Positions 1 through 64,000 of a DNA stretch of 64,000 nt are shown here, piece by piece. Origin of the DNA: Microlunatus kandeliicorticis (lineage in GTDB: Bacteria > Actinomycetota > Actinomycetes > Propionibacteriales > Propionibacteriaceae); contig NZ_JACGWT010000003.1 in the NCBI RefSeq assembly GCF_014137855.1, positions 124,001-188,000 on the forward strand, in the 5' to 3' direction. The notes beneath the pieces are model-generated. The model searched no databases. It was not told the origin of the DNA and saw nothing but the letters and a program-made list of their open reading frames with translations. The position numbers and the translations under genes were made by a program. How positions within the stretch are numbered: position 1 is the stretch's first letter; each line of letters opens with the position of its first letter.

Positions 1-1
1 C

Positions 2-1810
2 CCGATGGAGGTCGTCCGGCGCCGGGTGCTGCGCTGCCGCGGCGTCCGGGTGGTGGGGATCGAGGACGACCTGATCGACTCCGAGGCCGCCGACGACGAC
101 CTGGTGGTGATCGGCGACGGCGCGCTGCTGGCCGCGCTGTCCCGGGCCCGCGGCCACACCATGCGCGACATCGTGGCCACCATCCAGGCCGAGCAGGACG
201 AGGCCATCCGGGCGCCGTACCAGGGCGTCACCCTGATCACCGGCGGTCCCGGGACGGGCAAGACCGTGGTGGCCCTGCACCGGGCCGCCTACCTGCTCTA
301 CTCCAACCGCCGCCGGTTCGAGAGCGGCGGTGTGCTCGTGGTCGGCCCGAGCCGGCTGTTCATGAACTACATCGAGCGGGTGCTGCCCAGCCTCGGAGAG
401 GAAGCGGTCACGCTGCGGTCGGTGGGTTCGGTGGCCTCCGACGTGGTCGACCTGACCGGCGAGCGGCACGACAGCGCCGAGGTCGAGCGGATCAAGGGCG
501 GGCTGGCCATGGTCGACGTGCTGGCCCGGCTGGTCGCACGGCCGCCGACCGGCTCGCCCACCGAGCTCCGGCTGCTGGTCAAGGGCGAGCCGATCACCCT
601 GCGGGCCGAGCAGCTGAGCCGGATCCGGCGCGAGGTGCTGGCCCACAACCGGGTCAACACCGGCCGGGCCGCCGCCGAGACCGCGCTGCTCACCGCGCTC
701 TGGCGGGCCAAGCCGGCCGACGTCGACCTCGACCGCGAGGCCTTCGACGACCTGGTCACCGACCTGGCCGCGTACAAGATGTTCTGTCACGCCTGGTGGC
801 CGCACCTCAGCCCGACCGACGCGCTGGCTCGGCTCGCCGACCCAGCCACCGCGGCCGAGCTCACCGCCGGTCTGCTCGACCCGGCTGACGCCGCTCTGCT
901 CGCGCAGAGCCTCCGCGAGGCCGACCTGGCCCGCGGCGGCGAGCCGAGCGTGGCCGACGGCGCGCTGCTCGACGAGCTGGCCGACCGGCTCGGCCCGCTG
1001 CCGGAGGTCGAGGAGGAAGCGCCGCTGTTCCTCGAGGACGGTCGGCAGGTCGAGGAGGTCGTCACCACCCTGGACCGGATGGCCCCGATCCGCGAGGCCG
1101 ACCCGTTCGCCGACCCGTACACCACCTACGCCCACGTGCTGGTCGACGAGGCCCAGGACATCTCACCGATGCAGTGGCGGATGCTCCGCCGGCGCGGCCA
1201 GCGGGCCTCCTGGACGATCGTCGGCGACCTGGCGCAGAGCTCCTGGCCGGATCCCGAGGAGGCCCGCCGGGCGATCGAGCAGACCATCGGCTCGGCCCCG
1301 CGGCGCGAGTTCCGGATGAGCACCAACTACCGCAGCCCGGCCGAGGTCTTCACCCTGGCCTCGCAGGTGGTGACCGCGGTGTACCCCACGGCCGATCTGC
1401 CGACGGCGGTCCGCTCGACCGGCATCGACCCGCTGCTGCGGGTGGCCCCGGCGCCGGACCGGCTGGCCGAGGAGGTGCTGGCCGCGACCCGCGAGGTGCT
1501 CGGTCAGGTCGAGGGCACGGTCGGGGTGATCGCCGCTCCGGACCGGGCCCGCGGGCTCTCCGAGCTGCTCGCCGACGAGCTCGACGGGGAGGACGCGACC
1601 CGGGCCACCGTGGTGCTGCCGCTGCAGGCCAAGGGCCTCGAGTACGACGCGGTGGTGGTGGTCGACCCGGACGAGATCGTCGCCACCTCACCCGGCGGCG
1701 TCCGGGTGCTCTACGTGGCGCTGACCCGGCCGACGCAGCGGCTGGTCACGGTCGACGCGAACCCGGGTGCAGCCTGGCGTAGATCTCTCGGGTCGCCCGC
1801 GACCGGTTGA
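2..1810 (+). CDS. helD: HelD-like superfamily I helicase/ATPase, C-terminal part (cut by window start)
   Basis: Superfamily I UvrD/Rep-like ATPase of the HelD type. In Gram-positive bacteria HelD binds RNA polymerase and recycles stalled complexes. The reading frame is open to the left edge, so the N-terminus is missing (about 600 residues seen, against 700 or more usual). Visible motifs are Walker A GGPGTGKT near residue 80, Walker B DEAQD near residue 385, the motif STNYRSP near residue 440, a late LPLQAKGLEYDAVVVV segment, and LYVALTRPTQRL near the C-terminus. All are in the order expected for SF1A enzymes. The last 65 bases overlap the 3' end of metF on the opposite strand. The HelD assignment rather than a plain UvrD helicase is inferred from length and the extended linker between Walker A and Walker B. 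Confidence 0.85.
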   Translation, partial: PMEVVRRRVLRCRGVRVVGIEDDLIDSEAADDDLVVIGDGALLAALSRARGHTMRDIVATIQAEQDEAIRAPYQGVTLITGGPGTGKTVVALHRAAYLLYSNRRRFESGGVLVVGPSRLFMNYIERVLPSLGEEAVTLRSVGSVASDVVDLTGERHDSAEVERIKGGLAMVDVLARLVARPPTGSPTELRLLVKGEPITLRAEQLSRIRREVLAHNRVNTGRAAAETALLTALWRAKPADVDLDREAFDDLVTDLAAYKMFCHAWWPHLSPTDALARLADPATAAELTAGLLDPADAALLAQSLREADLARGGEPSVADGALLDELADRLGPLPEVEEEAPLFLEDGRQVEEVVTTLDRMAPIREADPFADPYTTYAHVLVDEAQDISPMQWRMLRRRGQRASWTIVGDLAQSSWPDPEEARRAIEQTIGSAPRREFRMSTNYRSPAEVFTLASQVVTAVYPTADLPTAVRSTGIDPLLRVAPAPDRLAEEVLAATREVLGQVEGTVGVIAAPDRARGLSELLADELDGEDATRATVVLPLQAKGLEYDAVVVVDPDEIVATSPGGVRVLYVALTRPTQRLVTVDANPGAAWRRSLGSPATG

Positions 1811-2726
1811 GCGTGTAGAGGTGCAGGCCGGGGGCTCCCCCGGCCAGCAGCTCCTCCGACAGCTCGGCGGCGATCTCGACGCCGACCCGGCTGACCGCGC
1901 CCGGCTCGTCGCCGGCGCCCTGCAGCCGGGCCACCACCGCGGGCGGCAGATCGGCGCCGGACAGCTCGGCGAACCGCCGGATCTGCCGGAGCTGGGTGAC
2001 CGGCTGGATCCCCGGGATGATCGGGATGTCGCAGCCGAGCGAGCGGACCCGGTCGACCAGCTCGAAGTAGCGCTGCGCGGTGAAGAACAGCTGGGTGATC
2101 GCGAACCCGGCGCCGGCTCGCGCCTTCTCCACCAGGATCCGGGCGTCGAGGTCGGCGTCGCGGGCCTGCGGGTGGACGTCGGGGAAGGCGGCCACCCCGA
2201 CGCAGAAGTCGCCGAGCGAGGTGACCAGCTCGACCAGCTCGGTGGCGTTGGCCAGCCCCTCCGGGTGCCGGACCCAGGGCTCGGTCGGACCGCCCGGCAT
2301 GTCGCCGCGGATGGCCAGCACGTGCCGGACGCCGACGTCGGCGTAGGCGCCGACCGCGCGGCGCAGCTCGTCGCGCGACTGCCCGGCGCAGGTCAGGTGG
2401 CCCATGGTGCGCAAGGTGGTGTTCTCGGCGACCTGCTGGGTGGCCCGGATCGTCCGGCCGCGGGTGGAGCCGTTGGCACCGTAGGTGATCGAGACGAAGT
2501 CAGGGGCCAGCGCCTCGAGCCGGCGGACGGTCAGCCACAGCTGCCGCTCCTGCTCCTCGTCGCGCGGCGGGAACAGCTCGAAGCTGAACAGCGGCCGGCC
2601 GGCGGTCGCCAGCAGGTCGGTGATCGTCGGGTCCGGCTTGCCCCGGGTGGCCCCGGCCGGCAGCGACGCCGGCATCGACGCCGACGCCGACGGCTGGCCG
2701 GGGCGGAGGTCGGTGGCGGCGGACAT
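1746..2726 (-). CDS. metF: 5,10-methylenetetrahydrofolate reductase
   Basis: Reduces 5,10-methylene-THF to 5-methyl-THF, the methyl donor for methionine synthesis; a cytosolic FAD enzyme. The product is 326 aa, a normal bacterial length. The TIM-barrel signatures are in order: FSFELFPPRDEEQ with the catalytic glutamate near residue 40, FVSITYGANGS, HLTCAGQSRDEL, VLAIRGDMP, and GFAITQLFF followed by IPIIPGIQPVT. The start is the ATG at 2726. It opens a Ser/Ala/Pro-rich leader of about 30 residues that is probably disordered. The gene is divergent from the prenyl synthase, with only 57 bp between starts, so the promoters are likely back to back. The same pair is adjacent in mycobacteria (Rv2172c/Rv2173). 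Its 3' end runs 65 bp into the helicase gene. Confidence 0.95.
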   Translation of the reverse strand: MSAATDLRPGQPSASASMPASLPAGATRGKPDPTITDLLATAGRPLFSFELFPPRDEEQERQLWLTVRRLEALAPDFVSITYGANGSTRGRTIRATQQVAENTTLRTMGHLTCAGQSRDELRRAVGAYADVGVRHVLAIRGDMPGGPTEPWVRHPEGLANATELVELVTSLGDFCVGVAAFPDVHPQARDADLDARILVEKARAGAGFAITQLFFTAQRYFELVDRVRSLGCDIPIIPGIQPVTQLRQIRRFAELSGADLPPAVVARLQGAGDEPGAVSRVGVEIAAELSEELLAGGAPGLHLYTLNRSRATREIYARLHPGSRRP

Positions 2727-2783
2727 GCCGACGAGCCTAGGCGGCGCGGACGCGGCGCCCGGCCGGTGGGCCAGGATGTGGGA

Positions 2784-3953
2784 GTGCCACCCGAACACCC
2801 CGCCCCGAGCGCCGGCCACGGCCGGTTGGACCCCGCGGACCCGGTCGGAGGCGACCTCCGGGCCGAGGTGGCCGCGGTGCTCACCGACTTCCTCGACGGA
2901 CAGCGGACGGCCACTGCCGCGCTCGGCCCCGAGCTCGACCCGCTGCACCGGCTGGCCACCGACCTGACCGCCGGCGGCAAGCGGCTGCGTCCGGCGCTCT
3001 GCGTGTGGGGCTGGGTGGCGGCGGCGGGACCTGACCCCGCGCCGGCGGACCGGTCGGCGCTGTTCCGGGCGGCGGCGTCCCTCGAGCTGCTGCACGTCAG
3101 CGCGCTGGTCCACGACGACGTGATGGACGGCTCCGACCTGCGCCGCGGCCGGCCGTCCGCGCACCGCCAGCTCGAGGCCTGGCACCGCGAACAGGCCCGG
3201 ACCGGCGACCCGGTGGCCTTCGGCCGGGCCGGGGCGATCCTGCTCGGGGACCTGTTGCTGATGTGGTCGACCGAGATGCTGACCCGCTCCGGCGTCGCCG
3301 CCGACCGGCTCGAGGCCGCCGGGCGGATCGCCGAGACGATGCGCACCGAGGTGACCGGCGGCCAGTTCCTCGACGTGCTCGCCCAGACCGCGCCGCTGCT
3401 GGCCCCGGGCGGGAGCGACGCGGACGCGACCGACCCGGCGCTGGCCGCCGCCGAGCGGGTCACCGAGTTCAAGTCGGCCCGGTACACGGTGGTCCGGCCC
3501 GCCCAGCTCGGGGCGACGCTGGCCGGGGCCGGTCCGGCGCTGCTGGCCCGGCTGGAGGCGTACGGCCTGCCGTTGGGACGCGCTTTCCAGTACCGCGACG
3601 ACCTGCTCGGCGTGTTCGGCGACCCCGAGCTGACCGGCAAGCCGGCCGGGGACGACCTCCGCGAGGGCAAGCGGACGGTGCTGGTCGCGCACGCGCGGAT
3701 GCGCGCGGACGCCGCCGGCCGCGCCGAGCTCGACCGCCGGCTCGGCGACCCCGACCTCGACGCCGACGGGGTCGCCCGGCTGCAGGGCCTGATCGCCGAC
3801 TCCGGCGCCGTCGAGGAGGTCGAGGCGATGATCCGGGCCGGCCACGACGCGGCGGTCGCCGCGCTCGACGCCGAGCCCGGGGGTGACCTGCACCCGGCCG
3901 GACGGCAGGCGCTCCGCCGGCTGGCCGAGCTCGCGGTCGACCGCACCGCCTGA
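2784..3953 (+). CDS. idsA: Polyprenyl diphosphate synthase (IdsA/GGPP synthase type)
   Basis: Trans-prenyltransferase that condenses isopentenyl diphosphate onto allylic diphosphates to give a polyprenyl (probably C20) diphosphate; Mg-dependent and cytosolic. The first aspartate-rich motif DDVMD is near residue 112, preceded by LHVSALVH. The second, YRDDLLGVFGD, is near residue 270, and GGKRLRP lies upstream, as in the IdsA family. At 389 aa it is slightly long because of a Pro-rich N-terminus. The GTG at 2784 is preferred because AGGA lies 7 bases upstream; the in-frame GTG at 2778 is too close to that site. The product chain length cannot be read safely from sequence. By synteny it matches idsA2 of mycobacteria. 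Confidence 0.9.
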   Translation: MPPEHPAPSAGHGRLDPADPVGGDLRAEVAAVLTDFLDGQRTATAALGPELDPLHRLATDLTAGGKRLRPALCVWGWVAAAGPDPAPADRSALFRAAASLELLHVSALVHDDVMDGSDLRRGRPSAHRQLEAWHREQARTGDPVAFGRAGAILLGDLLLMWSTEMLTRSGVAADRLEAAGRIAETMRTEVTGGQFLDVLAQTAPLLAPGGSDADATDPALAAAERVTEFKSARYTVVRPAQLGATLAGAGPALLARLEAYGLPLGRAFQYRDDLLGVFGDPELTGKPAGDDLREGKRTVLVAHARMRADAAGRAELDRRLGDPDLDADGVARLQGLIADSGAVEEVEAMIRAGHDAAVAALDAEPGGDLHPAGRQALRRLAELAVDRTA

Positions 3954-4159
3954 CCGGCGCCCACGCGGGTCCGGAGCGGTATCGTGATCCGTCATCGGGC
4001 CGTTCGCACCGGCCCGCGACCACCCCGGCGCCGACGGCGTCACGACCACGTACCTGACCGGCCCGGCGCCCCCCACGCCAGCCGGTCCCGGGCTCCGCGA
4101 CCAGACGACAGCGCCCCGACCGGGTCCTCCGGCCGGGCCCGACAGCCAGGAACGGGCGG

Positions 4160-5710
4160 GTGATGGGGGAGACGCCGGCACCACCAGACGCCGCGAGCGT
4201 CCCGGACCGCGCGCGCCGGCTCCCGGATGAGCCCGACCTGGCCGACTTCGCCGCCGAGGCCGACCGGCTGGTCGACGACGGCTCGGCCGCGGACGTCGCC
4301 GCCGCCCGCACCCGGGTCGCCGGCCGGTACGGGTTCGCCGACTGGCAGACCCTCGAGGACCGGATCTGGCTGGTCGACCGGCTGACCCGGTGGCCGACGC
4401 CGGCCGAGCTCACCGACGACCCGGCCGCCGGCATCACCGACCCGGAGCGGCTGGCCAACCGGCTCTGCCGGCTCGGCTGCCTGACCTGGACCGCCGACGA
4501 CGACGCCGGCCCCGTCCACGCCCGGCGGCTGCTGGCCCGCTCGCCCTGGCTGGCCGGGGTGAACGCGTACACGATGGCCCTGACCGGACAGGCCGAGGCG
4601 CTGGCCGCACTGCTCGGGCACGACCCGGAGGCGGCCCGCAGGCCCGGCGGGCCGCACGACTGGCCGCCGCTGCTCTACCTCTGCTACGGCCGGCTCACGC
4701 CCGAGCCGACCGGCGGGCAGGTCCCCGGTGAGGCCGCGGCCCTGCCGCTGGGGTCGGCGACCGCGACCCTCCAGGTGCTGCTCGAGGCCGGTGCCGACGC
4801 CGACAGCGGCTTCCTCTGGCACGGCCGGTTGTCGCCGTTCACCGCGCTGACCGGGGTTTTCGGTGGCGGGGCCGACCAGCCGCCGCACCCCGAGGCGGCC
4901 GCGCTCGCCGACCTGCTGCTCCGGTACGGCGCCGACCCCAACGACCACCAGACCCTCGTGCACCGGATGGCCGACCCCGACGACACCCACCTGCGGGTGC
5001 TGCTCCGCTACGGGCTCGGCCAGGAGCACGCCGGACGCTGGCGCGAGCAGCTCGGCGACCACTACCCCGAGCCGGCGCGGATGCTGATCGACCAGCTCCG
5101 CTACGCCGCCTCGCACGGGCTGACCGAGCGGGTCGCGCTGCTGCTCGACCACGACGTCCCCGCCGAGGACCCGGCCGGCGCGCGGCCCGCCGACCCGTCC
5201 GGCGCCCACCCGGCGGAGCGGCTGACCGCCTTCCGGCTCGCGGTCCTGGGCGGTCACCGTGAGACCGCGCGCCTGCTGGCCCGGGCCGGCGCCGACACCG
5301 GGGGCGCCGACCGGGTCGACGAGCTCACCGGGCGGCTCGGCGCCGGGGACGGCTGGCACTCGACGCTGCTGGTCGAGTCCGACCCCGCGCTGGTCCCGCA
5401 GGCCCGCGCCCGGTTCCCGCAGGCGGTCTCGCTCGCCGCCCAGTTCGACCGGCTCGGCGGGGTGCTGCTGCTGCTCGCGCACGGCTGGGACCCCGACGTC
5501 GCCCAGCCCGGCGGACGGGTCGGGCTTCACTTCGCCGCCCGGGCGGGCCGGCGGGCCATGGTGCAGGCCCTGCTCGACCACCACGCCCGCCCGGACCTCC
5601 GCGACGGCCTCGGCGCCACCCCCGCCGACTGGGCCCGGGGTGCCGGACACACCGGGCTGGCCGACCAGCTCGACGCCCTCGTCGGCGACGCCGCCCCGCC
5701 GACCCGCTGA
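4160..5710 (+). CDS. Ankyrin-repeat protein
   Basis: Protein of 516 aa with degenerate ankyrin repeats. Recognisable helices carry the GADA/GADP turn: LLEAGADADSG near residue 212, LLLRYGADPNDH near 255, LLARAGADTGG near 372, and a final unit LHFAARAGRRAMVQALL plus GATPADWARGAG near 455-500. The N-terminal 70 residues (DLADFAAEADRLVDDG, then a RYGFADWQTLE segment) match the leader often seen on actinobacterial ankyrin proteins. There is no signal peptide or membrane segment, so it is probably a cytosolic protein-interaction module. The start is the GTG at 4160, with an ATG directly following at 4163 and AGGAAC about 10 bases upstream. Its partner is unknown. It is not part of the mycobacterial version of this neighbourhood and is therefore an accessory gene. 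Confidence 0.8.
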   Translation: MMGETPAPPDAASVPDRARRLPDEPDLADFAAEADRLVDDGSAADVAAARTRVAGRYGFADWQTLEDRIWLVDRLTRWPTPAELTDDPAAGITDPERLANRLCRLGCLTWTADDDAGPVHARRLLARSPWLAGVNAYTMALTGQAEALAALLGHDPEAARRPGGPHDWPPLLYLCYGRLTPEPTGGQVPGEAAALPLGSATATLQVLLEAGADADSGFLWHGRLSPFTALTGVFGGGADQPPHPEAAALADLLLRYGADPNDHQTLVHRMADPDDTHLRVLLRYGLGQEHAGRWREQLGDHYPEPARMLIDQLRYAASHGLTERVALLLDHDVPAEDPAGARPADPSGAHPAERLTAFRLAVLGGHRETARLLARAGADTGGADRVDELTGRLGAGDGWHSTLLVESDPALVPQARARFPQAVSLAAQFDRLGGVLLLLAHGWDPDVAQPGGRVGLHFAARAGRRAMVQALLDHHARPDLRDGLGATPADWARGAGHTGLADQLDALVGDAAPPTR

Positions 5711-5724
5711 ACCCCGCGCGGGCC

Positions 5725-5741
5725 GCTCCTGAGAGAGGAGC
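5725..5741. terminator. Short hairpin between the ankyrin gene and the kinase gene
   Basis: GCTCCT-GAGAG-AGGAGC forms a 6-bp perfect stem with a 5-base loop 15 bases after the ankyrin stop codon. There is no T tract, so termination is only a possibility. Confidence 0.35.
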
Positions 5742-5920
5742 CGGGCCGCCGATCGGCGGGCGCGCGCCCGGCGCGTTATCCGTCCGTGACCGGGCCCGCG
5801 CTCCTACACTCGGGACCTACGCACCGCCGGACCGCGCCGTCGGTGACCACACGGATCTTCTTCCCCGACCGTGTCTGGAGCACCTGTGACCCTGACCACC
5901 GCGACCGCCAGGGCGGACGG

Positions 5921-8095
5921 ATGAGCATGACCAGCGTCGGCGACCCGTTGGTCGGTCACGTCCTCGACGGCCGCTACCGGATCGAGGACCGGCTCGCCCG
6001 CGGCGGGATGGCCACCGTCTACCGGGCCACCGACCTGCGGCTCACCCGCACCGTCGCGGTCAAGGTGATGCACGCCGGGCTCGGCGACGACGCGGAGTTC
6101 AGCCGCAAGTTCGACCGCGAGGCCCGCGCCGCGGCCCGGCTCTCGCACCCGCACGTGGTCAGCGTCTTCGACCAGGGCACCGACGATCTCGGCCGGGGCG
6201 AGCGGCGGCCGTACATCGTGATGGAGTACGTCGAGGGCCAGACGCTGCGCAACGTGATCAGCCGGCAGGCCCCGCTGACCGCGGTCCGCGCTCTCGAGCT
6301 GATGGAGCCGGTGCTCTCGGCGCTGGCCGCCGCGCACGACGCCGGGCTGGTGCACCGCGACGTCAAGCCGGAGAACGTGCTGATCTCCGACCGCGGCCAG
6401 ATCAAGGTCGCCGACTTCGGGCTGGCCAAGGCGATCAGCGCCCAGACCTCGACCGCCACCCAGGGACTGCTGATCGGGACGGTCTCCTACCTGCCGCCCG
6501 AGCTGGTCACCTCCGGCAAGGCCGACGCCCGCAGTGACGTCTACAGCGCCGGGGTGGTGCTGTTCGAGCTGCTCACCGGACGCAAGCCGCACACCGGCGA
6601 CACCCCGATCCAGGTCGCCTACGCCCACGTCCACACCGACGTCCCGCCGGTCAGCTCGTTCCCCACCGCCGGCCCGGTGCCCGACTACCTCGACGCGCTG
6701 ATCAGCCGGGTCACCGCCCGCAACGCCGACGCGCGGCCCCCGGACGCCCGGGTGATGCTGACCCAGTTGCGCCGGGTCAAGAGCGCGCTGACCCAGGGGG
6801 TGACCGACGACCCCGAGCTGACCCAGGACCTGACCGTCCCGCTCAGCCGGCTCGGGCGCGAGCCGCGCGAGTCCGACAGCTGGCCCGGCGGCTGGCCCAC
6901 CGAGGACGCCGACGGGCGCGACGACGGGGGCTGGTCGCGCGCCGACGCCGAGCCGACCGACCTGGTCGGTCGGGTCCCGGCCCCGCCGGTCCCGGCCCGC
7001 CCGGAGCGTTCCTGGCCGTCGGCCTCCCCCACCGAGAACTCGGTCCCGCACGACGTCCGCTCGCTGAGCACGCCGCCGCACCCGCTCCGCGACCGCGACG
7101 AGCGATCGGATCCCCGCTCCTGGCGGGCGGTGGCGCCGGCCGACGGTCGAACCGCGGAGCGCGGCCTGGTCGACGAGCGGGCCGAGGCCCGGCGACAGCG
7201 CGCCCGTCGGCGACGGCTCCGCGGGGCGATCGTGCTGCTGCTGGTGCTGCTGCTCACCGCGCTGGCCGCCTACACCGGCTGGTACCTGGCCGCCGGCCGG
7301 TTCACCACCGCGCCGGCGGTGACCACGATGACCCGCACCGAGGCGCAGACCGCGCTGGCCCGCGCCGGGCTCAGCGGACACTTCGAGGACGCCTGGTCCG
7401 AGGACGTCAGCACCGGGACCGTCATCTCCACCGTCCCCGGAGCGGGCGCCAAGGTGGTCAAGGGCGGCGAGATCGAGGTCACCGTCAGCAAGGGGCCCGA
7501 GCGGCACGCGGTCCCGGCGGTCGCCGGGATGAGCCAGGCCGCGGCCACCGCGGCGCTCCGGGCCGCCTCGCTCGGCGTCGGCACCACCAGCACCGTCTGG
7601 GACGACCGGGTCCCCAGCGGTCAGGTGATCAGGGCGACGCCGGCGGTCGGCGCACGGCTGCGCCGCGACACCCCGGTGAACCTGACCGTCTCCAAGGGCA
7701 AGCAGCCGATCACGGTCACCGACTGGACCGGCAAGGACGCGGGCGAGGCCGCCCGGGCCCTCGACAAGGCCGGCTTCGACGTCACCGTCACCAGCAAGAA
7801 CTCCGACACCGTCCCGGCCGGCCGGGTGATCAGCCAGAGCCCGGACAGCGGCACGGGCGTCAAGGGCGACGACATCGCACTGGTGAAGTCGCTCGGCCCG
7901 GTGATGGTCAGCGTGCCGAACGTCCGCGCGATGGGCATCAAGGCGGCCCAGGCGGCGATGCAGGAGGCCGGCTTCAAGACCACCACCCAGCGGGCGGCGA
8001 CCAACTACCTCGGGCTCGGCTACGTGGCCTACACCAGCCGCGCGGCCGGGTCGAAGGCCCCGAAGGGCTCGACGATCACCCTCTTCATCGTCTGA
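5921..8095 (+). CDS. pknL: Membrane Ser/Thr protein kinase with four PASTA domains
   Basis: Eukaryotic-type Hanks kinase. Kinase domain, residues about 19-285: Gly loop LARGGMATVY, ATP lysine K48 in VAVK, catalytic loop HRDVKPEN near residue 147, DFGLAK and the GTVSYLPPE activation segment. A charged Pro-rich linker follows to about residue 430, then one membrane helix near 437-458. Four extracellular PASTA modules (peptidoglycan/lipid II binding) extend to the end. The ATG at 5921 has GGGCGG just upstream; an in-frame extension to 5786 is possible but lacks kinase homology. By position next to idsA it matches pknL, but its PASTA tail resembles PknB, so the symbol rests on synteny. It probably senses cell-wall fragments and controls envelope synthesis or division. 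Confidence 0.92.
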   Translation: MSMTSVGDPLVGHVLDGRYRIEDRLARGGMATVYRATDLRLTRTVAVKVMHAGLGDDAEFSRKFDREARAAARLSHPHVVSVFDQGTDDLGRGERRPYIVMEYVEGQTLRNVISRQAPLTAVRALELMEPVLSALAAAHDAGLVHRDVKPENVLISDRGQIKVADFGLAKAISAQTSTATQGLLIGTVSYLPPELVTSGKADARSDVYSAGVVLFELLTGRKPHTGDTPIQVAYAHVHTDVPPVSSFPTAGPVPDYLDALISRVTARNADARPPDARVMLTQLRRVKSALTQGVTDDPELTQDLTVPLSRLGREPRESDSWPGGWPTEDADGRDDGGWSRADAEPTDLVGRVPAPPVPARPERSWPSASPTENSVPHDVRSLSTPPHPLRDRDERSDPRSWRAVAPADGRTAERGLVDERAEARRQRARRRRLRGAIVLLLVLLLTALAAYTGWYLAAGRFTTAPAVTTMTRTEAQTALARAGLSGHFEDAWSEDVSTGTVISTVPGAGAKVVKGGEIEVTVSKGPERHAVPAVAGMSQAAATAALRAASLGVGTTSTVWDDRVPSGQVIRATPAVGARLRRDTPVNLTVSKGKQPITVTDWTGKDAGEAARALDKAGFDVTVTSKNSDTVPAGRVISQSPDSGTGVKGDDIALVKSLGPVMVSVPNVRAMGIKAAQAAMQEAGFKTTTQRAATNYLGLGYVAYTSRAAGSKAPKGSTITLFIV

Positions 8096-8100
8096 CCGGG

Positions 8101-8157
8101 GCGTCCGCCAGAACGTCCGCCGGGACGTCCGCCGGGACGTCCGCCGGGACGTCCGCC
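8101..8157. repeat. 12-bp tandem repeat, about 4.7 copies
   Basis: Direct array of ACGTCCGCCGGG: three exact units at 8113-8148, one diverged copy before and a partial copy after. It fills the gap between the kinase stop and the transporter start, so it may affect read-through or the transporter promoter. It could vary in copy number between strains. Confidence 0.85.
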
Positions 8158-8216
8158 CACCCGTCGTGAGTGGTCACGGTTTCGGACCCGGGCGACCGCT
8201 GGTGTTGGATCGCTGG

Positions 8217-9197
8217 GTGAGCAGTCCCGTCCCCTCCCCCACGGCGCCGGGCGGGCAGCGGCTGGCGCTGGCCGCGCTGCTGGTGATGACCGCGGCCTGG
8301 GGCTCGACGTTCTTCATGATCAAGGACGTCGTCACCCGGATCCCGGTGGTCGACATGCTCGCGGTCCGGTTCGCCCTGGCCGCGGTCGCCCTGCTCGCGC
8401 TGGCCGCGCCGTCCTTCACCCGGCTGGCCCGGTCGCCGGCCGACCTGCGCCGGGTGCTCCGCAACGGCGCCGTGCTCGGCGTGCTCTACGGTGCGGCGCA
8501 GCTGCTGCAGACGTTCGGGCTGGCCCGCACCGACGCCAGCGTCTCCGGCTTCATCACCGGGCTGTACGTCGTGCTCACCCCGGTGCTGGGCGCGTTGCTG
8601 TTCCGGGTCCGGCTCAACGCGCTGACCTGGCTCGCCGTCGTGCTGGCCGGGGTCGGTCTCGGGGTGCTGTCGCTGCGCGGCTTCGCGATCGGTCCCGGCG
8701 AGCTGCTGACGCTCGGCTCGGCGGTGCTCTACGCGCTGCACATCCTGACCCTCGACCGGCTCGGCCGGCACGGCGAGGAGACCGCGCTGGCTGCCGTGCA
8801 GATGGTGGTGATCGCGCTGATCTGCGGGGTGGCCGCCGTCCCCGGCGGGTTGCGGCTCCCGGCCAGCGGGACCGACTGGCTGATCGTGCTCTACCTGGCG
8901 GTGGTGGCCGGTGCGCTGGCCATGTTCCTGCAGACCTGGGCCCAGGCCCGGGTCGGGGCGACCCGGGCCGCGGTGGTGATGGCGATGGAACCCGTCTGGG
9001 CCGCCGCCTTCGCGATCACCCTGGGCAGCGACCGGTTGTCGGTGCGGATCGTGATCGGCGGGCTGGCCATCCTCGCGGCGATGTACCTGGTGGAGATCGG
9101 TCCGGCGCTGCGGACCCGGCGCCGCACCCGCGCGCTGGCGACCGCGACCGCGGCCCGCGAGGCGCTCGACGCCGCGCCGCCGGACCGCGAGCCCTGA
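8217..9197 (+). CDS. EamA/DMT-family transporter (10 membrane helices)
   Basis: Drug/metabolite transporter superfamily permease with two EamA repeats. About ten hydrophobic helices are visible; the first contains AAWGSTFFMIK, the usual EamA signature, and the second repeat begins near IGPGELLTLGSAVLYALHI. The C-terminus is a short Arg/Ala-rich cytosolic tail. It probably exports amino acids or metabolites, but the substrate cannot be read from sequence. The GTG at 8217 is favoured over the in-frame GTG at 8166, because the latter would add a polar leader and directly abuts the 12-bp repeat array with no ribosome-binding site. It is probably an independent transcription unit. Confidence 0.85.
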   Translation: MSSPVPSPTAPGGQRLALAALLVMTAAWGSTFFMIKDVVTRIPVVDMLAVRFALAAVALLALAAPSFTRLARSPADLRRVLRNGAVLGVLYGAAQLLQTFGLARTDASVSGFITGLYVVLTPVLGALLFRVRLNALTWLAVVLAGVGLGVLSLRGFAIGPGELLTLGSAVLYALHILTLDRLGRHGEETALAAVQMVVIALICGVAAVPGGLRLPASGTDWLIVLYLAVVAGALAMFLQTWAQARVGATRAAVVMAMEPVWAAAFAITLGSDRLSVRIVIGGLAILAAMYLVEIGPALRTRRRTRALATATAAREALDAAPPDREP

Positions 9198-9204
9198 CCG
9201 ACGG

Positions 9205-9876
9205 TCAGAACCGCTGCGGACCCTGGCCGCGCAGATCGGTGAGCTCGGTGCCGGTCATGTCGTTGACCCGGCCGGTCACCAGCCCGCGCCCGCGGTCGTT
9301 GAGCAGCTCGTCGTGGATCGGGAACCCGCGCGGCGCCCCGACCGCCCGGGCGAAGTCGATGGTCTCCTTGAGGGCCGCCCACGGACCGTAGGCCGGCAGC
9401 GCGAGCACGTCGACGCCCTCCGGCGCGGTGTCGTAGGCGTCGCCCGGGTGGAACAGGGTCGGCTCGCCCTCGGCGGCGAGCAGGTAGCCGACGTTGCCGA
9501 TCCGCGGCAGGTCGGCGTGGATCACCGCGTGCCGGCCGCCGACCGCGGTCACCCGCAGCCCGCCGACGCTCACGGTGTCCCCGGGAGCCAACGCCTCGGC
9601 GGGGCCGGCGTCGGTGTGCAGCGCGGGCAGCTCGCCCTTCTCGATCAGGTCGAGGATCGACGGCTCGACCACCACGTGCGCGCCCGGGTTGGCGGCCAGC
9701 AGCGCCGGCACGGTCTGCGGGTCGAGGTGGTCGGGGTGCAGATGGGTGACCAGGACGGCGTCGAGATCGGTCTCGCGGGCCCAGGCCCCGTCGGACAGGT
9801 TGCCCGGGTCGATCAGGATCCGGGCGCCGTCGGTCTCGACCAGCACGGCCGCGTGGCCGAGGTGTGTGATCTGCAT
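9205..9876 (-). CDS. Metallo-beta-lactamase-fold hydrolase (UlaG-like)
   Basis: Metal-dependent hydrolase of 223 aa. The metal motif THLHPDHLD is near residue 47, after the strand ILIDPGN. Later metal ligands lie in GGRHAVIH and LFHPGDAYDT, and the last His is in FPIHDELL. The family acts on phosphoesters, lactones or similar bonds; UlaG hydrolyses ascorbate-6-phosphate lactone, but nothing here fixes that substrate. The start is the ATG opening MQITHLGHA; the GTG three codons earlier is the alternative. The gene converges with the transporter only 7 bp away, and is followed upstream on the same strand by threonine aldolase with a 42 bp gap. Confidence 0.85.
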   Translation of the reverse strand: MQITHLGHAAVLVETDGARILIDPGNLSDGAWARETDLDAVLVTHLHPDHLDPQTVPALLAANPGAHVVVEPSILDLIEKGELPALHTDAGPAEALAPGDTVSVGGLRVTAVGGRHAVIHADLPRIGNVGYLLAAEGEPTLFHPGDAYDTAPEGVDVLALPAYGPWAALKETIDFARAVGAPRGFPIHDELLNDRGRGLVTGRVNDMTGTELTDLRGQGPQRF

Positions 9877-9918
9877 GGTTCCCACGCTAGCCGGGGCGGT
9901 TCCCGGGCTCTCCGGCAG

Positions 9919-10944
9919 TCAGCCGGCGATCAGGCCGCCGACGACCTCGCCGGCGCGGACGCAGTCGTCGTGGGCGACGTCGAGGTGGGTCACCGCGCGG
10001 ACCAGCCGCGGGCCGAGCGCGGAGACCGCGACGCCCTGGGCCAGCGCCGCCTGGGCCACCTGCGCGGCGGGGACCGCGCCGGTGTCGAGCACCACGATGT
10101 TGGTCTGGACCGCGGCCGGGTCGACGGCGTGCGGCGCCCGCTCGGCCACCGCGGTCGCGAACGCGGCCGCGGCGGCGTGGTCGTCGGCCAGCCGCTCGAC
10201 GTGGTGGTCGAGCGCGTGCAGTGCACCGGCGGCCAGGATCCCGCCCTGCCGCCAGCCCCCGCCGAGCCGCTTGCGCTGCACGCGGGCGCGGGCGATGTTC
10301 GCCGCACTGCTGACCAGCACCGAGCCGACCGGGGCGCCGAGGCCCTTGGAGAAGCAGACGCTGATGGTGTCGAACAACCGGCCGTAGTCGGCCAACGGCG
10401 TGCCGGTGGCCACGTGGGCGTTCCAGAGCCGGGCGCCGTCGAGGTGCCGGCCGACACCGGCGTCGAGACAGAGCTGCGAGACGGCCTCGAGCCGGTCGTA
10501 GGGCTGGATCGTGCCGCCGCCGAAGTTGTGGGTGTTCTCCAGCGCGACGGCCGCGGTGGAGACCAGGTGCGGGCCGGCGTCCGGGCTGAGCATGGCGGCC
10601 ACCTGTTCGGGCTCGACCACGCCGTGCGGGCTGAGGAAGGTGCGCATGGTCACGCCGTGGACGGCGGCGTGCGCGCCCATCTCGGCGCGGGCGATGTGGG
10701 CCTGGACGTCGCAGAGCACCTCCTGGCCCGGCTCGACCAGCAGCCGGACCCCGAGCAGGTTGGCCAGCGACCCGGTGGCGCAGAACAGCGCCGCCTCGTG
10801 GCCGAACAGGCCGGCGACCCGCGCCTCGAGGGCGTGGATGGTCGGGTCGTCGTCGTAGACGTCGTCCCCCACCTCGGCGGTGGCCATCGCCTGCCGCATG
10901 GCGGCGGTCGGGCGGGTGATGGTGTCGCTGCGGAGGTCGATCAC
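9919..10944 (-). CDS. ltaE: Low-specificity L-threonine aldolase
   Basis: PLP-dependent fold-type I aldolase that cleaves L-threonine or allo-threonine to glycine and acetaldehyde. Length is 341 aa, typical for the family. The sequence opens with the family signature MIDLRSDTITRPT, has GDDVYDDDP near residue 26, the cofactor aspartate region HLDGARLWNA, and the Schiff-base lysine in CFSKGLGAPVGS near residue 199. The start ATG is unambiguous because the signature begins there. It lies 34 bp downstream of aroG on the same strand and may be co-transcribed; no functional link to aromatic synthesis is known. Confidence 0.93.
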   Translation of the reverse strand: MIDLRSDTITRPTAAMRQAMATAEVGDDVYDDDPTIHALEARVAGLFGHEAALFCATGSLANLLGVRLLVEPGQEVLCDVQAHIARAEMGAHAAVHGVTMRTFLSPHGVVEPEQVAAMLSPDAGPHLVSTAAVALENTHNFGGGTIQPYDRLEAVSQLCLDAGVGRHLDGARLWNAHVATGTPLADYGRLFDTISVCFSKGLGAPVGSVLVSSAANIARARVQRKRLGGGWRQGGILAAGALHALDHHVERLADDHAAAAAFATAVAERAPHAVDPAAVQTNIVVLDTGAVPAAQVAQAALAQGVAVSALGPRLVRAVTHLDVAHDDCVRAGEVVGGLIAG

Positions 10945-10978
10945 CCGACGAGGTTAGGCGGTGCCCGGCGGGCGCTCG

Positions 10979-12436
10979 TCAGAAGGTGATCGGCTGGAAG
11001 TCCTGCACCGGGTTGGCGCTGCGGTTGATCCGGCCGTCGGTCAGCCGCTCGGCCACCAGGAAGGCCAGCTCGAGGCTCTGGTTGCGGTTGAGCCGCGGGT
11101 CGCAGAGGGTCTCGTAGCGGTTGACCAGGTCGGCCTCGACCAGCTCGTCGGCCCCGCCGACGCACTCGGTGACGTCGTCGCCGGTCAGCTCGACGTGGAC
11201 GCCGCCGGGCCAGGTGCCGAGCTCGTCGTGGACGTCGAAGAAGCCGTTGAGCTCGTCGATCACGTCGGAGAACGCCCGGGTCTTGTAGCCGTTGGCCGCC
11301 TCGAAGGTGTTGCCGTGCATCGGGTCGCAGATCCAGGCCACCTGGCGGCCGCTGGCGGTCACCTTCTCCACCACCTCGGGCAGCAGGTCGCGGATCCGGC
11401 CCGCGCCCATCCGGGTGATGAAGGTGATCCGGCCCGGCTCGTGGTCGGGGTCGAGCCGGTCGGCGAGCTCGAGCGCGGTGTCGGCGGTGGTGGTCGGGCC
11501 GAGCTTGACCCCGATCGGGTTGCGCAGGTGCCGGAACAGCTCGACGTGGGCGCCGTCGAGCTGGCGGGTCCGCTCGCCGATCCAGATGAAGTGGCCCGAG
11601 GTGTCGTACGGACGCTGGGTACGGGAGTCGATCCGGGTCAGCGCGTGCTCGTACTCGAGGATCAGCGCCTCGTGGCTGGAGTAGAAGTCGACCGTGCGCA
11701 TCTTCTCCGGGTCGACGCCGGCGGCCACCATGAAGGCCAGTGCCCGCTCGATCTCGGCGGCCAGCTGCTCGTACCGCTGGCCCGCACCGGACGCCCTGAC
11801 GCCATACTGATTGACGAACGTGGAGTTCCAGGTGTGCATGGTGCGGATGTCCGCGAACCCGCCGGTGACGAACCCGCGCGCCAGGTTGAGGGTGGCGGCC
11901 GAGGCGTTGTAGACGCCGAGCAGCCGGTCCGGGTCCGGGGTCCGGGACTCAGGGGTGAAGGCGAAGCCGTTGACCGCGTCGCCGCGGTAGGCGGGCAGGC
12001 TCACCCCGTCGCGGGTCTCGACGTCGGAGCTGCGCGGCTTGGCGTACTGACCGGCCAGCCGGCCGATCTTGACCACCGGCACCTGGGCGGCGTAGGTCAG
12101 CACCACCGCCATCGACAGCAGGGTGCGCAGCTTGCCCTGGATGTTGGTCGCGGTGACACCGTCGAAGGTCTCGGCGCAGTCGCCGCCCTGCAGGATGAAG
12201 GCCTCGCCCGCGGCGACCTTGGCCAGCTGGCCGCGCAGCTCGTCGCACTCCCCCGCGAAGACCAGCGGCGGGAGCCGACGCAGGCTGTCGACGACCTGGT
12301 CGACCTTCGCCGGGTCGGCGTACCCGGGCTGCTGCTTGGGGTCGAGGGCGTGCAGCTCGGCCAGCGTGGGCAGGCCGGCCGCCTTCAGCAGCTCCGGGGT
12401 GGTTCCCGTGGCGGGAACCCGACTCGCGATCGACAC
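10979..12436 (-). CDS. aroG: Class II (plant-type) DAHP synthase
   Basis: First step of the shikimate pathway: condenses phosphoenolpyruvate and erythrose-4-phosphate to DAHP. This is the class II enzyme used by actinobacteria and plants (about 460-490 aa), unrelated in sequence to E. coli AroF/G/H. Diagnostic stretches include FILQGGDCAETF near residue 92, KIGRLAGQYAKPRS, RTVDFYSSHEALILEYE, GHFIWIGERTR, GVKLGPTT and WICDPMHGNT near residue 370. The GTG at 12436 gives 485 aa and has AGG about 10 bases upstream; an in-frame GTG at 12460 lacks one. Synteny with Rv2178c supports the call. Regulation by aromatic amino acids is known for the family but not visible here. Confidence 0.96.
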   Translation of the reverse strand: MSIASRVPATGTTPELLKAAGLPTLAELHALDPKQQPGYADPAKVDQVVDSLRRLPPLVFAGECDELRGQLAKVAAGEAFILQGGDCAETFDGVTATNIQGKLRTLLSMAVVLTYAAQVPVVKIGRLAGQYAKPRSSDVETRDGVSLPAYRGDAVNGFAFTPESRTPDPDRLLGVYNASAATLNLARGFVTGGFADIRTMHTWNSTFVNQYGVRASGAGQRYEQLAAEIERALAFMVAAGVDPEKMRTVDFYSSHEALILEYEHALTRIDSRTQRPYDTSGHFIWIGERTRQLDGAHVELFRHLRNPIGVKLGPTTTADTALELADRLDPDHEPGRITFITRMGAGRIRDLLPEVVEKVTASGRQVAWICDPMHGNTFEAANGYKTRAFSDVIDELNGFFDVHDELGTWPGGVHVELTGDDVTECVGGADELVEADLVNRYETLCDPRLNRNQSLELAFLVAERLTDGRINRSANPVQDFQPITF

Positions 12437-12528
12437 GGCGTAGAGCCTAATCCGGCCCACCGCGGCGGCCCGGGGATTACCAGAGCCTGGGAACGGACCG
12501 GAGCGGCTCGCGCAGCGGATGGCCCGGG

Positions 12529-13365
12529 TCAGGCCTGCGGCGAGGTCTCGTCCTCGGCGTCCTGCTTGGCCTGCCGCGCGGCGAGCTCCTTGGCCACCGG
12601 GGCGTACATGTCGACGTAGGTCTGACCGGAGAGCTCCATGATCGCGTACATGATCTCGTCGGTCACCGAGCGCAGGATGTAGCGGTCCTCGCTCATCCCC
12701 TCGTAGCGGGAGAAGTCGAGCGGCCGGCCGAACTTGACCGTCGGGCTGACGATCTTGGAGACGATCTTGCCCGGCGGGGCGATGGTGTCGGTGCCGATCA
12801 CCGCCGAGGGGATCACCGGCACCCGGGCGGTCAGCGCCAGCCGGGCCACCCCGGTGCGGCCCTTGTAGAGCCGGCCGTCGTGGCTGCGGGTGCCCTCGGG
12901 GTAGATGCCGAACAGCTCGCCCCGCTGGAGCACCTTGAGCCCGGCCCGGAGCGCGCCCTCGCTGGCGCGGCCGCCGGTCCGGTCGATCGGCACCTGCCCG
13001 GTGCCGGCGAAGAACCGCTTCTGCGCCCAGCCGCGCACGCCGTCGCCGGTGAAGTAGTCCGACTTGGCCACGAAGGTCACCCGGCGGTCGAGGGCGAGCG
13101 GCATGAACAGCCAGTCGGAGAACGACAGGTGGTTGCTGGCGATGATCGCCGGGCCGCGGCGCGGGACGTGGTGCTCACCCTCGACGATCGGCCGGAACAG
13201 CCGGCGCAGCGGCGGTCCGAGGACGACGTTCTTGAGCACCCAGTAGATCCCGCGGCCACCGCTGCGGCCCTCCTGCTCGACCGGTTCGAGCGGTTGCAGG
13301 CCCTTGCGGCGACGGTCGCGGTCGTCCGGCTCACCGGGGTCGATGGTGACGAGCTCGTCGCTCAC
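12529..13365 (-). CDS. 1-acyl-sn-glycerol-3-phosphate acyltransferase (PlsC family), copy 1
   Basis: Phospholipid acyltransferase of 278 aa. The HX4D catalytic motif is in SNHLSFSD near residue 77, and the substrate motif YPEGTRSHDG is near 155, followed by the family's VPVIPSAVIGTD block. It has a charged N-terminal leader of about 35 residues and an acidic tail. The start is GTG at 13365, overlapping the stop of the upstream paralogue by GTGA, so translation is probably coupled. Known family members acylate lysophosphatidic acid, or in actinobacteria other glycerol- or mannose-linked acceptors. Its place near pimB' fits a role in envelope lipid synthesis (inference). Confidence 0.9.
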   Translation of the reverse strand: MSDELVTIDPGEPDDRDRRRKGLQPLEPVEQEGRSGGRGIYWVLKNVVLGPPLRRLFRPIVEGEHHVPRRGPAIIASNHLSFSDWLFMPLALDRRVTFVAKSDYFTGDGVRGWAQKRFFAGTGQVPIDRTGGRASEGALRAGLKVLQRGELFGIYPEGTRSHDGRLYKGRTGVARLALTARVPVIPSAVIGTDTIAPPGKIVSKIVSPTVKFGRPLDFSRYEGMSEDRYILRSVTDEIMYAIMELSGQTYVDMYAPVAKELAARQAKQDAEDETSPQA

Positions 13366-14150
13366 GCGGTCACCTGCGGAGCGGCGGGCACGGCCTCGGT
13401 CGGGGCGGCGGGCAGCACCGGGCGCGGGCGCCCCCAGCCCGGCCGGGGCGGCGTCGGATAGTCCACCACCCGGCCGGCGGCGAGGTCGGCCTTGGCCACC
13501 GAGCCGTAGACGTCGACGTAGACCTGCCCGGACAGCTCCATGATCGCGTTCATCATCTCGTCGGTGACCCACCGCAGCGCGTCGCGGTTGTTGCCGGCGG
13601 TGGCGAACTCGGTGAAGTCCATCGGCTTGCCGACCACGATCCCCGGTCGGCGCAGGGTGGGCACGCCGAACCGGTTCCGGACGAACTCGGTGTGGGCCAC
13701 CGCGACCGGGAGCACCGGGACGCCGGCGGCGAGCACGAGCCGCGCGGCCCCGGTCTTGCCCTTGTAGAGCCGCCCGTCGGGTGACCGGGTGCCCTCGGGG
13801 AAGATGCAGAGCAGCCCGCCGTCGGCGAGGGCGGCGCTGACGTCGGCCATCCCGGTCGCGCTGGCCCGGCCGCCGGAGCGGTCGATCGGGTGGATCTTGA
13901 TCGCCCGGAGGAACCAGCCGAGCAGCCGGCCGCGCGGACCGCGGCCCTGGAACAGCTCCTGCTTGGCCGCGAAGGTGAACCGCCGCTTGAGCAGCGCCGG
14001 GATCAGCACGGTGTCGCCGGCCGACAGGTGGTTGGAGACCAGGATGGCCGGGCCGTCGTCGGGGACGTTCTCCCCGCCCTCGACCCACGGCCGGTAGGCG
14101 AGCTTGATGAACGGCTCGACCAGGAACAGCTTGAGGAACCAGTAGAGCAA
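13362..14150 (-). CDS. 1-acyl-sn-glycerol-3-phosphate acyltransferase (PlsC family), copy 2
   Basis: Paralogue of the gene directly downstream, 262 aa. HX4D is in SNHLSAGD near residue 40 and the second motif is FPEGTRSPDG near 118. A hydrophobic N-terminus (LYWFLKLFLVEPFIKL) probably anchors it to the membrane. The C-terminal segment TDEMMNAIMELSGQVYVDVYG closely resembles TDEIMYAIMELSGQTYVDMYA in its partner, which shows a tandem duplication. The start is a rare TTG at 14150, chosen because GGAGGGGG lies about 5 bases upstream and no other start is nearby. Rv2182c occupies the same place in mycobacteria as a single gene. Confidence in the family is high; the exact acceptor is unknown. Confidence 0.88.
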   Translation of the reverse strand: MLYWFLKLFLVEPFIKLAYRPWVEGGENVPDDGPAILVSNHLSAGDTVLIPALLKRRFTFAAKQELFQGRGPRGRLLGWFLRAIKIHPIDRSGGRASATGMADVSAALADGGLLCIFPEGTRSPDGRLYKGKTGAARLVLAAGVPVLPVAVAHTEFVRNRFGVPTLRRPGIVVGKPMDFTEFATAGNNRDALRWVTDEMMNAIMELSGQVYVDVYGSVAKADLAAGRVVDYPTPPRPGWGRPRPVLPAAPTEAVPAAPQVTA

Positions 14151-14307
14151 CGCGTCCCCCTCCGCTCCGGACCGACCGGGTGGTCGTCCACCGACCCTAG
14201 TGTCTCGCGGCCCGTCCGGCGCCCCCGGGAACCCGCAGGGTCACGGCTGGACCACCGAATCGGGCTGTGCCCTTCTCGGTGTACCAGAGCGCGATTAGGC
14301 TCGACGC

Positions 14308-15186
14308 GTGACGTCCGGGACCGTTGGCGCCACGGTGCCCTCCCCACCGTGGCCGGTGAGCCTGTTGGCGCCTCGCGACGCCCCCCTGGCCACCGCTCCG
14401 CGGGCCGCCGCGGTCGATCCCGAGGCCGTCCCGTACGCCGCCGGTGACGGGCCCGTCGGGGTGCTGCTGTGTCACGGTTTCACCGGCTCGCCGCGGTCGA
14501 TGCGGCCGTGGGCGGAGGCGCTGGTCGCGCAGGGCTACACCGCCGTGGTGCCCCGGCTGCCCGGGCACGGGACGTCCTGGCGCGAGATGAACCTGACCAC
14601 CTGGCAGGACTGGTACGGCTGTGTCGCCGCCGCCTGCGAGGAGCTGCTGGCCCGCTGCGAGACGGTGGTGGTGGCCGGGTTGTCGATGGGTGGCGCGCTG
14701 GCCCTGCGGCTGGGGATCGAGTTCGGCGACCGGGTCTCCGGTCTGGTGCTGGTCAACCCGGCGGTGACGTCGGCCGACCGACGGCTGGCCGCGCTGCCGG
14801 TGCTGCGCTTCCTGACGGCCTCGATCGCCGGCATCGCCGACGACATCGCCAAGCCCGGCGTCGAGGAGGGCGGCTACGACCGCACCCCGCTCCACGCGCT
14901 GGCCTCGATGACCGAGCTGTGGCGCGACGTCGGCGGACGGCTCGGCGAGGTGCGGCAACCGGTGCTGCTGTTCACCTCCGACGTCGACCACGTGGTCGAC
15001 CCGTCCTCGGCGGACCTGATCGTGCACCGGATCACCCGGGCCGCGGTCACCCACCGGCGGCTGACCCGCAGTCACCACGTCGCCACCCTCGACTTCGACG
15101 CCGAGCTGATCTTCGCCGAGAGCGCGAGCTTCGTCGGCCGGCTGGCCGCCGAGCGGCAGGCCACCGCGGGGAGCGTGACCCCGTGA
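14308..15186 (+). CDS. Alpha/beta hydrolase (monoacylglycerol lipase/carboxylesterase type)
   Basis: Serine hydrolase of 292 aa. The oxyanion segment LLCHGFTGSP is near residue 53, the nucleophile elbow is GLSMGG (Ser126), the acid is in FTSDVDHVVDP near 226, and the catalytic His is in RSHHVATLD near 257. This arrangement matches bacterial thermostable monoacylglycerol lipases and esterases. No signal peptide is evident. The GTG start at 14308 is used; the gene is divergent from the acyltransferase pair, with about 157 bp between. Placing a lipid esterase beside acyltransferases suggests membrane-lipid turnover (inference). It overlaps the next gene by GTGA. Confidence 0.88.
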   Translation: MTSGTVGATVPSPPWPVSLLAPRDAPLATAPRAAAVDPEAVPYAAGDGPVGVLLCHGFTGSPRSMRPWAEALVAQGYTAVVPRLPGHGTSWREMNLTTWQDWYGCVAAACEELLARCETVVVAGLSMGGALALRLGIEFGDRVSGLVLVNPAVTSADRRLAALPVLRFLTASIAGIADDIAKPGVEEGGYDRTPLHALASMTELWRDVGGRLGEVRQPVLLFTSDVDHVVDPSSADLIVHRITRAAVTHRRLTRSHHVATLDFDAELIFAESASFVGRLAAERQATAGSVTP

Positions 15187-15731
15187 CCGGGTCCGAGCGG
15201 CGCGACGAGGGCGCGCGCGGGGACGGCGACTTCAGCGAGGAGGCCGTCGACCGCGCCTTCGCCGAACTGGTGGCCGGCTACCACCTGACCGCCGAACCGC
15301 TCCGGCCCGAGCTCGGGGACGACCCGGCCGAGGACCCGGCACGGCCCGGGCGGACCGCCGAGCCCGAGACGTTCTCGGGCGAGCAACGCGCCCCCGGCAC
15401 CCGACGTCCCGCCCCGCAGCTCGACAGCCGCTGGGCCGACGAGCACCCGCTCTTCTCGTTCCCGGCCGAGCCCCCACCGGAGCCCGAGCCCGAGGAGAGC
15501 TACGACCCGGGTCCCCCGCCGCCGTGGCCGCGCCCGTCGGCCGCGGTGCTGGTCGGCTGGATCGCCGTGGTCTTCGCGCTGCTGGTGATGATCGGCGCCG
15601 CGCTCGGCGCCCCGGTCCCGCGCTGGATGGGCTGGACCGCCGTCGGCGCCTTCGTCGGCGGCTTCGCCCTGCTGCTCAGTCGGCTCCCCCGCACCCGTCC
15701 GCCCGGCTCCGGCGACGGCGCCGTCCTCTGA
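15183..15731 (+). CDS. Conserved actinobacterial protein with two C-terminal membrane helices
   Basis: Unrecognised function. It is 182 aa with an acidic soluble N-terminal region containing FAELVAGYHLTAEP and a long Pro/Glu-rich linker. Two closely spaced hydrophobic helices follow near residues 117-138 and 145-165, then a short basic tail. The start GTG overlaps the esterase stop (GTGA), so the two are an operon. Genes of this shape (soluble head, Pro-rich linker, helical hairpin) are common in actinobacterial envelope neighbourhoods. Confidence 0.75.
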   Translation: MTGSERRDEGARGDGDFSEEAVDRAFAELVAGYHLTAEPLRPELGDDPAEDPARPGRTAEPETFSGEQRAPGTRRPAPQLDSRWADEHPLFSFPAEPPPEPEPEESYDPGPPPPWPRPSAAVLVGWIAVVFALLVMIGAALGAPVPRWMGWTAVGAFVGGFALLLSRLPRTRPPGSGDGAVL

Positions 15732-15749
15732 CCTACCGCTCCACCTCCG

Positions 15750-15978
15750 TGCCCTGAGCCTGTCGAAGGGCTGGAGCGCCCGCGCTTCGACAAGCTCAGC
15801 GCACGTTCCACCGCACCCGACCGCGTGCCCTGAGCCGCCCACCCACGTGCCCTGAGCCTGTCGAAGGGCCCGAGCAATGGCGCTTCGACCAGCTCAGCGC
15901 GCGTTCCGCCGCCTGTCGGAGGGCTTGAGCGCCCGCGCTTCGACAGGCTCAGCGCGCGTTCCGCCGCCTGTCGAAGGG
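15750..15978. repeat. REP-like cluster with GAGCCTGTCGAAG core, both orientations
   Basis: The convergent gap of 252 bp is filled by about six imperfect copies of a 20-bp element. Copies read GCCCTGAGCCTGTCGAAGGG in one orientation and GCGCTTCGACAGGCTCAGCG in the other, so adjacent copies can fold into hairpins. The same core recurs at 23.05, 29.4, 36.2 and 48.98 kb. It probably acts as a bidirectional terminator or mRNA stabiliser, or is a non-autonomous repeat. Confidence 0.8.
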
Positions 15979-15983
15979 CAGGG

Positions 15984-17090
15984 TCAGGCGGTCTCGTCGG
16001 TCCGGCGGGTGAGCCCGTGCAGGTGCGGACCGCGGCGGCGCGACTCGGGCGGCAGGGCCCGGCGGCGGAACCGCCGGCGCCGCGGCCAGAGTCCGCCGAC
16101 CACCCGGCCGGGCGGCTCGTCCAGCGAGTGCCGGGCCAGGTCGGCGGCCCCGATCAGGCCGGCGTCGTTGCGGAACCGCGCCTCGACGATCCGTGCGCTC
16201 GGGCGGAACCCGCGGCCGGTCAGGGTGCGGTCGAACGCCTGCCGGGCCGGACCGAGCAGCAGCTCGCCGGCCTCGCTCACCCCGCCGCCGACGACCACCA
16301 GCTCGGGGTCGAGCGCGGCGACCAGGTTGGCGATGCCCAGACCCAGCCAGTGGCCGACGTCGCCGAGCAGCTCGGCGGCCAGCGACTCGCCCCCCACCGC
16401 GGCCTGGGTGATCGCCGGACCGGTGATCGCCTCGGCGCCGCCGACCGCGTCGAGCAGGCTCTGCGCCACCGGCGACCGCGACCCGGCGAGCTCGCGGGCC
16501 TCGCGGACCAGCGCGTTGCCCGAGGCGTACTGCTCCCAGCACCCGCGGTTGCCGCACTCGCAGCGGTGCCCACCGGGCACCACGATCATGTGGCCCCACT
16601 CACCGGCCATCCCGTAGCTGCCGCGGAACAACCGGCCGTCGAGCACGAGCGCCCCGCCGATCCCGGTGCCCAGGGTGATGCACACCATCACCGACGCGTC
16701 CGCGCCGGCGCCGAAGCGGTACTCCGCCCAGGCGGCGGCGTTGGCGTCGTTGTCGACGATCAGCGGCAGCCGGATCCGGGTCTGCAGCCGCTCCTTGAGC
16801 GGCTCCTCGCGCCAGGCCAGGTGGGGGGAGAACCGCACCACCGCCTGGTCGGTGTCCACCCAGCCGGCCGCGCCGATCCCCACCGAGGCGACCGGGTGCC
16901 GCGAGGCCAGCTCCTCGACCAGCTCGACGATGGTGTTCTCCACCGCCACCGGGCTGTGCGACGGTGTGGCCACCTGCAGCCGCTCGGCGATCGCCCCGCT
17001 CCCGTCGACGACGCCGGCGGCCACCTTGGTGCCGCCGATGTCGATCCCGATGCTCAACGGGATCGCGTCCGGGTGCGTCTCGGCGCGCAC
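15984..17090 (-). CDS. ROK-family sugar kinase (glucokinase type)
   Basis: Phosphorylates a hexose, most likely glucose. ATP-binding phosphate-1 motif GIDIGGTKVAAG is near residue 14, the catalytic VDNDANAAAWAE is near 110, and GTGIGGALVLDG near 138. The ROK zinc site HRCECGNRGCWEQYAS near 171 has all three cysteines. The domain ends near residue 325; an Arg-rich tail of about 40 residues is extra. The GTG start at 17090 follows the SRPBCC gene by only 4 bp, so the two are co-transcribed. A glucokinase is the usual activity of this group in actinobacteria. The in vivo phosphoryl donor, ATP or polyphosphate, cannot be told from sequence. Confidence 0.9.
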   Translation of the reverse strand: MRAETHPDAIPLSIGIDIGGTKVAAGVVDGSGAIAERLQVATPSHSPVAVENTIVELVEELASRHPVASVGIGAAGWVDTDQAVVRFSPHLAWREEPLKERLQTRIRLPLIVDNDANAAAWAEYRFGAGADASVMVCITLGTGIGGALVLDGRLFRGSYGMAGEWGHMIVVPGGHRCECGNRGCWEQYASGNALVREARELAGSRSPVAQSLLDAVGGAEAITGPAITQAAVGGESLAAELLGDVGHWLGLGIANLVAALDPELVVVGGGVSEAGELLLGPARQAFDRTLTGRGFRPSARIVEARFRNDAGLIGAADLARHSLDEPPGRVVGGLWPRRRRFRRRALPPESRRRGPHLHGLTRRTDETA

Positions 17091-17094
17091 GGGA

Positions 17095-17523
17095 TCAGCC
17101 CTCGACGCGCTTCTTCAGGCCCTTGAGGGCGCCGTCGATGATCGTCTTCTCGGCCTTGCGCTTGATCATCCCGAGCATCGGCAGGCTGAGGTCGACGGCG
17201 AGGGTGTAGGTGACCCGGGTGCCCCGGCCCGCCGGGGTCAGCGCGTAGGAGCCGTCCATCGCCTTGAGCAGTTGGCCCTCGACGAGGTGCCAGCGCACCT
17301 CGCGGTCGCCGTCCCAGTCGTAGGCCAGGGTGTAGGTGTCCTTGACCACCGGGTGCTCGAGCACCATCCGCACCTGCTCCGCCCGGCCGCCGCGCTCGCT
17401 GAGCACGGTCGCGCTCTTCAGCGAGTCGACCCACTCGGGGTAGCGCTCGAGGTCGGCGATCACGGCCATCACCTCCGCCGGGGCGGCGTCGATGTCGATG
17501 CTCGAGCTGGTCTGGTCGGCCAC
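17095..17523 (-). CDS. SRPBCC/polyketide cyclase-like lipid-binding protein
   Basis: START-related helix-grip protein of 142 aa, orthologous by position and size to Rv2185c. It begins SSSIDIDAAPAEVMAVIADLERYPEW, the usual first strand and helix of the fold, and contains WHLVEGQLLKAMDGSYAL and a long C-terminal helix KRKAEKTIIDGALKGLKKR. Members bind hydrophobic ligands; no catalytic function is assigned to this branch. GTG at 17523 is chosen because GGAGAGGGA lies about 6 bases upstream. It lies between pimB' and the sugar kinase, in the same minus-strand run, 46 bp from pimB'. Confidence 0.85.
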   Translation of the reverse strand: MADQTSSSIDIDAAPAEVMAVIADLERYPEWVDSLKSATVLSERGGRAEQVRMVLEHPVVKDTYTLAYDWDGDREVRWHLVEGQLLKAMDGSYALTPAGRGTRVTYTLAVDLSLPMLGMIKRKAEKTIIDGALKGLKKRVEG

Positions 17524-17569
17524 GTCGTCCCTCTCCCGCCGGCGTCGGTGGACCCGGCTGGCGTTCACC

Positions 17570-18799
17570 CTACGAGGCCGGTCCGACAGCGCCGGGACGA
17601 CCCGGCGCGTCGCCGGCGTCCGGACCCGTGCCGTCCGCGCCCGCCGGCAGGTCGAGCACCCCGCGCAGCACGGTCCGCACCGTCTCGGCCCCGAACCGGT
17701 CGACGGCGTACCGCCGACCGGCCGCCCCCATCGCCCGGGCCCGCTCCGGGTCGGCGAGCAGCTCGCCGATCCACGCCGCGATCCCCGCCGGGTCGGCGGC
17801 ATCCACCAGCTCGCCGGTCACCCCGGGCCGCACCGTCTCCGGGGCGCCGCCGGAGTGCCCGACGAGCACCGGCAGCCCGCTGGCCGACGCCTCGGCGAAG
17901 ACCAGCCCCAGCCCCTCCGCGGTGAGCCCGGCGCGGACCGTGCGCACCGGGAGGCAGAACAGGGTCGCCGACCGCATCAGCCCGGCCAGCGACTCCCGGT
18001 CGAGCAGCCCGGCGAAGCGGACCGGTCCGGCACCGCCCGTTCGGGCCGCCTGCCGGGTCAACCGCTCGCGGGCCGGGCCGTCGCCGACCAGCACCAGCTC
18101 GGCCGGGCGGCCGGCGGGCAGCAGCGCCCACGCCTCGAGCAGCGCGTCGAAGCCCTTCTGCCGGACCATCCGCCCCGCCGCCACCACCCGGGCCGGGCCG
18201 TCCCCGGGCCGGACGTCCGCCGGCCGGAACACCGTCGTGTCGACCGGCGGCGGGATCCGGACCAACCGGGCCCGGTCGGCGTCCGGGAGCGCGGCGGCGA
18301 TCCGCGCGGCGCTCCAGTCGGAGATCGTGCCGAGGGCGTCCAGCCCGGCGACCATCCGCCGGAGCAGGGTGCGGGCCACGGGCACCCGCGCCCACCAGGT
18401 CTCGTGACCGTGGCTGAGCGCGACCACCCGGTCGGCGCCGGCGGCGCGGAGCCGGGGGCCCAGGAGGCTGAGCGGCGCGGCCGCCCCGAACAGGACCCGC
18501 CGGCAGCCGTACCGCTGCAGCAGCGCGACGGCCCGGTCACCGACCGCGCCGGTCGGCAGCAGCGGGCCCGGGAGCCGCACCACCGGGAACGGCAGCGTCC
18601 GGTCGTGCTCGGCGTCGGCTCCGGTCACCCGGTCGGTCCGGCCGGGCCGGTTCATGCTGGTGAGCACGACGACGTCGTCGTCGAGCAGCGTGCAGACGTC
18701 GCGGACGAACGACTCGATCCCCCCGACCCGTGGGGGGAAGTCGTTGGTCACCACCAGGGTCGTCACCGCCGACGGGGTCGTCTCTGCCGCCGGGGTCAT
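17570..18799 (-). CDS. pimB: GT4 glycosyltransferase, PimB'-like mannosyltransferase
   Basis: GT-B fold glycosyltransferase of 409 aa. The N-terminal signature VVTNDFPPRVGGIESFVRDV is near residue 16, the donor-site lysine is in GRMVRQKGFDALLEA near 215, and the GT4 motif EGLGLVFAEASASGLPV is near 320, with GGAPETV following. In mycobacteria the enzyme at this position (Rv2188c) adds the second mannose from GDP-mannose to phosphatidylinositol monomannoside on the inner leaflet. The ATG at 18799 overlaps the stop of the upstream lipoprotein gene by ATGA, so translation is coupled. That this organism makes PIMs is inferred from synteny; the sugar donor is not provable from sequence. Confidence 0.88.
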   Translation of the reverse strand: MTPAAETTPSAVTTLVVTNDFPPRVGGIESFVRDVCTLLDDDVVVLTSMNRPGRTDRVTGADAEHDRTLPFPVVRLPGPLLPTGAVGDRAVALLQRYGCRRVLFGAAAPLSLLGPRLRAAGADRVVALSHGHETWWARVPVARTLLRRMVAGLDALGTISDWSAARIAAALPDADRARLVRIPPPVDTTVFRPADVRPGDGPARVVAAGRMVRQKGFDALLEAWALLPAGRPAELVLVGDGPARERLTRQAARTGGAGPVRFAGLLDRESLAGLMRSATLFCLPVRTVRAGLTAEGLGLVFAEASASGLPVLVGHSGGAPETVRPGVTGELVDAADPAGIAAWIGELLADPERARAMGAAGRRYAVDRFGAETVRTVLRGVLDLPAGADGTGPDAGDAPGRPGAVGPAS

Positions 18800-20253
18800 C
18801 GCGCGTTCGTCGCCAACCAGGCGCGCCAGCCGTCGACGAAGCCGTCGTGGTCGAGGCCGTAGGTCCGGCGGAGGGTCGCGTCGAGCACGGTCGCCGGGTC
18901 GGCCCCGGGTCGGCTGGCTGCGTCGAGCCGGGCGTAGAACGCGTCGAGCCGCGCGGCCCCGGCTCCTCCCGAGCCGCCACGCTCGGCCAGGAAGGCGCAC
19001 AGGCTCCAGGCCTGGGCATAGCTGAGGTCGAGATCGGCCGCCTGAGCGCCGAACCGGTCGTCACCGGGTGGGCCGTCGGGGGGTCCGGCACTGCGCTGCG
19101 CCTCGGCCAGCAACCCGAGGGCGGGTCCGCGCCCTTCCGGGACCGCGGTGTAGGCCTGGAAGTCGGCGAACCCCTCGACCAGCCAGAGCGGCAGCGTCGA
19201 GGCGGGTGACCGGGTGGCGACGTGGGTGGTCTCGTGGACGAGCAGCAGCCGCACCCCGGCGGCGCTCTGGCCGCGGGTGACCACCGGGTCGACGACCACC
19301 CGCACCGGGGCGTCCGCGGCGTCGGAGCCGTCGGCGAACGCGATCGCGGCGAGCTGCCCCTCGGTGCCGGCGGCCGCGCCGACCACCCGCTCGACGCCGT
19401 CCTGGTCGGCCGGGACCTCGAGCACCAGCCGCCGGTCCCAGCCGGCGTCGGCCGCCGGGGTGCCGGGCACGGTCCCGCGGAGCTGGCGGGTCACGGTGGC
19501 AGCGGCGTCGGCGGCCCGGGTGAGCCACGCGTCGGCATCGACCCCGGGCGCGGCGAGCACGGTGGCGTCGGCGTCCCGCGCGACCGTGACCGGCGCGAAC
19601 CACCACAGCGGCGTCGGGTCGGCGGCTCCCGACGGCGCTGCTCCGGGCGCCGCCCACCGGTCGTCGCGGTCGAAGGTCATCCAGACCCGGTTGTCGGCGG
19701 TGCGGTCATCACCCGGGAGTCGCCAGCGCAGCCGGACCTCGACCGCGGTCCGGGTCCCGTCGGCGCGCGCCCGGCCGGTGGCGCTGAGCGTCAAGGTGGT
19801 GAGCCGGAGGCGGCCGAGGTTGGTCCAGAGCAGCTGCTGCGCGTCGGCTTCGGCGGCGGTGCGGCCACGGGCCAGCCGGGCGGCCCAGGCTCCGGCGTCG
19901 CGACGGCGACCCGCGTCGGCCAGCCCGCTGAGCGAGACCTGGATCGCGGCCAGCCGGTCGCCGGACAGTCGGAACGGTTGGGCGTCGACGCGCGGGGCGG
20001 TCGGGGCCCCGGTGACGGTCGGGGTGGCCGTCGCGGTGGGTGCCGGGCGCGCGGACGGCCCTCCGTCCGGTGGGCCGGAGGCGTCGCAGCCGGCGAGCGG
20101 GACCAGCAGCGCGACGGAGAGCAGCGCGGCGACCAGCGGGCGACGACCCGGCCCAAGGATCGGCCCTGCGGCAGCGAACAGCCCCGGGCGCGGTCGCGTC
20201 CGGGGCTGAGCGGTGGTGCGGGCCGGCGACGCCGACCGGTGGGTCCGGATCAG
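18796..20253 (-). CDS. Lipoprotein with zinc-metallopeptidase-like HETTH motif; probable CTG start
   Basis: Secreted lipoprotein of about 485 aa. After a basic leader comes a hydrophobic stretch ending in the lipobox VPLAGC (Cys56), then a Ser/Pro/Thr linker and a large domain. HETTH lies at residues 340-344 with a downstream LVEGFADF glutamate at 360, spaced as in gluzincin peptidases (HExxH plus a glutamate about 16-20 residues later). No ATG, GTG or TTG occurs in frame between 20448 and the lipobox. The GTG at 20448 would add about 65 residues encoded inside ripC. A CTG at 20253 overlaps the ripC stop as CTGA, mirroring the other coupled junctions, and is the best start. Substrate unknown; a wall- or PIM-related role is inferred from neighbours. 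Confidence 0.72.
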   Translation of the reverse strand: MIRTHRSASPARTTAQPRTRPRPGLFAAAGPILGPGRRPLVAALLSVALLVPLAGCDASGPPDGGPSARPAPTATATPTVTGAPTAPRVDAQPFRLSGDRLAAIQVSLSGLADAGRRRDAGAWAARLARGRTAAEADAQQLLWTNLGRLRLTTLTLSATGRARADGTRTAVEVRLRWRLPGDDRTADNRVWMTFDRDDRWAAPGAAPSGAADPTPLWWFAPVTVARDADATVLAAPGVDADAWLTRAADAAATVTRQLRGTVPGTPAADAGWDRRLVLEVPADQDGVERVVGAAAGTEGQLAAIAFADGSDAADAPVRVVVDPVVTRGQSAAGVRLLLVHETTHVATRSPASTLPLWLVEGFADFQAYTAVPEGRGPALGLLAEAQRSAGPPDGPPGDDRFGAQAADLDLSYAQAWSLCAFLAERGGSGGAGAARLDAFYARLDAASRPGADPATVLDATLRRTYGLDHDGFVDGWRAWLATNAR

Positions 20254-21365
20254 CCGGGCCGCCGGGCGCCGACCGGGTCCATGTAGTTCATGTTGATGAT
20301 CTCGACGCTGGCGCCCGGGTGCGGGGCGTGGACGACCTTGCCGTCGCCGAGGTAGATCGCCACGTGGGTCGGTGCGGTGCTGTTGTAGAAGAACACCAGG
20401 TCGCCCGGCTGGAGCTGCGACAGCGGCACGGAGACGCCGTCGTGCCATTGGGCCTGCGAGGTCCGGTCGAGGCTGACCCCGGCCGACTTCCAGGCGGCCA
20501 GGGTGAGGCCCGAGCAGTCGTAGGCGTTCGGGCCGGTCGCGCCGAACACGTACGGCTTGCCGATCTGGGAGAGCGCGAACTTGAGCGCCTGCTCGCCCTT
20601 GCCCGACCCGGCCGGGATCTCGGTGGCGGCCTGCGTGCCGGACGCCCCGGCGCCGCCCACGGCGTTGCCCGCGATCGCATCGGCGGCGGCCTGCCGCGAG
20701 GCGGCCTCCTGCTTGGCGCGCTCGGCGGCGAGCTTGCGCTGCTGCTCGGCGGACAGCTTGTCGAGCACCGCCTGGGCCTGGGTGATCTTGGCCTGCGAGG
20801 CCTTGCGGACGCTGGCCAGCTGCTGCTTGTCGGCCTGGAGCCCGGCGAGGTCGGCCGCCTCACCCTGCTGCAGGTCGGTGAGCACCGCCTGCTCGGCTTG
20901 GAACTGTTGCAGCGAGGCGTTCTGGTTCTGGCTGACCTTCTCCACCGTGGACATCTGGCTGAGGAAGCCCTCGGGGTCCTGGGTGACGAAGAGCTGCGCC
21001 CGGGTGTCGAGGTTCCGGTTCTGGAACTCGGCGAGAGCGAGCTGACCGAGCTGCGTCCGCAGGGTCGCGACCTTGGCGGTCTGCGCGGCCAGGGCGGCCT
21101 TGCGCTGCTTGAGGTCCTGCTCGGTCTGGGTGATCTTGACCTGGATCCCGTCCCACTGCTGGTCGAGCGCAGCCGCGTCCATCTGGAGCTGCTCGATCTG
21201 CGCCTTGGCCTGGTCGACGGTCAGCGCCGGGTCGGCGAGCGCCGGACCGCTCGAGCTGAACGCCAGCGCGCCGGCCAGGGCGGCGGTGGGAAGCAGGAGA
21301 GCCGCACGGCGCAGGAACGCACGGGCGGGGCCGGTACCGCGAACGGTGTCGGGGCGTGAGGGCAC
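20250..21365 (-). CDS. ripC: Secreted NlpC/P60 peptidoglycan endopeptidase, RipC-like
   Basis: Cleaves peptide stems of peptidoglycan outside the membrane. It has a signal peptide (RRAALLLPTAALAGALAF, then PALADPA), a long coiled coil of about 180 residues rich in Gln/Ala/Lys, and a C-terminal NlpC/P60 domain. Catalytic Cys284 lies in YDCSGLTLAAW and the His in THVAIYLGDG. The coiled coil normally occludes or docks the catalytic domain through FtsEX-type partners (known for RipC). GTG at 21365 is preferred because AAGGAG lies 9 bases upstream; the ATG at 21383 sits against the riboswitch with no such site. Expression is probably controlled by the upstream c-di-AMP riboswitch. Confidence 0.93.
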   Translation of the reverse strand: MPSRPDTVRGTGPARAFLRRAALLLPTAALAGALAFSSSGPALADPALTVDQAKAQIEQLQMDAAALDQQWDGIQVKITQTEQDLKQRKAALAAQTAKVATLRTQLGQLALAEFQNRNLDTRAQLFVTQDPEGFLSQMSTVEKVSQNQNASLQQFQAEQAVLTDLQQGEAADLAGLQADKQQLASVRKASQAKITQAQAVLDKLSAEQQRKLAAERAKQEAASRQAAADAIAGNAVGGAGASGTQAATEIPAGSGKGEQALKFALSQIGKPYVFGATGPNAYDCSGLTLAAWKSAGVSLDRTSQAQWHDGVSVPLSQLQPGDLVFFYNSTAPTHVAIYLGDGKVVHAPHPGASVEIINMNYMDPVGARRPG

Positions 21366-21385
21366 GCGGAAGAACTCCTTCATTC

Positions 21386-21560
21386 GACGTCTACCAGGTG
21401 AGCTGACGGATTCGGACCTGAAGGTGGTCCTACGGCGCCCCGCTCGTTCGGTACCGGCAAAGGCCGAACGAGTCGCCGATTCACCCCACGTGACTGGTTC
21501 CCCGGTTCCCTCGCACGACCGCTGGCCGTGTCCGGGATTCGACGGGCGTCGGGACCGGTG
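21386..21560 (-). promoter_or_regulatory. ydaO/yuaA-type cyclic di-AMP riboswitch upstream of ripC
   Basis: Read on the minus strand, the leader contains the conserved ydaO blocks in order: GGGAACCGGGGAACC, then GGGGTGAATC, a variable hairpin (CTCGTTCGG pairing with CCGAACGAG), CCGTAGG, and finally CCGAATCCGTCAGCTCACC followed by TGGTAGAC just before ripC. This order and spacing are the hallmark of the c-di-AMP aptamer, which in actinobacteria commonly precedes cell-wall hydrolase genes. Ligand binding is expected to turn expression down. The 5' limit is approximate. The remaining 218 bp up to 21778 shows no gene and nothing I can assign, though it should contain the promoter. Confidence 0.88.
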
Positions 21561-21778
21561 ACCAAATGTCACCGAACGATCACGACGCCGAGACAAACGG
21601 TATGTCACCGCAGGTGCGGCGGCAAACCGAGTCCGCTTCCCCCGGACGGACTCCAGCCCCCTCAGTGTGCGTCCCCCGCGGGTGACGCGGGGCAGCCTGC
21701 GGGAAAGCTGTGCCGGGCCTGGGAGGATCTTCAGGTTCGAGGTCTCCGGACCGGCCGCCGACGGCGTCGGAGCCCCGG

Positions 21779-22075
21779 TCAGCCGGTCTGCTCCCCCAGC
21801 GGCAGGCCTGGCGGGTTCGCGTACCGCGGCACCATCCGCAGCGGCGGCACCAGCCCGGACTCGGCCAGGGCCTCGAGCGCGTGCTGCTCGTCGGGATCGA
21901 ACCGGACCCCGCTGACCGGCTCGCCGAGCAGCACCGTGACGACGCAGTCGCCACAGGCCGGGCCGCGTGCGGCGCAGGCGTCGCAGTCCACCAGCACCGG
22001 ACCGGCCCCCGGCTCGCGCCGGCTCCGGAACCGCGGGTCCGGCCCACCGCCGTGGCCGCTCCTCAGATCACTCAT
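21779..22075 (-). CDS. Small conserved cysteine-rich actinobacterial protein
   Basis: Protein of 98 aa with four closely spaced cysteines, CDACAARGPACGDC (C31, C34, C41, C44). This suggests a zinc ribbon or small Fe-S/metal site, followed by a conserved VVTVLLGEP segment and a helical tail. Similar small proteins sit next to the ripC/pimB' cluster in other actinobacteria; no function is assigned. The ATG at 22075 begins a short Gly/Arg-rich leader, and 46 further in-frame residues upstream look non-coding. It lies upstream of the riboswitch, so it is transcribed separately from ripC or reads into it. Confidence 0.72.
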   Translation of the reverse strand: MSDLRSGHGGGPDPRFRSRREPGAGPVLVDCDACAARGPACGDCVVTVLLGEPVSGVRFDPDEQHALEALAESGLVPPLRMVPRYANPPGLPLGEQTG

Positions 22076-22229
22076 GACCGCAGCGTGACGGGTGCCACTG
22101 ACAGTCCGGCGGCGCGAGGACCGGTGCCCTCCCTGGTCCGGAACGGTCCGCAACGGGCCGGAGCGGCCCGGGTGACGGCGGTGGGATAGCGTCGGAACGC
22201 TTCCAGCCAGGGGATTCGGGGGGATTCGG

Positions 22230-23006
22230 ATGGCGCGACCTCGTCACGCAGAGCCGGCGCGCGGCCGGGCCGTGGCCATCGCCGTCGGCGTGGCCGTCGT
22301 GGTCGCCGCCGTGGTCGTCACCATCGCAGTCTGGCCGAGGTCCAGCGGGTCGGACAGCGCCTCGCCGGCTGCCCGCTCCTCCGCGTCGGGCAACGGCTCA
22401 CCCAGCACCCCGGGCGGCAACGACACTCGCGGCACGGGCAGCACCAGTCCTGCGCCGGCCAGCGCGTCCGCCTCGGCCGAGTCGGCCGAGGCCCGGGCGT
22501 CGCTGCAGGCCTGCATCACCCGGGTCCGCAGCACCGACGAGGTGCTCAACCAGGCCGCCATCGGCATCCACAACTGGTCGGTCCACGTCCAGGCCCAGTA
22601 CGCCGCCGACCGCGGGCTGATCAGCGTGGCCACGATGGACCGTCGGTTCGCCAAGACCCGCGCGCAGGGCCCCGACGACATCCAGCGCTACCGCGAGGCC
22701 CTGCAGGCCCAGCAGCCGGTCGGCGACGCCTGCGACACCCGCCCGAACGCGAACCCGGTGGTGGCGCGCAAGATCGCCGCCTGCCAGCAGCGGATCGCCG
22801 CGCAGCAGCCGGTGCTGCGGACCGCCGCGGTGGCCATGGGCGACTGGAACATGCACCTCAAGGACATGGCCCGGCACGCCGACGGTAAGGTGCCCGGTGC
22901 GGTCGCGCAGCAGATCTGGGTGCGTACCTACCGCGCGGCCCCGAAGCACATCGACCCCTACGAGCGGGCCGCCGCGCAGCTCGACGCCGCCCCCACCTGC
23001 ACCTGA
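22230..23006 (+). CDS. Membrane-anchored secreted protein with internal duplication
   Basis: Unrecognised family, 258 aa. It has a short basic N-terminus, one membrane helix (VAIAVGVAVVVAAVVVTIAVW), a Ser/Gly/Pro linker to about residue 85, then two related helical units of about 77 residues. Unit 1 starts ACITRVRSTDEVLNQAAIGI with NWSVHVQ; unit 2 starts ACQQRIAAQQPVLRTAAVAM with DWNMHLK. Each unit ends near a second cysteine (GDACD and PTCT). The paired cysteines suggest a disulfide per unit outside the cell, and the conserved W and H suggest a shared fold or metal site. Function unknown; it faces the divergent Cys-rich gene. Confidence 0.78.
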   Translation: MARPRHAEPARGRAVAIAVGVAVVVAAVVVTIAVWPRSSGSDSASPAARSSASGNGSPSTPGGNDTRGTGSTSPAPASASASAESAEARASLQACITRVRSTDEVLNQAAIGIHNWSVHVQAQYAADRGLISVATMDRRFAKTRAQGPDDIQRYREALQAQQPVGDACDTRPNANPVVARKIAACQQRIAAQQPVLRTAAVAMGDWNMHLKDMARHADGKVPGAVAQQIWVRTYRAAPKHIDPYERAAAQLDAAPTCT

Positions 23007-23045
23007 CCGGTCGTGCGCGCCGGGTCTGCCGGGTCGGGCTCGGCT

Positions 23046-23231
23046 GACCGCCCTTCGACAGGCTCAGGGCCCGTTCCGCCAACCGCGCGCTGAGCCCGTC
23101 GAAGCGCTGGCCGACCGCGCGCTGAGCCCGTCGAAGCGCTGGCCGACCGCGCGCTGAGCCCGTCGAAGCGCTGGCCGACCGCGTGCTGAGCCCGTCCGCC
23201 GACCGCGCGCTGAGCCCGTCGAAGCGCGGAC
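23046..23231. repeat. REP-like element followed by a 32-bp direct repeat array
   Basis: One inverted REP copy (CCCTTCGACAGGCTCAGGGC) is followed by about five direct units beginning GCTGAGCCCGTCGAAGC. Three are near-identical 32-bp units containing GCTGGCCGACCGCGC; one is shortened by about 9 bp. The array occupies the space before the exonuclease gene and probably carries or flanks its promoter. There are no unique spacers, so it is not a CRISPR. Confidence 0.85.
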
Positions 23232-23245
23232 CCGAGGGACTGTCA

Positions 23246-25114
23246 GTGGCGGTGCCTAGCGTCCGGGGCATGTCGGTCGCCGGGGCACAGCGCAGACCGG
23301 CCGAGGTGCAGGCGTCGTTCGACGACCTCGGTCGGCACTTGTCGGAGGTCACGTTCTGCGTGGTCGATCTCGAGACCACCGGCGGCGCCGAGGACGACCG
23401 GATCACCGAGATCGGGGCGGTCAAGGTGTCGGGCGGGGCGCTGCTCGGCGAGTTCCAGACCCTGGTGAACCCGCAGGCGCACATCCCGCCGCTGATCGCG
23501 GTGCTGACCGGGATCACCAACCAGATGGTGGCCACCGCGCCCGGCATCGACTCGGTGCTGCCGGCCTTCCTCGAGTTCGCCCGCGGCAGCGTGCTGGTCG
23601 CGCACAACGCACCGTTCGACACCGGGTTCCTGCGCCGGGCCTGCGGCGCGCTCGGGTACCCGTGGCCGCGGTTCCCGGTGGTCGACACCGCGGCCCTCGC
23701 CCGGCAGATCCTGCTCCGCGACGAGGTCCCCAACTGCAAGCTCTCGACGCTGGCCCGGCACTTCCACACCGAGGTCAGCCCCAACCACCGGGCGCTGACC
23801 GACGCCCAGGCGACCGTCGAGGTGCTGCACCGGCTGCTCGAACGGGTCGGCAACCTCGGCGTGCACAGCTACGAGGACCTGCTCGAGTTCACCCGCAAGG
23901 TGTCGCCGCAGCGCCGGGCGAAGCGCACCTGGGCGGCCGACCTGCCCGAGGAACCGGGCGTCTACTTCTTCGTGGCCGACGGCCTCCGCTCGCTCGGACG
24001 CCCGGCCGTCGAGGAGCGCGCCGCCGACGGGAACGACGCCGAGCCGGGAGGTGACGCGCCCGAGGAGCCGGACCGGCAGGTCCTCTACGTCGGCAAGAGC
24101 CTCAACATCCGCAAGCGGGTGCGCAGTTACTTCACCGCTGCCGAGAAGCGCCCGCGGATCGAGGAGATGGTCCGGGTGGCCACCGGCGTGGTCGCGCACC
24201 CGTGCGCGACCCCGCTGCACGCCGAGGTCGTCGAGCTGCGGATGATCGCCGCGCACGCCCCGCGGTACAACCGGCGTTCGAAGTTCCCCGAGCGGCAGCA
24301 CTGGCTCAAGATCACCGTCGAGCCGTTCCCCCGGCTGTCGCTGGTCCGCGACGTCCGCGACGACGACGCCACCTACTTCGGCCCGTTCGGACGCCGTCAG
24401 TCCGCCGAGGAGGTGATGCTGGCGCTCTACGACGCGTTCCCGATCCGTCAGTGCACGCCACGGCTCAGCCTCGTCCCGCGCGGACCGGCGTGCGCGCTGG
24501 CCGAGCTCCAGCGGTGCGCCGCGCCCTGCGACGGATCCGTCGGCGCCGACGCCTACACCGTGCTCGTCGACCGGGTGCGGACCGCGATGACCGCCGACGC
24601 CCGGGACGCCTGCGCCGCGGTGGGCGACCGGCTCCGCCGGCTGTCCGACCAGCAGCGGTTCGAGGAGGCCGCCGCGCTCCGGAGCCGGCTGGAGGCCCTG
24701 ACCCGCACCGCCGCGCGCTACCACCGGGTCAGCAGCCTGGCCCGGTGCGCCGAGATCGTCGCCGCCCGCTGGGAGGCGCCGCACTGGGAGATCCACGTGA
24801 TCCGCTGGGGACGGCTGGCCGCCGCCGGTCTGGCGCGCCCCGGCGAGGTGCCGCAGCGGGTCGCCCGGGACCTGCAGCTGACCGCCGAGACCGTGCCGCG
24901 TCCGGTCGGGCCGGCCCCGGCCGCGACGATCGAGGAGACCACCCGGATCGCCGACTGGCTCGAACGCCCGGGCAGCCGGCTGATCAGCGTCACCGGCGAC
25001 TGGTGGTGGCCGCTGCACGGCGTGGTGACCCACGACGAGCTGGTCCGCCAGACGCTCGGCGCGCCGCCGGATCCGGTCGTCCCTGAACCGGTCGGCGCCC
25101 CGGCCGCGGGTTAG
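23246..25114 (+). CDS. DEDDh 3'-5' exonuclease fused to GIY-YIG (UvrC-like) endonuclease
   Basis: Fusion of about 622 aa, matching Rv2191 by order and architecture. Residues about 30-200 are a DnaQ-type exonuclease: ExoI VDLETTGG near residue 40, ExoII AHNAPFDTGFL, ExoIII HRALTDAQAT. From about 235 comes a GIY-YIG module (PGVYFF, then VLYVGKSLNIRKRVRSYF) as in the N-terminal half of UvrC. A CAPCD-type cysteine cluster (RCAAPCDG) and a UVR-like helix pair (QQRFEEAAALRSRLEAL) follow. The UvrC C-terminal RNase H-like nuclease is absent, so it is not UvrC itself. It probably trims or nicks damaged DNA. GTG at 23246 has GAGGGA 6 bases upstream; the ATG at 23270 is an alternative. Confidence 0.9.
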   Translation: MAVPSVRGMSVAGAQRRPAEVQASFDDLGRHLSEVTFCVVDLETTGGAEDDRITEIGAVKVSGGALLGEFQTLVNPQAHIPPLIAVLTGITNQMVATAPGIDSVLPAFLEFARGSVLVAHNAPFDTGFLRRACGALGYPWPRFPVVDTAALARQILLRDEVPNCKLSTLARHFHTEVSPNHRALTDAQATVEVLHRLLERVGNLGVHSYEDLLEFTRKVSPQRRAKRTWAADLPEEPGVYFFVADGLRSLGRPAVEERAADGNDAEPGGDAPEEPDRQVLYVGKSLNIRKRVRSYFTAAEKRPRIEEMVRVATGVVAHPCATPLHAEVVELRMIAAHAPRYNRRSKFPERQHWLKITVEPFPRLSLVRDVRDDDATYFGPFGRRQSAEEVMLALYDAFPIRQCTPRLSLVPRGPACALAELQRCAAPCDGSVGADAYTVLVDRVRTAMTADARDACAAVGDRLRRLSDQQRFEEAAALRSRLEALTRTAARYHRVSSLARCAEIVAARWEAPHWEIHVIRWGRLAAAGLARPGEVPQRVARDLQLTAETVPRPVGPAPAATIEETTRIADWLERPGSRLISVTGDWWWPLHGVVTHDELVRQTLGAPPDPVVPEPVGAPAAG

Positions 25115-25123
25115 GCTCCGGTC

Positions 25124-25402
25124 ATGGTGACCGCGATCGTCTTCATCAAGGCCGAGGTCGCGCGGATCCCGGAGGTGGCCGAGGCGATCGCCGACCTGCG
25201 CGGCGTGACCGAGGTCTACTCCGTGACCGGTGCGATCGACCTGATCGCGCTGGTCCGGGTGACCAGCCACGAGCAGGTCGCCGAGGTGGTCGCCGACCAG
25301 CTCAACAAGGTGCCCGGCGTCCTCAGCACCGAGACCCACATCGCCTTCCGCGCCTACTCCAGCCACGACCTCGAGGCGGCGTTCGCGCTCGGCGCCGACT
25401 GA
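25124..25402 (+). CDS. Stand-alone Lrp/AsnC ligand-binding (RAM) domain protein
   Basis: Protein of 92 aa consisting only of the AsnC-type RAM fold: VTAIVFIKAEVARIPEVAEAI, the core EVYSVTGAIDLIALVRV with the Gly-Asp/Ile-Asp turn typical of the amino-acid pocket, and a last strand THIAFRAYS. It lacks the HTH of full Lrp regulators, so it cannot bind DNA on its own. It may sense amino acids as an oligomer or dimerise with full-length Lrp proteins. It begins 9 bp after the exonuclease stop and is probably co-transcribed. Confidence 0.9.
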   Translation: MVTAIVFIKAEVARIPEVAEAIADLRGVTEVYSVTGAIDLIALVRVTSHEQVAEVVADQLNKVPGVLSTETHIAFRAYSSHDLEAAFALGAD

Positions 25403-25434
25403 CCGCCGACCTCTGCAGCACGCTCGCCACCACG

Positions 25435-25830
25435 ATGACCGACCCGGACCAGCGACCGCTCCGCGACTGGGCGCCCCCGACCGGCGCACCGTTCGGTACC
25501 GACGCGCCCGACGACCCGCGGCAACCGGTCTATCCCGGCACGCGCCCGACGGCACCGTCGACCACGGCGCTGACCGACGCCCGCGAACCGGACCGGGCCG
25601 ACGGGTCCGGGTCGGCCGGTCCCGACGTGGTGTGGCCCGGGGCGGTCGCCGACCTGGAGGACCCGCTCGACGTGGCCGCCAGCCCGGACGCCTGGCTGTC
25701 GCCGCGGGCGCTGCTCATCCTGGCCGTGGTGAGCGGCGCCGTGCTGGTGGTGACCGTGGTGGTGGCCTGGCTGCTCTGGAGCACCCCGGCCGCCGCACCG
25801 ATCCCGGTGCCACGCGTTCCCCAGGTCTGA
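25435..25830 (+). CDS. Single-pass membrane protein of unknown function
   Basis: Protein of 131 aa with a polar, Pro/Asp/Thr-rich N-terminal region of about 85 residues and one strong hydrophobic helix (ALLILAVVSGAVLVVTVVVAWLLW) near residues 98-121. A short Pro-rich tail follows. No catalytic motif. The orientation suggests a cytosolic disordered head. It follows the RAM gene by 32 bp on the same strand. Confidence 0.65.
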   Translation: MTDPDQRPLRDWAPPTGAPFGTDAPDDPRQPVYPGTRPTAPSTTALTDAREPDRADGSGSAGPDVVWPGAVADLEDPLDVAASPDAWLSPRALLILAVVSGAVLVVTVVVAWLLWSTPAAAPIPVPRVPQV

Positions 25831-25904
25831 TCGATTCCGGTTGGTCTGATCGGCTCCCAGAGCCCCGGTCACCCGACGGCCCGGACGTGCCGCCGGCGAC
25901 CGGC

Positions 25905-26834
25905 TCAGAGCACGAAGGAGCGGGCGGCCACCACGCCGACGCAGATCACCGCGATCAGCACCAGTCCGGCCACCTGGAGCGCGGTGCGGTGTCGCCGCGG
26001 CGCGTACGCCAGCGTGACGCCGGTCAGGGCGCCGACGACCATGCCGCCGAGCTGGCTCGCGAAGTACTCGACTCCCGAGACCGCGAAGGCGTAGGCCAGC
26101 AGCAGGATCAGCAACGCGACGTCGCCGCGGACGTCCTCACGGCGTCGGAGCTTGATCACGCCGTTGGCGGCCAGCAGCCCGACCACCGCCGCCGAGCTGC
26201 CGGCGATCGACCCGCCGAACCCGGCCATCAGGAAGAACAGCGTGCCGCCGCCCGCGGCGGACAGCACGTAGAGGGCGAGGAACCGCCAGGCTCCCAGCTG
26301 CTGCTCGAGCACCTGCCCGGCGAGCCAGAGCACCAGCAGGTTCATCAGCAGGGCGAGCAGGCCGAAGCTGACGAAGGCCGAGGTGGCCAGCCGCCAGAAC
26401 TGGCCGCTGGCCAGCCCGACCGGATCGAGCCCGAGCAGCCCGGTGGTGAGGCCCCGGGTGAGCAGGCCGCTCACCCAGACCACGGCCAGCGCGACCATGA
26501 TCGCCTTGGTCATCGGCGACTGCCGGTTGCTGAGGTTGGCGCCGAACACCGTCTTCGGCTGCCGGGCCCGTGGGGCACCCCAGCCGCTGCCGGCGCGTGA
26601 CCGGCCGAAGAAGCTCCGTCCGGAGCCGCCGCCCGCACCCGGGAACGGCGTCGCGCCGCCGCTGCGGACGCAGTCCGGGCACTGGAAACCGACCGCCGCC
26701 GGGTTCATGCACTCGCCGCAGATCGGCCGGCCGCAGCGCTGGCAGGTGATCAGCGTCGAGCGGTCCTGGTGGCGGTAGCAGGCGGCATAACTCGGCGCAC
26801 TGAACTCGGGTCGGCCCTGCGGCGGCTCGCTCAT
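25905..26834 (-). CDS. Rhomboid-family membrane protein with zinc-finger head; predicted inactive
   Basis: Protein of 309 aa. The N-terminal B-box-like zinc site has pairs CxxC at 31/34, CxxC at 39/42 and CxxC at 52/55, with YRHQ before. Six or seven membrane helices follow from about residue 110. The rhomboid scaffold is clear: FWRLATSAF (W148-R149), MN (N165) and the serine motif AGSSAAVVGLLAANG (Ser214). However, the catalytic histidine of the usual H-x-GG motif is replaced (SQLGGMVVG, Gln261). The two histidines normally preceding the asparagine (HxxxxHxxxN) are also Ser and Ala. It is therefore likely a pseudoprotease that binds membrane clients. The start is ATG at 26834. Confidence 0.85.
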   Translation of the reverse strand: MSEPPQGRPEFSAPSYAACYRHQDRSTLITCQRCGRPICGECMNPAAVGFQCPDCVRSGGATPFPGAGGGSGRSFFGRSRAGSGWGAPRARQPKTVFGANLSNRQSPMTKAIMVALAVVWVSGLLTRGLTTGLLGLDPVGLASGQFWRLATSAFVSFGLLALLMNLLVLWLAGQVLEQQLGAWRFLALYVLSAAGGGTLFFLMAGFGGSIAGSSAAVVGLLAANGVIKLRRREDVRGDVALLILLLAYAFAVSGVEYFASQLGGMVVGALTGVTLAYAPRRHRTALQVAGLVLIAVICVGVVAARSFVL

Positions 26835-26891
26835 GTCCCCTCTTCTCGCGGCCGGCGCCGGGTGCCCGGCCGGCCCGTCACACCCAAGCCG

Positions 26892-26921
26892 CCCTCCCGT
26901 CGGATCGCTCCGGCGGGAGGG
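26892..26921 (-). terminator. Hairpin terminator downstream of the cyclophilin gene
   Basis: CCCTCCCG pairs with CGGGAGGG and the stem extends four more pairs (one wobble) around a 6-base loop. It begins 12 bases after the cyclophilin stop on the minus strand, consistent with intrinsic termination without a strong T tract. Confidence 0.7.
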
Positions 26922-26933
26922 TCGTGGGTGGTG

Positions 26934-27476
26934 TCAGCCGGTGACCTCCACCGACTCGATGACCACGTCCGAGACCGGCTTGTCGTTCCGGCCGGTCGGC
27001 GTCTTGGCGATCGCGTCGACGACGTCGCGGCTGGCCTGGTCGGCCACCTCGCCGAAGATCGTGTGCCGGCGGTTGAGGTGCGGGGTCGGACCGACGGTGA
27101 TGAAGAACTGCGAGCCGTTGGTGCCGGGACCGGCGTTGGCCATCGCCAGCAGGTAGGGCTTGCTGAAGGCCAGCTCGGGGTGGAACTCGTCGGCGAAGGT
27201 GAACCCGGGGCCGCCGAAGCCGGTGCCCAGCGGGTCGCCGCCCTGGATCATGAAGCCGTCGATCACGCGGTGGAAGATCTGCCCGTCGTAGAAGCGGCTG
27301 GTCTTCTGCTCCCCGGTCTCCGGGTCGCGGTACGGCTTGGACCCGGTGGCCAGCCCGACGAAGTTCGCGACGGTCTTCGGAGCCTGGTTCGGGAACAGGT
27401 TGATCACGATGTCGCCGTGGTTGGTGTGCAGGGTGACCTGCTGGGCGGTCGTGGCGCCTGCGGTGGCTTCGGACAC
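26934..27476 (-). CDS. ppiA: Peptidyl-prolyl cis-trans isomerase (cyclophilin)
   Basis: Cytosolic cyclophilin of 180 aa that accelerates proline isomerisation during folding. The catalytic arginine lies in FHRVIDGFMIQGGDP, followed by NAGPGTNGSQFFI and a tryptophan-region variant LNRRHTIFGEV (histidine-containing, typical of actinobacterial PpiA). No signal peptide. The GTG at 27476 starts MSEATAGATT, a short leader before the first strand VTLHTNHGDIVI; GGAAGG lies about 11-14 bases upstream. A terminator hairpin follows the gene. Confidence 0.94.
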   Translation of the reverse strand: MSEATAGATTAQQVTLHTNHGDIVINLFPNQAPKTVANFVGLATGSKPYRDPETGEQKTSRFYDGQIFHRVIDGFMIQGGDPLGTGFGGPGFTFADEFHPELAFSKPYLLAMANAGPGTNGSQFFITVGPTPHLNRRHTIFGEVADQASRDVVDAIAKTPTGRNDKPVSDVVIESVEVTG

Positions 27477-27637
27477 CTGGGATTCAGTCCTTCCGGTGGG
27501 ACGACGGTGGACCCGCCCGGCGGACCGGCGCGGGAGTCCGACCATCCTGTCACGGGGGCTCAACTGCGGCCGAACGCCCACGGTACGGTTGCCCCACGCC
27601 CCCGCCGGGCGGTCCCGTTCGAGACCGGAGGAACAGC

Positions 27638-28690
27638 GTGAGCAGGAAGAAGCAGGCCCGTCGCATCGAGGCCGCCGTCGACGAGCTGGCCACGTCGACC
27701 GCGGACAAGGTGGCACCGCTGATCCACTCCGCCGCCGACGCCGTCGAGTCCGCGGCCGAGAAGGTCGGCCCGCTGGCCCAGGCCGCCGCCGACAAGGTCG
27801 CCCCGATCGCGCAGGCCGCCGCCGAGAAGGTCGAGCCGTACGCCCACGCCGCCCGCGAGAAGGTCGAGCCCTACGCCCACGCGGCCTACGAGACGGTGGC
27901 CGAGCGGGTCACCCCGGTGGCCCAGACCGCCTACGAGACGGTGAGCGAGCGCGTCGCCCCCTACGCCGCCGTCGCCGCGGAGAAGGTCGCCCCGGTGGCC
28001 AAGGAGGCCCGCAAGCGCGGCGCGCACGTGGCCCACGACGCCGTAGAGAAGCTCAGCCCGCGGCTCGACGACGCGCTCGACCGGGTCACCCCGGCGCTCG
28101 AGCACGCCCGCGACCGGGTGCAGGGCGACCTGCTGCCCAAGCTGGCCGACCGGCTCAGCGAGGTGGCCGACGGCGCGGTGAACAGCGCCGCCGGGCTCGA
28201 GGCGCAGAAGCGGAGCCGGGCCGCGGCCGCCGCGCTCCGCGGCGAGCTGGTGCTGCCCGAGGACGCGCCGCGCAAGCGCTCCTGGCTCAAGCGCCTGCTG
28301 GTGATCGCCGGCATCGGCGGGGTGGCGTTCGTGCTGCTGCGCAAGTTCCTCGGTGGCGGTGACTCGGACTGGCAGGCCGCCCGCCCGACCCCGTACACCT
28401 CGACCACCATCACCGAGCCGGCCCGACCGAACGAGAACGGCTCCGGCCCGGGGACCGCGGCCAGCGCGCCGACCGCCCCGGGGGCCGTCGACGACGACCC
28501 GTCGGCCGCCGTCGTCGCCTCGCACGCGGCGGTCTTCGAGGTCGCGCCCGACGCCGACGCGGTCACCCCGAAGCCGGCGCACGCCGCGGACGAGCCGACC
28601 GAGGAGTCGACGCAGCCCGAGGCCGGACCGGACGAGGTCGTCGACCCGGCCGCCGAGACCAAGGACGGCGCGGAGCAGGACCGGAGCTGA
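27638..28690 (+). CDS. Amphipathic-repeat (apolipoprotein-like) membrane protein
   Basis: Protein of 350 aa. Residues about 20-150 are 11-residue amphipathic repeats of the form AAEKVxPxAQA (for example ADKVAPIAQAA, AEKVEPYAHAA, REKVEPYAHAA), like apolipoprotein A or plant LEA proteins. One membrane helix (LLVIAGIGGVAFVLLRKFL) follows near residue 220. The SDWQ motif that actinobacterial members of this family carry comes next, then an acidic disordered tail of about 100 residues. The GTG start has GGAGGAAC 4 bases upstream, a strong ribosome-binding site. The repeats probably lie on or near the membrane surface; the function is not established. Confidence 0.8.
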   Translation: MSRKKQARRIEAAVDELATSTADKVAPLIHSAADAVESAAEKVGPLAQAAADKVAPIAQAAAEKVEPYAHAAREKVEPYAHAAYETVAERVTPVAQTAYETVSERVAPYAAVAAEKVAPVAKEARKRGAHVAHDAVEKLSPRLDDALDRVTPALEHARDRVQGDLLPKLADRLSEVADGAVNSAAGLEAQKRSRAAAAALRGELVLPEDAPRKRSWLKRLLVIAGIGGVAFVLLRKFLGGGDSDWQAARPTPYTSTTITEPARPNENGSGPGTAASAPTAPGAVDDDPSAAVVASHAAVFEVAPDADAVTPKPAHAADEPTEESTQPEAGPDEVVDPAAETKDGAEQDRS

Positions 28691-28752
28691 CCCCGGCGAG
28701 GAAGGGCTCGGCCCCGACCGGGCCGGCGGCCCCGCGGATCGAGCCGGTCGGG

Positions 28753-29370
28753 TTGGGCGAGCTCGCCGACAGCTCGGCGATGGACGTCCTCGACGGCGAG
28801 ACGCGCGAACGCGAGCGCTGGACCGGTGAGGACTTCGGCGGTCGGGATCTGCGCAGCACCACGTTCGCCGGGTGCTCCTTCGACGGCTGCCGGTTCGACG
28901 ACGCCGACCTGCGCGGCGCGCACTTCGCCGACTGCCGCTGGGCCCGGGTCGAGGTGGCCGGACTGGCTGCCCCGCGATCGGGCTGGCGCCGGGTGGAGAT
29001 CGCCTCGTCGCGGATCGGCTCGGCCGAGCTCTACGAGTCCGAGTGGCACTCGGTCGAGATCCGCGACAGCAAGCTCGGCTTCCTCAACCTGCGCGGCGCG
29101 CGGATCCGCGACCTGGTGGTCCGGGACTGCACCATCGACGAGCTCGATCTCGGCGGCGCCCAGGTCGAACGGCTCGCGCTCCCCGGCTGTCGGGTGGGCA
29201 CCCTGGAGCTCGCCCGCGCCCGGCTGCGTGACGCCGACGTGCGGGGCGCGGACCTCGGCGCCGTCACCTCGCTCGACGGGGCCGCCGGGCTGGTGGTGAG
29301 CTCCACCCAGCTCGGCTACCTCGCGCCGCAGCTCGCCCGGCACCTGCGGATCGCCGTTACGGACGACTGA
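28753..29370 (+). CDS. Pentapeptide-repeat protein
   Basis: Right-handed quadrilateral beta-helix protein of about 205 aa. Repeats of the A(D/N)LxX type are visible: FGGRDLRSTTFAGCSF, DDADLRGAHFADC, LGFLNLRGARIRDLVV, LDLGGAQVERLAL and RDADVRGADLGAV. Such proteins bind other proteins; some mimic DNA and protect gyrase, but nothing here shows that. The start is uncertain. TTG at 28753 is the first conventional codon, while homologous-looking sequence (APRIEPVG) continues upstream to a CTG at 28687. That CTG overlaps the previous stop as CTGA and has AGGA 6 bases before it. The gene is likely co-transcribed with the amphipathic-repeat gene. Confidence 0.78.
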   Translation: MGELADSSAMDVLDGETRERERWTGEDFGGRDLRSTTFAGCSFDGCRFDDADLRGAHFADCRWARVEVAGLAAPRSGWRRVEIASSRIGSAELYESEWHSVEIRDSKLGFLNLRGARIRDLVVRDCTIDELDLGGAQVERLALPGCRVGTLELARARLRDADVRGADLGAVTSLDGAAGLVVSSTQLGYLAPQLARHLRIAVTDD

Positions 29371-29450
29371 CCCCGCCCACGCCCGCCCTTCGACAGGCTC
29401 AGGGAACGGGTCAGGGCACCGCCGCGACCTGTCGGCAGGCTCGGGAGACA

Positions 29451-29485
29451 GCTCAGGGCACCGTGGTGACCACGGTGCCCTGAGC
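29451..29485. terminator. Perfect 17-bp inverted repeat between convergent genes
   Basis: GCTCAGGGCACCGTGGT and its exact reverse complement flank a single central G, built from two inverted REP-like ends. It lies 15 bp past the stop of the minus-strand permease and about 80 bp past the pentapeptide stop. It is well placed as a bidirectional terminator. A further REP copy sits at 29383-29402. Confidence 0.75.
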
Positions 29486-29499
29486 CTGTCGAAGGGCGT

Positions 29500-30399
29500 T
29501 CAGCCCTTGAGCGCGCCCGCCGCGATGTTGGCGATGAAGTGCCGCGACCCGATCAGGAAGATCCCGATCAGCGGGATCACGCTGACCAGCGCGCCCGCCA
29601 TCACCTGGCCGTAGTCGGTGCCGTAGACCGAGTTCAGCGTCGACAGCGCGACCTGCAGGGTCTGCTTCTGCGGGTTCACCAGCACGATCAGCGGCCAGAC
29701 GTAGTCGTTCCAGGCGGTGATGAAGGTGAAGATGCCCAGGAAGGCCAGACCGCCACGGAGCATCGGGATGGCCACCGTCCACCAGGTGCGGAAGAAGCCG
29801 GCTCCGTCGATCCGCGCGGACTCGATCAGCTCGTTGGGGATCGCGCCGGCGGCGAACTGCCGGAGCAGGAAGATGCCGAAGGCGTTGGCCGCCCCGGGGA
29901 TGATCAACGCCTGCAGTCCGCCCACCCAGCCGAGCTTGCTCATCAGCACGAAGCTGGGCACCAGCGAGAGGCTGCCGGGCAGCAGGAAGGTGACCAGCAG
30001 GATGCTGAACAGCACCCGGCTGCCCGGGAAGCTGTACTTGGCGAAGGCGAAGGCGGCCAGGCTGTCGAACAGCATCACCAGCACCGCCAGGCTGAGCGAG
30101 ACGATCAGGGTGTTGCCCAGCGCCGACAGCAGGTCGACGTTGGCCAGCATGTTGCGCAGGTTCTCCAGCAGGTGCGTCCCCGGCACCAGCTTGGGCGGAT
30201 AGCCGAAGATCTCGCCGGTGGTCGAGGTCGACATGACGATCAGCCAGTAGAACGGGAACAGCGACAGGATCACCCCGATGATCAGGCACAGGTGGGTGAC
30301 CACCGTGCCCACCGGGGTCCGGCGGCGGACGCCGACGGCACGCTCGGGGCGCGCCGGTGCGGTGTCCGCACCGGTCGGGGGCAGCAGCGTTGCGGTCAC
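29500..30399 (-). CDS. CUT1 sugar ABC transporter permease (MalG type)
   Basis: Inner-membrane permease of 299 aa with six predicted helices. The EAA loop that docks the ATPase is ESARIDGAGFFRTWWTVAIPML near residue 195. The overall pattern (LIIGVILSLFPFYWLIVMST near residue 37) is that of CUT1 MalG-like subunits for di/oligosaccharides or glycosides. GTG at 30399 overlaps the stop of the upstream permease (GTGA). It is the last gene of a three-gene operon that lacks its own ATPase; in actinobacteria a shared MsmK/MsiK ATPase commonly serves such systems. Confidence 0.92.
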   Translation of the reverse strand: MTATLLPPTGADTAPARPERAVGVRRRTPVGTVVTHLCLIIGVILSLFPFYWLIVMSTSTTGEIFGYPPKLVPGTHLLENLRNMLANVDLLSALGNTLIVSLSLAVLVMLFDSLAAFAFAKYSFPGSRVLFSILLVTFLLPGSLSLVPSFVLMSKLGWVGGLQALIIPGAANAFGIFLLRQFAAGAIPNELIESARIDGAGFFRTWWTVAIPMLRGGLAFLGIFTFITAWNDYVWPLIVLVNPQKQTLQVALSTLNSVYGTDYGQVMAGALVSVIPLIGIFLIGSRHFIANIAAGALKG

Positions 30400-31490
30400 G
30401 ACCGCACCTCCTCTCGGGTCTGACGACTCGCGCTGACGGCGTCGCTCTCCGCGGCGCGGGACCTGGCCCGGGCGGCCGCCCGGCGGCGCTGGAACATCGG
30501 CACCTTGCGGTCCCCCATCGCGTCGTCGCGGTCACGCAGCAGCCGGAAGTTGATGAAGGCCACCACCGCGCTCAGCACGAACAGCGCCCAGGCGATCGCC
30601 GAGGCGTACCCGAAATCGAAGTTGAAGAACGCCTGGACGTACTGGTAGAGCACGATGGTCAGGCCGGCGTCGCCCGGCCCGCCGGCGCTCGAGGCGCTGG
30701 CCCCGGTGCCGAACAGCACCTGCGGCTCGGTGAAGAGGCTCAGCCCGCCGATGGTCGAGGTGATCAGGGTGAACAGGATCACCGGCCGCAGCAGCGGGAT
30801 GGTGATCCGGAAGAAGATCTGGGTGCTGGACGCGCCGTCCACCCGGGCGGCCTCGTACAGGTCGGTCGGCACCGACTGCAGACCGGCCAGGTAGATGATC
30901 GCGTTGTACCCGGTGTAGCGCCAGATCACCATCACCGCGATGGTGACCTTGATGCCCCAGTCGCTGGACAGCCACGGGATGTTGGCCGCGCCGAGCGCGG
31001 TCAGCGCGTTGTTGATCAAGCCGAAGCTGTCGGAGAAGACCGAGCTGAACACCACCGCGACCGCGACCAGGCTGGTCACGTTGGGGATGAAGAAGGCCAC
31101 CCGGTAGAAGCCCTTGCCGCGGATGTTCTGGTGCAGGATGAAGGCCATCAGCAGCGCCAGGAACAGCATCGGCAGCGTCGAGATCACCCAGATGATCAAG
31201 GTGTTGGCGACCGAGGTCCAGAACCGCGGGTCCTGCACCAGGAAGGCGTACTGCGCCAGCCCGACGAACTTGAGCTTGCTGATCCCGTCCCACTGGGTGA
31301 AGGACAGCACCACCGAGAAGACCACCGGGAACAGCCCGAAGACCAGGAACAGGATGTAGAACGGGGCGACCGCGACGTACTGCGGCCAGTAGCTGCGCAG
31401 CGGGCGGCGCCGGCGTTCGCCGTCGGGGGCCTCGGCGAAGCTCGCGGGCCTGGTCGCGGTGCCGGGCCGGGCGCTCTCGCTGATCGCCAT
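30396..31490 (-). CDS. CUT1 sugar ABC transporter permease (MalF type)
   Basis: Inner-membrane permease of 364 aa. A basic cytosolic N-terminus leads to the first helix (YVAVAPFYILFLVFGLFPVVF). The EAA loop is EAARVDGASSTQIFFRITIPLL near residue 225, and a long basic tail of about 45 residues follows the last helix. It forms the heterodimeric pore with the MalG-type partner. Its ATG overlaps the binding-protein stop by one base (TGATG), so expression is coupled. A Gly/Ser-rich loop near residue 265 (GTGASASSAGGPG) is longer than usual. Confidence 0.92.
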   Translation of the reverse strand: MAISESARPGTATRPASFAEAPDGERRRRPLRSYWPQYVAVAPFYILFLVFGLFPVVFSVVLSFTQWDGISKLKFVGLAQYAFLVQDPRFWTSVANTLIIWVISTLPMLFLALLMAFILHQNIRGKGFYRVAFFIPNVTSLVAVAVVFSSVFSDSFGLINNALTALGAANIPWLSSDWGIKVTIAVMVIWRYTGYNAIIYLAGLQSVPTDLYEAARVDGASSTQIFFRITIPLLRPVILFTLITSTIGGLSLFTEPQVLFGTGASASSAGGPGDAGLTIVLYQYVQAFFNFDFGYASAIAWALFVLSAVVAFINFRLLRDRDDAMGDRKVPMFQRRRAAARARSRAAESDAVSASRQTREEVRS

Positions 31491-32809
31491 CAGACGAGTC
31501 CTCTCTTGTGCAGCACCTGGTCGACCGCGGCGACCGCGTCGTCCCAGGCCTGGTTCGGGTCCTTGCCGGCGGTCTCCACGTTGGTCAGCTCGGAGCCGAA
31601 CGGGGCGCAGAGGTTCTCGTAGGGACTGACGTAGGTGATCGGCACCTGCTCGGCGGCCTTGCGGAAGAAGGTCTGGTACTCCTGGCCGCCGTAGAAGCTG
31701 TTGTCGCTCTTGAGGGTGTCGCCGGTGAAGCTGGCCGGGGTCGAGGGGAACAGCTGAATGGTGTTGAACGTCTTGGCCTGGTTCTCGGCGTTCGTCAGCC
31801 ACTTGATGAAGTCGAACGCGGCCTGCGGATCCTTGCTGGTGGTGGGCACCATCAGGAACGACCCGCCGCTGTTACCCGGCTTGACCGGCTGGTTGGCCAA
31901 CCGCCACTTGCCCTTGGTGTCCGGGGCGGTGTCGGCCAGGATCGGCCCCCACCAGACCGCCTCGAGGTGCCCGGCCACCCGGCCCGAGCTCCACCCGGCG
32001 TTCTGGTCGTTCGAGGTCTGCAGGTTGCCGGTGACCCCGAGCTTGGCCGCCTGCACCGCGAGGTCCCAGGCCTTGCGGACCGCGCTGCCGGACTGGCTGA
32101 AGATCGGCCGGTCCTGCCGGTCGAAGTACCGCTCCTCGCTGCTGTTGAGATAGCAGCCGAAGACGGCGCCGGCGTTGATGTCGAGGGCGATGTCGAGCTT
32201 CTTGCGCAGCTGGGTGCCGACGTCGAGATAGCCGTCCCAGGTCTTGATCGCCTCGCCGAGCGCATCCGGGTCGGACGGCAGCCCGGCCTTGGCGAACAGG
32301 TCGTTGCGGTAGTAGAGCCCGGTCGGGCCGGTGTCCATCGGCCAGAAGCACATCCGGCCCTTGGGCGTCGTGCCCAGCTGCCACTTCCAGTCGTAGAACT
32401 GGCTCTTCAGCTCCGACCCGCCGAGCGGGTTGAGGTCGACGAACCGCTCCTCGTTGGGGAAGTAGAGCGAGCAGTTCGAGTTCACCCCGGCGATGTCGGG
32501 GATGTAGGCGCCGCCGGCCAGGCTGGTGCGCAGCTTCGAGTCGTAGTTGCCGCCGACGACGTCGGCGCGGAGCCGCTTGGTCGAGTCCGGGATCTGCCTG
32601 GCCGCCTGGTCGAGCAGGTTGGGGTTGATCGACCGCGTCCAGTACCAGAGCACCAGCAGGTCCGGGTCCGAGGAGATCGACACCTGTCCGCCGCAGCCGG
32701 CCAGTCCACCCGCCAGGCCGGCGAGGCCGAGTGCCGCCGACCCTCCCAGCAGGCTGCGTCGGGACAGCGTGGCCGCCGACCGAGCCGTCGGTCTCTCCCG
32801 CCACCTCAT
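31490..32809 (-). CDS. Extracellular sugar-binding lipoprotein of the ABC transporter
   Basis: Solute-binding protein of 439 aa, CUT1/SBP type 1. The leader has a twin arginine (LSRRSLLGG) and a lipobox GGLAGC with Cys39, so it is probably a Tat- or Sec-exported lipoprotein. The mature domain shows the usual alternation with PDIAGVNSNC, GLYYRNDLFAKAGLP, and the hinge region SGGSFLMVPTTSKDPQAAFDFIKWL near residue 325. The ligand is unknown; the adjacent oxidoreductase fusion suggests a sugar, inositol or glycoside. It is the first gene of the operon and is preceded by a palindromic operator 63 bp upstream of its start. Confidence 0.92.
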   Translation of the reverse strand: MRWRERPTARSAATLSRRSLLGGSAALGLAGLAGGLAGCGGQVSISSDPDLLVLWYWTRSINPNLLDQAARQIPDSTKRLRADVVGGNYDSKLRTSLAGGAYIPDIAGVNSNCSLYFPNEERFVDLNPLGGSELKSQFYDWKWQLGTTPKGRMCFWPMDTGPTGLYYRNDLFAKAGLPSDPDALGEAIKTWDGYLDVGTQLRKKLDIALDINAGAVFGCYLNSSEERYFDRQDRPIFSQSGSAVRKAWDLAVQAAKLGVTGNLQTSNDQNAGWSSGRVAGHLEAVWWGPILADTAPDTKGKWRLANQPVKPGNSGGSFLMVPTTSKDPQAAFDFIKWLTNAENQAKTFNTIQLFPSTPASFTGDTLKSDNSFYGGQEYQTFFRKAAEQVPITYVSPYENLCAPFGSELTNVETAGKDPNQAWDDAVAAVDQVLHKRGLV

Positions 32810-32871
32810 CCCCGCCACCCCATCGACCGGTTCCAGCTCGACGCCCTCGTCACAGTGCTCCCCTCGATTTC

Positions 32872-32883
32872 GTGAACGTTCAC
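32872..32883. promoter_or_regulatory. LacI-type operator in front of the ABC operon
   Basis: GTGAACGTTCAC is a perfect 12-bp palindrome with a central CpG, as preferred by LacI/GalR regulators. It lies 63 bp upstream of the binding-protein start and is flanked by ATTTC and ACGATC. It probably binds the LacI-family protein encoded at 35156-36199. Confidence 0.75.
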
Positions 32884-32989
32884 ACGATCCGTTCATCCTG
32901 ACCAGCCCCCACAGCGCTGTCAAGGTTCCGCCGCTGTGAGAACCTGTGCCTGCCCACCCTTTACTGAGCCGGGTCGGTGGGACAGAATC

Positions 32990-33001
32990 GTGAACGCTCA
33001 C
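32990..33001. promoter_or_regulatory. Second LacI-type operator, in front of the oxidoreductase fusion
   Basis: GTGAACGCTCAC matches the first site at 11 of 12 positions and is palindromic except for one base. It lies 93 bp upstream of the fusion gene's GTG. Two matching sites about 118 bp apart (centre to centre) allow DNA looping across the divergent promoters. Confidence 0.7.
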
Positions 33002-33093
33002 GGCGTTCTCACCGGTCGTCGTCGGCATCCCGCGGAGCCGCGACAGCGCGCGGCCCGCCCGCGAACCATCCCGAGATCCGCATTGGAGTCCTG

Positions 33094-35142
33094 GTGACCG
33101 ACACCACCCCGCAGCACACCTCGAAGCCCTTCGGTTGGGCGATCCTCGGCGCCGGCAGCATCGCCCGGCGCTTCGCGAGCCAGCTCCCCGGCAGCGGCGG
33201 TCGGCTGGTCGCGGTGGGCAGCCGCGACGCCGACCGTGCCGCCGCCTGGGTGGCCGACCTGCCCGCCGAGCACCGCGAGGGCGAGATCAGCACCGGTGAC
33301 TACGACACCGTGCTCGCCGACCCCGCGGTCGACGCCGTCTACGTCGCCGCCGTCCACACCGCGCACGCCGAGCTCACCCTGCGCGCGCTCGCCGCCGGCA
33401 AGCACGTGCTGTGCGAGAAACCGCTCGCCCCCAACCATGGCACCGCGATGGCCATGGTCGACGCCGCCCGGCAGAGCGGGCGGGTGCTGGTCGAGGCCTA
33501 CATGTACCGGTTCCACCCGCAGACGGCGAAGCTCCGCGAGCTGGTGGCCGGCGGGGCGATCGGCGACGTGACCCACGTCGACGCGTCGTTCGCCTTCGAC
33601 ACCGGCGAGCACCGCACCGGGCGGCTCTTCGACCCGGCCACCGCCGGTGGCGGCATCCTCGACGTCGGTGGCTACCCGGTCTCGATCGCCCGCGCGGTCG
33701 CCGGAGCGGTCGCCGGCCGGGCGTTCGCCGAGCCGACCGACCTGACCGCGTCCGGCACGGTGAGCGGGGGCGTCGACCACTGGGCGATCGCCGAGCTCGC
33801 CTTCCCGGGCGGGCTGACCGCCTCGGTGCGCACCGGGGTGCAGCTGCAGGACGCCAACACCGTGACCGTCTACGGCTCGGCCGGGCTGATCCGGCTCACC
33901 GATCCGTGGACGCTGTCGGCCGACCCGCAGCTCGTGCTGCAGGTGGCCGGCCGGCCGGACGAGACGTTCTCCTTCGACGGGGCCAAGCCGTACGCGCTCG
34001 AGGCCGCCGGTCTGCAGGACGCCGCCGAGCAGCTGGGCCGGGGCGGCAGCGGCGACGCGGCCGCGATGAGCACTGCGGACTCGCTCGGCAACGCGCAGGT
34101 GCTGGACCGCTGGCGGGAGGCGATCGGGCTGCGCTATCCCTTCGAGACCGAGGACGCCGACATCCCTCCGGTGCTGCTCTCCACCCTCGGCGGCGGGTCG
34201 CTGTCGGTCGACGCGGACGCGCCGATGCCCTACGGCGAGATCGACGGCGTCGGCAAGAAGATCTCCCGGCTGGTGATGGGGGTCGACAACCAGCCCGACC
34301 TGGCGCACGCCTCGGCGATCTTCGACCACTTCTTCACCCGCGGCGGGAACACCTTCGACACCGGGTACATCTACGGCGGCGGGCTGCTCGAGGGCCGGCT
34401 CGGCCGCTGGATCGCGAACCGGGGGGTCCGCGAGGACGTCGTGGTGATCACCAAGGGCGCGCACACCCCGCACTGCGACCCGGAGTCGATCACCCGTCAG
34501 CTGCTCGAGAGCCTCGAGCGGCAGGGCACCGACTACGCCGACATCTACCTGATGCACCGCGACAACCCGGAGGTGCCGGTCGGTGAGTTCGTCGACGTGC
34601 TCGACGAGCACGCCCGGGCCGGCCGGATCAGGGTCTTCGGCGGGTCGAACTGGAGCCTCGAGCGGTTCGACGAGGCCAACGCCTACGCCGCGCAGAACGG
34701 CAAGCAGGGCTTCGCGGTGCTGAGCAACCACTTCGGCCTGGCCGAGGCGCTCGACGTGCCCTGGGCCGGGTGCCGGCACGTCACCGACCGCGCCTCGAAG
34801 CAGTGGCTGCGCGAGCGCCAGGTGCCGCTGTTCCCGTGGTCGAGCCAGGCCCGCGGGTTCTTCACCGGACGGGCGCGTCCGGACGACCGGTCCGACGCCG
34901 AGCTGGTGCGCTGCTACTACAGCGACGACAACTTCGAGCGGCTGGCCCGGGCCGAGAAGCTCGCCGCCGAGCGCGGGGTGGAGGCGACCGCGATCGCGTT
35001 GGCGTTCGTGCTCCAGCAGCCGTTCCCGACCTTCCCGCTGTTCGGTCCGCGGACGATCGCCGAGACCCGCTCGTCGATGGCCGGTCTGGGGGTCACCCTG
35101 ACCCCGGCCGAGCTCGACTGGCTCGATCTCGTCGAGGACTGA
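33094..35142 (+). CDS. Gfo/Idh/MocA oxidoreductase fused to aldo/keto reductase
   Basis: Two-domain enzyme of 682 aa. Residues about 10-345 form a Gfo/Idh/MocA NAD(P)-dependent dehydrogenase: Rossmann GAGSIA near residue 19 and CEKPLAPN near 107, the substrate-facing EAYMYRFHP near 138, and DVGGYPV. From about 375 to the end is an aldo/keto reductase: FDTGYIYGGG with the catalytic Asp/Tyr near 420, TKGAHTPH with Lys near 454, and LMHRDNP with His near 488. The GTG start has GGAG 5 bases before it. It probably oxidises and reduces a sugar brought in by the divergent transporter; the substrate is unknown. Confidence 0.9.
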   Translation: MTDTTPQHTSKPFGWAILGAGSIARRFASQLPGSGGRLVAVGSRDADRAAAWVADLPAEHREGEISTGDYDTVLADPAVDAVYVAAVHTAHAELTLRALAAGKHVLCEKPLAPNHGTAMAMVDAARQSGRVLVEAYMYRFHPQTAKLRELVAGGAIGDVTHVDASFAFDTGEHRTGRLFDPATAGGGILDVGGYPVSIARAVAGAVAGRAFAEPTDLTASGTVSGGVDHWAIAELAFPGGLTASVRTGVQLQDANTVTVYGSAGLIRLTDPWTLSADPQLVLQVAGRPDETFSFDGAKPYALEAAGLQDAAEQLGRGGSGDAAAMSTADSLGNAQVLDRWREAIGLRYPFETEDADIPPVLLSTLGGGSLSVDADAPMPYGEIDGVGKKISRLVMGVDNQPDLAHASAIFDHFFTRGGNTFDTGYIYGGGLLEGRLGRWIANRGVREDVVVITKGAHTPHCDPESITRQLLESLERQGTDYADIYLMHRDNPEVPVGEFVDVLDEHARAGRIRVFGGSNWSLERFDEANAYAAQNGKQGFAVLSNHFGLAEALDVPWAGCRHVTDRASKQWLRERQVPLFPWSSQARGFFTGRARPDDRSDAELVRCYYSDDNFERLARAEKLAAERGVEATAIALAFVLQQPFPTFPLFGPRTIAETRSSMAGLGVTLTPAELDWLDLVED

Positions 35143-35155
35143 GGAAGGGTGATCC

Positions 35156-36199
35156 GTGCCCGGTGACCGCGTCGCGGTGAGCGGCGTCGACGCGTGGCGG
35201 CCGGCCGACGGCCGGGCCACCATCGTCGACGTCGCGGCCGCGGCCGGGGTCTCCCGGCAGACGGTCACCCGGGCGATGAACGACATGCCCGGGATCAGCC
35301 CGCGCACCAAGGCCCGGGTGCTGGCTGCGGCGCAGGAGCTGCAGTACCGGCCGTCGCGGTTCGGGCGCGGGCTGGTCAAGCCGTCGCAGCGGACGCTCGG
35401 GCTGCTGGTCACCGACTTGACCAACCCCTACTACCCCGAGCTGGCCTCGGCGGTGATCGGCGCGGCCGCCGAACGCGGCTGGAGCGTGGTGCTGGCCGAG
35501 GAGAAGCACGCCACCGACCACCGGCGGCAGGTGCGCGAGCTGGCCGGGCAGGTCGACGCGCTGGTCGGCTACGTCGGCGCCGAGCACCCGGGCCGCGGCG
35601 AGGACACCGACGAGCGGCTGGGCGTGCCGCTGGTGCAGGTGGACGTCGAACCGCACCAGACCGACCACGGTGGGGTGGTGTTCAGCCCGCGGCTGGGGGT
35701 CGAGCAGGCCATCGAGCACCTCGCCGGGTTCGGGGTGCGCCGACCGGTGATGATCGACTCGGCCGGCCCCGACCTGCCGAGCCGACGGGGCCGGCTGTTC
35801 GTGGACGGCTGGGCGGCCCGTGGGGTCGACGCGCTGTGGATCCCGGCGGGCGACGCCACCGTGACCACCGGTGTCTCCGGGCTGGAGCGGGCGCTCGGCG
35901 AGCGCCCGGATCTCGACGCCGTGCTGGCCTTCAACGACGTGATGGCGCTCGGGGTGCTCAGCGCGCTGCGCGGTCACGGCATCGGCGTGCCCGACCAGGT
36001 GCGGGTGATCGGCGTCGACGGCCTGAGCCTCGGGGAGCTGGCCAACCCCCGGCTGACCACGATCGCCATCGACCTGGCCGTGGTGGCCCGACTGGCCGTC
36101 GAGCTCGCCGTCGGCATGGACGGGGGCACCGTCCCACGGTCCGGCCCCGGCGCCCGCCGCTCGGTCTCCTACCAGCTGCACGTCCGCGAGTCCGCCTGA
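35156..36199 (+). CDS. LacI/GalR-family transcriptional regulator
   Basis: Regulator of 347 aa. The HTH is ATIVDVAAAAGVSRQTVTRAMND near residues 21-43, followed by the hinge helix region YRPSRFGRGL with the minor-groove element. A periplasmic-binding-protein-like sensor domain follows (GLLVTDLTNPYYPELASAVI, FNDVMALGVL, VIGVDGLSLGELANPRLTTI). It starts 13 bp after the oxidoreductase fusion with AGGAAGGG before its GTG, so it is co-transcribed and probably autoregulated. The two GTGAAC palindromes in the divergent promoter are the obvious targets. The inducer is presumably the imported sugar or its product. Confidence 0.92.
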   Translation: MPGDRVAVSGVDAWRPADGRATIVDVAAAAGVSRQTVTRAMNDMPGISPRTKARVLAAAQELQYRPSRFGRGLVKPSQRTLGLLVTDLTNPYYPELASAVIGAAAERGWSVVLAEEKHATDHRRQVRELAGQVDALVGYVGAEHPGRGEDTDERLGVPLVQVDVEPHQTDHGGVVFSPRLGVEQAIEHLAGFGVRRPVMIDSAGPDLPSRRGRLFVDGWAARGVDALWIPAGDATVTTGVSGLERALGERPDLDAVLAFNDVMALGVLSALRGHGIGVPDQVRVIGVDGLSLGELANPRLTTIAIDLAVVARLAVELAVGMDGGTVPRSGPGARRSVSYQLHVRESA

Positions 36200-36214
36200 G
36201 CCGAACCACGGGCA

Positions 36215-36352
36215 CGCGCTTCGACGGGCTCAGCGCGCGGTGGAGCTCGGCGCGCTCGCGCGCTTCGACGGGCCCAGCGCGCGGTGGAGATCGGCGCGCT
36301 CGCGCTCCCCCGTGAAGGTGCGCTGGGCGCTCCCCCGTGAACGTGCGCTGAG
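36215..36352. repeat. Direct repeats with REP core between convergent genes
   Basis: Two 44-bp units (36215-36258 and 36259-36302) differ at two positions and each contain CTTCGACGGG-[CT]-TCAGC-like REP sequence. Two 25-bp units follow (36303-36352) that read CGCTCCCCCGTGAA and onward. A final REP core extends to 36363. The array lies between the LacI and Tricorn stops. Confidence 0.8.
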
Positions 36353-36385
36353 CCTGTCGAAGTGCTCGGCAAGCTAGCCGCCGCC

Positions 36386-39300
36386 TCAGCGGCGGACCCG
36401 CGGGGCCGGCAGGTCCGGCGGGGTGGCGGCCGGGGTCCGGGCGAGCCGGTCGAAAGCCTCGGCGACCGCCCGGTCGAGCTGCGGGTCGATCCCGTCGAGG
36501 TAGTCGGCCGGGGTCATCTCGACCTCGATGTCGGGGTCGACCCCGTGGTTCTCGACGCCCCACTCGTAGCCGCTGATCCAGAACGGGTAGCGCGGCTGGG
36601 TGACGCCGGTGCCGTCGATCAGGTCGAAGCGACCGTCGATCCCCACCACGCCGCCCCAGGTGCGGGTGCCGATCACCGGACCGATCCCCATCGCCTGGAC
36701 GACCGCGTTGACGATGTCGCCGTCCGAGCCCGACCACTCGTTGGCCACGAACACCACCGGACCCCGCGGCGCGAGCGACGGGTACTCCTCGGCGGTCTCG
36801 AAGTGCCGCGAGCGGCCCCAGGCCTGCACCCGCCGGGCCAGCCGCTCGACCACCAGCTGGCTGATGTGCCCGCCGCGGTTGTAACGGACGTCGACCACCA
36901 GGCCCTCGGCGCGGGTGGCGCGCTCGAGGTCGCGGTGCAGCTGCGCCCAGCCGGGCGCCATCATGTCGGGCACGTGGACGTAGCCGAGCCGGCCCTGACC
37001 ACGCTCGGCGACGTACTGGCGCCGCCCGGCTACCCAGGCCTGGTAGCGCAGGTCCTCCTCGTCGGCCAGCGGGACGACCGCGACCCGCCGCTCGCCCCCA
37101 CCGTCGGGATCGGCCAGCCGCAGCTCGACCGGGCGGTCGGCGGCACCGATCAGCCCACCCGCCGGCCCGGTGACCGGGTCGACCGGACGCCCGTCGACCG
37201 CGGTGATCCGCATCCCCGTCCGGGCGCCCACACCGGGGGCACGGAGCGGCGAGCGCGCCTTGGGCTCCGAGGACTCGCCCGGGAGGATCGAGGTGATCAC
37301 CCAGCCGTCCTCGGACGGTTCGAGGTCGGCCCCGAGGAAGCCGAGCCGCCGGCTCTGGTCACCGGGCGGCTCCGGAGCGCTGGCGTAGGCGTGCGAGGTG
37401 TTGAACTCGCCACCGAACTCCCACAGCAGGGCGACCACGTCGTCGTGGCAGCAGGCGCGCTCGACCAGACCGAGGTAGCGACGGGCGAGCGCGTCGACGT
37501 CGATCCCGTCGAGGTCCTCGCGCCAGTAGTGGTCGCGCATCAGGCGGACGTTCTCGGCGATCATCTGCCGCCACTCGGCCACCGGGTCGAGCTCGAACCG
37601 CAGCCGGTCGAGGTCCACCGTGACCTTGGCGGGATCGTCGCCCTCGACCTTCCGGTCGGTGGGTCCGACGGTCACCGTCGCCTTGTCGCGGACGACCACC
37701 CGGCGGCCGTCGCCGCTGACCGCGTAGTCGTCGACCCGGTCGGCGACCACGGTGAGCTTGCGCGCGCCGAGGTCGAAGTGCTCGAGCGCGTCGCCCGGCG
37801 GCTCGTCGGCCAGTCCGGAGCGACCCGCACCCAGGACGCCCTGCTCGGCGTGCTCGTGGATCCAGGCCACGCCGGTCGCGGTGCTCGCGACCGCCCGGTA
37901 ACCACCGGCCGGCACCGGGAACGGGACCAGCCGCTCCTCGAAGCCGTCGAGGTCGACGTCCGGGGACGCCGGCGGCTCGCCGTCCTTCGCCGCGCCTCTC
38001 GCAGCGCCGTCGGCAGCGCTCGTCGCGTCCGGTCCGGCTCCGTCGCCCTGTCCCCCGCCGGCTCCGTCCTTGACCTCGTCCTTCCCCTCGGCCAGCGCCC
38101 AGCCATCGACCGACGGCCCGAACGGCGCCGCCTCGGTGGCGCTCAGCGGAATCAGGTAGGGCCGGGTGCCCGAGGCGAACGACATCTGGAAGACGTGCGC
38201 GTCGTAGACCGGGTCGAAGGTGCGGGTGGACAGGAACACCAGGTGCCGACCGTCGGCGGTGAACGCCGGCGCGGAGTCGGTGAAGCGGCCCTCGGTGAGC
38301 GGCACCGGATCGGACCCGGCGCGCAGGTCGGCCAGCAGCAGCTGCCGGTGCGACCAGCCGACCGGCTGGCTCCACACCAGATAGCGCCCGTCGGGGCTGA
38401 ACGCCAGCCCGTCGGGCTCGCCGTCGGCGCTCCGGGTCAGGGTGCGCACCGGGTCGGCTCCGCTCCCCTCGCCGAGGTCGACGACGCTGACCCGGCCGTC
38501 GTGGCTGACCACGGCCGCCCGGGTCCCGTCCGGGGACGAGGCCAGGCTCAGCACCCGGCCGAACCGGCCCGCGGCGAGCGTCCGCGGCGCGGTGGTGCCG
38601 TCGGTGGCGACCACGACCAGCGCGTCCTCGCCGTCGGCCCCGTCGGCCCCGTCGGCCCCGTCGGCCCCGTCGGTGACGGTGACGGCACGGTCGCGGCCGA
38701 GCGGGTGCAGCTCGCGGGCGCGGACGCCGGAGTCGGCCACCAGCGCCCGGGCCGGACCCTCGCGGTGGGTCAGGTAGAAGGCCTTGCCACGCCACTCGAC
38801 CAGCGAGCCGGCGGCGTCGTGGTCGGGTCGGACCGCGACCAGGTTCTTGGTCGGGTCGAGCCGACGGGTGGCCCGGCCGGCCACCGCCGGCAGCCGGATC
38901 TCGACCGGCTCGGGCTCCGCGTCGAGACCCGGGAGCAGATAGACGGTCCCGTAGGCGTGATAGACGACCCGGGTGCCGTCGGTGACCGGGTCGCGGACGT
39001 AGCCCTGGTCGGCGTCGTGCCGGGTGTGCTGCCGCAGCTCGGCCGCGGTGGCGGTGGCCAGGTCGGCCGCGGCCACCGAGAACAGGTTGGCCGGCTGGTC
39101 GGCCGGTCCGGGCAGCTCGGCCAGGTGGTCGGAGGCGAACACCAGCCGGTCGCCGACCCACGACGGGTTGGCCAGCCCGGCGGTGACGTCGCGCAGCACC
39201 CGGGTCCAGTCCCGGCCCTCGCCGGTCCGGTCCCACCAGAGCTTGGCCGCGGTGCCGCCGCGGTAGCGCTTCCAGTCCCCCGGCGGACGACTGTGCGGCG

Positions 39301-39739
39301 TGGCGACCACGACCCCTCCCGGTCCGGTCGCCACCCCGGAGGCTGGGCCGTGGCGGAGCCGTTCGCTCCGGCCGTCGAGACCGACGGCGTAGGTGAACGT
39401 CTGCCGCAGGTTGGCCGCGCCACCCGCGGTGGCCACCAGCACCCGGCCGTCCTCGGTCCAGCCGAGGACACCGGTGGTCGGGTGCCCCCAGTACGTGAGC
39501 CGGCGGGCGTCGCCGCCCTCGACGGGCGCGACGTAGACGTCGAAGGCCCCGTCGCGGGTCGAGGCCCAGGCGATCCAGGTCCCGTCGGGGCTGAACCGGG
39601 GCTGCCGCACCGGGGTCGCGTCGCTGCTGAACCGCCAGGCCCGACCGCCCCCGACCGGGGCGAGCCAGACGTCGTCGGCGGCACAGACGGCGAGCAGGTC
39701 GTCGTGCAGGTCCGGGAACCGGAAGTAACCGTGCGCCAT
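36386..39739 (-). CDS. Tricorn-like serine protease
   Basis: Large cytosolic peptidase of 1117 aa that trims oligopeptides released by proteasome or other proteases. The N-terminal half is a six-bladed WD/TolB-type propeller (FSPDGTWIAW, YLVWSQPVGWSH), then a second propeller, a C1 helical bundle (MRDHYWREDLDGIDVDALARRY), a PDZ domain and the C-terminal protease domain. The nucleophile lies in NEWSGSDGDIVNA near residue 1003. The substrate-facing end GYEWGVENHGVDPD matches Tricorn. A low-complexity insertion (GADGADGADG near 365) and a Gly/Asp/Ala loop near 570 are unusual. The start is ATG at 39739. It is the last gene of a five-gene run. Confidence 0.92.
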   Translation of the reverse strand: MAHGYFRFPDLHDDLLAVCAADDVWLAPVGGGRAWRFSSDATPVRQPRFSPDGTWIAWASTRDGAFDVYVAPVEGGDARRLTYWGHPTTGVLGWTEDGRVLVATAGGAANLRQTFTYAVGLDGRSERLRHGPASGVATGPGGVVVATPHSRPPGDWKRYRGGTAAKLWWDRTGEGRDWTRVLRDVTAGLANPSWVGDRLVFASDHLAELPGPADQPANLFSVAAADLATATAAELRQHTRHDADQGYVRDPVTDGTRVVYHAYGTVYLLPGLDAEPEPVEIRLPAVAGRATRRLDPTKNLVAVRPDHDAAGSLVEWRGKAFYLTHREGPARALVADSGVRARELHPLGRDRAVTVTDGADGADGADGADGEDALVVVATDGTTAPRTLAAGRFGRVLSLASSPDGTRAAVVSHDGRVSVVDLGEGSGADPVRTLTRSADGEPDGLAFSPDGRYLVWSQPVGWSHRQLLLADLRAGSDPVPLTEGRFTDSAPAFTADGRHLVFLSTRTFDPVYDAHVFQMSFASGTRPYLIPLSATEAAPFGPSVDGWALAEGKDEVKDGAGGGQGDGAGPDATSAADGAARGAAKDGEPPASPDVDLDGFEERLVPFPVPAGGYRAVASTATGVAWIHEHAEQGVLGAGRSGLADEPPGDALEHFDLGARKLTVVADRVDDYAVSGDGRRVVVRDKATVTVGPTDRKVEGDDPAKVTVDLDRLRFELDPVAEWRQMIAENVRLMRDHYWREDLDGIDVDALARRYLGLVERACCHDDVVALLWEFGGEFNTSHAYASAPEPPGDQSRRLGFLGADLEPSEDGWVITSILPGESSEPKARSPLRAPGVGARTGMRITAVDGRPVDPVTGPAGGLIGAADRPVELRLADPDGGGERRVAVVPLADEEDLRYQAWVAGRRQYVAERGQGRLGYVHVPDMMAPGWAQLHRDLERATRAEGLVVDVRYNRGGHISQLVVERLARRVQAWGRSRHFETAEEYPSLAPRGPVVFVANEWSGSDGDIVNAVVQAMGIGPVIGTRTWGGVVGIDGRFDLIDGTGVTQPRYPFWISGYEWGVENHGVDPDIEVEMTPADYLDGIDPQLDRAVAEAFDRLARTPAATPPDLPAPRVRR
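38631..38672. repeat. 9-bp coding tandem repeat within the Tricorn gene
   Basis: CCGTCGGCC repeated about 4.6 times encodes a Gly-Ala-Asp run in a surface loop of the propeller domain. Copy number could vary without a frame change. Confidence 0.9.
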
Positions 39740-39793
39740 GTCCGGCACCCTACGGATCCCCACCGACACCCGCTGCCCTGGTCCCGGGTCCGC

Positions 39794-40330
39794 TCAGCCG
39801 GCGAACCGCCACCGGGTGCAGCTGGCCGGGAACGACTCCCACCCGAACGCCGTCCGCGGGGTCACCGCGTACAGCCCGCCCTCGTCCCAGCCGGTCGGCT
39901 CGGGGCTGTAGCCGCGCGTCCCGAACAACCGGGTGAACGCAGCCGCCAGCCGCCCACCGAGCTCGGCCCCCGGCGGCCCGGCCTCGGCCGCGACCCCCTC
40001 GACGATCAGGGCCCGGTCGCCGTCCTCGAGGTGCACGCTGATCGCGGGGTTGGCGGCGAGATTGCGCATCCGCCGGGTCTCCGGACTGCCGTCGAACCAG
40101 AGCCGACGGTCGAGCCAGACGCCCCAGGCGGGCATCGCGTGCGGACGGCCGTCGGGACGGGTGGTGTGGAACCAGAACGTGCCGGTGGCCTGCAGCCGCT
40201 GCTCCGCCCAGGACCAGGGCAGCAGGCCCTCGTCGGTGTCCGGGACGCCGTAGTCGTGCGGCACCCTGGGCCGCGAGGCGACCGGTTCGGGCGGCGGGGA
40301 CCAGGCGGTGTTCGGTGGTGGGTCGTCCAT
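39794..40330 (-). CDS. Pyridoxamine 5'-phosphate oxidase-fold (PPOX/FDOR) protein
   Basis: Split-barrel flavin- or F420-binding protein of 178 aa. The opening strands read GTFWFHTTRPDGRPHAMPAWGVW near residue 49, then LWFDGSPETRRMRNLAANP and AISVHLEDGDRALIVEG, the usual PPOX order. The C-terminus ends WESFPASCTRWRFA, often seen in actinobacterial FDOR proteins. The reaction cannot be assigned; members reduce quinones or other substrates with F420H2 or FMN. It lies between the S9 peptidase (47 bp) and Tricorn (54 bp) on the same strand. Confidence 0.88.
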   Translation of the reverse strand: MDDPPPNTAWSPPPEPVASRPRVPHDYGVPDTDEGLLPWSWAEQRLQATGTFWFHTTRPDGRPHAMPAWGVWLDRRLWFDGSPETRRMRNLAANPAISVHLEDGDRALIVEGVAAEAGPPGAELGGRLAAAFTRLFGTRGYSPEPTGWDEGGLYAVTPRTAFGWESFPASCTRWRFAG

Positions 40331-40377
40331 GACCGGACGCTAGCGCCGGCCACCGACAGTCACCTCCCGTCGTGGAC

Positions 40378-42309
40378 TCAGCCCGCAGCACCGGTGACCG
40401 GGTCGACCAGCCACCGGGTGAGCCACCCGCGGACCGCCGCGGTCAGCCGTTCCCGGTTCTCCTGCTTGGTGATCGCGTGCCCCTCGTCGTCGAAGACCAG
40501 CAGCTCGTGGACCGCGCCGCGTTCGGCCAGTGCGGCGGCGACCTGGTGCGACTCGCTGGTCGGCACGTTGGTGTCCTGCCCGCCGTGGACCACCAGCAGC
40601 GGGGCCCGAATCGCGTCCAGCCGGGTCATCGGCGAGAGCCGTCCGAGCAGCTCCCGGTCCCGGACCGGGTGGCCGTACTTCGGCTGCGCCGCCAACGCGA
40701 TCCACGGATCGGTGTGGGCGTAGAAGGTGCGCAGGTCGCTCATCCCGCAGATGCTGATCCCGGCCGCGAACAGCGCGGGGTGGAAGGTCAGCGACGCCTG
40801 GGTGAGGTAGCCGCCGTAGGACCAGCCGGCGCAGCCGATCCGCCCTGGGTCGGCCCCGAGCTCCGCGACCAGGAACCGGACGCAGTCGGCGACGTCGTCG
40901 ATCCCGGCGAACCGCCGCTCGACGTCGTCGGCGTGGCTGAACGCGCGACCGAAGCCGCCCGAGCCGCGGACGTTCGGGGCCAGCACCGAGATCCCCGCCG
41001 CCAGCACCGCCGGGAATAGCTCGCTGTAGTCCGGTCGGGCCTGGTCCTCCGGTCCGCCGTGCAGGTACAACAGCGTCGGCCCGGCGGGACCATCGGCGTC
41101 GGCCGGGTAGAACCAACCGGTCAGCTCGAGGCCGTCCCGGGCGGCGAACCGCACCAGCCGCGGCTGGACGGCGTCCGGCTGCCGGATGGCCGGCTCGATC
41201 GGCTCCCACCGCCCGGACCGCGGGTCGACCACCTGGACCGACCGCGGGCGGCCCGGCGCCTGGACGGTCAGCGCCAGCAGCGTGCCGTCGGCGGTGATGC
41301 TCAGCTCGGAGCCGACCACCGGGTGCGACCCGTCCGGTCCGGACCCGGGCAGCGGCAACGGTGGGCGCAGGGTGCCGTCGGAGAGCTCGAGCACCTGGAG
41401 CTCGGAGGCGCCGGCCAGGTTCCACAGCAGCACCACCGTGCTGAGGTCGTCGCTGACCGCGAACTCGTCGAGGTCGGCGTCGGCGCGCTCGGCCAGCACC
41501 CGGTGGGTGACCCCGTGCTCGGTCACCGTCACCTGGAGCAGCCGGGCGAAGTCCTGGCCGGGTGGCCGCGGCCGCGCGCCTTCGTGGTCGCTGCGCACGA
41601 GCACCCGGACGAACCCCCGGGTGCTGTCGAAGCCGTACTCCTTCGCCGGCCGGTAGAGCCGGGTGCGGGTCTCGCCGGCCACGTGCAGCAGCCGGAGCGG
41701 GCGCTGGTCGTCGAGGATCACCCCCGGGTCGGTGACCGAGCCCGGGTCCGGCGGCAGCAGCGGGGCGGCGATCCCGCCCCGCACCAGCGCCAGCGACCGG
41801 TCCCCGCGCGGGCCGGTGCGGATCAGCGTGGAGCCGGCCCAGGCGTCGACCAGCCGGGCGCCGCGCTGGCGGTGCACCACGGTGACCAGGCCGTTGCGCG
41901 GGTCCACCAGCTGCGCTTCCGCCTCGGTGCCGTCGGCGTCGAGCGCGTGGACCGCGACCAGCGGGCCGTCCCAGCCGATCAGCTCGGCGGTGCCGTCGGC
42001 CTGGTCGATCCGCCGCGCGGAACGGTCGTCGGGATCGGTGGTGACCACCCACACCTGGGTGCGCACGCCCCCGTCCGGGGCGGTCTGACAGGCCAGCCAG
42101 CCTCCGTCGGGCGAGTGGATGATCCGGGTGATCGGACCGTCGACCGGCAGCACCACCGGTCGCGACTCCCCCGCCGCCACCCGCGACCCGCGGGCGCGCA
42201 GGAACCGCTGCACGGCCCGCGGATAGCCACCGTCGTCGACGATGTGCGCGAACGCGGCGCCGTCGGGGCTGATCGAGGCGCCGTAGCTGGGTCGCAGCTC
42301 GGCGTTCAC
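40378..42309 (-). CDS. S9-family prolyl oligopeptidase-like peptidase
   Basis: Serine peptidase of 643 aa with an N-terminal seven-bladed propeller (residues about 1-380) and a C-terminal alpha/beta hydrolase domain. The nucleophile is in CAGWSYGGYLT (Ser near 497), the acid in HGGQDTNVPTSES (Asp near 579) and the His in FDDEGHAI (near 611). The segment YLHGGPEDQARP is the oxyanion loop. No signal peptide, so it acts on cytosolic peptides, as acyl-aminoacyl or dipeptidyl peptidases do. GTG at 42309 opens NAELRPSYGASISPDG, the start of the first blade. It lies 55 bp after the amidotransferase gene. Confidence 0.92.
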   Translation of the reverse strand: MNAELRPSYGASISPDGAAFAHIVDDGGYPRAVQRFLRARGSRVAAGESRPVVLPVDGPITRIIHSPDGGWLACQTAPDGGVRTQVWVVTTDPDDRSARRIDQADGTAELIGWDGPLVAVHALDADGTEAEAQLVDPRNGLVTVVHRQRGARLVDAWAGSTLIRTGPRGDRSLALVRGGIAAPLLPPDPGSVTDPGVILDDQRPLRLLHVAGETRTRLYRPAKEYGFDSTRGFVRVLVRSDHEGARPRPPGQDFARLLQVTVTEHGVTHRVLAERADADLDEFAVSDDLSTVVLLWNLAGASELQVLELSDGTLRPPLPLPGSGPDGSHPVVGSELSITADGTLLALTVQAPGRPRSVQVVDPRSGRWEPIEPAIRQPDAVQPRLVRFAARDGLELTGWFYPADADGPAGPTLLYLHGGPEDQARPDYSELFPAVLAAGISVLAPNVRGSGGFGRAFSHADDVERRFAGIDDVADCVRFLVAELGADPGRIGCAGWSYGGYLTQASLTFHPALFAAGISICGMSDLRTFYAHTDPWIALAAQPKYGHPVRDRELLGRLSPMTRLDAIRAPLLVVHGGQDTNVPTSESHQVAAALAERGAVHELLVFDDEGHAITKQENRERLTAAVRGWLTRWLVDPVTGAAG

Positions 42310-42364
42310 GCGGCGGGGCTGCTCGGCTCGGGTGCGGACACGATCGCCCAGTCTCCGCTGCGGG

Positions 42365-44146
42365 TCAGCTCTCGAAGCTCTGCAGCCACATCTCGAGCAC
42401 GGCGACCTGCCAGAGGACGTTGGACCCGAGCGTGGTCCGCGGGCCGTTCGGGTCGGCGAGCAGCTGCTCCAGCGCGGCCGGGGCGTAGATCGCCCGGTCC
42501 CGCGCCGACGGGGCGGCCAGCGTGTCGCGGACCAGGTCGAGCACGCCGCCCTCGAGGTGCCGGATCCCCGGCACCGGGAAGTAGCCCTTGGTCCGGTCGA
42601 TGACCTCGGCCGGGAGCAGCGACCGGCAGCCCTCCTTGAGGACGCCCTTGCCGCCACCGGCGAGCTTGAGCTCCGGTGGGCAGCGCGCGGCGAGCTCGAC
42701 GAACTCGTGGTCGAGGAAGGGCACCCGGGCCTCCAGCCCCCAGGCCATGGTCATGGTGTCGACCCGCTTCACCGGGTCGTCGACCAGCATCACCGTGGTG
42801 TCGAGCCGGAGCGCCGCATCGACGGCGGTGTCCGCCCCGGGACGCCCCTGGTGCGAGGCGACGAACGCCGCGCTGACGTCCCGGTCGAGCGCGTGGTCGG
42901 GGTTGAGCAGCCCGACCAGCTCGTCGTGGGTCCGGTCGACGAACACCGACCGGTACGCCGGCGACACCGCGTCGCGGCCGACCTCGGCCAGCGGCGGGTA
43001 CCAGTCGTAGCCGGCCAGCACCTCGTCGGCACCCTGGCCGGACTGGACGACCTTGATCGACTTCGTCACCTCCTCGCTGAGCAGGTAGAAGGCCACGCAG
43101 TCGTGACTGACCATCGGTTCGCTCATCGCCGCGATCGTCCGCGGCACCGCCGGGAGCAGCCGCGAGCTGTCGATGTGGATCCGGTGGTGGTCGGTGGCGA
43201 AGGTCCGGGCGACCAGGTCGGAGTAGGCGTACTCGTCGCCCGACTCGCCGCCCGCCGAGTCGAAGCCGATGCTGAAGGTGGCCAGGTCGGTCTGCCCCTG
43301 TTCGGCGAGCAGCGCGACCACGATCGAGGAGTCGATGCCGCCGCTGAGCAGCACCCCGACCGGGACGTCGGCGACCATCCGCCGCACCACCGCGGCCCGC
43401 AGCGCTTCCATGATCGCGTCCTGCCAGTCGCGCGCCGACCAGTCGGCCCGCGCGGGGTCGCGGGTGAAGTCGGGTTCCCAGTAGGTCTGGTCGCGGCTGC
43501 GGCCGTCCGGTTCGATCACCCGGACGGTGGCCGGCGGCAGCTTGCGGACCCCGCGGAACAGGGTGAGCGGGGCCGGCACCACCGAGTGGAAGCTCAGGTA
43601 GTGGTGCAGCGCCTCCCGGTCGAGCCCGGTGTCGACGTCGCCGGCGGCGACGATCGCTCGCAGCGACGAGGCGAACCGGATCCGCTGTCCCTGCTGCGAG
43701 ACGTAGAGCGGCTTGATCCCCAACCGGTCCCGGCCGAGCACCACCCGTCCGGTGTCGGTCTCGACCACCGCGAAGGCGAACATGCCCTTGAAGTGGCGCA
43801 CGCAGTCGGTGCCCCAGCGGTGGTAGCCCTTGATCACCACCTCGCTGTCGGCGGTGGAGAAGAACCGGTAACCGGCCGCGATCAGCTCCTCGCGGAGCTC
43901 GCGGTAGTTGTAGATGCAGCCGTTGAACACCAGGGCCAGCCCGAGCTCGCTGTCGATCATGGGCTGGCAGCCGCGGGCGGACAGGTCGATGATCGACAAC
44001 CGGCGGTGACCCAGCGCGATCGCCCCCTGGGCGTGGATCCCGCCGGAGTCCGGCCCGCGCGGCGTCATGCAGTCGGTCATCGTCTGCACCGCGCCGACGT
44101 CGGCCGGCGCGCCGTCGAGCCGCACCTCCCCGCAGATCCCGCACAT
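42365..44146 (-). CDS. asnO: AsnO-type glutamine amidotransferase (asparagine-synthetase family)
   Basis: Class II glutamine amidotransferase with an ATP-dependent synthetase domain, 593 aa. N-terminal Cys2 is the nucleophile (MCGICGE), with GPDSGG near 31 and NGCIYN near 75. The synthetase PP-loop is LLSGGIDSS near residue 267. Sequence blocks FNGCIYNYREL, SFHSVVPAPLTLF and DDPVKRVDTMTMAWGLEARVP fit the branch that amidates N-acetylglutaminylglutamine (the trio_amidotrans/AsnO group) better than ordinary AsnB. It should therefore amidate a carboxylate of a small peptide or amino acid. GAGGAGAGGAC lies about 4 bases before the ATG. It lies 42 bp from the upstream ligase gene. Confidence 0.9.
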   Translation of the reverse strand: MCGICGEVRLDGAPADVGAVQTMTDCMTPRGPDSGGIHAQGAIALGHRRLSIIDLSARGCQPMIDSELGLALVFNGCIYNYRELREELIAAGYRFFSTADSEVVIKGYHRWGTDCVRHFKGMFAFAVVETDTGRVVLGRDRLGIKPLYVSQQGQRIRFASSLRAIVAAGDVDTGLDREALHHYLSFHSVVPAPLTLFRGVRKLPPATVRVIEPDGRSRDQTYWEPDFTRDPARADWSARDWQDAIMEALRAAVVRRMVADVPVGVLLSGGIDSSIVVALLAEQGQTDLATFSIGFDSAGGESGDEYAYSDLVARTFATDHHRIHIDSSRLLPAVPRTIAAMSEPMVSHDCVAFYLLSEEVTKSIKVVQSGQGADEVLAGYDWYPPLAEVGRDAVSPAYRSVFVDRTHDELVGLLNPDHALDRDVSAAFVASHQGRPGADTAVDAALRLDTTVMLVDDPVKRVDTMTMAWGLEARVPFLDHEFVELAARCPPELKLAGGGKGVLKEGCRSLLPAEVIDRTKGYFPVPGIRHLEGGVLDLVRDTLAAPSARDRAIYAPAALEQLLADPNGPRTTLGSNVLWQVAVLEMWLQSFES

Positions 44147-44188
44147 GGTGTCCGTCCTCTCCTCGGCCGACCGGTCCGCCCGTTCGGG

Positions 44189-46801
<2,613 letters not shown>

Positions 46802-46969
46802 GCCTGGTCACGCTAGGACGGCCAGGTAACGCTGCGGTAACGGTCGGCCACCGGCTGCGTTCCGAGACCCTGGATCGGCCACGCCCGCCGGTGACCGGCT
46901 CGTGCTGCGTGAGCGGCTTCGGAAGAATTTCTGCTCGACGGCTCACAAAACGGCTCGCGAACCGGCCTT

Positions 46970-47016
46970 TCCTCGGTGAGAGCACTTCACGACCCGCAGG
47001 GTCCGTTCACCGAGGA
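46970..47016 (+). promoter_or_regulatory. Inverted repeat that could hide the HTH gene's ribosome-binding site
   Basis: TCCTCGGTGA (46970-46979) is exactly complementary to TCACCGAGGA (47007-47016), with a 27-base loop. The 3' arm includes the GAGG of the Shine-Dalgarno for the gene at 47025, so the folded leader would block translation. Confidence 0.6.
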
Positions 47017-47024
47017 GCACCGCC

Positions 47025-47597
47025 GTGGCCGAGTCCGGCACCGTCCACCGTCCGTCCGCCGCTGCCGTCCGGGTGGTCGCCGAACCCGAGGCGTTCGGCG
47101 GCTGGGTGCTCGCGGCCCCGTTCCGCGCCCACCTGCTGCACCTGCTGGCCGCCACCGGGCTGCCGATCCGGGTGCTGGCCGAGCTGGCCGGCGCCTCGCC
47201 GCGGTCGGTGACGCGGCTGCTGCGCGGTCGCGAGGGTCGTCCGCTGACCCGGATCGACCCGCTGCTGGCCCGGCGCCTCTACGCCCTCACCCCGCGGACG
47301 GTCCGGGAGACCCGGGAGCTCGCGGTCGACCCCGAACGCGGGGTCGCGGCGCTCGCCCGGCTCCTCGACCACGGCTGGACCACCGACGACGTCGCCGACC
47401 GGTTGCGGCTGTCGCGCGGTCTGGTCGGCGCCCTCCGCGACGGTCGCCGGGGGATGGTCTCCCGCTGGGTGGAGGCGCACCTGGTGGCCGCCGCCCGGAT
47501 GGTGGAGTCGCGACCCCTCGGGGTCGGTGCCCCAGCGGCCGGGACCGCCGCGGGCGTCGAGCACGACCGCGCCACCCGCACGGCGGCGGTGGCCTGA
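47025..47597 (+). CDS. Helix-turn-helix DNA-binding protein
   Basis: Protein of 190 aa with two HTH-like segments. One is near residues 44-68 (GLPIRVLAELAGASPRSVTRLLRG) and one near 117-143 (TTDDVADRLRLSRGLVGALRDGRR), followed by a helical region. No enzymatic or ligand domain. It could be a small transcription factor or nucleoid protein; the target is unknown. The GTG at 47025 has GAGGAG 8 bases upstream inside an inverted repeat that may regulate translation. It is divergent from the ligase/amidotransferase run, with 223 bp between, so it could regulate that run (inference). Confidence 0.7.
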   Translation: MAESGTVHRPSAAAVRVVAEPEAFGGWVLAAPFRAHLLHLLAATGLPIRVLAELAGASPRSVTRLLRGREGRPLTRIDPLLARRLYALTPRTVRETRELAVDPERGVAALARLLDHGWTTDDVADRLRLSRGLVGALRDGRRGMVSRWVEAHLVAAARMVESRPLGVGAPAAGTAAGVEHDRATRTAAVA

Positions 47598-47668
47598 GGT
47601 GACCGCGGTGCTGGCGCAGCCGTTCGCCGAGCGGTGCGGCGGACCCGGTGCTGGTTAGCATCCGGGCC

Positions 47669-48373
47669 ATGTCGCCGACCGGCGCCGCGCCCGGAGTCCT
47701 GCTCGCCGCCGTGACCGTGGTGGCGCTGGTCGTCCTGCTGCTGCTCCTCGGCGCCCCGGCGGTGCTCCGGCGGCTGCCCGAGGTCGAGCCGGGGAGTCCG
47801 GGTCACGATCCGGCCAAGCCGCCCTACCGCGGTCTGGGAACCCGCCGCCGGCGGACCTGGTGGGCGGTCGCGGGTGGGGTGGCCGCGGTCCTGGTCACCC
47901 TCACGGCCGATCCCCCGCAGTGGCCCGCCTGGACGGTGCTCGCCACCGGCGGGGTGCTGCTCGCGGGGATCGATGCCGCCAGCACCTGGGTGCCGTGGCG
48001 GCTGACCTGGAGCACCGGGATCGCGGTGGCGGCCGGCGGTCTGCTCGGGCTCGCGCTCGGGAGCGGCGCGGACGCCTGGTGGCGGCTGTGCGCCGGGGCC
48101 GGGATCGGCTTCGGCTGGTACCTGCTGATCCACCTGCTCAGCCGGCGCCGGATCGGCGTCGGCGACGTCTGGCTGGCCGCCCTGGTGAGCGGACCGGCCG
48201 CGGCGACGGGCTGGCTCGCCCTCTATCTCTGCCTGCTGCTCGGCGCGGTCGTCGGTGGGCTGCACGGCGCGGTGCTGCTGGCGCGCGGACACCGGGGCCC
48301 GTTCGCCTACGGCCCGTCGATCGTCGCCGGGGCGTTCCTCGCGCTCCCGGTGTCCGCCCTGGTCGGTGGTTGA
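47669..48373 (+). CDS. Prepilin peptidase (A24 family)
   Basis: Inner-membrane aspartyl peptidase of 234 aa with about seven hydrophobic helices. The two A24 catalytic aspartates are recognisable: GIDAASTWVPWRLTW near residue 100 and IGVGDVWLAALV (the GxGD motif) near 166. It lacks the N-terminal cysteine methyltransferase-type domain of PilD, as is usual in actinobacterial Tad systems. It normally removes prepilin leaders, yet no pilin, Tad or ComG genes occur in the window. The ATG at 47669 is used; a GTG seven codons earlier is possible. Confidence 0.82.
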   Translation: MSPTGAAPGVLLAAVTVVALVVLLLLLGAPAVLRRLPEVEPGSPGHDPAKPPYRGLGTRRRRTWWAVAGGVAAVLVTLTADPPQWPAWTVLATGGVLLAGIDAASTWVPWRLTWSTGIAVAAGGLLGLALGSGADAWWRLCAGAGIGFGWYLLIHLLSRRRIGVGDVWLAALVSGPAAATGWLALYLCLLLGAVVGGLHGAVLLARGHRGPFAYGPSIVAGAFLALPVSALVGG

Positions 48374-48434
48374 GCAGGACCGGCCTGCCTGCCGGGGCCG
48401 AGCTCGGGCCGGGCGAGCTCCCGCCAGGCGGAGC

Positions 48435-48878
48435 TCAGGCGCGCTGCAGGTCGGCCGACTCGCCGGCAGGCGCGGAGTCGTCGGCCCCGAGCGCGTGCAG
48501 CAGCGCCAGCGCGTAGGCGTCGGACCCGTCGCCGACCGGGGCGGTGTGGTGCGCTCCCTGCGGGCCGCGGACGGTGACCACGAAGCCCTCGCCCTCGCGG
48601 TCGAGCGACAGGAAGGCGTCGCCGAGCCGCTCGCGGAGCTGCTCCTCCCGGGGCAGCCAGACCGCGTCGTCGCTCTCGAGCGAGTCGAGCGCCCACTCGG
48701 TGGTCCCGTTGAAGTGGAAGCTGGTGCGGCCGGCGCGCTCGCGGATCTCGACGACCATGTCGCTGACCGTGAAGACCGACTCCTCGATCTCCGGCCGCGG
48801 GATGAAGAACTGGTCGGAGTTGACCGGGTGCCAGTCCAGCAGCCCCGTCAGCCGGCGGGCGAGCTCGCGGGAGATCAT
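48435..48878 (-). CDS. Conserved actinobacterial protein of unknown function
   Basis: Protein of 147 aa, soluble. It carries the block FNGTTEWALDSLESDDAVWLPREEQLRE, seen here as consecutive motifs FNGTTEWALDSL and VWLPREEQLRE, and an acidic C-terminus. The first part (LTGLLDWHPVNSDQFFIP) is followed by the strand VSDMVVEIRE. Homologues of this shape are widespread in actinobacteria near trpD/ctaE and are sometimes labelled pilus-assembly-like on weak grounds. No catalytic motif; function unknown. Confidence 0.78.
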   Translation of the reverse strand: MISRELARRLTGLLDWHPVNSDQFFIPRPEIEESVFTVSDMVVEIRERAGRTSFHFNGTTEWALDSLESDDAVWLPREEQLRERLGDAFLSLDREGEGFVVTVRGPQGAHHTAPVGDGSDAYALALLHALGADDSAPAGESADLQRA

Positions 48879-48974
48879 CGCCTCAGTCTGCCACCGGCCC
48901 GAACGCCCTCCCCGGGCGTCGCGGTCGGGCGCCCGACCCGAACCCGGTGGCCCGAGCCCTCGGAAGCGCTGGGG

Positions 48975-49022
48975 CGCTGAGCCTGTCGAAGGGCCAGTGG
49001 TGCCCTGAGCCCGTCGAAGGGC
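48975..49022. repeat. Two direct REP copies before trpD's 3' end
   Basis: CTGAGCCTGTCGAAGGGC is followed 15 bp later by CCTGAGCCCGTCGAAGGGC. The pair lies between trpD's stop and the start of the small conserved gene on the same strand, so it may end the trpD transcript. Confidence 0.75.
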
Positions 49023-49038
49023 AGGTGGCGGCGGTCGG

Positions 49039-50091
49039 TCAGACGGCGCGGGTGGCCGCCACCCAGCGGTCGAGCAGGGCGGCCGCCGACCCGTCGTCCA
49101 GCGCCGCCGCCGCGCGTTCGAGCGCTCCGCCGAGCTGGCCGGTCAGGTCGTCGGCGCGCGGGCCGTCCCAGGCGGCCAGAGTGGCAGCGGTGTTGAGCAG
49201 CACGATGTCGCGGACCGGTCCCGGCTCGCCGCCGAACACCCGCCGGGCCACCTCGGCGTTGTGCGCGGCGTCCGCGCCGACCAGGTCGGTCACCCGACTG
49301 CGGGGCAGGCCGAGGTCGGCGGGATCGAGCGTGGTGGTGGTGACCTCGCCGTCGGCGAACACCCAGACCGTCGAGGTCGTCGTGGTGGTGAGCTCGTCGA
49401 GACCGTCCCCGCCGTGGAAGACCAGCCCGCGGTTGCCGCGGCCGGCGAACACGCCGGCCATCAGCTCGGCCATCCGCGGGTCGGCCACCCCCACCGCCTG
49501 CGCGGCGGGCCGGGCCGGGTTGGCCAGCGGGCCCAGGAAGTTGAAGGTGGTGGGCACCCCGAGCTCGCTCCGCGTCGCCCCGGCGTGCCGGAGCGCCGGG
49601 TGGTAGTGCGAGGCGAACAGGAAGCCGATCCCCACCTGGTCGATCACCCGCACCTGCTGGGCCGGGGTCAGGGTGAGCACCACCCCGAGCTCCTCGAGCA
49701 GGTCGGCGGCCCCGCAGGCCGAGGTGGCGGCCCGGTTGCCGTGCTTGACCACCCGGGCGCCGGCCGCCGCGGCGACCACCGCGGCCATCGTCGAGATGTT
49801 GACCGTGTTCGCCTTGTCCGCGCCCGAGCCGACGACGTCCACCGACCGTCCGGGGACGCTGATCGGGGTGGCGAACTCGAGCATCCCGTCCGCCATCCCG
49901 GTGAGCTCGTCGACGGTCTCGCCCTTGCACCGCAGCGCGACCACGAAGGCGGCGATCTGGGCCGAGGTCGCCTCCCCGGCCAGGATCCGGCCCATCGCCC
50001 ACGCCGTCGAGTCGCGCGGCTGGTCCTCGCCGGCGATCAGCGAGCGGAGCACCGACCGCCAGCTGGGCGCGGCCGTCGCGGGCTCAGCCAC
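49039..50091 (-). CDS. trpD: Anthranilate phosphoribosyltransferase
   Basis: Second step of tryptophan synthesis: transfers phosphoribose from PRPP to anthranilate. It has 350 aa, typical. The PRPP-binding motif is VVGSGADKANTVNIST near residue 86 (GTGGD-type Gly-rich loop), then KHGNRAATSACGAADLLEELG with the anthranilate-site residues. FLFASHYHPALRHAGATRSELG and FNFLGPLANPARP follow. It is the only trp gene here; the rest of the pathway must lie elsewhere, as in mycobacteria (Rv2192c). The GTG start overlaps the stop of the upstream receiver-domain gene by 8 bases. Confidence 0.95.
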   Translation of the reverse strand: MAEPATAAPSWRSVLRSLIAGEDQPRDSTAWAMGRILAGEATSAQIAAFVVALRCKGETVDELTGMADGMLEFATPISVPGRSVDVVGSGADKANTVNISTMAAVVAAAAGARVVKHGNRAATSACGAADLLEELGVVLTLTPAQQVRVIDQVGIGFLFASHYHPALRHAGATRSELGVPTTFNFLGPLANPARPAAQAVGVADPRMAELMAGVFAGRGNRGLVFHGGDGLDELTTTTTSTVWVFADGEVTTTTLDPADLGLPRSRVTDLVGADAAHNAEVARRVFGGEPGPVRDIVLLNTAATLAAWDGPRADDLTGQLGGALERAAAALDDGSAAALLDRWVAATRAV

Positions 50092-50569
50092 CGCTGACGG
50101 CGGCGGTCCGGCCGGACCGCAGCAGCGCGGCCACGGCGGCCGGCAGCCGGATCGGGTCGATCGGGTGCGGCACGGCGGCGTCGGCCCGCGACCAGGTGGC
50201 CAGCCAGGCGTCGTCGGGTCGCCCGGTCAGCACCAGCACCGGCGGGCACTCCCAGATCTCGTCCTTGAGCTGACGGCAGATCCCCATCCCGCCGGGCGCC
50301 GCCTCGCCGTCGAGGATCACCAGGTCGATCCCCGGCTGGTCGAGGGTGCGGACGACCGCGGGCTGCGTCGCGACCTCGAGCACCTCGATCTCGGGCAGGT
50401 CGCGGGCGACCCGCCGTCCGAGGGCCAGCCGGACCTCGGTCCGCACGGTGCGGTCGTCGGAGTAGAGCAGCACCTTGAGGGTCTCGGTCGGCCCCGCCGG
50501 CTGCGCGGGCGCGCCGCCCGACTCCTCCGCGTGCTCGGCCTGCCCGGTCTGACCCGTCTGCTCGCTCAT
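50084..50569 (-). CDS. Degenerate stand-alone receiver-domain protein
   Basis: Receiver-type (CheY fold) protein of 161 aa after a Gln/Glu-rich leader of about 30 residues. The acidic pair is at D38-D39 (YSDDRT), the phospho-acceptor is D87 in LVILDGEA, and the Thr is T115 in VLVLTGR. The final conserved lysine of the KP motif is replaced by histidine (H135 in VPHPIDP), so phosphoryl signalling may be altered or lost. There is no output domain and no histidine kinase nearby. The ATG at 50569 is used; the stop overlaps trpD's start, so the two are translationally coupled. Confidence 0.82.
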   Translation of the reverse strand: MSEQTGQTGQAEHAEESGGAPAQPAGPTETLKVLLYSDDRTVRTEVRLALGRRVARDLPEIEVLEVATQPAVVRTLDQPGIDLVILDGEAAPGGMGICRQLKDEIWECPPVLVLTGRPDDAWLATWSRADAAVPHPIDPIRLPAAVAALLRSGRTAAVSGG

Positions 50570-50812
50570 CGCAACCCCGGTCCTCGTCGGCTGGTCGGTC
50601 CGCCCGGTCACGCCGGCGGCGTCCCGATCCTGAGCGCGGATGAGACGATCGTCACAGCCGCGGACCACCTGGCGCGAGCGGGTTCCCGCTCGGCCGGAAT
50701 CGTATCCCGCGCACCCCGCACGCCCGCGGCACGCCGCGTCCGCGGTGGCCCGGTCACAACTCGGCCCCGGCGGGCCCCCGATCTGGTTGGACCGGCGGCT
50801 GATGAGGCAATA

Positions 50813-50857
50813 ATGACCCCGTGGCTCTACACGCGCACGGAACCGAAGCACCGGTGA
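50813..50857 (+). other. Possible 14-codon upstream ORF overlapping the ctaE start
   Basis: An ATG at 50813 with GAGG 5 bases upstream opens [14 protein letters not shown] and ends in TGA at 50855-50857, 12 codons into ctaE in another frame. The GAGG site is better spaced for this ATG than for the ctaE GTG at 50821. It could be a leader peptide or a chance ORF. Confidence 0.35.
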
Positions 50858-51531
50858 TCAAGCCCCACTCGGCGCTGCACCCGATCCCCCAGTCCCGTCT
50901 GGTCGGCCAGCCCGGCAAGCCGGACAAGGTGGCCGTGGGCACGATCGTCTGGCTGGCCTCGGAGCTGATGTTCTTCGCGGCGCTGTTCGCGGCCTACTTC
51001 ACCATCCGCAACGTCACCAACGCCGACTTCACCTCGCGCGGGCTGGAGACGCTGTGGAAGAGCCAGAGCGGGATGCTCGACATCCCGTTCGCCATCACCA
51101 ACACCACGGTGCTGGTGCTGAGCTCGTTCACCTGCCAGATGGGCGTCTTCGCCGCCGAGCGCGGACAGGTCAGCCGGGCCGGATCGCTGGTCCAGTTCAC
51201 CAAGTGGGGCCTGCGCGAGTGGTACGTGCTGACCTTCCTGATGGGGTCGTTCTTCATCGGCGGTCAGGTCTTCGAGTACGCGGGCCTGATCAGCGAGGGT
51301 CTGACCATCTCGGCCAACCCCTACGGCTCGGTGTTCTTCCTGGCCACCGGCTTCCACGGCCTGCACGTCACCGGCGGTCTGTTCGCCTTCCTGCTGCTCC
51401 TCGGACGGACCTTCCTGGCGAAGACCTGGACGCACGAGCAGGCGGTCAGTGCCGTTGTAGTGTCCTATTACTGGCACTTCGTCGACGTGGTCTGGATCGC
51501 CCTCTTCGGCGTGATCTACATCCTGCGCTGA
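50821..51531 (+). CDS. ctaE: Cytochrome c oxidase (aa3-type) subunit III
   Basis: Structural subunit of the terminal oxidase, 236 aa, five membrane helices. The signature block [24 protein letters not shown] is near residue 40, and the paired segments [19 protein letters not shown] and [21 protein letters not shown] are near 176 and 213, both with conserved His and Glu/Asp residues. It lacks the first two helices of mitochondrial CoxIII, as is normal in actinobacteria. The bc1 genes qcrCAB follow, consistent with the known bcc-aa3 supercomplex. The GTG start is accepted with caution because the ribosome-binding site GAGG is 13 bases away. Confidence 0.93.
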
Positions 51532-51628
51532 CCCTGCATCCGGGTCCCGGAGCGCGACTGAAAAGTTCTGCGAAGGGGCCCACAACTCCATCCGCCGAAC
51601 CGTTCAGACCCGACCGAGAGGCCCACCC

Positions 51629-52432
51629 GTGCGATTCCTGTCCTCGAGAAGACGACACCCGGTGGCCAAGCCGCTGCTGCTGGTGTTCGCCCTCTTCGTC
51701 ATGGGCGGGCTGTACGCCATCCTGGCGCCGTCCGACGTCTCCTCGGCCGACACCACCAAGAGCCAGCAGGTCGAGGCCGGCCGCAAGCTCTTCGCGGTTG
51801 GCTGCTCGTCCTGCCACGGCCTGAACGGTCAGGGCAGCAGCCAGGGCCCGACGCTGGTCGGCGTCGGCGCCGCGGCGGTCGACTTCCAGGTCTCCACCGG
51901 GCGGATGCCGCTGGCCTACCCCCAGCAGCAGGCCCCGCAGACCAAGGTGAGCTACAACGACGACGAGATCGCCGCGCTGGCCGCCTATGTCCAGACGCTC
52001 GGCCCGGGCCCGGAGATCCCCAGTGCCTCGCAGTACCAGCCGAGCGGGCTGACCGACGAGGAGGTCGCCCGTGGTGGTGAGCTCTTCCGCACCAACTGCT
52101 CGGCCTGTCACAACGCCGAGGGCGCCGGCGGCGCGCTGCCGAACGGCAAGTACGCCCCCAGCCTGGTCGGCGTCAGCGACAAGCACATCTACGAGGCCAT
52201 GCTGACCGGCCCGCAGCAGATGCCGGTCTTCTCCGACCAGGTGGTCACACCGAAGGACAAGCAGGAGATCATCGCCTACCTGCAGACGCTCCACGAGCGA
52301 CCCAACAACGGCGGTCTCGCACTGGGCGGCATCGGCCCGGTGAGCGAGGGGCTGTGGACCTGGATCGTCGGTCTCGGCGTGCTGGTGGCGTTCGCGGTCT
52401 GGATCGCGGCGAAGGGAGCGAAGGCGAAGTGA
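51629..52432 (+). CDS. qcrC: Diheme cytochrome c subunit of the cytochrome bcc complex
   Basis: Membrane-anchored c-type cytochrome of 267 aa that passes electrons from the Rieske subunit to the aa3 oxidase in actinobacteria, replacing soluble cytochrome c. Two heme-binding CxxCH motifs are present: CSSCH at residue 59 and CSACH at residue 157. Their methionine ligands are probably in GRMPLAYP and QMPVFSD. An N-terminal signal anchor (KPLLLVFALFVMGGLYAIL) and a C-terminal helix (LWTWIVGLGVLVAFAVWIAA) flank them. The GTG start is 97 bp after ctaE; the stop overlaps the qcrA start as GTGA. Confidence 0.95.
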   Translation: MRFLSSRRRHPVAKPLLLVFALFVMGGLYAILAPSDVSSADTTKSQQVEAGRKLFAVGCSSCHGLNGQGSSQGPTLVGVGAAAVDFQVSTGRMPLAYPQQQAPQTKVSYNDDEIAALAAYVQTLGPGPEIPSASQYQPSGLTDEEVARGGELFRTNCSACHNAEGAGGALPNGKYAPSLVGVSDKHIYEAMLTGPQQMPVFSDQVVTPKDKQEIIAYLQTLHERPNNGGLALGGIGPVSEGLWTWIVGLGVLVAFAVWIAAKGAKAK

Positions 52433-53568
52433 GCGGAACCGACGACGGCCCCGACGGCAACAACCTGCCCGAGGGCCGCGACCCCCGCGGTGAGCTGACC
52501 CAGAGCCGGTCGGTCGGCGGTCTGGTGACCACCGACGACCCCCGCTTCCCGGTCGCCGACCCCGGCATGGAGGAGCACCTCCCCCGGCTGACCGACGTCG
52601 ACGAGAAGGCGGCCAAGCGCGCCGAGCGCCAGGTGACGACGATGTTCGGCCTGGTGCCGGTCTTCGCGATCGCCTTCGTCGTCATCTACTTCGCGGTGCC
52701 GAAGACGATGACCATCGACTTCGGCTTCCTGCACACCAGCGCGCTGCACTTCGGCCTCGGCACCACCCTCGGTATGGCGATCCTGCTGATCGGCATCGGC
52801 GCGGTGCAGTGGGCGCGGCAGCTGATGGCTGACCAGGAGATGGTCGACGAGCGCCACCCGGCCGTCTCCAGCCAGGCCGACCGCGAGGAGATCCTCGCCG
52901 AGCTCGAGCAGGGCGTCGAGGAGTCACAGATCACCCGGCGCAAGACCATGGGCTACGCGCTGCTCGGCGCGATCGGCGTGGTCGCCGTGCCGTTCGTGAT
53001 CTTCCTGGCCGACCTCGGCCCGATCGCCACCAAGAAGGTGCGCGCCCGGACCATCGAGACGACCATCTGGAAGGCCGGCGTCCGACTGGTCAACGACGTC
53101 ACCTTCATGCCGCTCAAGCCCGAGGACATCCAGATCGGGCAGCTCGTCAACGGCGAGCCGGCCAACCTGCAGGACCTCGAGGGCGTCGAGCGCCAGCAGG
53201 CGATGGCCAAGAGCCCGATCATCGTCGTCCGGATGGACCCGAACGACATCAAGATCCCCGCGAGCCGCCGCGACTGGCAGGTCAACGGGATCCTCGCCTA
53301 CTCCAAGATCTGCACCCACGTCGGGTGCCCGATCTCGCTGTGGGAGCAGCAGACGCACCACCTCCTCTGCCCGTGCCACCAGTCGACCTTCGACCTGGGC
53401 GACTCGGGTGTGGTGGTGTTCGGTCCGGCCGCACGGTCGCTCCCCCAGCTGCCGATCACGGTGGACTCCGAGGGATACCTGGTCGCCCGCGAGGGCTTCA
53501 CGGTTCCGGTGGGGCCCAGCTACTTCGAGCGTGACTCGCGTCATGACTACAAGCAGGGTGAGAACTGA
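52429..53568 (+). CDS. qcrA: Rieske iron-sulfur subunit of the cytochrome bcc complex
   Basis: Rieske protein of 379 aa with three membrane helices (near residues 68-85, 105-125 and 175-195) rather than the single anchor of mitochondrial forms. The [2Fe-2S] ligands are C295 and H297 (CTHVGC) and C315 and H318 (CPCHQS), with C300 and C317 positioned for the stabilising disulfide. The region DLGDSGVVVFGPAARSLPQL matches the cluster-shielding loop. The N-terminal 50 residues are acidic and cytosolic. The GTG overlaps the qcrC stop and the TGA overlaps the qcrB start, so all three subunits are translationally coupled. Confidence 0.96.
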   Translation: MSGTDDGPDGNNLPEGRDPRGELTQSRSVGGLVTTDDPRFPVADPGMEEHLPRLTDVDEKAAKRAERQVTTMFGLVPVFAIAFVVIYFAVPKTMTIDFGFLHTSALHFGLGTTLGMAILLIGIGAVQWARQLMADQEMVDERHPAVSSQADREEILAELEQGVEESQITRRKTMGYALLGAIGVVAVPFVIFLADLGPIATKKVRARTIETTIWKAGVRLVNDVTFMPLKPEDIQIGQLVNGEPANLQDLEGVERQQAMAKSPIIVVRMDPNDIKIPASRRDWQVNGILAYSKICTHVGCPISLWEQQTHHLLCPCHQSTFDLGDSGVVVFGPAARSLPQLPITVDSEGYLVAREGFTVPVGPSYFERDSRHDYKQGEN

Positions 53569-55403
53569 TGGCAAAACCAGCTGCGACCGTTGCCCGTGAG
53601 GCCGACCTCGCCGACGGCAAGACGCCGCCGAAGCAGTTCGGCCCCGTCTTCAAGGCCGCCTCGGGCCCGGCCGGGTGGGCCGACGAACGACTCGGCCTGG
53701 CCTCGCTCGGCAAGCACAACCTGAGGAAGATCTTCCCCGACCACTGGTCGTTCCTGCTCGGGGAGATCGCTCTCTACTCCTTCATCGTGCTGCTGCTCAC
53801 CGGGGTGTTCCTGACCCTCTGGTACCAGCCGTCGATGGACGAGACGACCTACGACGGCACGTACCAGCTGCTCCGCGGCGTGACGATGTCGCAGGCCTAC
53901 TCGTCCACCGTGCACATCAGCTTCGACATCCGCGGCGGTCTGCTGCTCCGGCAGATGCACCACTGGGCGGCGATGCTGTTCGTGGCCGCGATGATCTGCC
54001 ACAGCCTCCGGGTGTTCTTCACCGGAGCGTTCCGCAAGCCGCGCGAGCTCAACTGGCTGCTGGGCGTGGGCCTGATGGGCATCGGCCTGATCGAGGGCTT
54101 CGCCGGCTACTCGCTGCCGGACGACCTGCTGTCGGGCACCGGCCTCCGGTTCGTCGACGGTCTGATCCGCTCGATCCCGCTGGTGGGCACCTACATCGAG
54201 TTCTTCATCTTCGGTGGCGAGTACCCGGGCGACTTGATCATCCCGCGGCTCTACATGGCCCACATCCTGCTGATCCCGGCGGTGATCCTCGGCCTGATCG
54301 CGGCGCACCTGGCGCTGGTCGTCTACCACAAGCACACCCAGTACCCGGGTCCGGGCCGCAAGGAGTCGAACGTCGTCGGCTACCCGCTGTTCCCGGTCTA
54401 CATGGCCAAGGCCGGTGGCTTCTTCTTCATCGTCTTCGGCGTCATCACCCTGATGGGCGCGCTGATGCAGCTCAACCCGGTGTGGACCTACGGCCCCTAC
54501 ACGCCGAACCAGGTGACCGCGGGCGCCCAGCCCGACTGGTACATGGGCTTCGTCGAGGGCGCCATCCGGATCATGCCGAACTGGGAGTGGCACATCGGTG
54601 GCACCACCTGGTCCTGGAACATCTTCCTGCCGGGTGTCGGTCTGCTGACGGCGCTGTTCGTCATCATGGGCGTCTACCCGTTCGTCGAGCGGTGGGTGAC
54701 CGGTGACAAGTCCGAGCACCACATCCTCGACCGGCCGCGCAACAACCCGACCCGCACCGCCTTCGGTGTGGCCGCGATGACCTGCTACGGCTTCTTCTGG
54801 ATGGGCGGTGGCAACGACATCATCGCCACCCACTTCCACGTCTCGCTGAACAACGTGACCTACTTCCTGCGGGTCGCCGTGTTCGTCGGACCGGTGCTGG
54901 CCTTCCTGATCACCAAGCGGATCTGCATCGGGCTGCAGCGGGCCTCCGAGGAGCGGCTGCTTCACGGTGCCGAGAGCGGCATCATCATCCGGCACCCGTC
55001 GGGCGGGTACGAGGAGAAGCACACCCCGATCACCGCGGAGGAGGCGTACACCCTCACCCAGCACAAGGAGTACGTGCCGATCACCGTGGGTGGCGACGGC
55101 ACGGACCACAACGGGGTCAGCAAGCGGGACCTCGGGAAGCAGAAGCGGCGGGCGTTGGCCACCCGGTTCTACTTCGGTGACAACCTCCGCAAGCCGACCC
55201 GGGCCGAGATCGAGGAGGCCGCCGCGCACTTCGACCACGACGGTGCCAACGGCCACGGCCACGGAGAGCTCGAGGACGGGCACTCCAACGGCCACTCCAA
55301 CGGTCACAGCAACGGCCACTCGAACGGCCACAGCAACGGGCACTCCAACGGTCAGGCCGCGATCGGCAGCGACCGCGACGACCTGGAGACCGCCGACCGC
55401 TGA
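53568..55403 (+). CDS. qcrB: Cytochrome b subunit of the cytochrome bcc complex
   Basis: Cytochrome b of 611 aa with eight or more helices. The two heme-b histidine pairs lie in MHHWAAMLFVAAMICHSLRVF and in AHILLIPAVILGLIAAHLALV. The quinol-oxidation (Qo) motif is PDWYMGF, preceded by ITLMGALMQLNPVW. A soluble C-terminal extension of about 130 residues follows the last helix, as in other actinobacterial QcrB. It ends in an unusual His/Asn/Gly/Ser tail with six HSNG repeats. The ATG overlaps the qcrA stop by one base. A strong terminator follows 20 bp later. Confidence 0.96.
   Translation: MAKPAATVAREADLADGKTPPKQFGPVFKAASGPAGWADERLGLASLGKHNLRKIFPDHWSFLLGEIALYSFIVLLLTGVFLTLWYQPSMDETTYDGTYQLLRGVTMSQAYSSTVHISFDIRGGLLLRQMHHWAAMLFVAAMICHSLRVFFTGAFRKPRELNWLLGVGLMGIGLIEGFAGYSLPDDLLSGTGLRFVDGLIRSIPLVGTYIEFFIFGGEYPGDLIIPRLYMAHILLIPAVILGLIAAHLALVVYHKHTQYPGPGRKESNVVGYPLFPVYMAKAGGFFFIVFGVITLMGALMQLNPVWTYGPYTPNQVTAGAQPDWYMGFVEGAIRIMPNWEWHIGGTTWSWNIFLPGVGLLTALFVIMGVYPFVERWVTGDKSEHHILDRPRNNPTRTAFGVAAMTCYGFFWMGGGNDIIATHFHVSLNNVTYFLRVAVFVGPVLAFLITKRICIGLQRASEERLLHGAESGIIIRHPSGGYEEKHTPITAEEAYTLTQHKEYVPITVGGDGTDHNGVSKRDLGKQKRRALATRFYFGDNLRKPTRAEIEEAAAHFDHDGANGHGHGELEDGHSNGHSNGHSNGHSNGHSNGHSNGQAAIGSDRDDLETADR
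55281..55352. repeat. 12-bp coding tandem repeat, six copies, in the qcrB tail
   Basis: Six units of a CACTCCAACGGC-like 12-mer encode (HSNG)6. The units vary synonymously (CACTCCAACGGC, CACAGCAACGGC), so the amino-acid pattern is conserved while the DNA has drifted. Confidence 0.9.
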
Positions 55404-55422
55404 GCTGCGCATCTCGCTCGAC

Positions 55423-55458
55423 CACGACGCCCCGGACCTCCTGGTCCGGGGCGTCGTG
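55423..55458 (+). terminator. Intrinsic terminator of the ctaE-qcrCAB cluster
   Basis: CACGACGCCCCGGACC and its exact reverse complement form a 16-bp stem around a TCCT loop, 20 bp after the qcrB stop. There is no T tract, as is common in high-GC actinobacteria. The following 285 bp (55459-55743) shows no other gene or motif I can assign and should hold the promoter for the next gene. Confidence 0.85.
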
Positions 55459-55743
55459 CGTCTGGTGGCACGTGCCCGAGGCGATCCTGAGCAGCGGCCG
55501 AGCGGTGAGCGCGTCGGCTCGGAGCCGACCTCTGCCGTCGCCTAGTCTCGTCCGCTCGGGACGCCGACCCCCGCCCGGACGCCGCTGACGACCCTCTGGG
55601 TCATGGCTGTGCGGCCGGTGCGAGCGACGGGTCCGCGGCAACGATTCCCCACCCTTCTGCGTTGGGTCCTCCGGGGAACGGTGACCGCACCGGCGCCCCG
55701 TGGTCGACGTGGACCTCAGCACCGTGATGACCGACGTGAACGC

Positions 55744-56784
55744 GTGAACGAGACCAGCCGAGAGAGCATGCCGAGCCCGACCAGATCCGACGACACCGCC
55801 ACCCAGCCCGCCGTGACCGCCGACGAGCGGCCCGGGCGCTACCCCACCGGAACCGTCCCGCACTTGACCGGCGACGCCCTGCAGACCCCGGTGCGGGTCA
55901 CCGAGACCACCGACCGACCGACCGTTGACCGACCGAACGCCGACCCGCCGTCCGAACGCGCCCGCACGTTGCCGCTGGGGCTGTCGCTGAGCCAGATCAT
56001 CGGCGGCAGCCTGGCCGCGGCGACGGCCGCCGCCCTCGGCTCCAAGCTCGGCGTCGCCGGGACGATAGGCGGAGCGGCTCTGGCCAGCGTGGTCAGTGCC
56101 GTGGCCGGCTCGCTGTACACCGCCTCGGTCCGTCGCACCCGCGAGGGCGTCCAGCAGGTCTTCTCCCGTCGCCCCCGGGTCTCGGCGGCGACCGTGCCGG
56201 CCGCCCGCACCACCCTCTCGGAGGACGTCCTGGGATCCGCCGGGCCGGCACCCGCGCTCTCCCGCCGTGACGACGTCCCCACGCCGTCCGACGCGGTCGG
56301 GCCTGCGCCGGCGGCCCGAACCCGGCGTCGGGTGGTCCGCAACGCCCTGATCGGGGCCGTCGCGGTGTTCGTGGTGGCCTTCGTCGGCATCTTCGCCTTC
56401 GAGACGCTCACCGGCCGGGCCCTCGACGGCGACCGGGGCACCACCATCGGCCAGCTGACCCAACCCGGGTCGGGGTCGCGCGAACCGACCACCCGTCCGG
56501 AGCCGTCGACCGGTGCGAGCAGCCCGGCGTCCACCCCGAGCGCCTCGGAGCAGCCGAGCAGCGAACCGAGCACCGGCAGCACCGCGGAACCGAGCAGCGG
56601 CACGTCGACGGAGCCGAGCACCGCGCCGAGCGAGGCACCGAGCAGTCAGCCGAGCACCTCGTCGGAGCCTTCGACCGCACCCTCGTCGGCGTCCTCGTCG
56701 CAGCCGAGCTCGGGATCATCCGCCGCCGCACCGGGCGACAGCCAGGTCGGCAGCAGCGGGCAGGGCTCCGGCACCGGCGGCTGA
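55744..56784 (+). CDS. Membrane protein with Ser/Pro/Thr-rich extracellular tail
   Basis: Unrecognised protein of 346 aa. A polar N-terminus is followed near residues 77-115 by a Gly/Ala-rich hydrophobic segment (LGLSLSQIIGGSLAAATAA, then GVAGTIGGAALASVVS). A cytosolic Arg/Pro loop and a clear single helix (NALIGAVAVFVVAFVGIFAF) near 198-217 come next. The last 110 residues are a low-complexity tail with repeated EPSS, EPST and SQPS units, likely outside the cell and possibly glycosylated. The start is uncertain between GTG 55744 and ATG 55768, the latter preceded by GAGAGAG. Confidence 0.7.
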   Translation: MNETSRESMPSPTRSDDTATQPAVTADERPGRYPTGTVPHLTGDALQTPVRVTETTDRPTVDRPNADPPSERARTLPLGLSLSQIIGGSLAAATAAALGSKLGVAGTIGGAALASVVSAVAGSLYTASVRRTREGVQQVFSRRPRVSAATVPAARTTLSEDVLGSAGPAPALSRRDDVPTPSDAVGPAPAARTRRRVVRNALIGAVAVFVVAFVGIFAFETLTGRALDGDRGTTIGQLTQPGSGSREPTTRPEPSTGASSPASTPSASEQPSSEPSTGSTAEPSSGTSTEPSTAPSEAPSSQPSTSSEPSTAPSSASSSQPSSGSSAAAPGDSQVGSSGQGSGTGG

Positions 56785-56902
56785 CCCGGGCTGGCCGGCT
56801 GGGCACGGCTGCCCGGCTGGGCACGGCTGGCCGGACCGGCCGTCGTCAGTCGAAGGATCCGGAGCCCGCACAGCTCCCGTGCACGAGAGCGGGGCTGCTC
56901 GG

Positions 56903-58087
56903 TCATCCGCTGCGGATCGCCGTGTCGTAGTACGTCCCCGCCGCGACGGTCACCGCCGGCCCGCCCCACGGCAACAGCACCTTGAGCCCGCCCCCGTCGG
57001 AGGCGTCGGCGGCGAAGGCCATCGTGCCCCGCGCGTCGACATTCAGGTTGCCCGGCGGGGACGGGATCCCGCTGACCGCCACCGGGCGGCGGTAGGAGCC
57101 ACCGCCGGGCGGCGAGACCAGCACGGTGTCGACGGAGGTGTCCCGGGGTGGCCGGCACTCCCCCGGCAGGTTCGGCGCGGCGCACCAGGACCGCTGCTGC
57201 ATCAGGAACAACCGGCCGCCGGGATCGAGGTTCCAGCCGTAGGTCGAGGGCTTCGTGGTCGGCACGACGACGCCGCCGGCCAGGTGGTCCCAGCGGAGCA
57301 GGCTGTCCACCCCGGCTCGACTGCGCGGGTCGACGGTGAACAGCACGTCGCCCCAGGGGGTGGCGCGCATCCGCAGGACGTCGCTGTCGGTCAGGTGCCG
57401 CACGGTCGGCAGCCCACCGGCCACCGGGTAGCGGGCCAGGGCCGAGTCGAGCTGGTCGGTCACCGGGTCGTCGAAGGCGACCAGCGCGTGCCCGGCACCG
57501 TCGACCGTGATGGCCTGGATCCGGGTCAGCGTGCCCAGCAGGGTCCGCCGTCCGGTGACCGCGTCGATCCGGACGACCCGCTGCACCGCGCCCTGCTCGA
57601 CGTCGTAGAGGACGACGTCGCCCTGCGCGTCGAGGGCGAAGCCGCTGCGGTAGGGCGTCATCGACCGGACCACGGTGCGGGTGCCGTCGGGACCGATCCG
57701 CAGCAGCCGGCCGGCGCCGAGGTCCAGGACCCAGACGGCGCCGTCGGGACCGACCTCGAACCGGACGGCGTGGTCGAGGTCGGCCAGCACCGTCCGGACC
57801 AGACCACCGTCGGCGCCCACCGTCCAGCGGACGATCTCGGCGGTGTCGGTGGTCAGCGCCCAGAGGGCCGGACCCGCCGCCGGTGACGCGGCGGCACGGC
57901 GCTGCCAGGCCGTGGCCAGCGCCCGCGCTCCGGGGGTGCGGACGGTGGCAGCGGACGTGGTGACGGTGGGACCGGTGGAGCCGGTGCCCGGCGAGGGGCG
58001 GTCGAGGGGGTGCGCAGCCACCGGGCCGGTCCCGGCGCCGAGCAACACCAGGGACAGGGCGGCGGCTCCGAGGGCCGACCTGAGCAT
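56903..58087 (-). CDS. Secreted beta-propeller (NHL/SMP-30-like) protein
   Basis: Exported protein of 394 aa. The signal peptide is LRSALGAAALSLVLLGAGTGPVAAHP, seen as a hydrophobic core ending at AA-HP. After a Thr/Pro-rich linker, repeated blade motifs of about 45 residues occur: RFEVGPDGAVWVLDLG, FALDAQGDVVLYD, ITVDGAGHALVAF, RATPWGDVLFTVD, WNLDPGGRLFLMQ and LNVDARGTMAFAAD, each with a GxG/A turn as in NHL or gluconolactonase-like propellers. No catalytic residues or cofactor site could be identified. One disulfide is likely between the cysteines of RSWCAAPNLPGECRPP. Monocistronic. Confidence 0.75.
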   Translation of the reverse strand: MLRSALGAAALSLVLLGAGTGPVAAHPLDRPSPGTGSTGPTVTTSAATVRTPGARALATAWQRRAAASPAAGPALWALTTDTAEIVRWTVGADGGLVRTVLADLDHAVRFEVGPDGAVWVLDLGAGRLLRIGPDGTRTVVRSMTPYRSGFALDAQGDVVLYDVEQGAVQRVVRIDAVTGRRTLLGTLTRIQAITVDGAGHALVAFDDPVTDQLDSALARYPVAGGLPTVRHLTDSDVLRMRATPWGDVLFTVDPRSRAGVDSLLRWDHLAGGVVVPTTKPSTYGWNLDPGGRLFLMQQRSWCAAPNLPGECRPPRDTSVDTVLVSPPGGGSYRRPVAVSGIPSPPGNLNVDARGTMAFAADASDGGGLKVLLPWGGPAVTVAAGTYYDTAIRSG

Positions 58088-58158
58088 GGTTGGAGACTAG
58101 GTCTGCAGCGCTGTAAGACGCCAGGCCCCGGCGCGTGGTGCTTTCCCACAGCCAGACC

Positions 58159-58187
58159 GGCGGGAGGCAGGTTTCCTGCCTCCCGCC
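58159..58187 (-). terminator. Intrinsic terminator of the aldo/keto reductase gene
   Basis: GGCGGGAGGCAGG pairs exactly with CCTGCCTCCCGCC around a TTT loop (13-bp stem), 5 bases beyond the stop of the minus-strand gene. Confidence 0.85.
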
Positions 58188-58192
58188 AGCAG

Positions 58193-59203
58193 TCAGGCCT
58201 CGCGGGTCTTCGGCGAGCTGTCCAGCGTCCTGGCCGGGTCGGACTCGACCACGTCCCCGAGCACCTCGTCGATCCTGGCCATCGCGTCGGCCGGGATGGT
58301 GACCCCGGCCGCGGCGGCGTTGTCGTGCACCTGCTCCGGTCGCGAGGCGCCGATGATCGCGGTGGCGACGTTGTCGTTCTGCAGCGTCCAGGCCACGGCC
58401 AGCTGGGCCATCGAGAGGTTGAGGTCGGAGGCGATCGGCTTGAGCTGCTGCACCCGACCGAGCACGTCGTCGTTCATGAACCGCTTGATCATGTTGGCGC
58501 CGCCCTTGTCGTCGGTCGCCCGCGAACCGGCCGGCAGCTCCTGGCCCGGCACGTACTTGCCGGTGAGGACGCCCTGGGCGATCGGCGACCAGACCACCTG
58601 GCCGATGCCGAGCTCCTTGCTGGTCGGGACCACCTCGCCCTCGATCACCCGCCACAGCATCGAGTACTGCGGCTGGTTGCTGATCAGCTGGAAGCCGAGC
58701 TCGGTGGCCAGCCGGTGGCCCTCGCGGAGCTGGTCGGCGGTCCACTCGCTGACCCCGACGTAGAGCACCTTCCCGGCCCGGACGATGTCGGCGAACGCCT
58801 GCATCGTCTCTTCGAGCGGGGTCTCGTAGTCGTAGCGGTGCGCCTGGTAGAGGTCGACGTAGTCGGTCTGCAGCCGGCGCAGCGACCCGTCGATGGCCTC
58901 GCGGATGTGCTTGCGCGACAGCCCGAGGTCGTTGTGCCCCTTGGGTCCGATCGGGCCGAAGACCTTGGTGAAGATCTCCAGGCTCTCGCGGCGCTCGCCC
59001 TTGAGGGCCTCGCCCAGCACGGTCTCGGCCTTGGTGTTGGCGTAGACGTCGGCGGTGTCGAAGGTGCTGATCCCGGCGTCCAGCGAGGCGCGGACGCAGG
59101 CGGTGGCCTGCTCGTTCTCGATCTGGCTGCCGTGCGTCAGCCAGTTGCCGTAGGTGACCTCGGAGATCTTGAGGCCGGAGTTGCCCAGGTAGCGGAAGTC
59201 CAT
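58193..59203 (-). CDS. Aldo/keto reductase (Kv-beta/YajO-like)
   Basis: NADPH-dependent oxidoreductase of 336 aa with the AKR barrel. The catalytic tetrad is visible: D49 and Y54 in FDTADVYANTK, K80 in IFTKVFGP and H122 in LYQAHRYDYETP. The cofactor end IIGASRPEQVHDNAAAAGV fits the C-terminal NADPH-binding signature. The start MDFRYLGNSGLK is the family's usual N-terminus, so the ATG at 59203 is preferred over the ATG three codons upstream. The physiological substrate is not predictable. It is the downstream-most gene of a minus-strand run with the thiol transferase and GH13 enzyme, 58 bp from the next gene. Confidence 0.92.
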   Translation of the reverse strand: MDFRYLGNSGLKISEVTYGNWLTHGSQIENEQATACVRASLDAGISTFDTADVYANTKAETVLGEALKGERRESLEIFTKVFGPIGPKGHNDLGLSRKHIREAIDGSLRRLQTDYVDLYQAHRYDYETPLEETMQAFADIVRAGKVLYVGVSEWTADQLREGHRLATELGFQLISNQPQYSMLWRVIEGEVVPTSKELGIGQVVWSPIAQGVLTGKYVPGQELPAGSRATDDKGGANMIKRFMNDDVLGRVQQLKPIASDLNLSMAQLAVAWTLQNDNVATAIIGASRPEQVHDNAAAAGVTIPADAMARIDEVLGDVVESDPARTLDSSPKTREA

Positions 59204-59261
59204 GACCGCCATCCCACCACGGGCCACCAGGGACCCCGACGGCGGCCGAGCCCTCAGACGC

Positions 59262-60305
59262 TCAGCCCAGCGACGCGGTGTGGTCGGCCGGGACCGCCTC
59301 GCCCTGCCGCGGCGGACCGGGCGGGGTGCCGTCACCGAACGGGCGTCCGCCGAGCTGCTCGCGGAAGTGTGGGCTCAGCCAGTTGGCCAGGTCCGGCCCC
59401 TGCGGGACCACGCCGGTCGGGTTGATGTCGGTCTGCACCAGGTAGTAGTGCTGCTTGATCTGGGTGAAGTCGATGGTGTCGCCGAACCCGGGGGTCTGGA
59501 ACAGGTCGCGGGCGTAGGCCCACAGCACCGGCATCTCCGACAGCTTCTGCCGGTTGGTCTTGAAGTGGCCGTGGTAGACGGGGTCGAACCGGGCCAGCGT
59601 GGTGAACAGCCGGACGTCGGCCTCGGTGATGGTGTCCCCCACCAGGTAGCGCTGGTCGGCCAGCCGGTCGCTCAGCCAGTCGAGCCGGGCGAACAGCTTG
59701 GCGTAGGCCCGGTCGTAGCTGGCCTGCGAGCCGGCGAACCCGCACTTGTAGACGCCGTTGTTGACGTCGTGGAAGACCAGCTCGGCGACCTCGTCGATCT
59801 CGTCGCGCAACCGCTCCGGGTAGAGGTCCGGCGCGCCCTCGCGGTGGAAGGCGGTCCACTCGGTGGAGAAGTCGAGGGTCATCGTCGGGTAGTCGTTGGT
59901 GACGACCTTCTTGGTCGCCACCTCGACGATCGCGGGCACGGTGATCCCGCGCGGGTAGTCCGGGTAGCGGGCGAAGTAGGCCTGCTGCAGCCGCTCGTAG
60001 CCGAGCACCGGGTCGACCCCGCCGGGGTCGAGGTCGAAGGTCCAGCTCCGGGCGTCGTGGGTCGGGCCGCAGAGGCCCATCGACAGCGCGTCCTCGAGCC
60101 CGAGCAGCCGGCGGACGATGATCGCCCGGTTGGCCCACGGGCAGGCGCGCGCGGCGATCAGCCGGTAGCGCCCGGCCTCGACCGGCCATCCGTCGCGGCC
60201 GTCCGCGGTGATCCGGTCCGGGATGTAGTTGGTGTCCCGGTTGAAGTCCTCGCCCTGGTGGACGTACGCCCCGGCGGTCGAGTGCTCCTGGCTGCTGGCA
60301 GACAT
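59262..60305 (-). CDS. Xi-class glutathionyl/mycothiol-hydroquinone reductase (YqjG family)
   Basis: Thioredoxin-fold transferase of 347 aa. The active-site cysteine is C55 in ARACPWANRA, the Xi-class CPWA motif. Hallmarks follow: VPAIVEV, DYPTMTLDFSTEW, the acidic LYPERLRDEIDEV and the C-terminal helical domain (RLDWLSDRLADQRYLVGDTITEADVRL). The family reduces S-thiol-hydroquinone conjugates with glutathione. Actinobacteria use mycothiol instead, so mycothionyl-hydroquinone reductase is the likely activity (inference). A Pro/Gly-rich tail of about 25 residues is extra. The start ATG at 60305 is clear. Confidence 0.9.
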   Translation of the reverse strand: MSASSQEHSTAGAYVHQGEDFNRDTNYIPDRITADGRDGWPVEAGRYRLIAARACPWANRAIIVRRLLGLEDALSMGLCGPTHDARSWTFDLDPGGVDPVLGYERLQQAYFARYPDYPRGITVPAIVEVATKKVVTNDYPTMTLDFSTEWTAFHREGAPDLYPERLRDEIDEVAELVFHDVNNGVYKCGFAGSQASYDRAYAKLFARLDWLSDRLADQRYLVGDTITEADVRLFTTLARFDPVYHGHFKTNRQKLSEMPVLWAYARDLFQTPGFGDTIDFTQIKQHYYLVQTDINPTGVVPQGPDLANWLSPHFREQLGGRPFGDGTPPGPPRQGEAVPADHTASLG

Positions 60306-60342
60306 GCCCGGCAGCCTAGCCGTCGGCCCCGCGCGGTCCGGT

Positions 60343-62679
<2,337 letters not shown>

Positions 62680-62881
62680 TGGTTCTCCTCGTCGCGGTCG
62701 GGGCCGGTCCGGGTCGTCGCGTCAACGCGGCCGCCGGGCCACGCACGCACGAAAAACTAGTGCACGACCGCCGGAGGATGAGACGCCACCCGGCCAGCGA
62801 ACGCCCGGGATCAGCGCAGTCGCGGCTCAGTGGGGCGGCGGCTCGCGCAGCATCAGCGCCTCCGGCAGGGCTCCGGCGCGC

Positions 62882-63553
62882 TCAGTGGCCGGCCTCCGCG
62901 GTCAGCCGGCGCTCGCCGCGGGCGCCGTAACGGGCCGACCAGACGACCAGCACGGTGATCAGCACCGGGGTCAGCAACGGCGAGACGGTGGCCATCACGG
63001 GCACCGGCAGGGTGAGCACCAGCGGGATCCGCAGCGCCGCCTCGGCGAGGAAGGCCACGCCCCAGACCACCGACATCACCCGGAACATCCGGCGGAACCC
63101 GGCGCTGGTCCGCCACAGCCCGTCCCACTCCTCGCGCTCGGCTCGGGTGGGCGCGGAGAAGCGCTGCGAGGCGTAGTACATCAGGGGCTTCCCGACCAGG
63201 CAGGTGACCAGGAAGATCAGCCCGCTGATCCCGGTGCCGAAGGACTCCTTGACCAGCAGGAAGCGGGCGCTGCCGGTGACGAAGGAGAGCCCCAGCCCGA
63301 TGGCGAACGTGCTCAGCATGAACACCGAGAACGCGTCCACCTCGCGGCGCCGGACGATCACGTACGCCGCCCGCAGCCCGGCCACCACCGTCGCGGCGAG
63401 CAGGGCGACGTAGTCGCTGGTGCCGAGCCAGTGCAGCACCAGGTAGGTGCCGACCGACAGCCCGGCGTCGAGGAACAGGGTGCGGAAGGTGTCGCCGAGC
63501 TTGTGCTGCGGAGAGGTCTCGGTCGGGTCCTCCGGGCGGGCGGGCTCGGTCAT
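62882..63553 (-). CDS. VC0807-family membrane protein
   Basis: Integral membrane protein of 223 aa with about six helices. Conserved features of the family are visible: FLDAGLSVGTYLVL, DYVALLAATVVAGLRAAY, RRREVDAFSVFML and ITGSARFLL-type SFVTGSARFLLVKESFGTG. Function unknown; members occur next to PadR regulators and may be transport-related. ATG at 63553 (GGAG 9 bases upstream) is chosen; in-frame starts at 63598 and 63619 would run into the PadR operator. Divergent from the PadR gene, with 134 bp between starts. The preceding 202 bp (62680-62881) shows nothing I can assign. Confidence 0.85.
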   Translation of the reverse strand: MTEPARPEDPTETSPQHKLGDTFRTLFLDAGLSVGTYLVLHWLGTSDYVALLAATVVAGLRAAYVIVRRREVDAFSVFMLSTFAIGLGLSFVTGSARFLLVKESFGTGISGLIFLVTCLVGKPLMYYASQRFSAPTRAEREEWDGLWRTSAGFRRMFRVMSVVWGVAFLAEAALRIPLVLTLPVPVMATVSPLLTPVLITVLVVWSARYGARGERRLTAEAGH

Positions 63554-63610
63554 GGCAGCGGCTCCGGAAGGGCTGAGGGTGACAGCGGGTGATGTCATGA
63601 GTAGAATCTG

Positions 63611-63630
63611 ACATGTCAATATTTACATGT
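63611..63630. promoter_or_regulatory. PadR-type operator between the VC0807-like and padR genes
   Basis: ACATGTCAATATTTACATGT contains ATGT-8N-ACAT, the consensus bound by PadR-family repressors, with extra flanking symmetry. It is AT-rich against the 70 percent GC background and lies in the divergent promoter region, so it probably represses both genes. Confidence 0.75.
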
Positions 63631-63687
63631 CAAGGCCAGAACCTAGAGTGGGCCGTCGTGGCCCACCGGGCCGGGGAGGGAGACACC

Positions 63688-64000
63688 GTGTCGTTGCGCT
63701 TCGCGCTGCTGGGGCTGCTCGACGTCCAACCGTCGAGCGGCTACGACCTCACCCAGCGATTCGCCCGCGGGATCGGCAGCTACGCCTGGAGCGCCAAGCA
63801 CAGCCAGATCTACCCCGAGCTCAGGAAGCTGACCGACGAGGGCCTGATCGAGATCACCGAGACGGGCGCGCGCGGTCGCAAGACCTACGCCCCCACCCCG
63901 GCCGGGCGCGAGGAGCTGCGCGGCTGGCTGCTCGGCAAGCCCAACGCCGGGGGCGCCCGGAACGAGTTCGTCCTCCGGCTGTTCCTGCTGTCCTCGCTCG
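63688..64000 (+). CDS. PadR-family transcriptional regulator (partial, cut by window end)
   Basis: N-terminal 104 residues of a winged-helix PadR regulator. The opening SLRFALLGLLDVQPSSGYDL matches the family start, with the recognition region AWSAKHSQIYPELRKLTDEGLIE and the wing RKTYAPTPAGREELRGWLL. PadR proteins repress neighbouring genes until a small molecule binds. The GTG at 63688 has GGGGAGGGAG about 6 bases upstream. The C-terminal dimerisation helices continue beyond the window. Confidence 0.92.
   Translation, partial: MSLRFALLGLLDVQPSSGYDLTQRFARGIGSYAWSAKHSQIYPELRKLTDEGLIEITETGARGRKTYAPTPAGREELRGWLLGKPNAGGARNEFVLRLFLLSSL

Follow-up and report, generated by a model that had tools for sequence, protein, structure and literature searches.

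The window, by which we mean the whole stretch of 64,000 nt of Microlunatus kandeliicorticis DNA that was analysed, carries three consecutive genes, separated by gaps of 42 and 55 bp, for a fusion of a GCS2-type ligase with a circularly permuted (CP) ATP-grasp, an AsnO-type amidotransferase and an S9 hydrolase (Table 1). An earlier, sequence-only reading had described the trio in this order, on this strand and with these gaps, and the open reading frames and domains agree with it. In profile searches, the GCS2 part of the fusion scores 183.1 bits with PF04107 and 277 bits with TIGR02050 (cut-off 176.4), and the ATP-grasp part covers PF14403 completely (1–374 of 374 positions, 391.9 bits) and matches 3n6x, which together with YbdK (1tt4/1r8g) is the nearest solved structure by sequence. 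Across 49 aligned rows, 35 of the 37 motif columns checked in the fusion are invariant and the other two have one exception each, and the catalytic triad of the S9 hydrolase (Ser497/Asp579/His611) shows no variation in 61 out of 61 rows. This anatomy supports a small-peptide pathway, in which a product would be ligated, amidated and recycled. The fusion can be likened to GshF, where a gamma-glutamyl ligase is fused to an ATP-grasp, and by this likeness two sequential couplings are predicted. In the trio, however, the ligase is of the GCS2 family, the ATP-grasp is circularly permuted and AsnO follows, and the GshF models TIGR01435 and PRK02471 gave no match to the fusion at an E-value of 0.01.

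Table 1 Features of the fusion–AsnO–S9 locus, with positions in the window
Feature	Position	Strand	Remarks
GlnR/MtrA-type direct repeat GTTAC-N6-GTTAC (spacer CGCAGC)	46826-46841	minus	Exact GTnAC-n6-GTnAC; putative site
Putative -10, TAGCGT	46810-46815	minus	10 bp past the repeat, 8 nt ahead of the fusion ATG
GCS2–CP-ATP-grasp fusion ligase	44189-46801	minus	870 aa; in the place of Ngg
GCS2 domain (PF04107), fusion residues 14-290	about 45932-46762	minus	Carboxylate-amine ligase
CP_ATPgrasp_2 (PF14403), fusion residues 468-846	about 44264-45400	minus	Circularly permuted type-2 ATP-grasp
AsnO-type amidotransferase	42365-44146	minus	593 aa; GATase_7 and Asn_synthase; TIGR03104; Cys2 present
S9 hydrolase, acylaminoacyl-peptidase-like	40378-42309	minus	643 aa; GTG start; takes the slot of the M42 peptidase

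The amidotransferase had been placed in the branch of enzymes that act in the synthesis of N-acetylglutaminylglutamine amide (NAGGN), and this assignment is confirmed by its score of 949.5 bits with TIGR03104 (cut-off 570.1), more than twice the 425.2 bits obtained with the general asparagine synthase model TIGR01536. The three sequence blocks quoted in its favour are indeed present, at residues 74-80, 185-193 and 456-472. Since the protein also clears the TIGR01536 cut-off of 267.1, it could be regarded as an ordinary asparagine synthetase that happens to lie beside unrelated genes, but we find this hardly credible in view of the ratio of the two scores, the presence of a separate AsnB-like gene elsewhere in the genome and a neighbourhood that is kept over 48 genus labels among the best 80 of at least 525 fusion loci. 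The idea is contradicted as well by the way in which 87 AsnO places, among the matches listed, are divided over ligase types (see below). In the host genome (4.3 Mb, nine contigs, 98.64% complete), one AsnO exceeds the TIGR03104 cut-off, and the AsnB-like gene is weaker and stays under it.

A known system with which the trio can be compared is the asnO-ngg pathway for NAGGN (TIGR03103, TIGR03104 and TIGR03106). The two share the AsnO equivalog and the three-gene logic of ligase, amidotransferase and hydrolase. Their partners differ: the NAGGN ligase, Ngg, is a GNAT-ATP-grasp protein, whereas that of the trio combines GCS2 and CP-ATP-grasp without an acetyltransferase, the NAGGN hydrolase is an M42 peptidase, whereas S9, EgtC-like or DUF1028 proteins are found here, and a GlnR-type promoter lies at the fusion gene of the trio. 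The proposal that ligase and peptidase were swapped for unrelated enzymes is borne out by the profile scores, with the fusion for Ngg and S9 for M42. The best score for Ngg (TIGR03103) in the host genome is 35.7 bits, against a cut-off of 569, and no M42 peptidase (TIGR03106) occurs in the trio cluster, where S9 occupies the slot. At the level of protein families, this comparison shows that AsnO was kept while ligase and hydrolase were exchanged.

The trio is not confined to this genome. Within the genus, 9 of the 20 genomes (the host included) have an AsnO over the cut-off, and in all eight others a one-frame fusion is followed by AsnO and then S9. In a member of another genus of the same family (L083), Ngg adjoins AsnO and an M42 gene lies on the opposite strand. 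An even draw of 246 genomes from the phylum yielded 28 with AsnO, which lies beside Ngg in 19, beside the fusion in two (one being the host), beside GCS2 alone in four and beside an ATP-grasp in three; of the 19 loci with Ngg, 8 have M42 at a distance of up to about 8 kb. The three loci with AsnO and ATP-grasp belong to a single family (f19), and two also have a divergent GCS2, split over two frames in L043; in the third, L042, a divergent GCS2 was looked for and not found.

Public genomes were scanned for relatives of the fusion, and the best 80 of at least 525 were kept, a set that leans to AsnO-linked loci since the query alignment (A2) was made from AsnO-linked fusions. These 80 loci carry 48 genus labels; AsnO is present in 71 of them, and 61 of these 71 have S9 too. 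The arrangement, which recurs in 61 of the best 80 fusion loci and in eight out of eight other AsnO-bearing genomes of the genus, is not due to chance, and the pairing of AsnO with the fusion is conserved in relatives across many genera instead of being unique to this genome. Among the ten AsnO loci of the best 80 without an S9 match, three carry an EgtC homologue, four have a sequence that stops within or soon after AsnO (L124, L136, L142, L151), one has an S9-like gene call under the BLAST limit (L134), and two have neither S9 nor EgtC (L147, L152). The fusion occurs without AsnO in nine of the best 80, with S9 in L102 and with neither partner in eight, of which L143 has a sequence that stops just past the fusion. 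Besides the trio, no gene is conserved across the loci, no cluster being present in more than nine of the best 80. It can be imagined that the trio acts not on a free metabolite but on a larger target, such as a cell-wall peptide or a protein tag, as asparagine-synthetase-like enzymes can amidate peptide C-termini according to an excerpt of a preprint (PMC13060819) and CP-ATP-grasp proteins are also found away from AsnO. We consider this very improbable, given this lack of a further conserved gene and the scores of AsnO within the NAGGN equivalog family.

A sample of 296 genomes from the class, for which no more than three candidates per genome were scored in the protein search, gave 87 AsnO places among the matches listed. 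Ngg accompanies 44 of these, the fusion 27, GCS2 only 11 and a partial fusion one, and four have neither ligase; weak neighbours may be hidden from these counts by the E-value limit. Among the matches listed for these 296 genomes, none of the 87 places has both Ngg and a GCS2-type ligase, and of 150 matches listed 92 were set aside as lying elsewhere, none of these being within 10 kb of an AsnO. Three of the four places with neither ligase, among the matches listed, have S9; in L196, AsnO and S9 lie beside a fragment of the fusion, and in L197 there is no partner gene on the AsnO strand. In L195 (genome G405), AsnO (71%) and S9 occur without a ligase gene beside them and are followed by genes that we read as a GntR regulator, an NCS1-type permease and a hydantoin-racemase-like protein.

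Of the one-piece fusions listed for the class, 25 out of 31 have AsnO within 4 kb; four of the remaining six have S9 and two neither partner, one of the latter (L192) being on the same contig as L123 of the public scan. A fusion and S9 with no AsnO in between or in the vicinity are thus seen in a Corynebacterium MAG (L102) and in four loci of one family (L187, L188, L190, L191). These loci indicate that the ligase-hydrolase pair can persist without amidation, which would therefore not be universal, and the view of the trio as a unit has to be adjusted to this extent: the unit is common, but in some genomes only the fusion and S9 are present. In genome G342, which has a fusion-S9 pair, there is also an Ngg above the cut-off with no AsnO nearby (L189), and no AsnO was present among the matches listed at an E-value of 1e-150 (four candidates scored).

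The exchange of partners extends beyond what was proposed from the window. Replacement of the peptidase by S9 holds here, while elsewhere at least four hydrolase types fill the slot, namely S9, M42, DUF1028 and an EgtC paralogue. The fusion and GCS2-only loci mostly have S9, and DUF1028 is found in the f19 loci. On the ligase side the fusion is widespread, but Streptomyces fungicidicus and its relatives have GCS2 without ATP-grasp.

The EgtC homologues, found in the slot of three loci of Thermomonosporaceae, score 216.2 (L118), 211.6 and 223.7 bits, two of them just under the TIGR03442 cut-off of 218.65. Each of these three genomes has a second, higher-scoring EgtC elsewhere (261.4, 266.5 and 245.3 bits), and of four other genomes three have exactly one EgtC over the cut-off and Microlunatus flavus has none. 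EgtC is an enzyme of ergothioneine synthesis that removes gamma-glutamyl groups, and its family cleaves gamma-glutamyl amides. Its paralogue in the slot differs from EgtC of that pathway in its neighbours, among which no ergothioneine-like genes are apparent by eye. The presence of an EgtC paralogue where a hydrolase is expected fits a gamma-glutamyl product, although this substitution for S9 is limited to three loci from a single family.

This bears on the question whether the trio makes NAGGN itself by means of analogous enzymes. The AsnO columns, including the surroundings of the catalytic lysine, are mostly common with the Ngg type, with 184 of 593 columns being shared by both types at more than 95%. 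GCS2 enzymes form gamma-glutamyl bonds, however, and the occurrence of an EgtC paralogue in the hydrolase slot and, above all, a conserved set without acetyltransferase make NAGGN an unlikely product; we regard the analogous route as improbable. In an alignment with E. coli AsnB (1ct9), Lys520 of AsnO falls on residue 449, which we take to be the catalytic lysine. When 86 rows of the GCS2 type are compared with 22 of the Ngg type, six columns pass the thresholds for separating the types (257, 278, 528, 529, 570 and 574), and two of these, 528 and 529, lie a short way past Lys520. Asp349 and Arg461 are unvarying in the aligned rows of both types. In an excerpt of a preprint (PMC13060819), a modelled Asp-Arg pair of AsnO is similar to the one with which E. 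coli AsnB reads aspartate, and in our reading the modelled pair corresponds to Asp349/Arg461. The pattern of columns fits a substrate with a similar C-terminal residue and a changed body. The AsnO of L083 has Ser instead of the catalytic Cys at position 2, the sole case in 114 rows, though it lies beside Ngg.

The AsnO proteins that occur with the fusion and those that occur with GCS2 only (Streptomyces, Embleya, Nonomuraea) form one group, with SH-aLRT support of 94 in a tree of 74 rows, which includes 40 of the best-80 fusion-type rows and the rooting of which depends on one long outgroup branch, and of 99 in a second tree of 54 rows. The AsnO of L056, a GCS2-only locus, falls outside this group. 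A single origin of all non-Ngg AsnO is not rejected by the AU test (p 0.19). Since the GCS2-only Streptomyces rows are nested within the fusion group, beside the fusion-bearing Streptomyces L136, the ATP-grasp was probably lost in these organisms. The AsnO of the window groups with proteins of Mycobacterium, Gordonia, Aldersonia, Kineosphaera and Arsenicicoccus (support 100), and this position away from four congeners suggests that it was acquired by transfer.

A further recurring element is found upstream of the fusion gene. The position of the putative -10 suggests that the fusion mRNA is leaderless or has a very short leader; no promoter emerged from a sigma-70 scan. If one mismatch at most is allowed, GTNAC-N6-GTNAC is present in 32 of 89 fusion upstreams other than that of the window, as compared to 29 of 331 controls from the same loci; Fisher p-values for such comparisons are too small, since the motif was picked after viewing the window and the upstreams come from loci of common descent. 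When each genus in the best-80 set is represented by a single locus, the box is found in a mean of 16.3 out of 48, against a control rate of 0.08. Of the other spacings at the same stringency only N5 is in weak excess (10/89 vs 17/331), while at two mismatches spacers of 7 and 8 (11/89 each) and of 4 and 5 (6/89 each) are also above controls. The box followed by TANNNT at a gap of 10, with at most two mismatches, occurs at 31 of 89 other fusion genes and in 9 of 329 controls, and TANNNT at gaps of 6-9 and 11-14 at none of the 89. After removal of duplicates, defined by identity of the last 60 nt (L091/L092, L076/L167, L082/L133), the full layout remains in 28 of 86 distinct fusion upstreams and is lacking in 58. 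The N6 box is not enriched ahead of Ngg-type AsnO (1/21) and was not found ahead of GCS2-only genes (0/9).

The repeat resembles the GlnR consensus, given as GTnAC-n6-GTnAC and as Gn2AC-n6-GnAACA in excerpts of PMC3087709 and PMC3662644, respectively. The site of MtrA, a regulator linked to osmotic stress, is similar to that of GlnR (PMC13189361, in part), and a title in the reference list of a review states that MtrA binds GlnR boxes (PMC10704036, in part). Exact matches to stricter forms favour GlnR over MtrA, though both bind similar sites. In the host genome, the form ending in TAGNNT has a single exact match, at the fusion promoter. In six genomes, five exact matches to this form precede two fusion genes, one acetamidase/formamidase gene and two other ORFs (L206, L211) without evident nitrogen link. 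The form with GTAAC as second half has four exact matches in 12 genomes, one ahead of a fusion and three before genes that we read as a NarK-like nitrate transporter, an NCS1 permease and an acetamidase/formamidase. Most of the one-mismatch matches that were read do not precede evident nitrogen genes. The numbers of one-mismatch matches in two Mycobacterium genomes, 5 and 6, do not exceed those of a reversed control, 11 and 9. As a whole, the promoter data speak for regulation by nitrogen and not directly for salt or signalling.

This raises the possibility that the trio serves nitrogen metabolism instead of osmoadaptation, being induced by GlnR under nitrogen limitation and storing or reworking amine nitrogen in the form of gamma-glutamyl amides. 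The fixed geometry of the GlnR-type promoter and the three other GTAAC-form matches would agree with such a role, as would the genes after the trio in four of five Gordonia/Williamsia loci, read by us as GntR, NCS1-type permease and hydantoin-racemase-like genes, the fifth having the GntR gene alone. On the other hand, the AsnO system closest to the trio among those characterised makes an osmolyte according to the part of PMC8070244 consulted, MtrA with its link to osmotic stress binds a similar site, and GlnR is reported to act on an osmolyte operon too, as it represses the ectoine operon and thereby spares glutamate (PMC10704036, in part). Nitrogen gating of an osmolyte thus has a precedent, and both roles can coincide. 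An exclusive role in nitrogen metabolism appears rather unlikely to us, but it deserves serious consideration.

We lean towards regarding the trio as a version of the NAGGN module that is conserved in actinobacteria and specifies a nitrogen-gated pathway for a gamma-glutamyl peptide amide. In this pathway, the GCS2 domain would spend ATP to couple glutamate, through its gamma-carboxylate, with the amino group of a second amino acid, in the simplest case glutamine, yielding gamma-Glu-X; gamma-glutamyl chemistry is proposed on account of the ligase family, GCS2, and of the occurrence of EgtC in the hydrolase slot. The fused ATP-grasp may append a further residue, an optional step that would be dispensed with in S. 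fungicidicus and its relatives. Amidation is assigned to AsnO, which with glutamine as donor would convert the C-terminal carboxylate and give a small, nitrogen-rich, net-neutral peptide amide. The S9 hydrolase, or the EgtC paralogue in the three Thermomonosporaceae loci, may break this product down again, and transcription from the GlnR/MtrA-type promoter would gate the pool by nitrogen status. The product would most likely serve as a compatible solute and/or nitrogen reserve. An osmolyte role would be plausible, and no salt-response data for such loci were found in the portions of the literature examined. As a counterpoint, the box could mean activation in nitrogen starvation, which is an odd time for making a nitrogen-rich solute.

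Many actinobacteria with the trio thus probably make an amidated glutamyl peptide different from NAGGN, with a production that appears to be tied to nitrogen supply. A more specific and tentative proposal, which we hold to be possible, is that Actinomycetota make undescribed C-terminally amidated gamma-glutamyl peptides as nitrogen-gated solutes under GlnR/MtrA, with gamma-Glu-Gln-NH2 as the simplest form where GCS2 acts alone and with extension by the ATP-grasp elsewhere. If so, many genomes that are called NAGGN producers from AsnO alone are mislabelled. The AsnO of S. fungicidicus, for example, lies beside a GCS2 ligase and is annotated as an N-acetylglutaminylglutamine amidotransferase. 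A widespread actinobacterial solute pathway would then have been overlooked, since AsnO alone is read as NAGGN, and the locus would be both a clear natural case in which one tailoring enzyme is kept while its two partners are swapped and a concrete tie between nitrogen regulation and solute synthesis. An amidoligase survey published in 2009 by Iyer and co-workers may already predict neighbourhoods of GCS2, ATP-grasp and AsnB, so we make no claim to first sight.

The only close match found in the parts of the literature consulted is a passage on Frankia casuarinae in PMC5563000, in which an AsnO of more than 60% identity is described together with a putative Ngg of less than 15% identity and a dipeptidase between them. 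In three Frankia/Parafrankia loci of our set, the fusion is likewise directly upstream of AsnO; the excerpt of PMC5563000 does not mention a GCS2-ATP-grasp gene, however, and its strains may differ from our loci. Micromonospora MT25 is reported to make NAGGN and to have asnO and ngg (PMC8146288, in part). Excerpts of two papers on osmotic stress in Streptomyces contain no AsnO, NAGGN or GCS2 terms, and those of three papers on GlnR (PMC3662644, PMC3087709, PMC10704036) no asparagine synthetase or glutamate-cysteine ligase terms.

Some further observations concern the surroundings and distribution of the trio. Fusion trios are present in MAGs labelled Nevskia (L091) and Myxococcales (L106). Since L091 has the same gene layout and promoter sequence as a Mycobacterium MAG locus (L092), mis-binning of the former is likely. 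In the window, the trio is followed on the same strand by genes for a tricorn-type protease (1127 aa) and an F420/PPOX-like oxidoreductase (36386-40330), a pair that is absent from the gene clusters common to the best 80 of at least 525 fusion loci. Further away, a c-di-AMP (ydaO) riboswitch on the minus strand (21373-21554, 80.2 bits, E-value 5e-17) is the sole Rfam match above the gathering score within the 64 kb.
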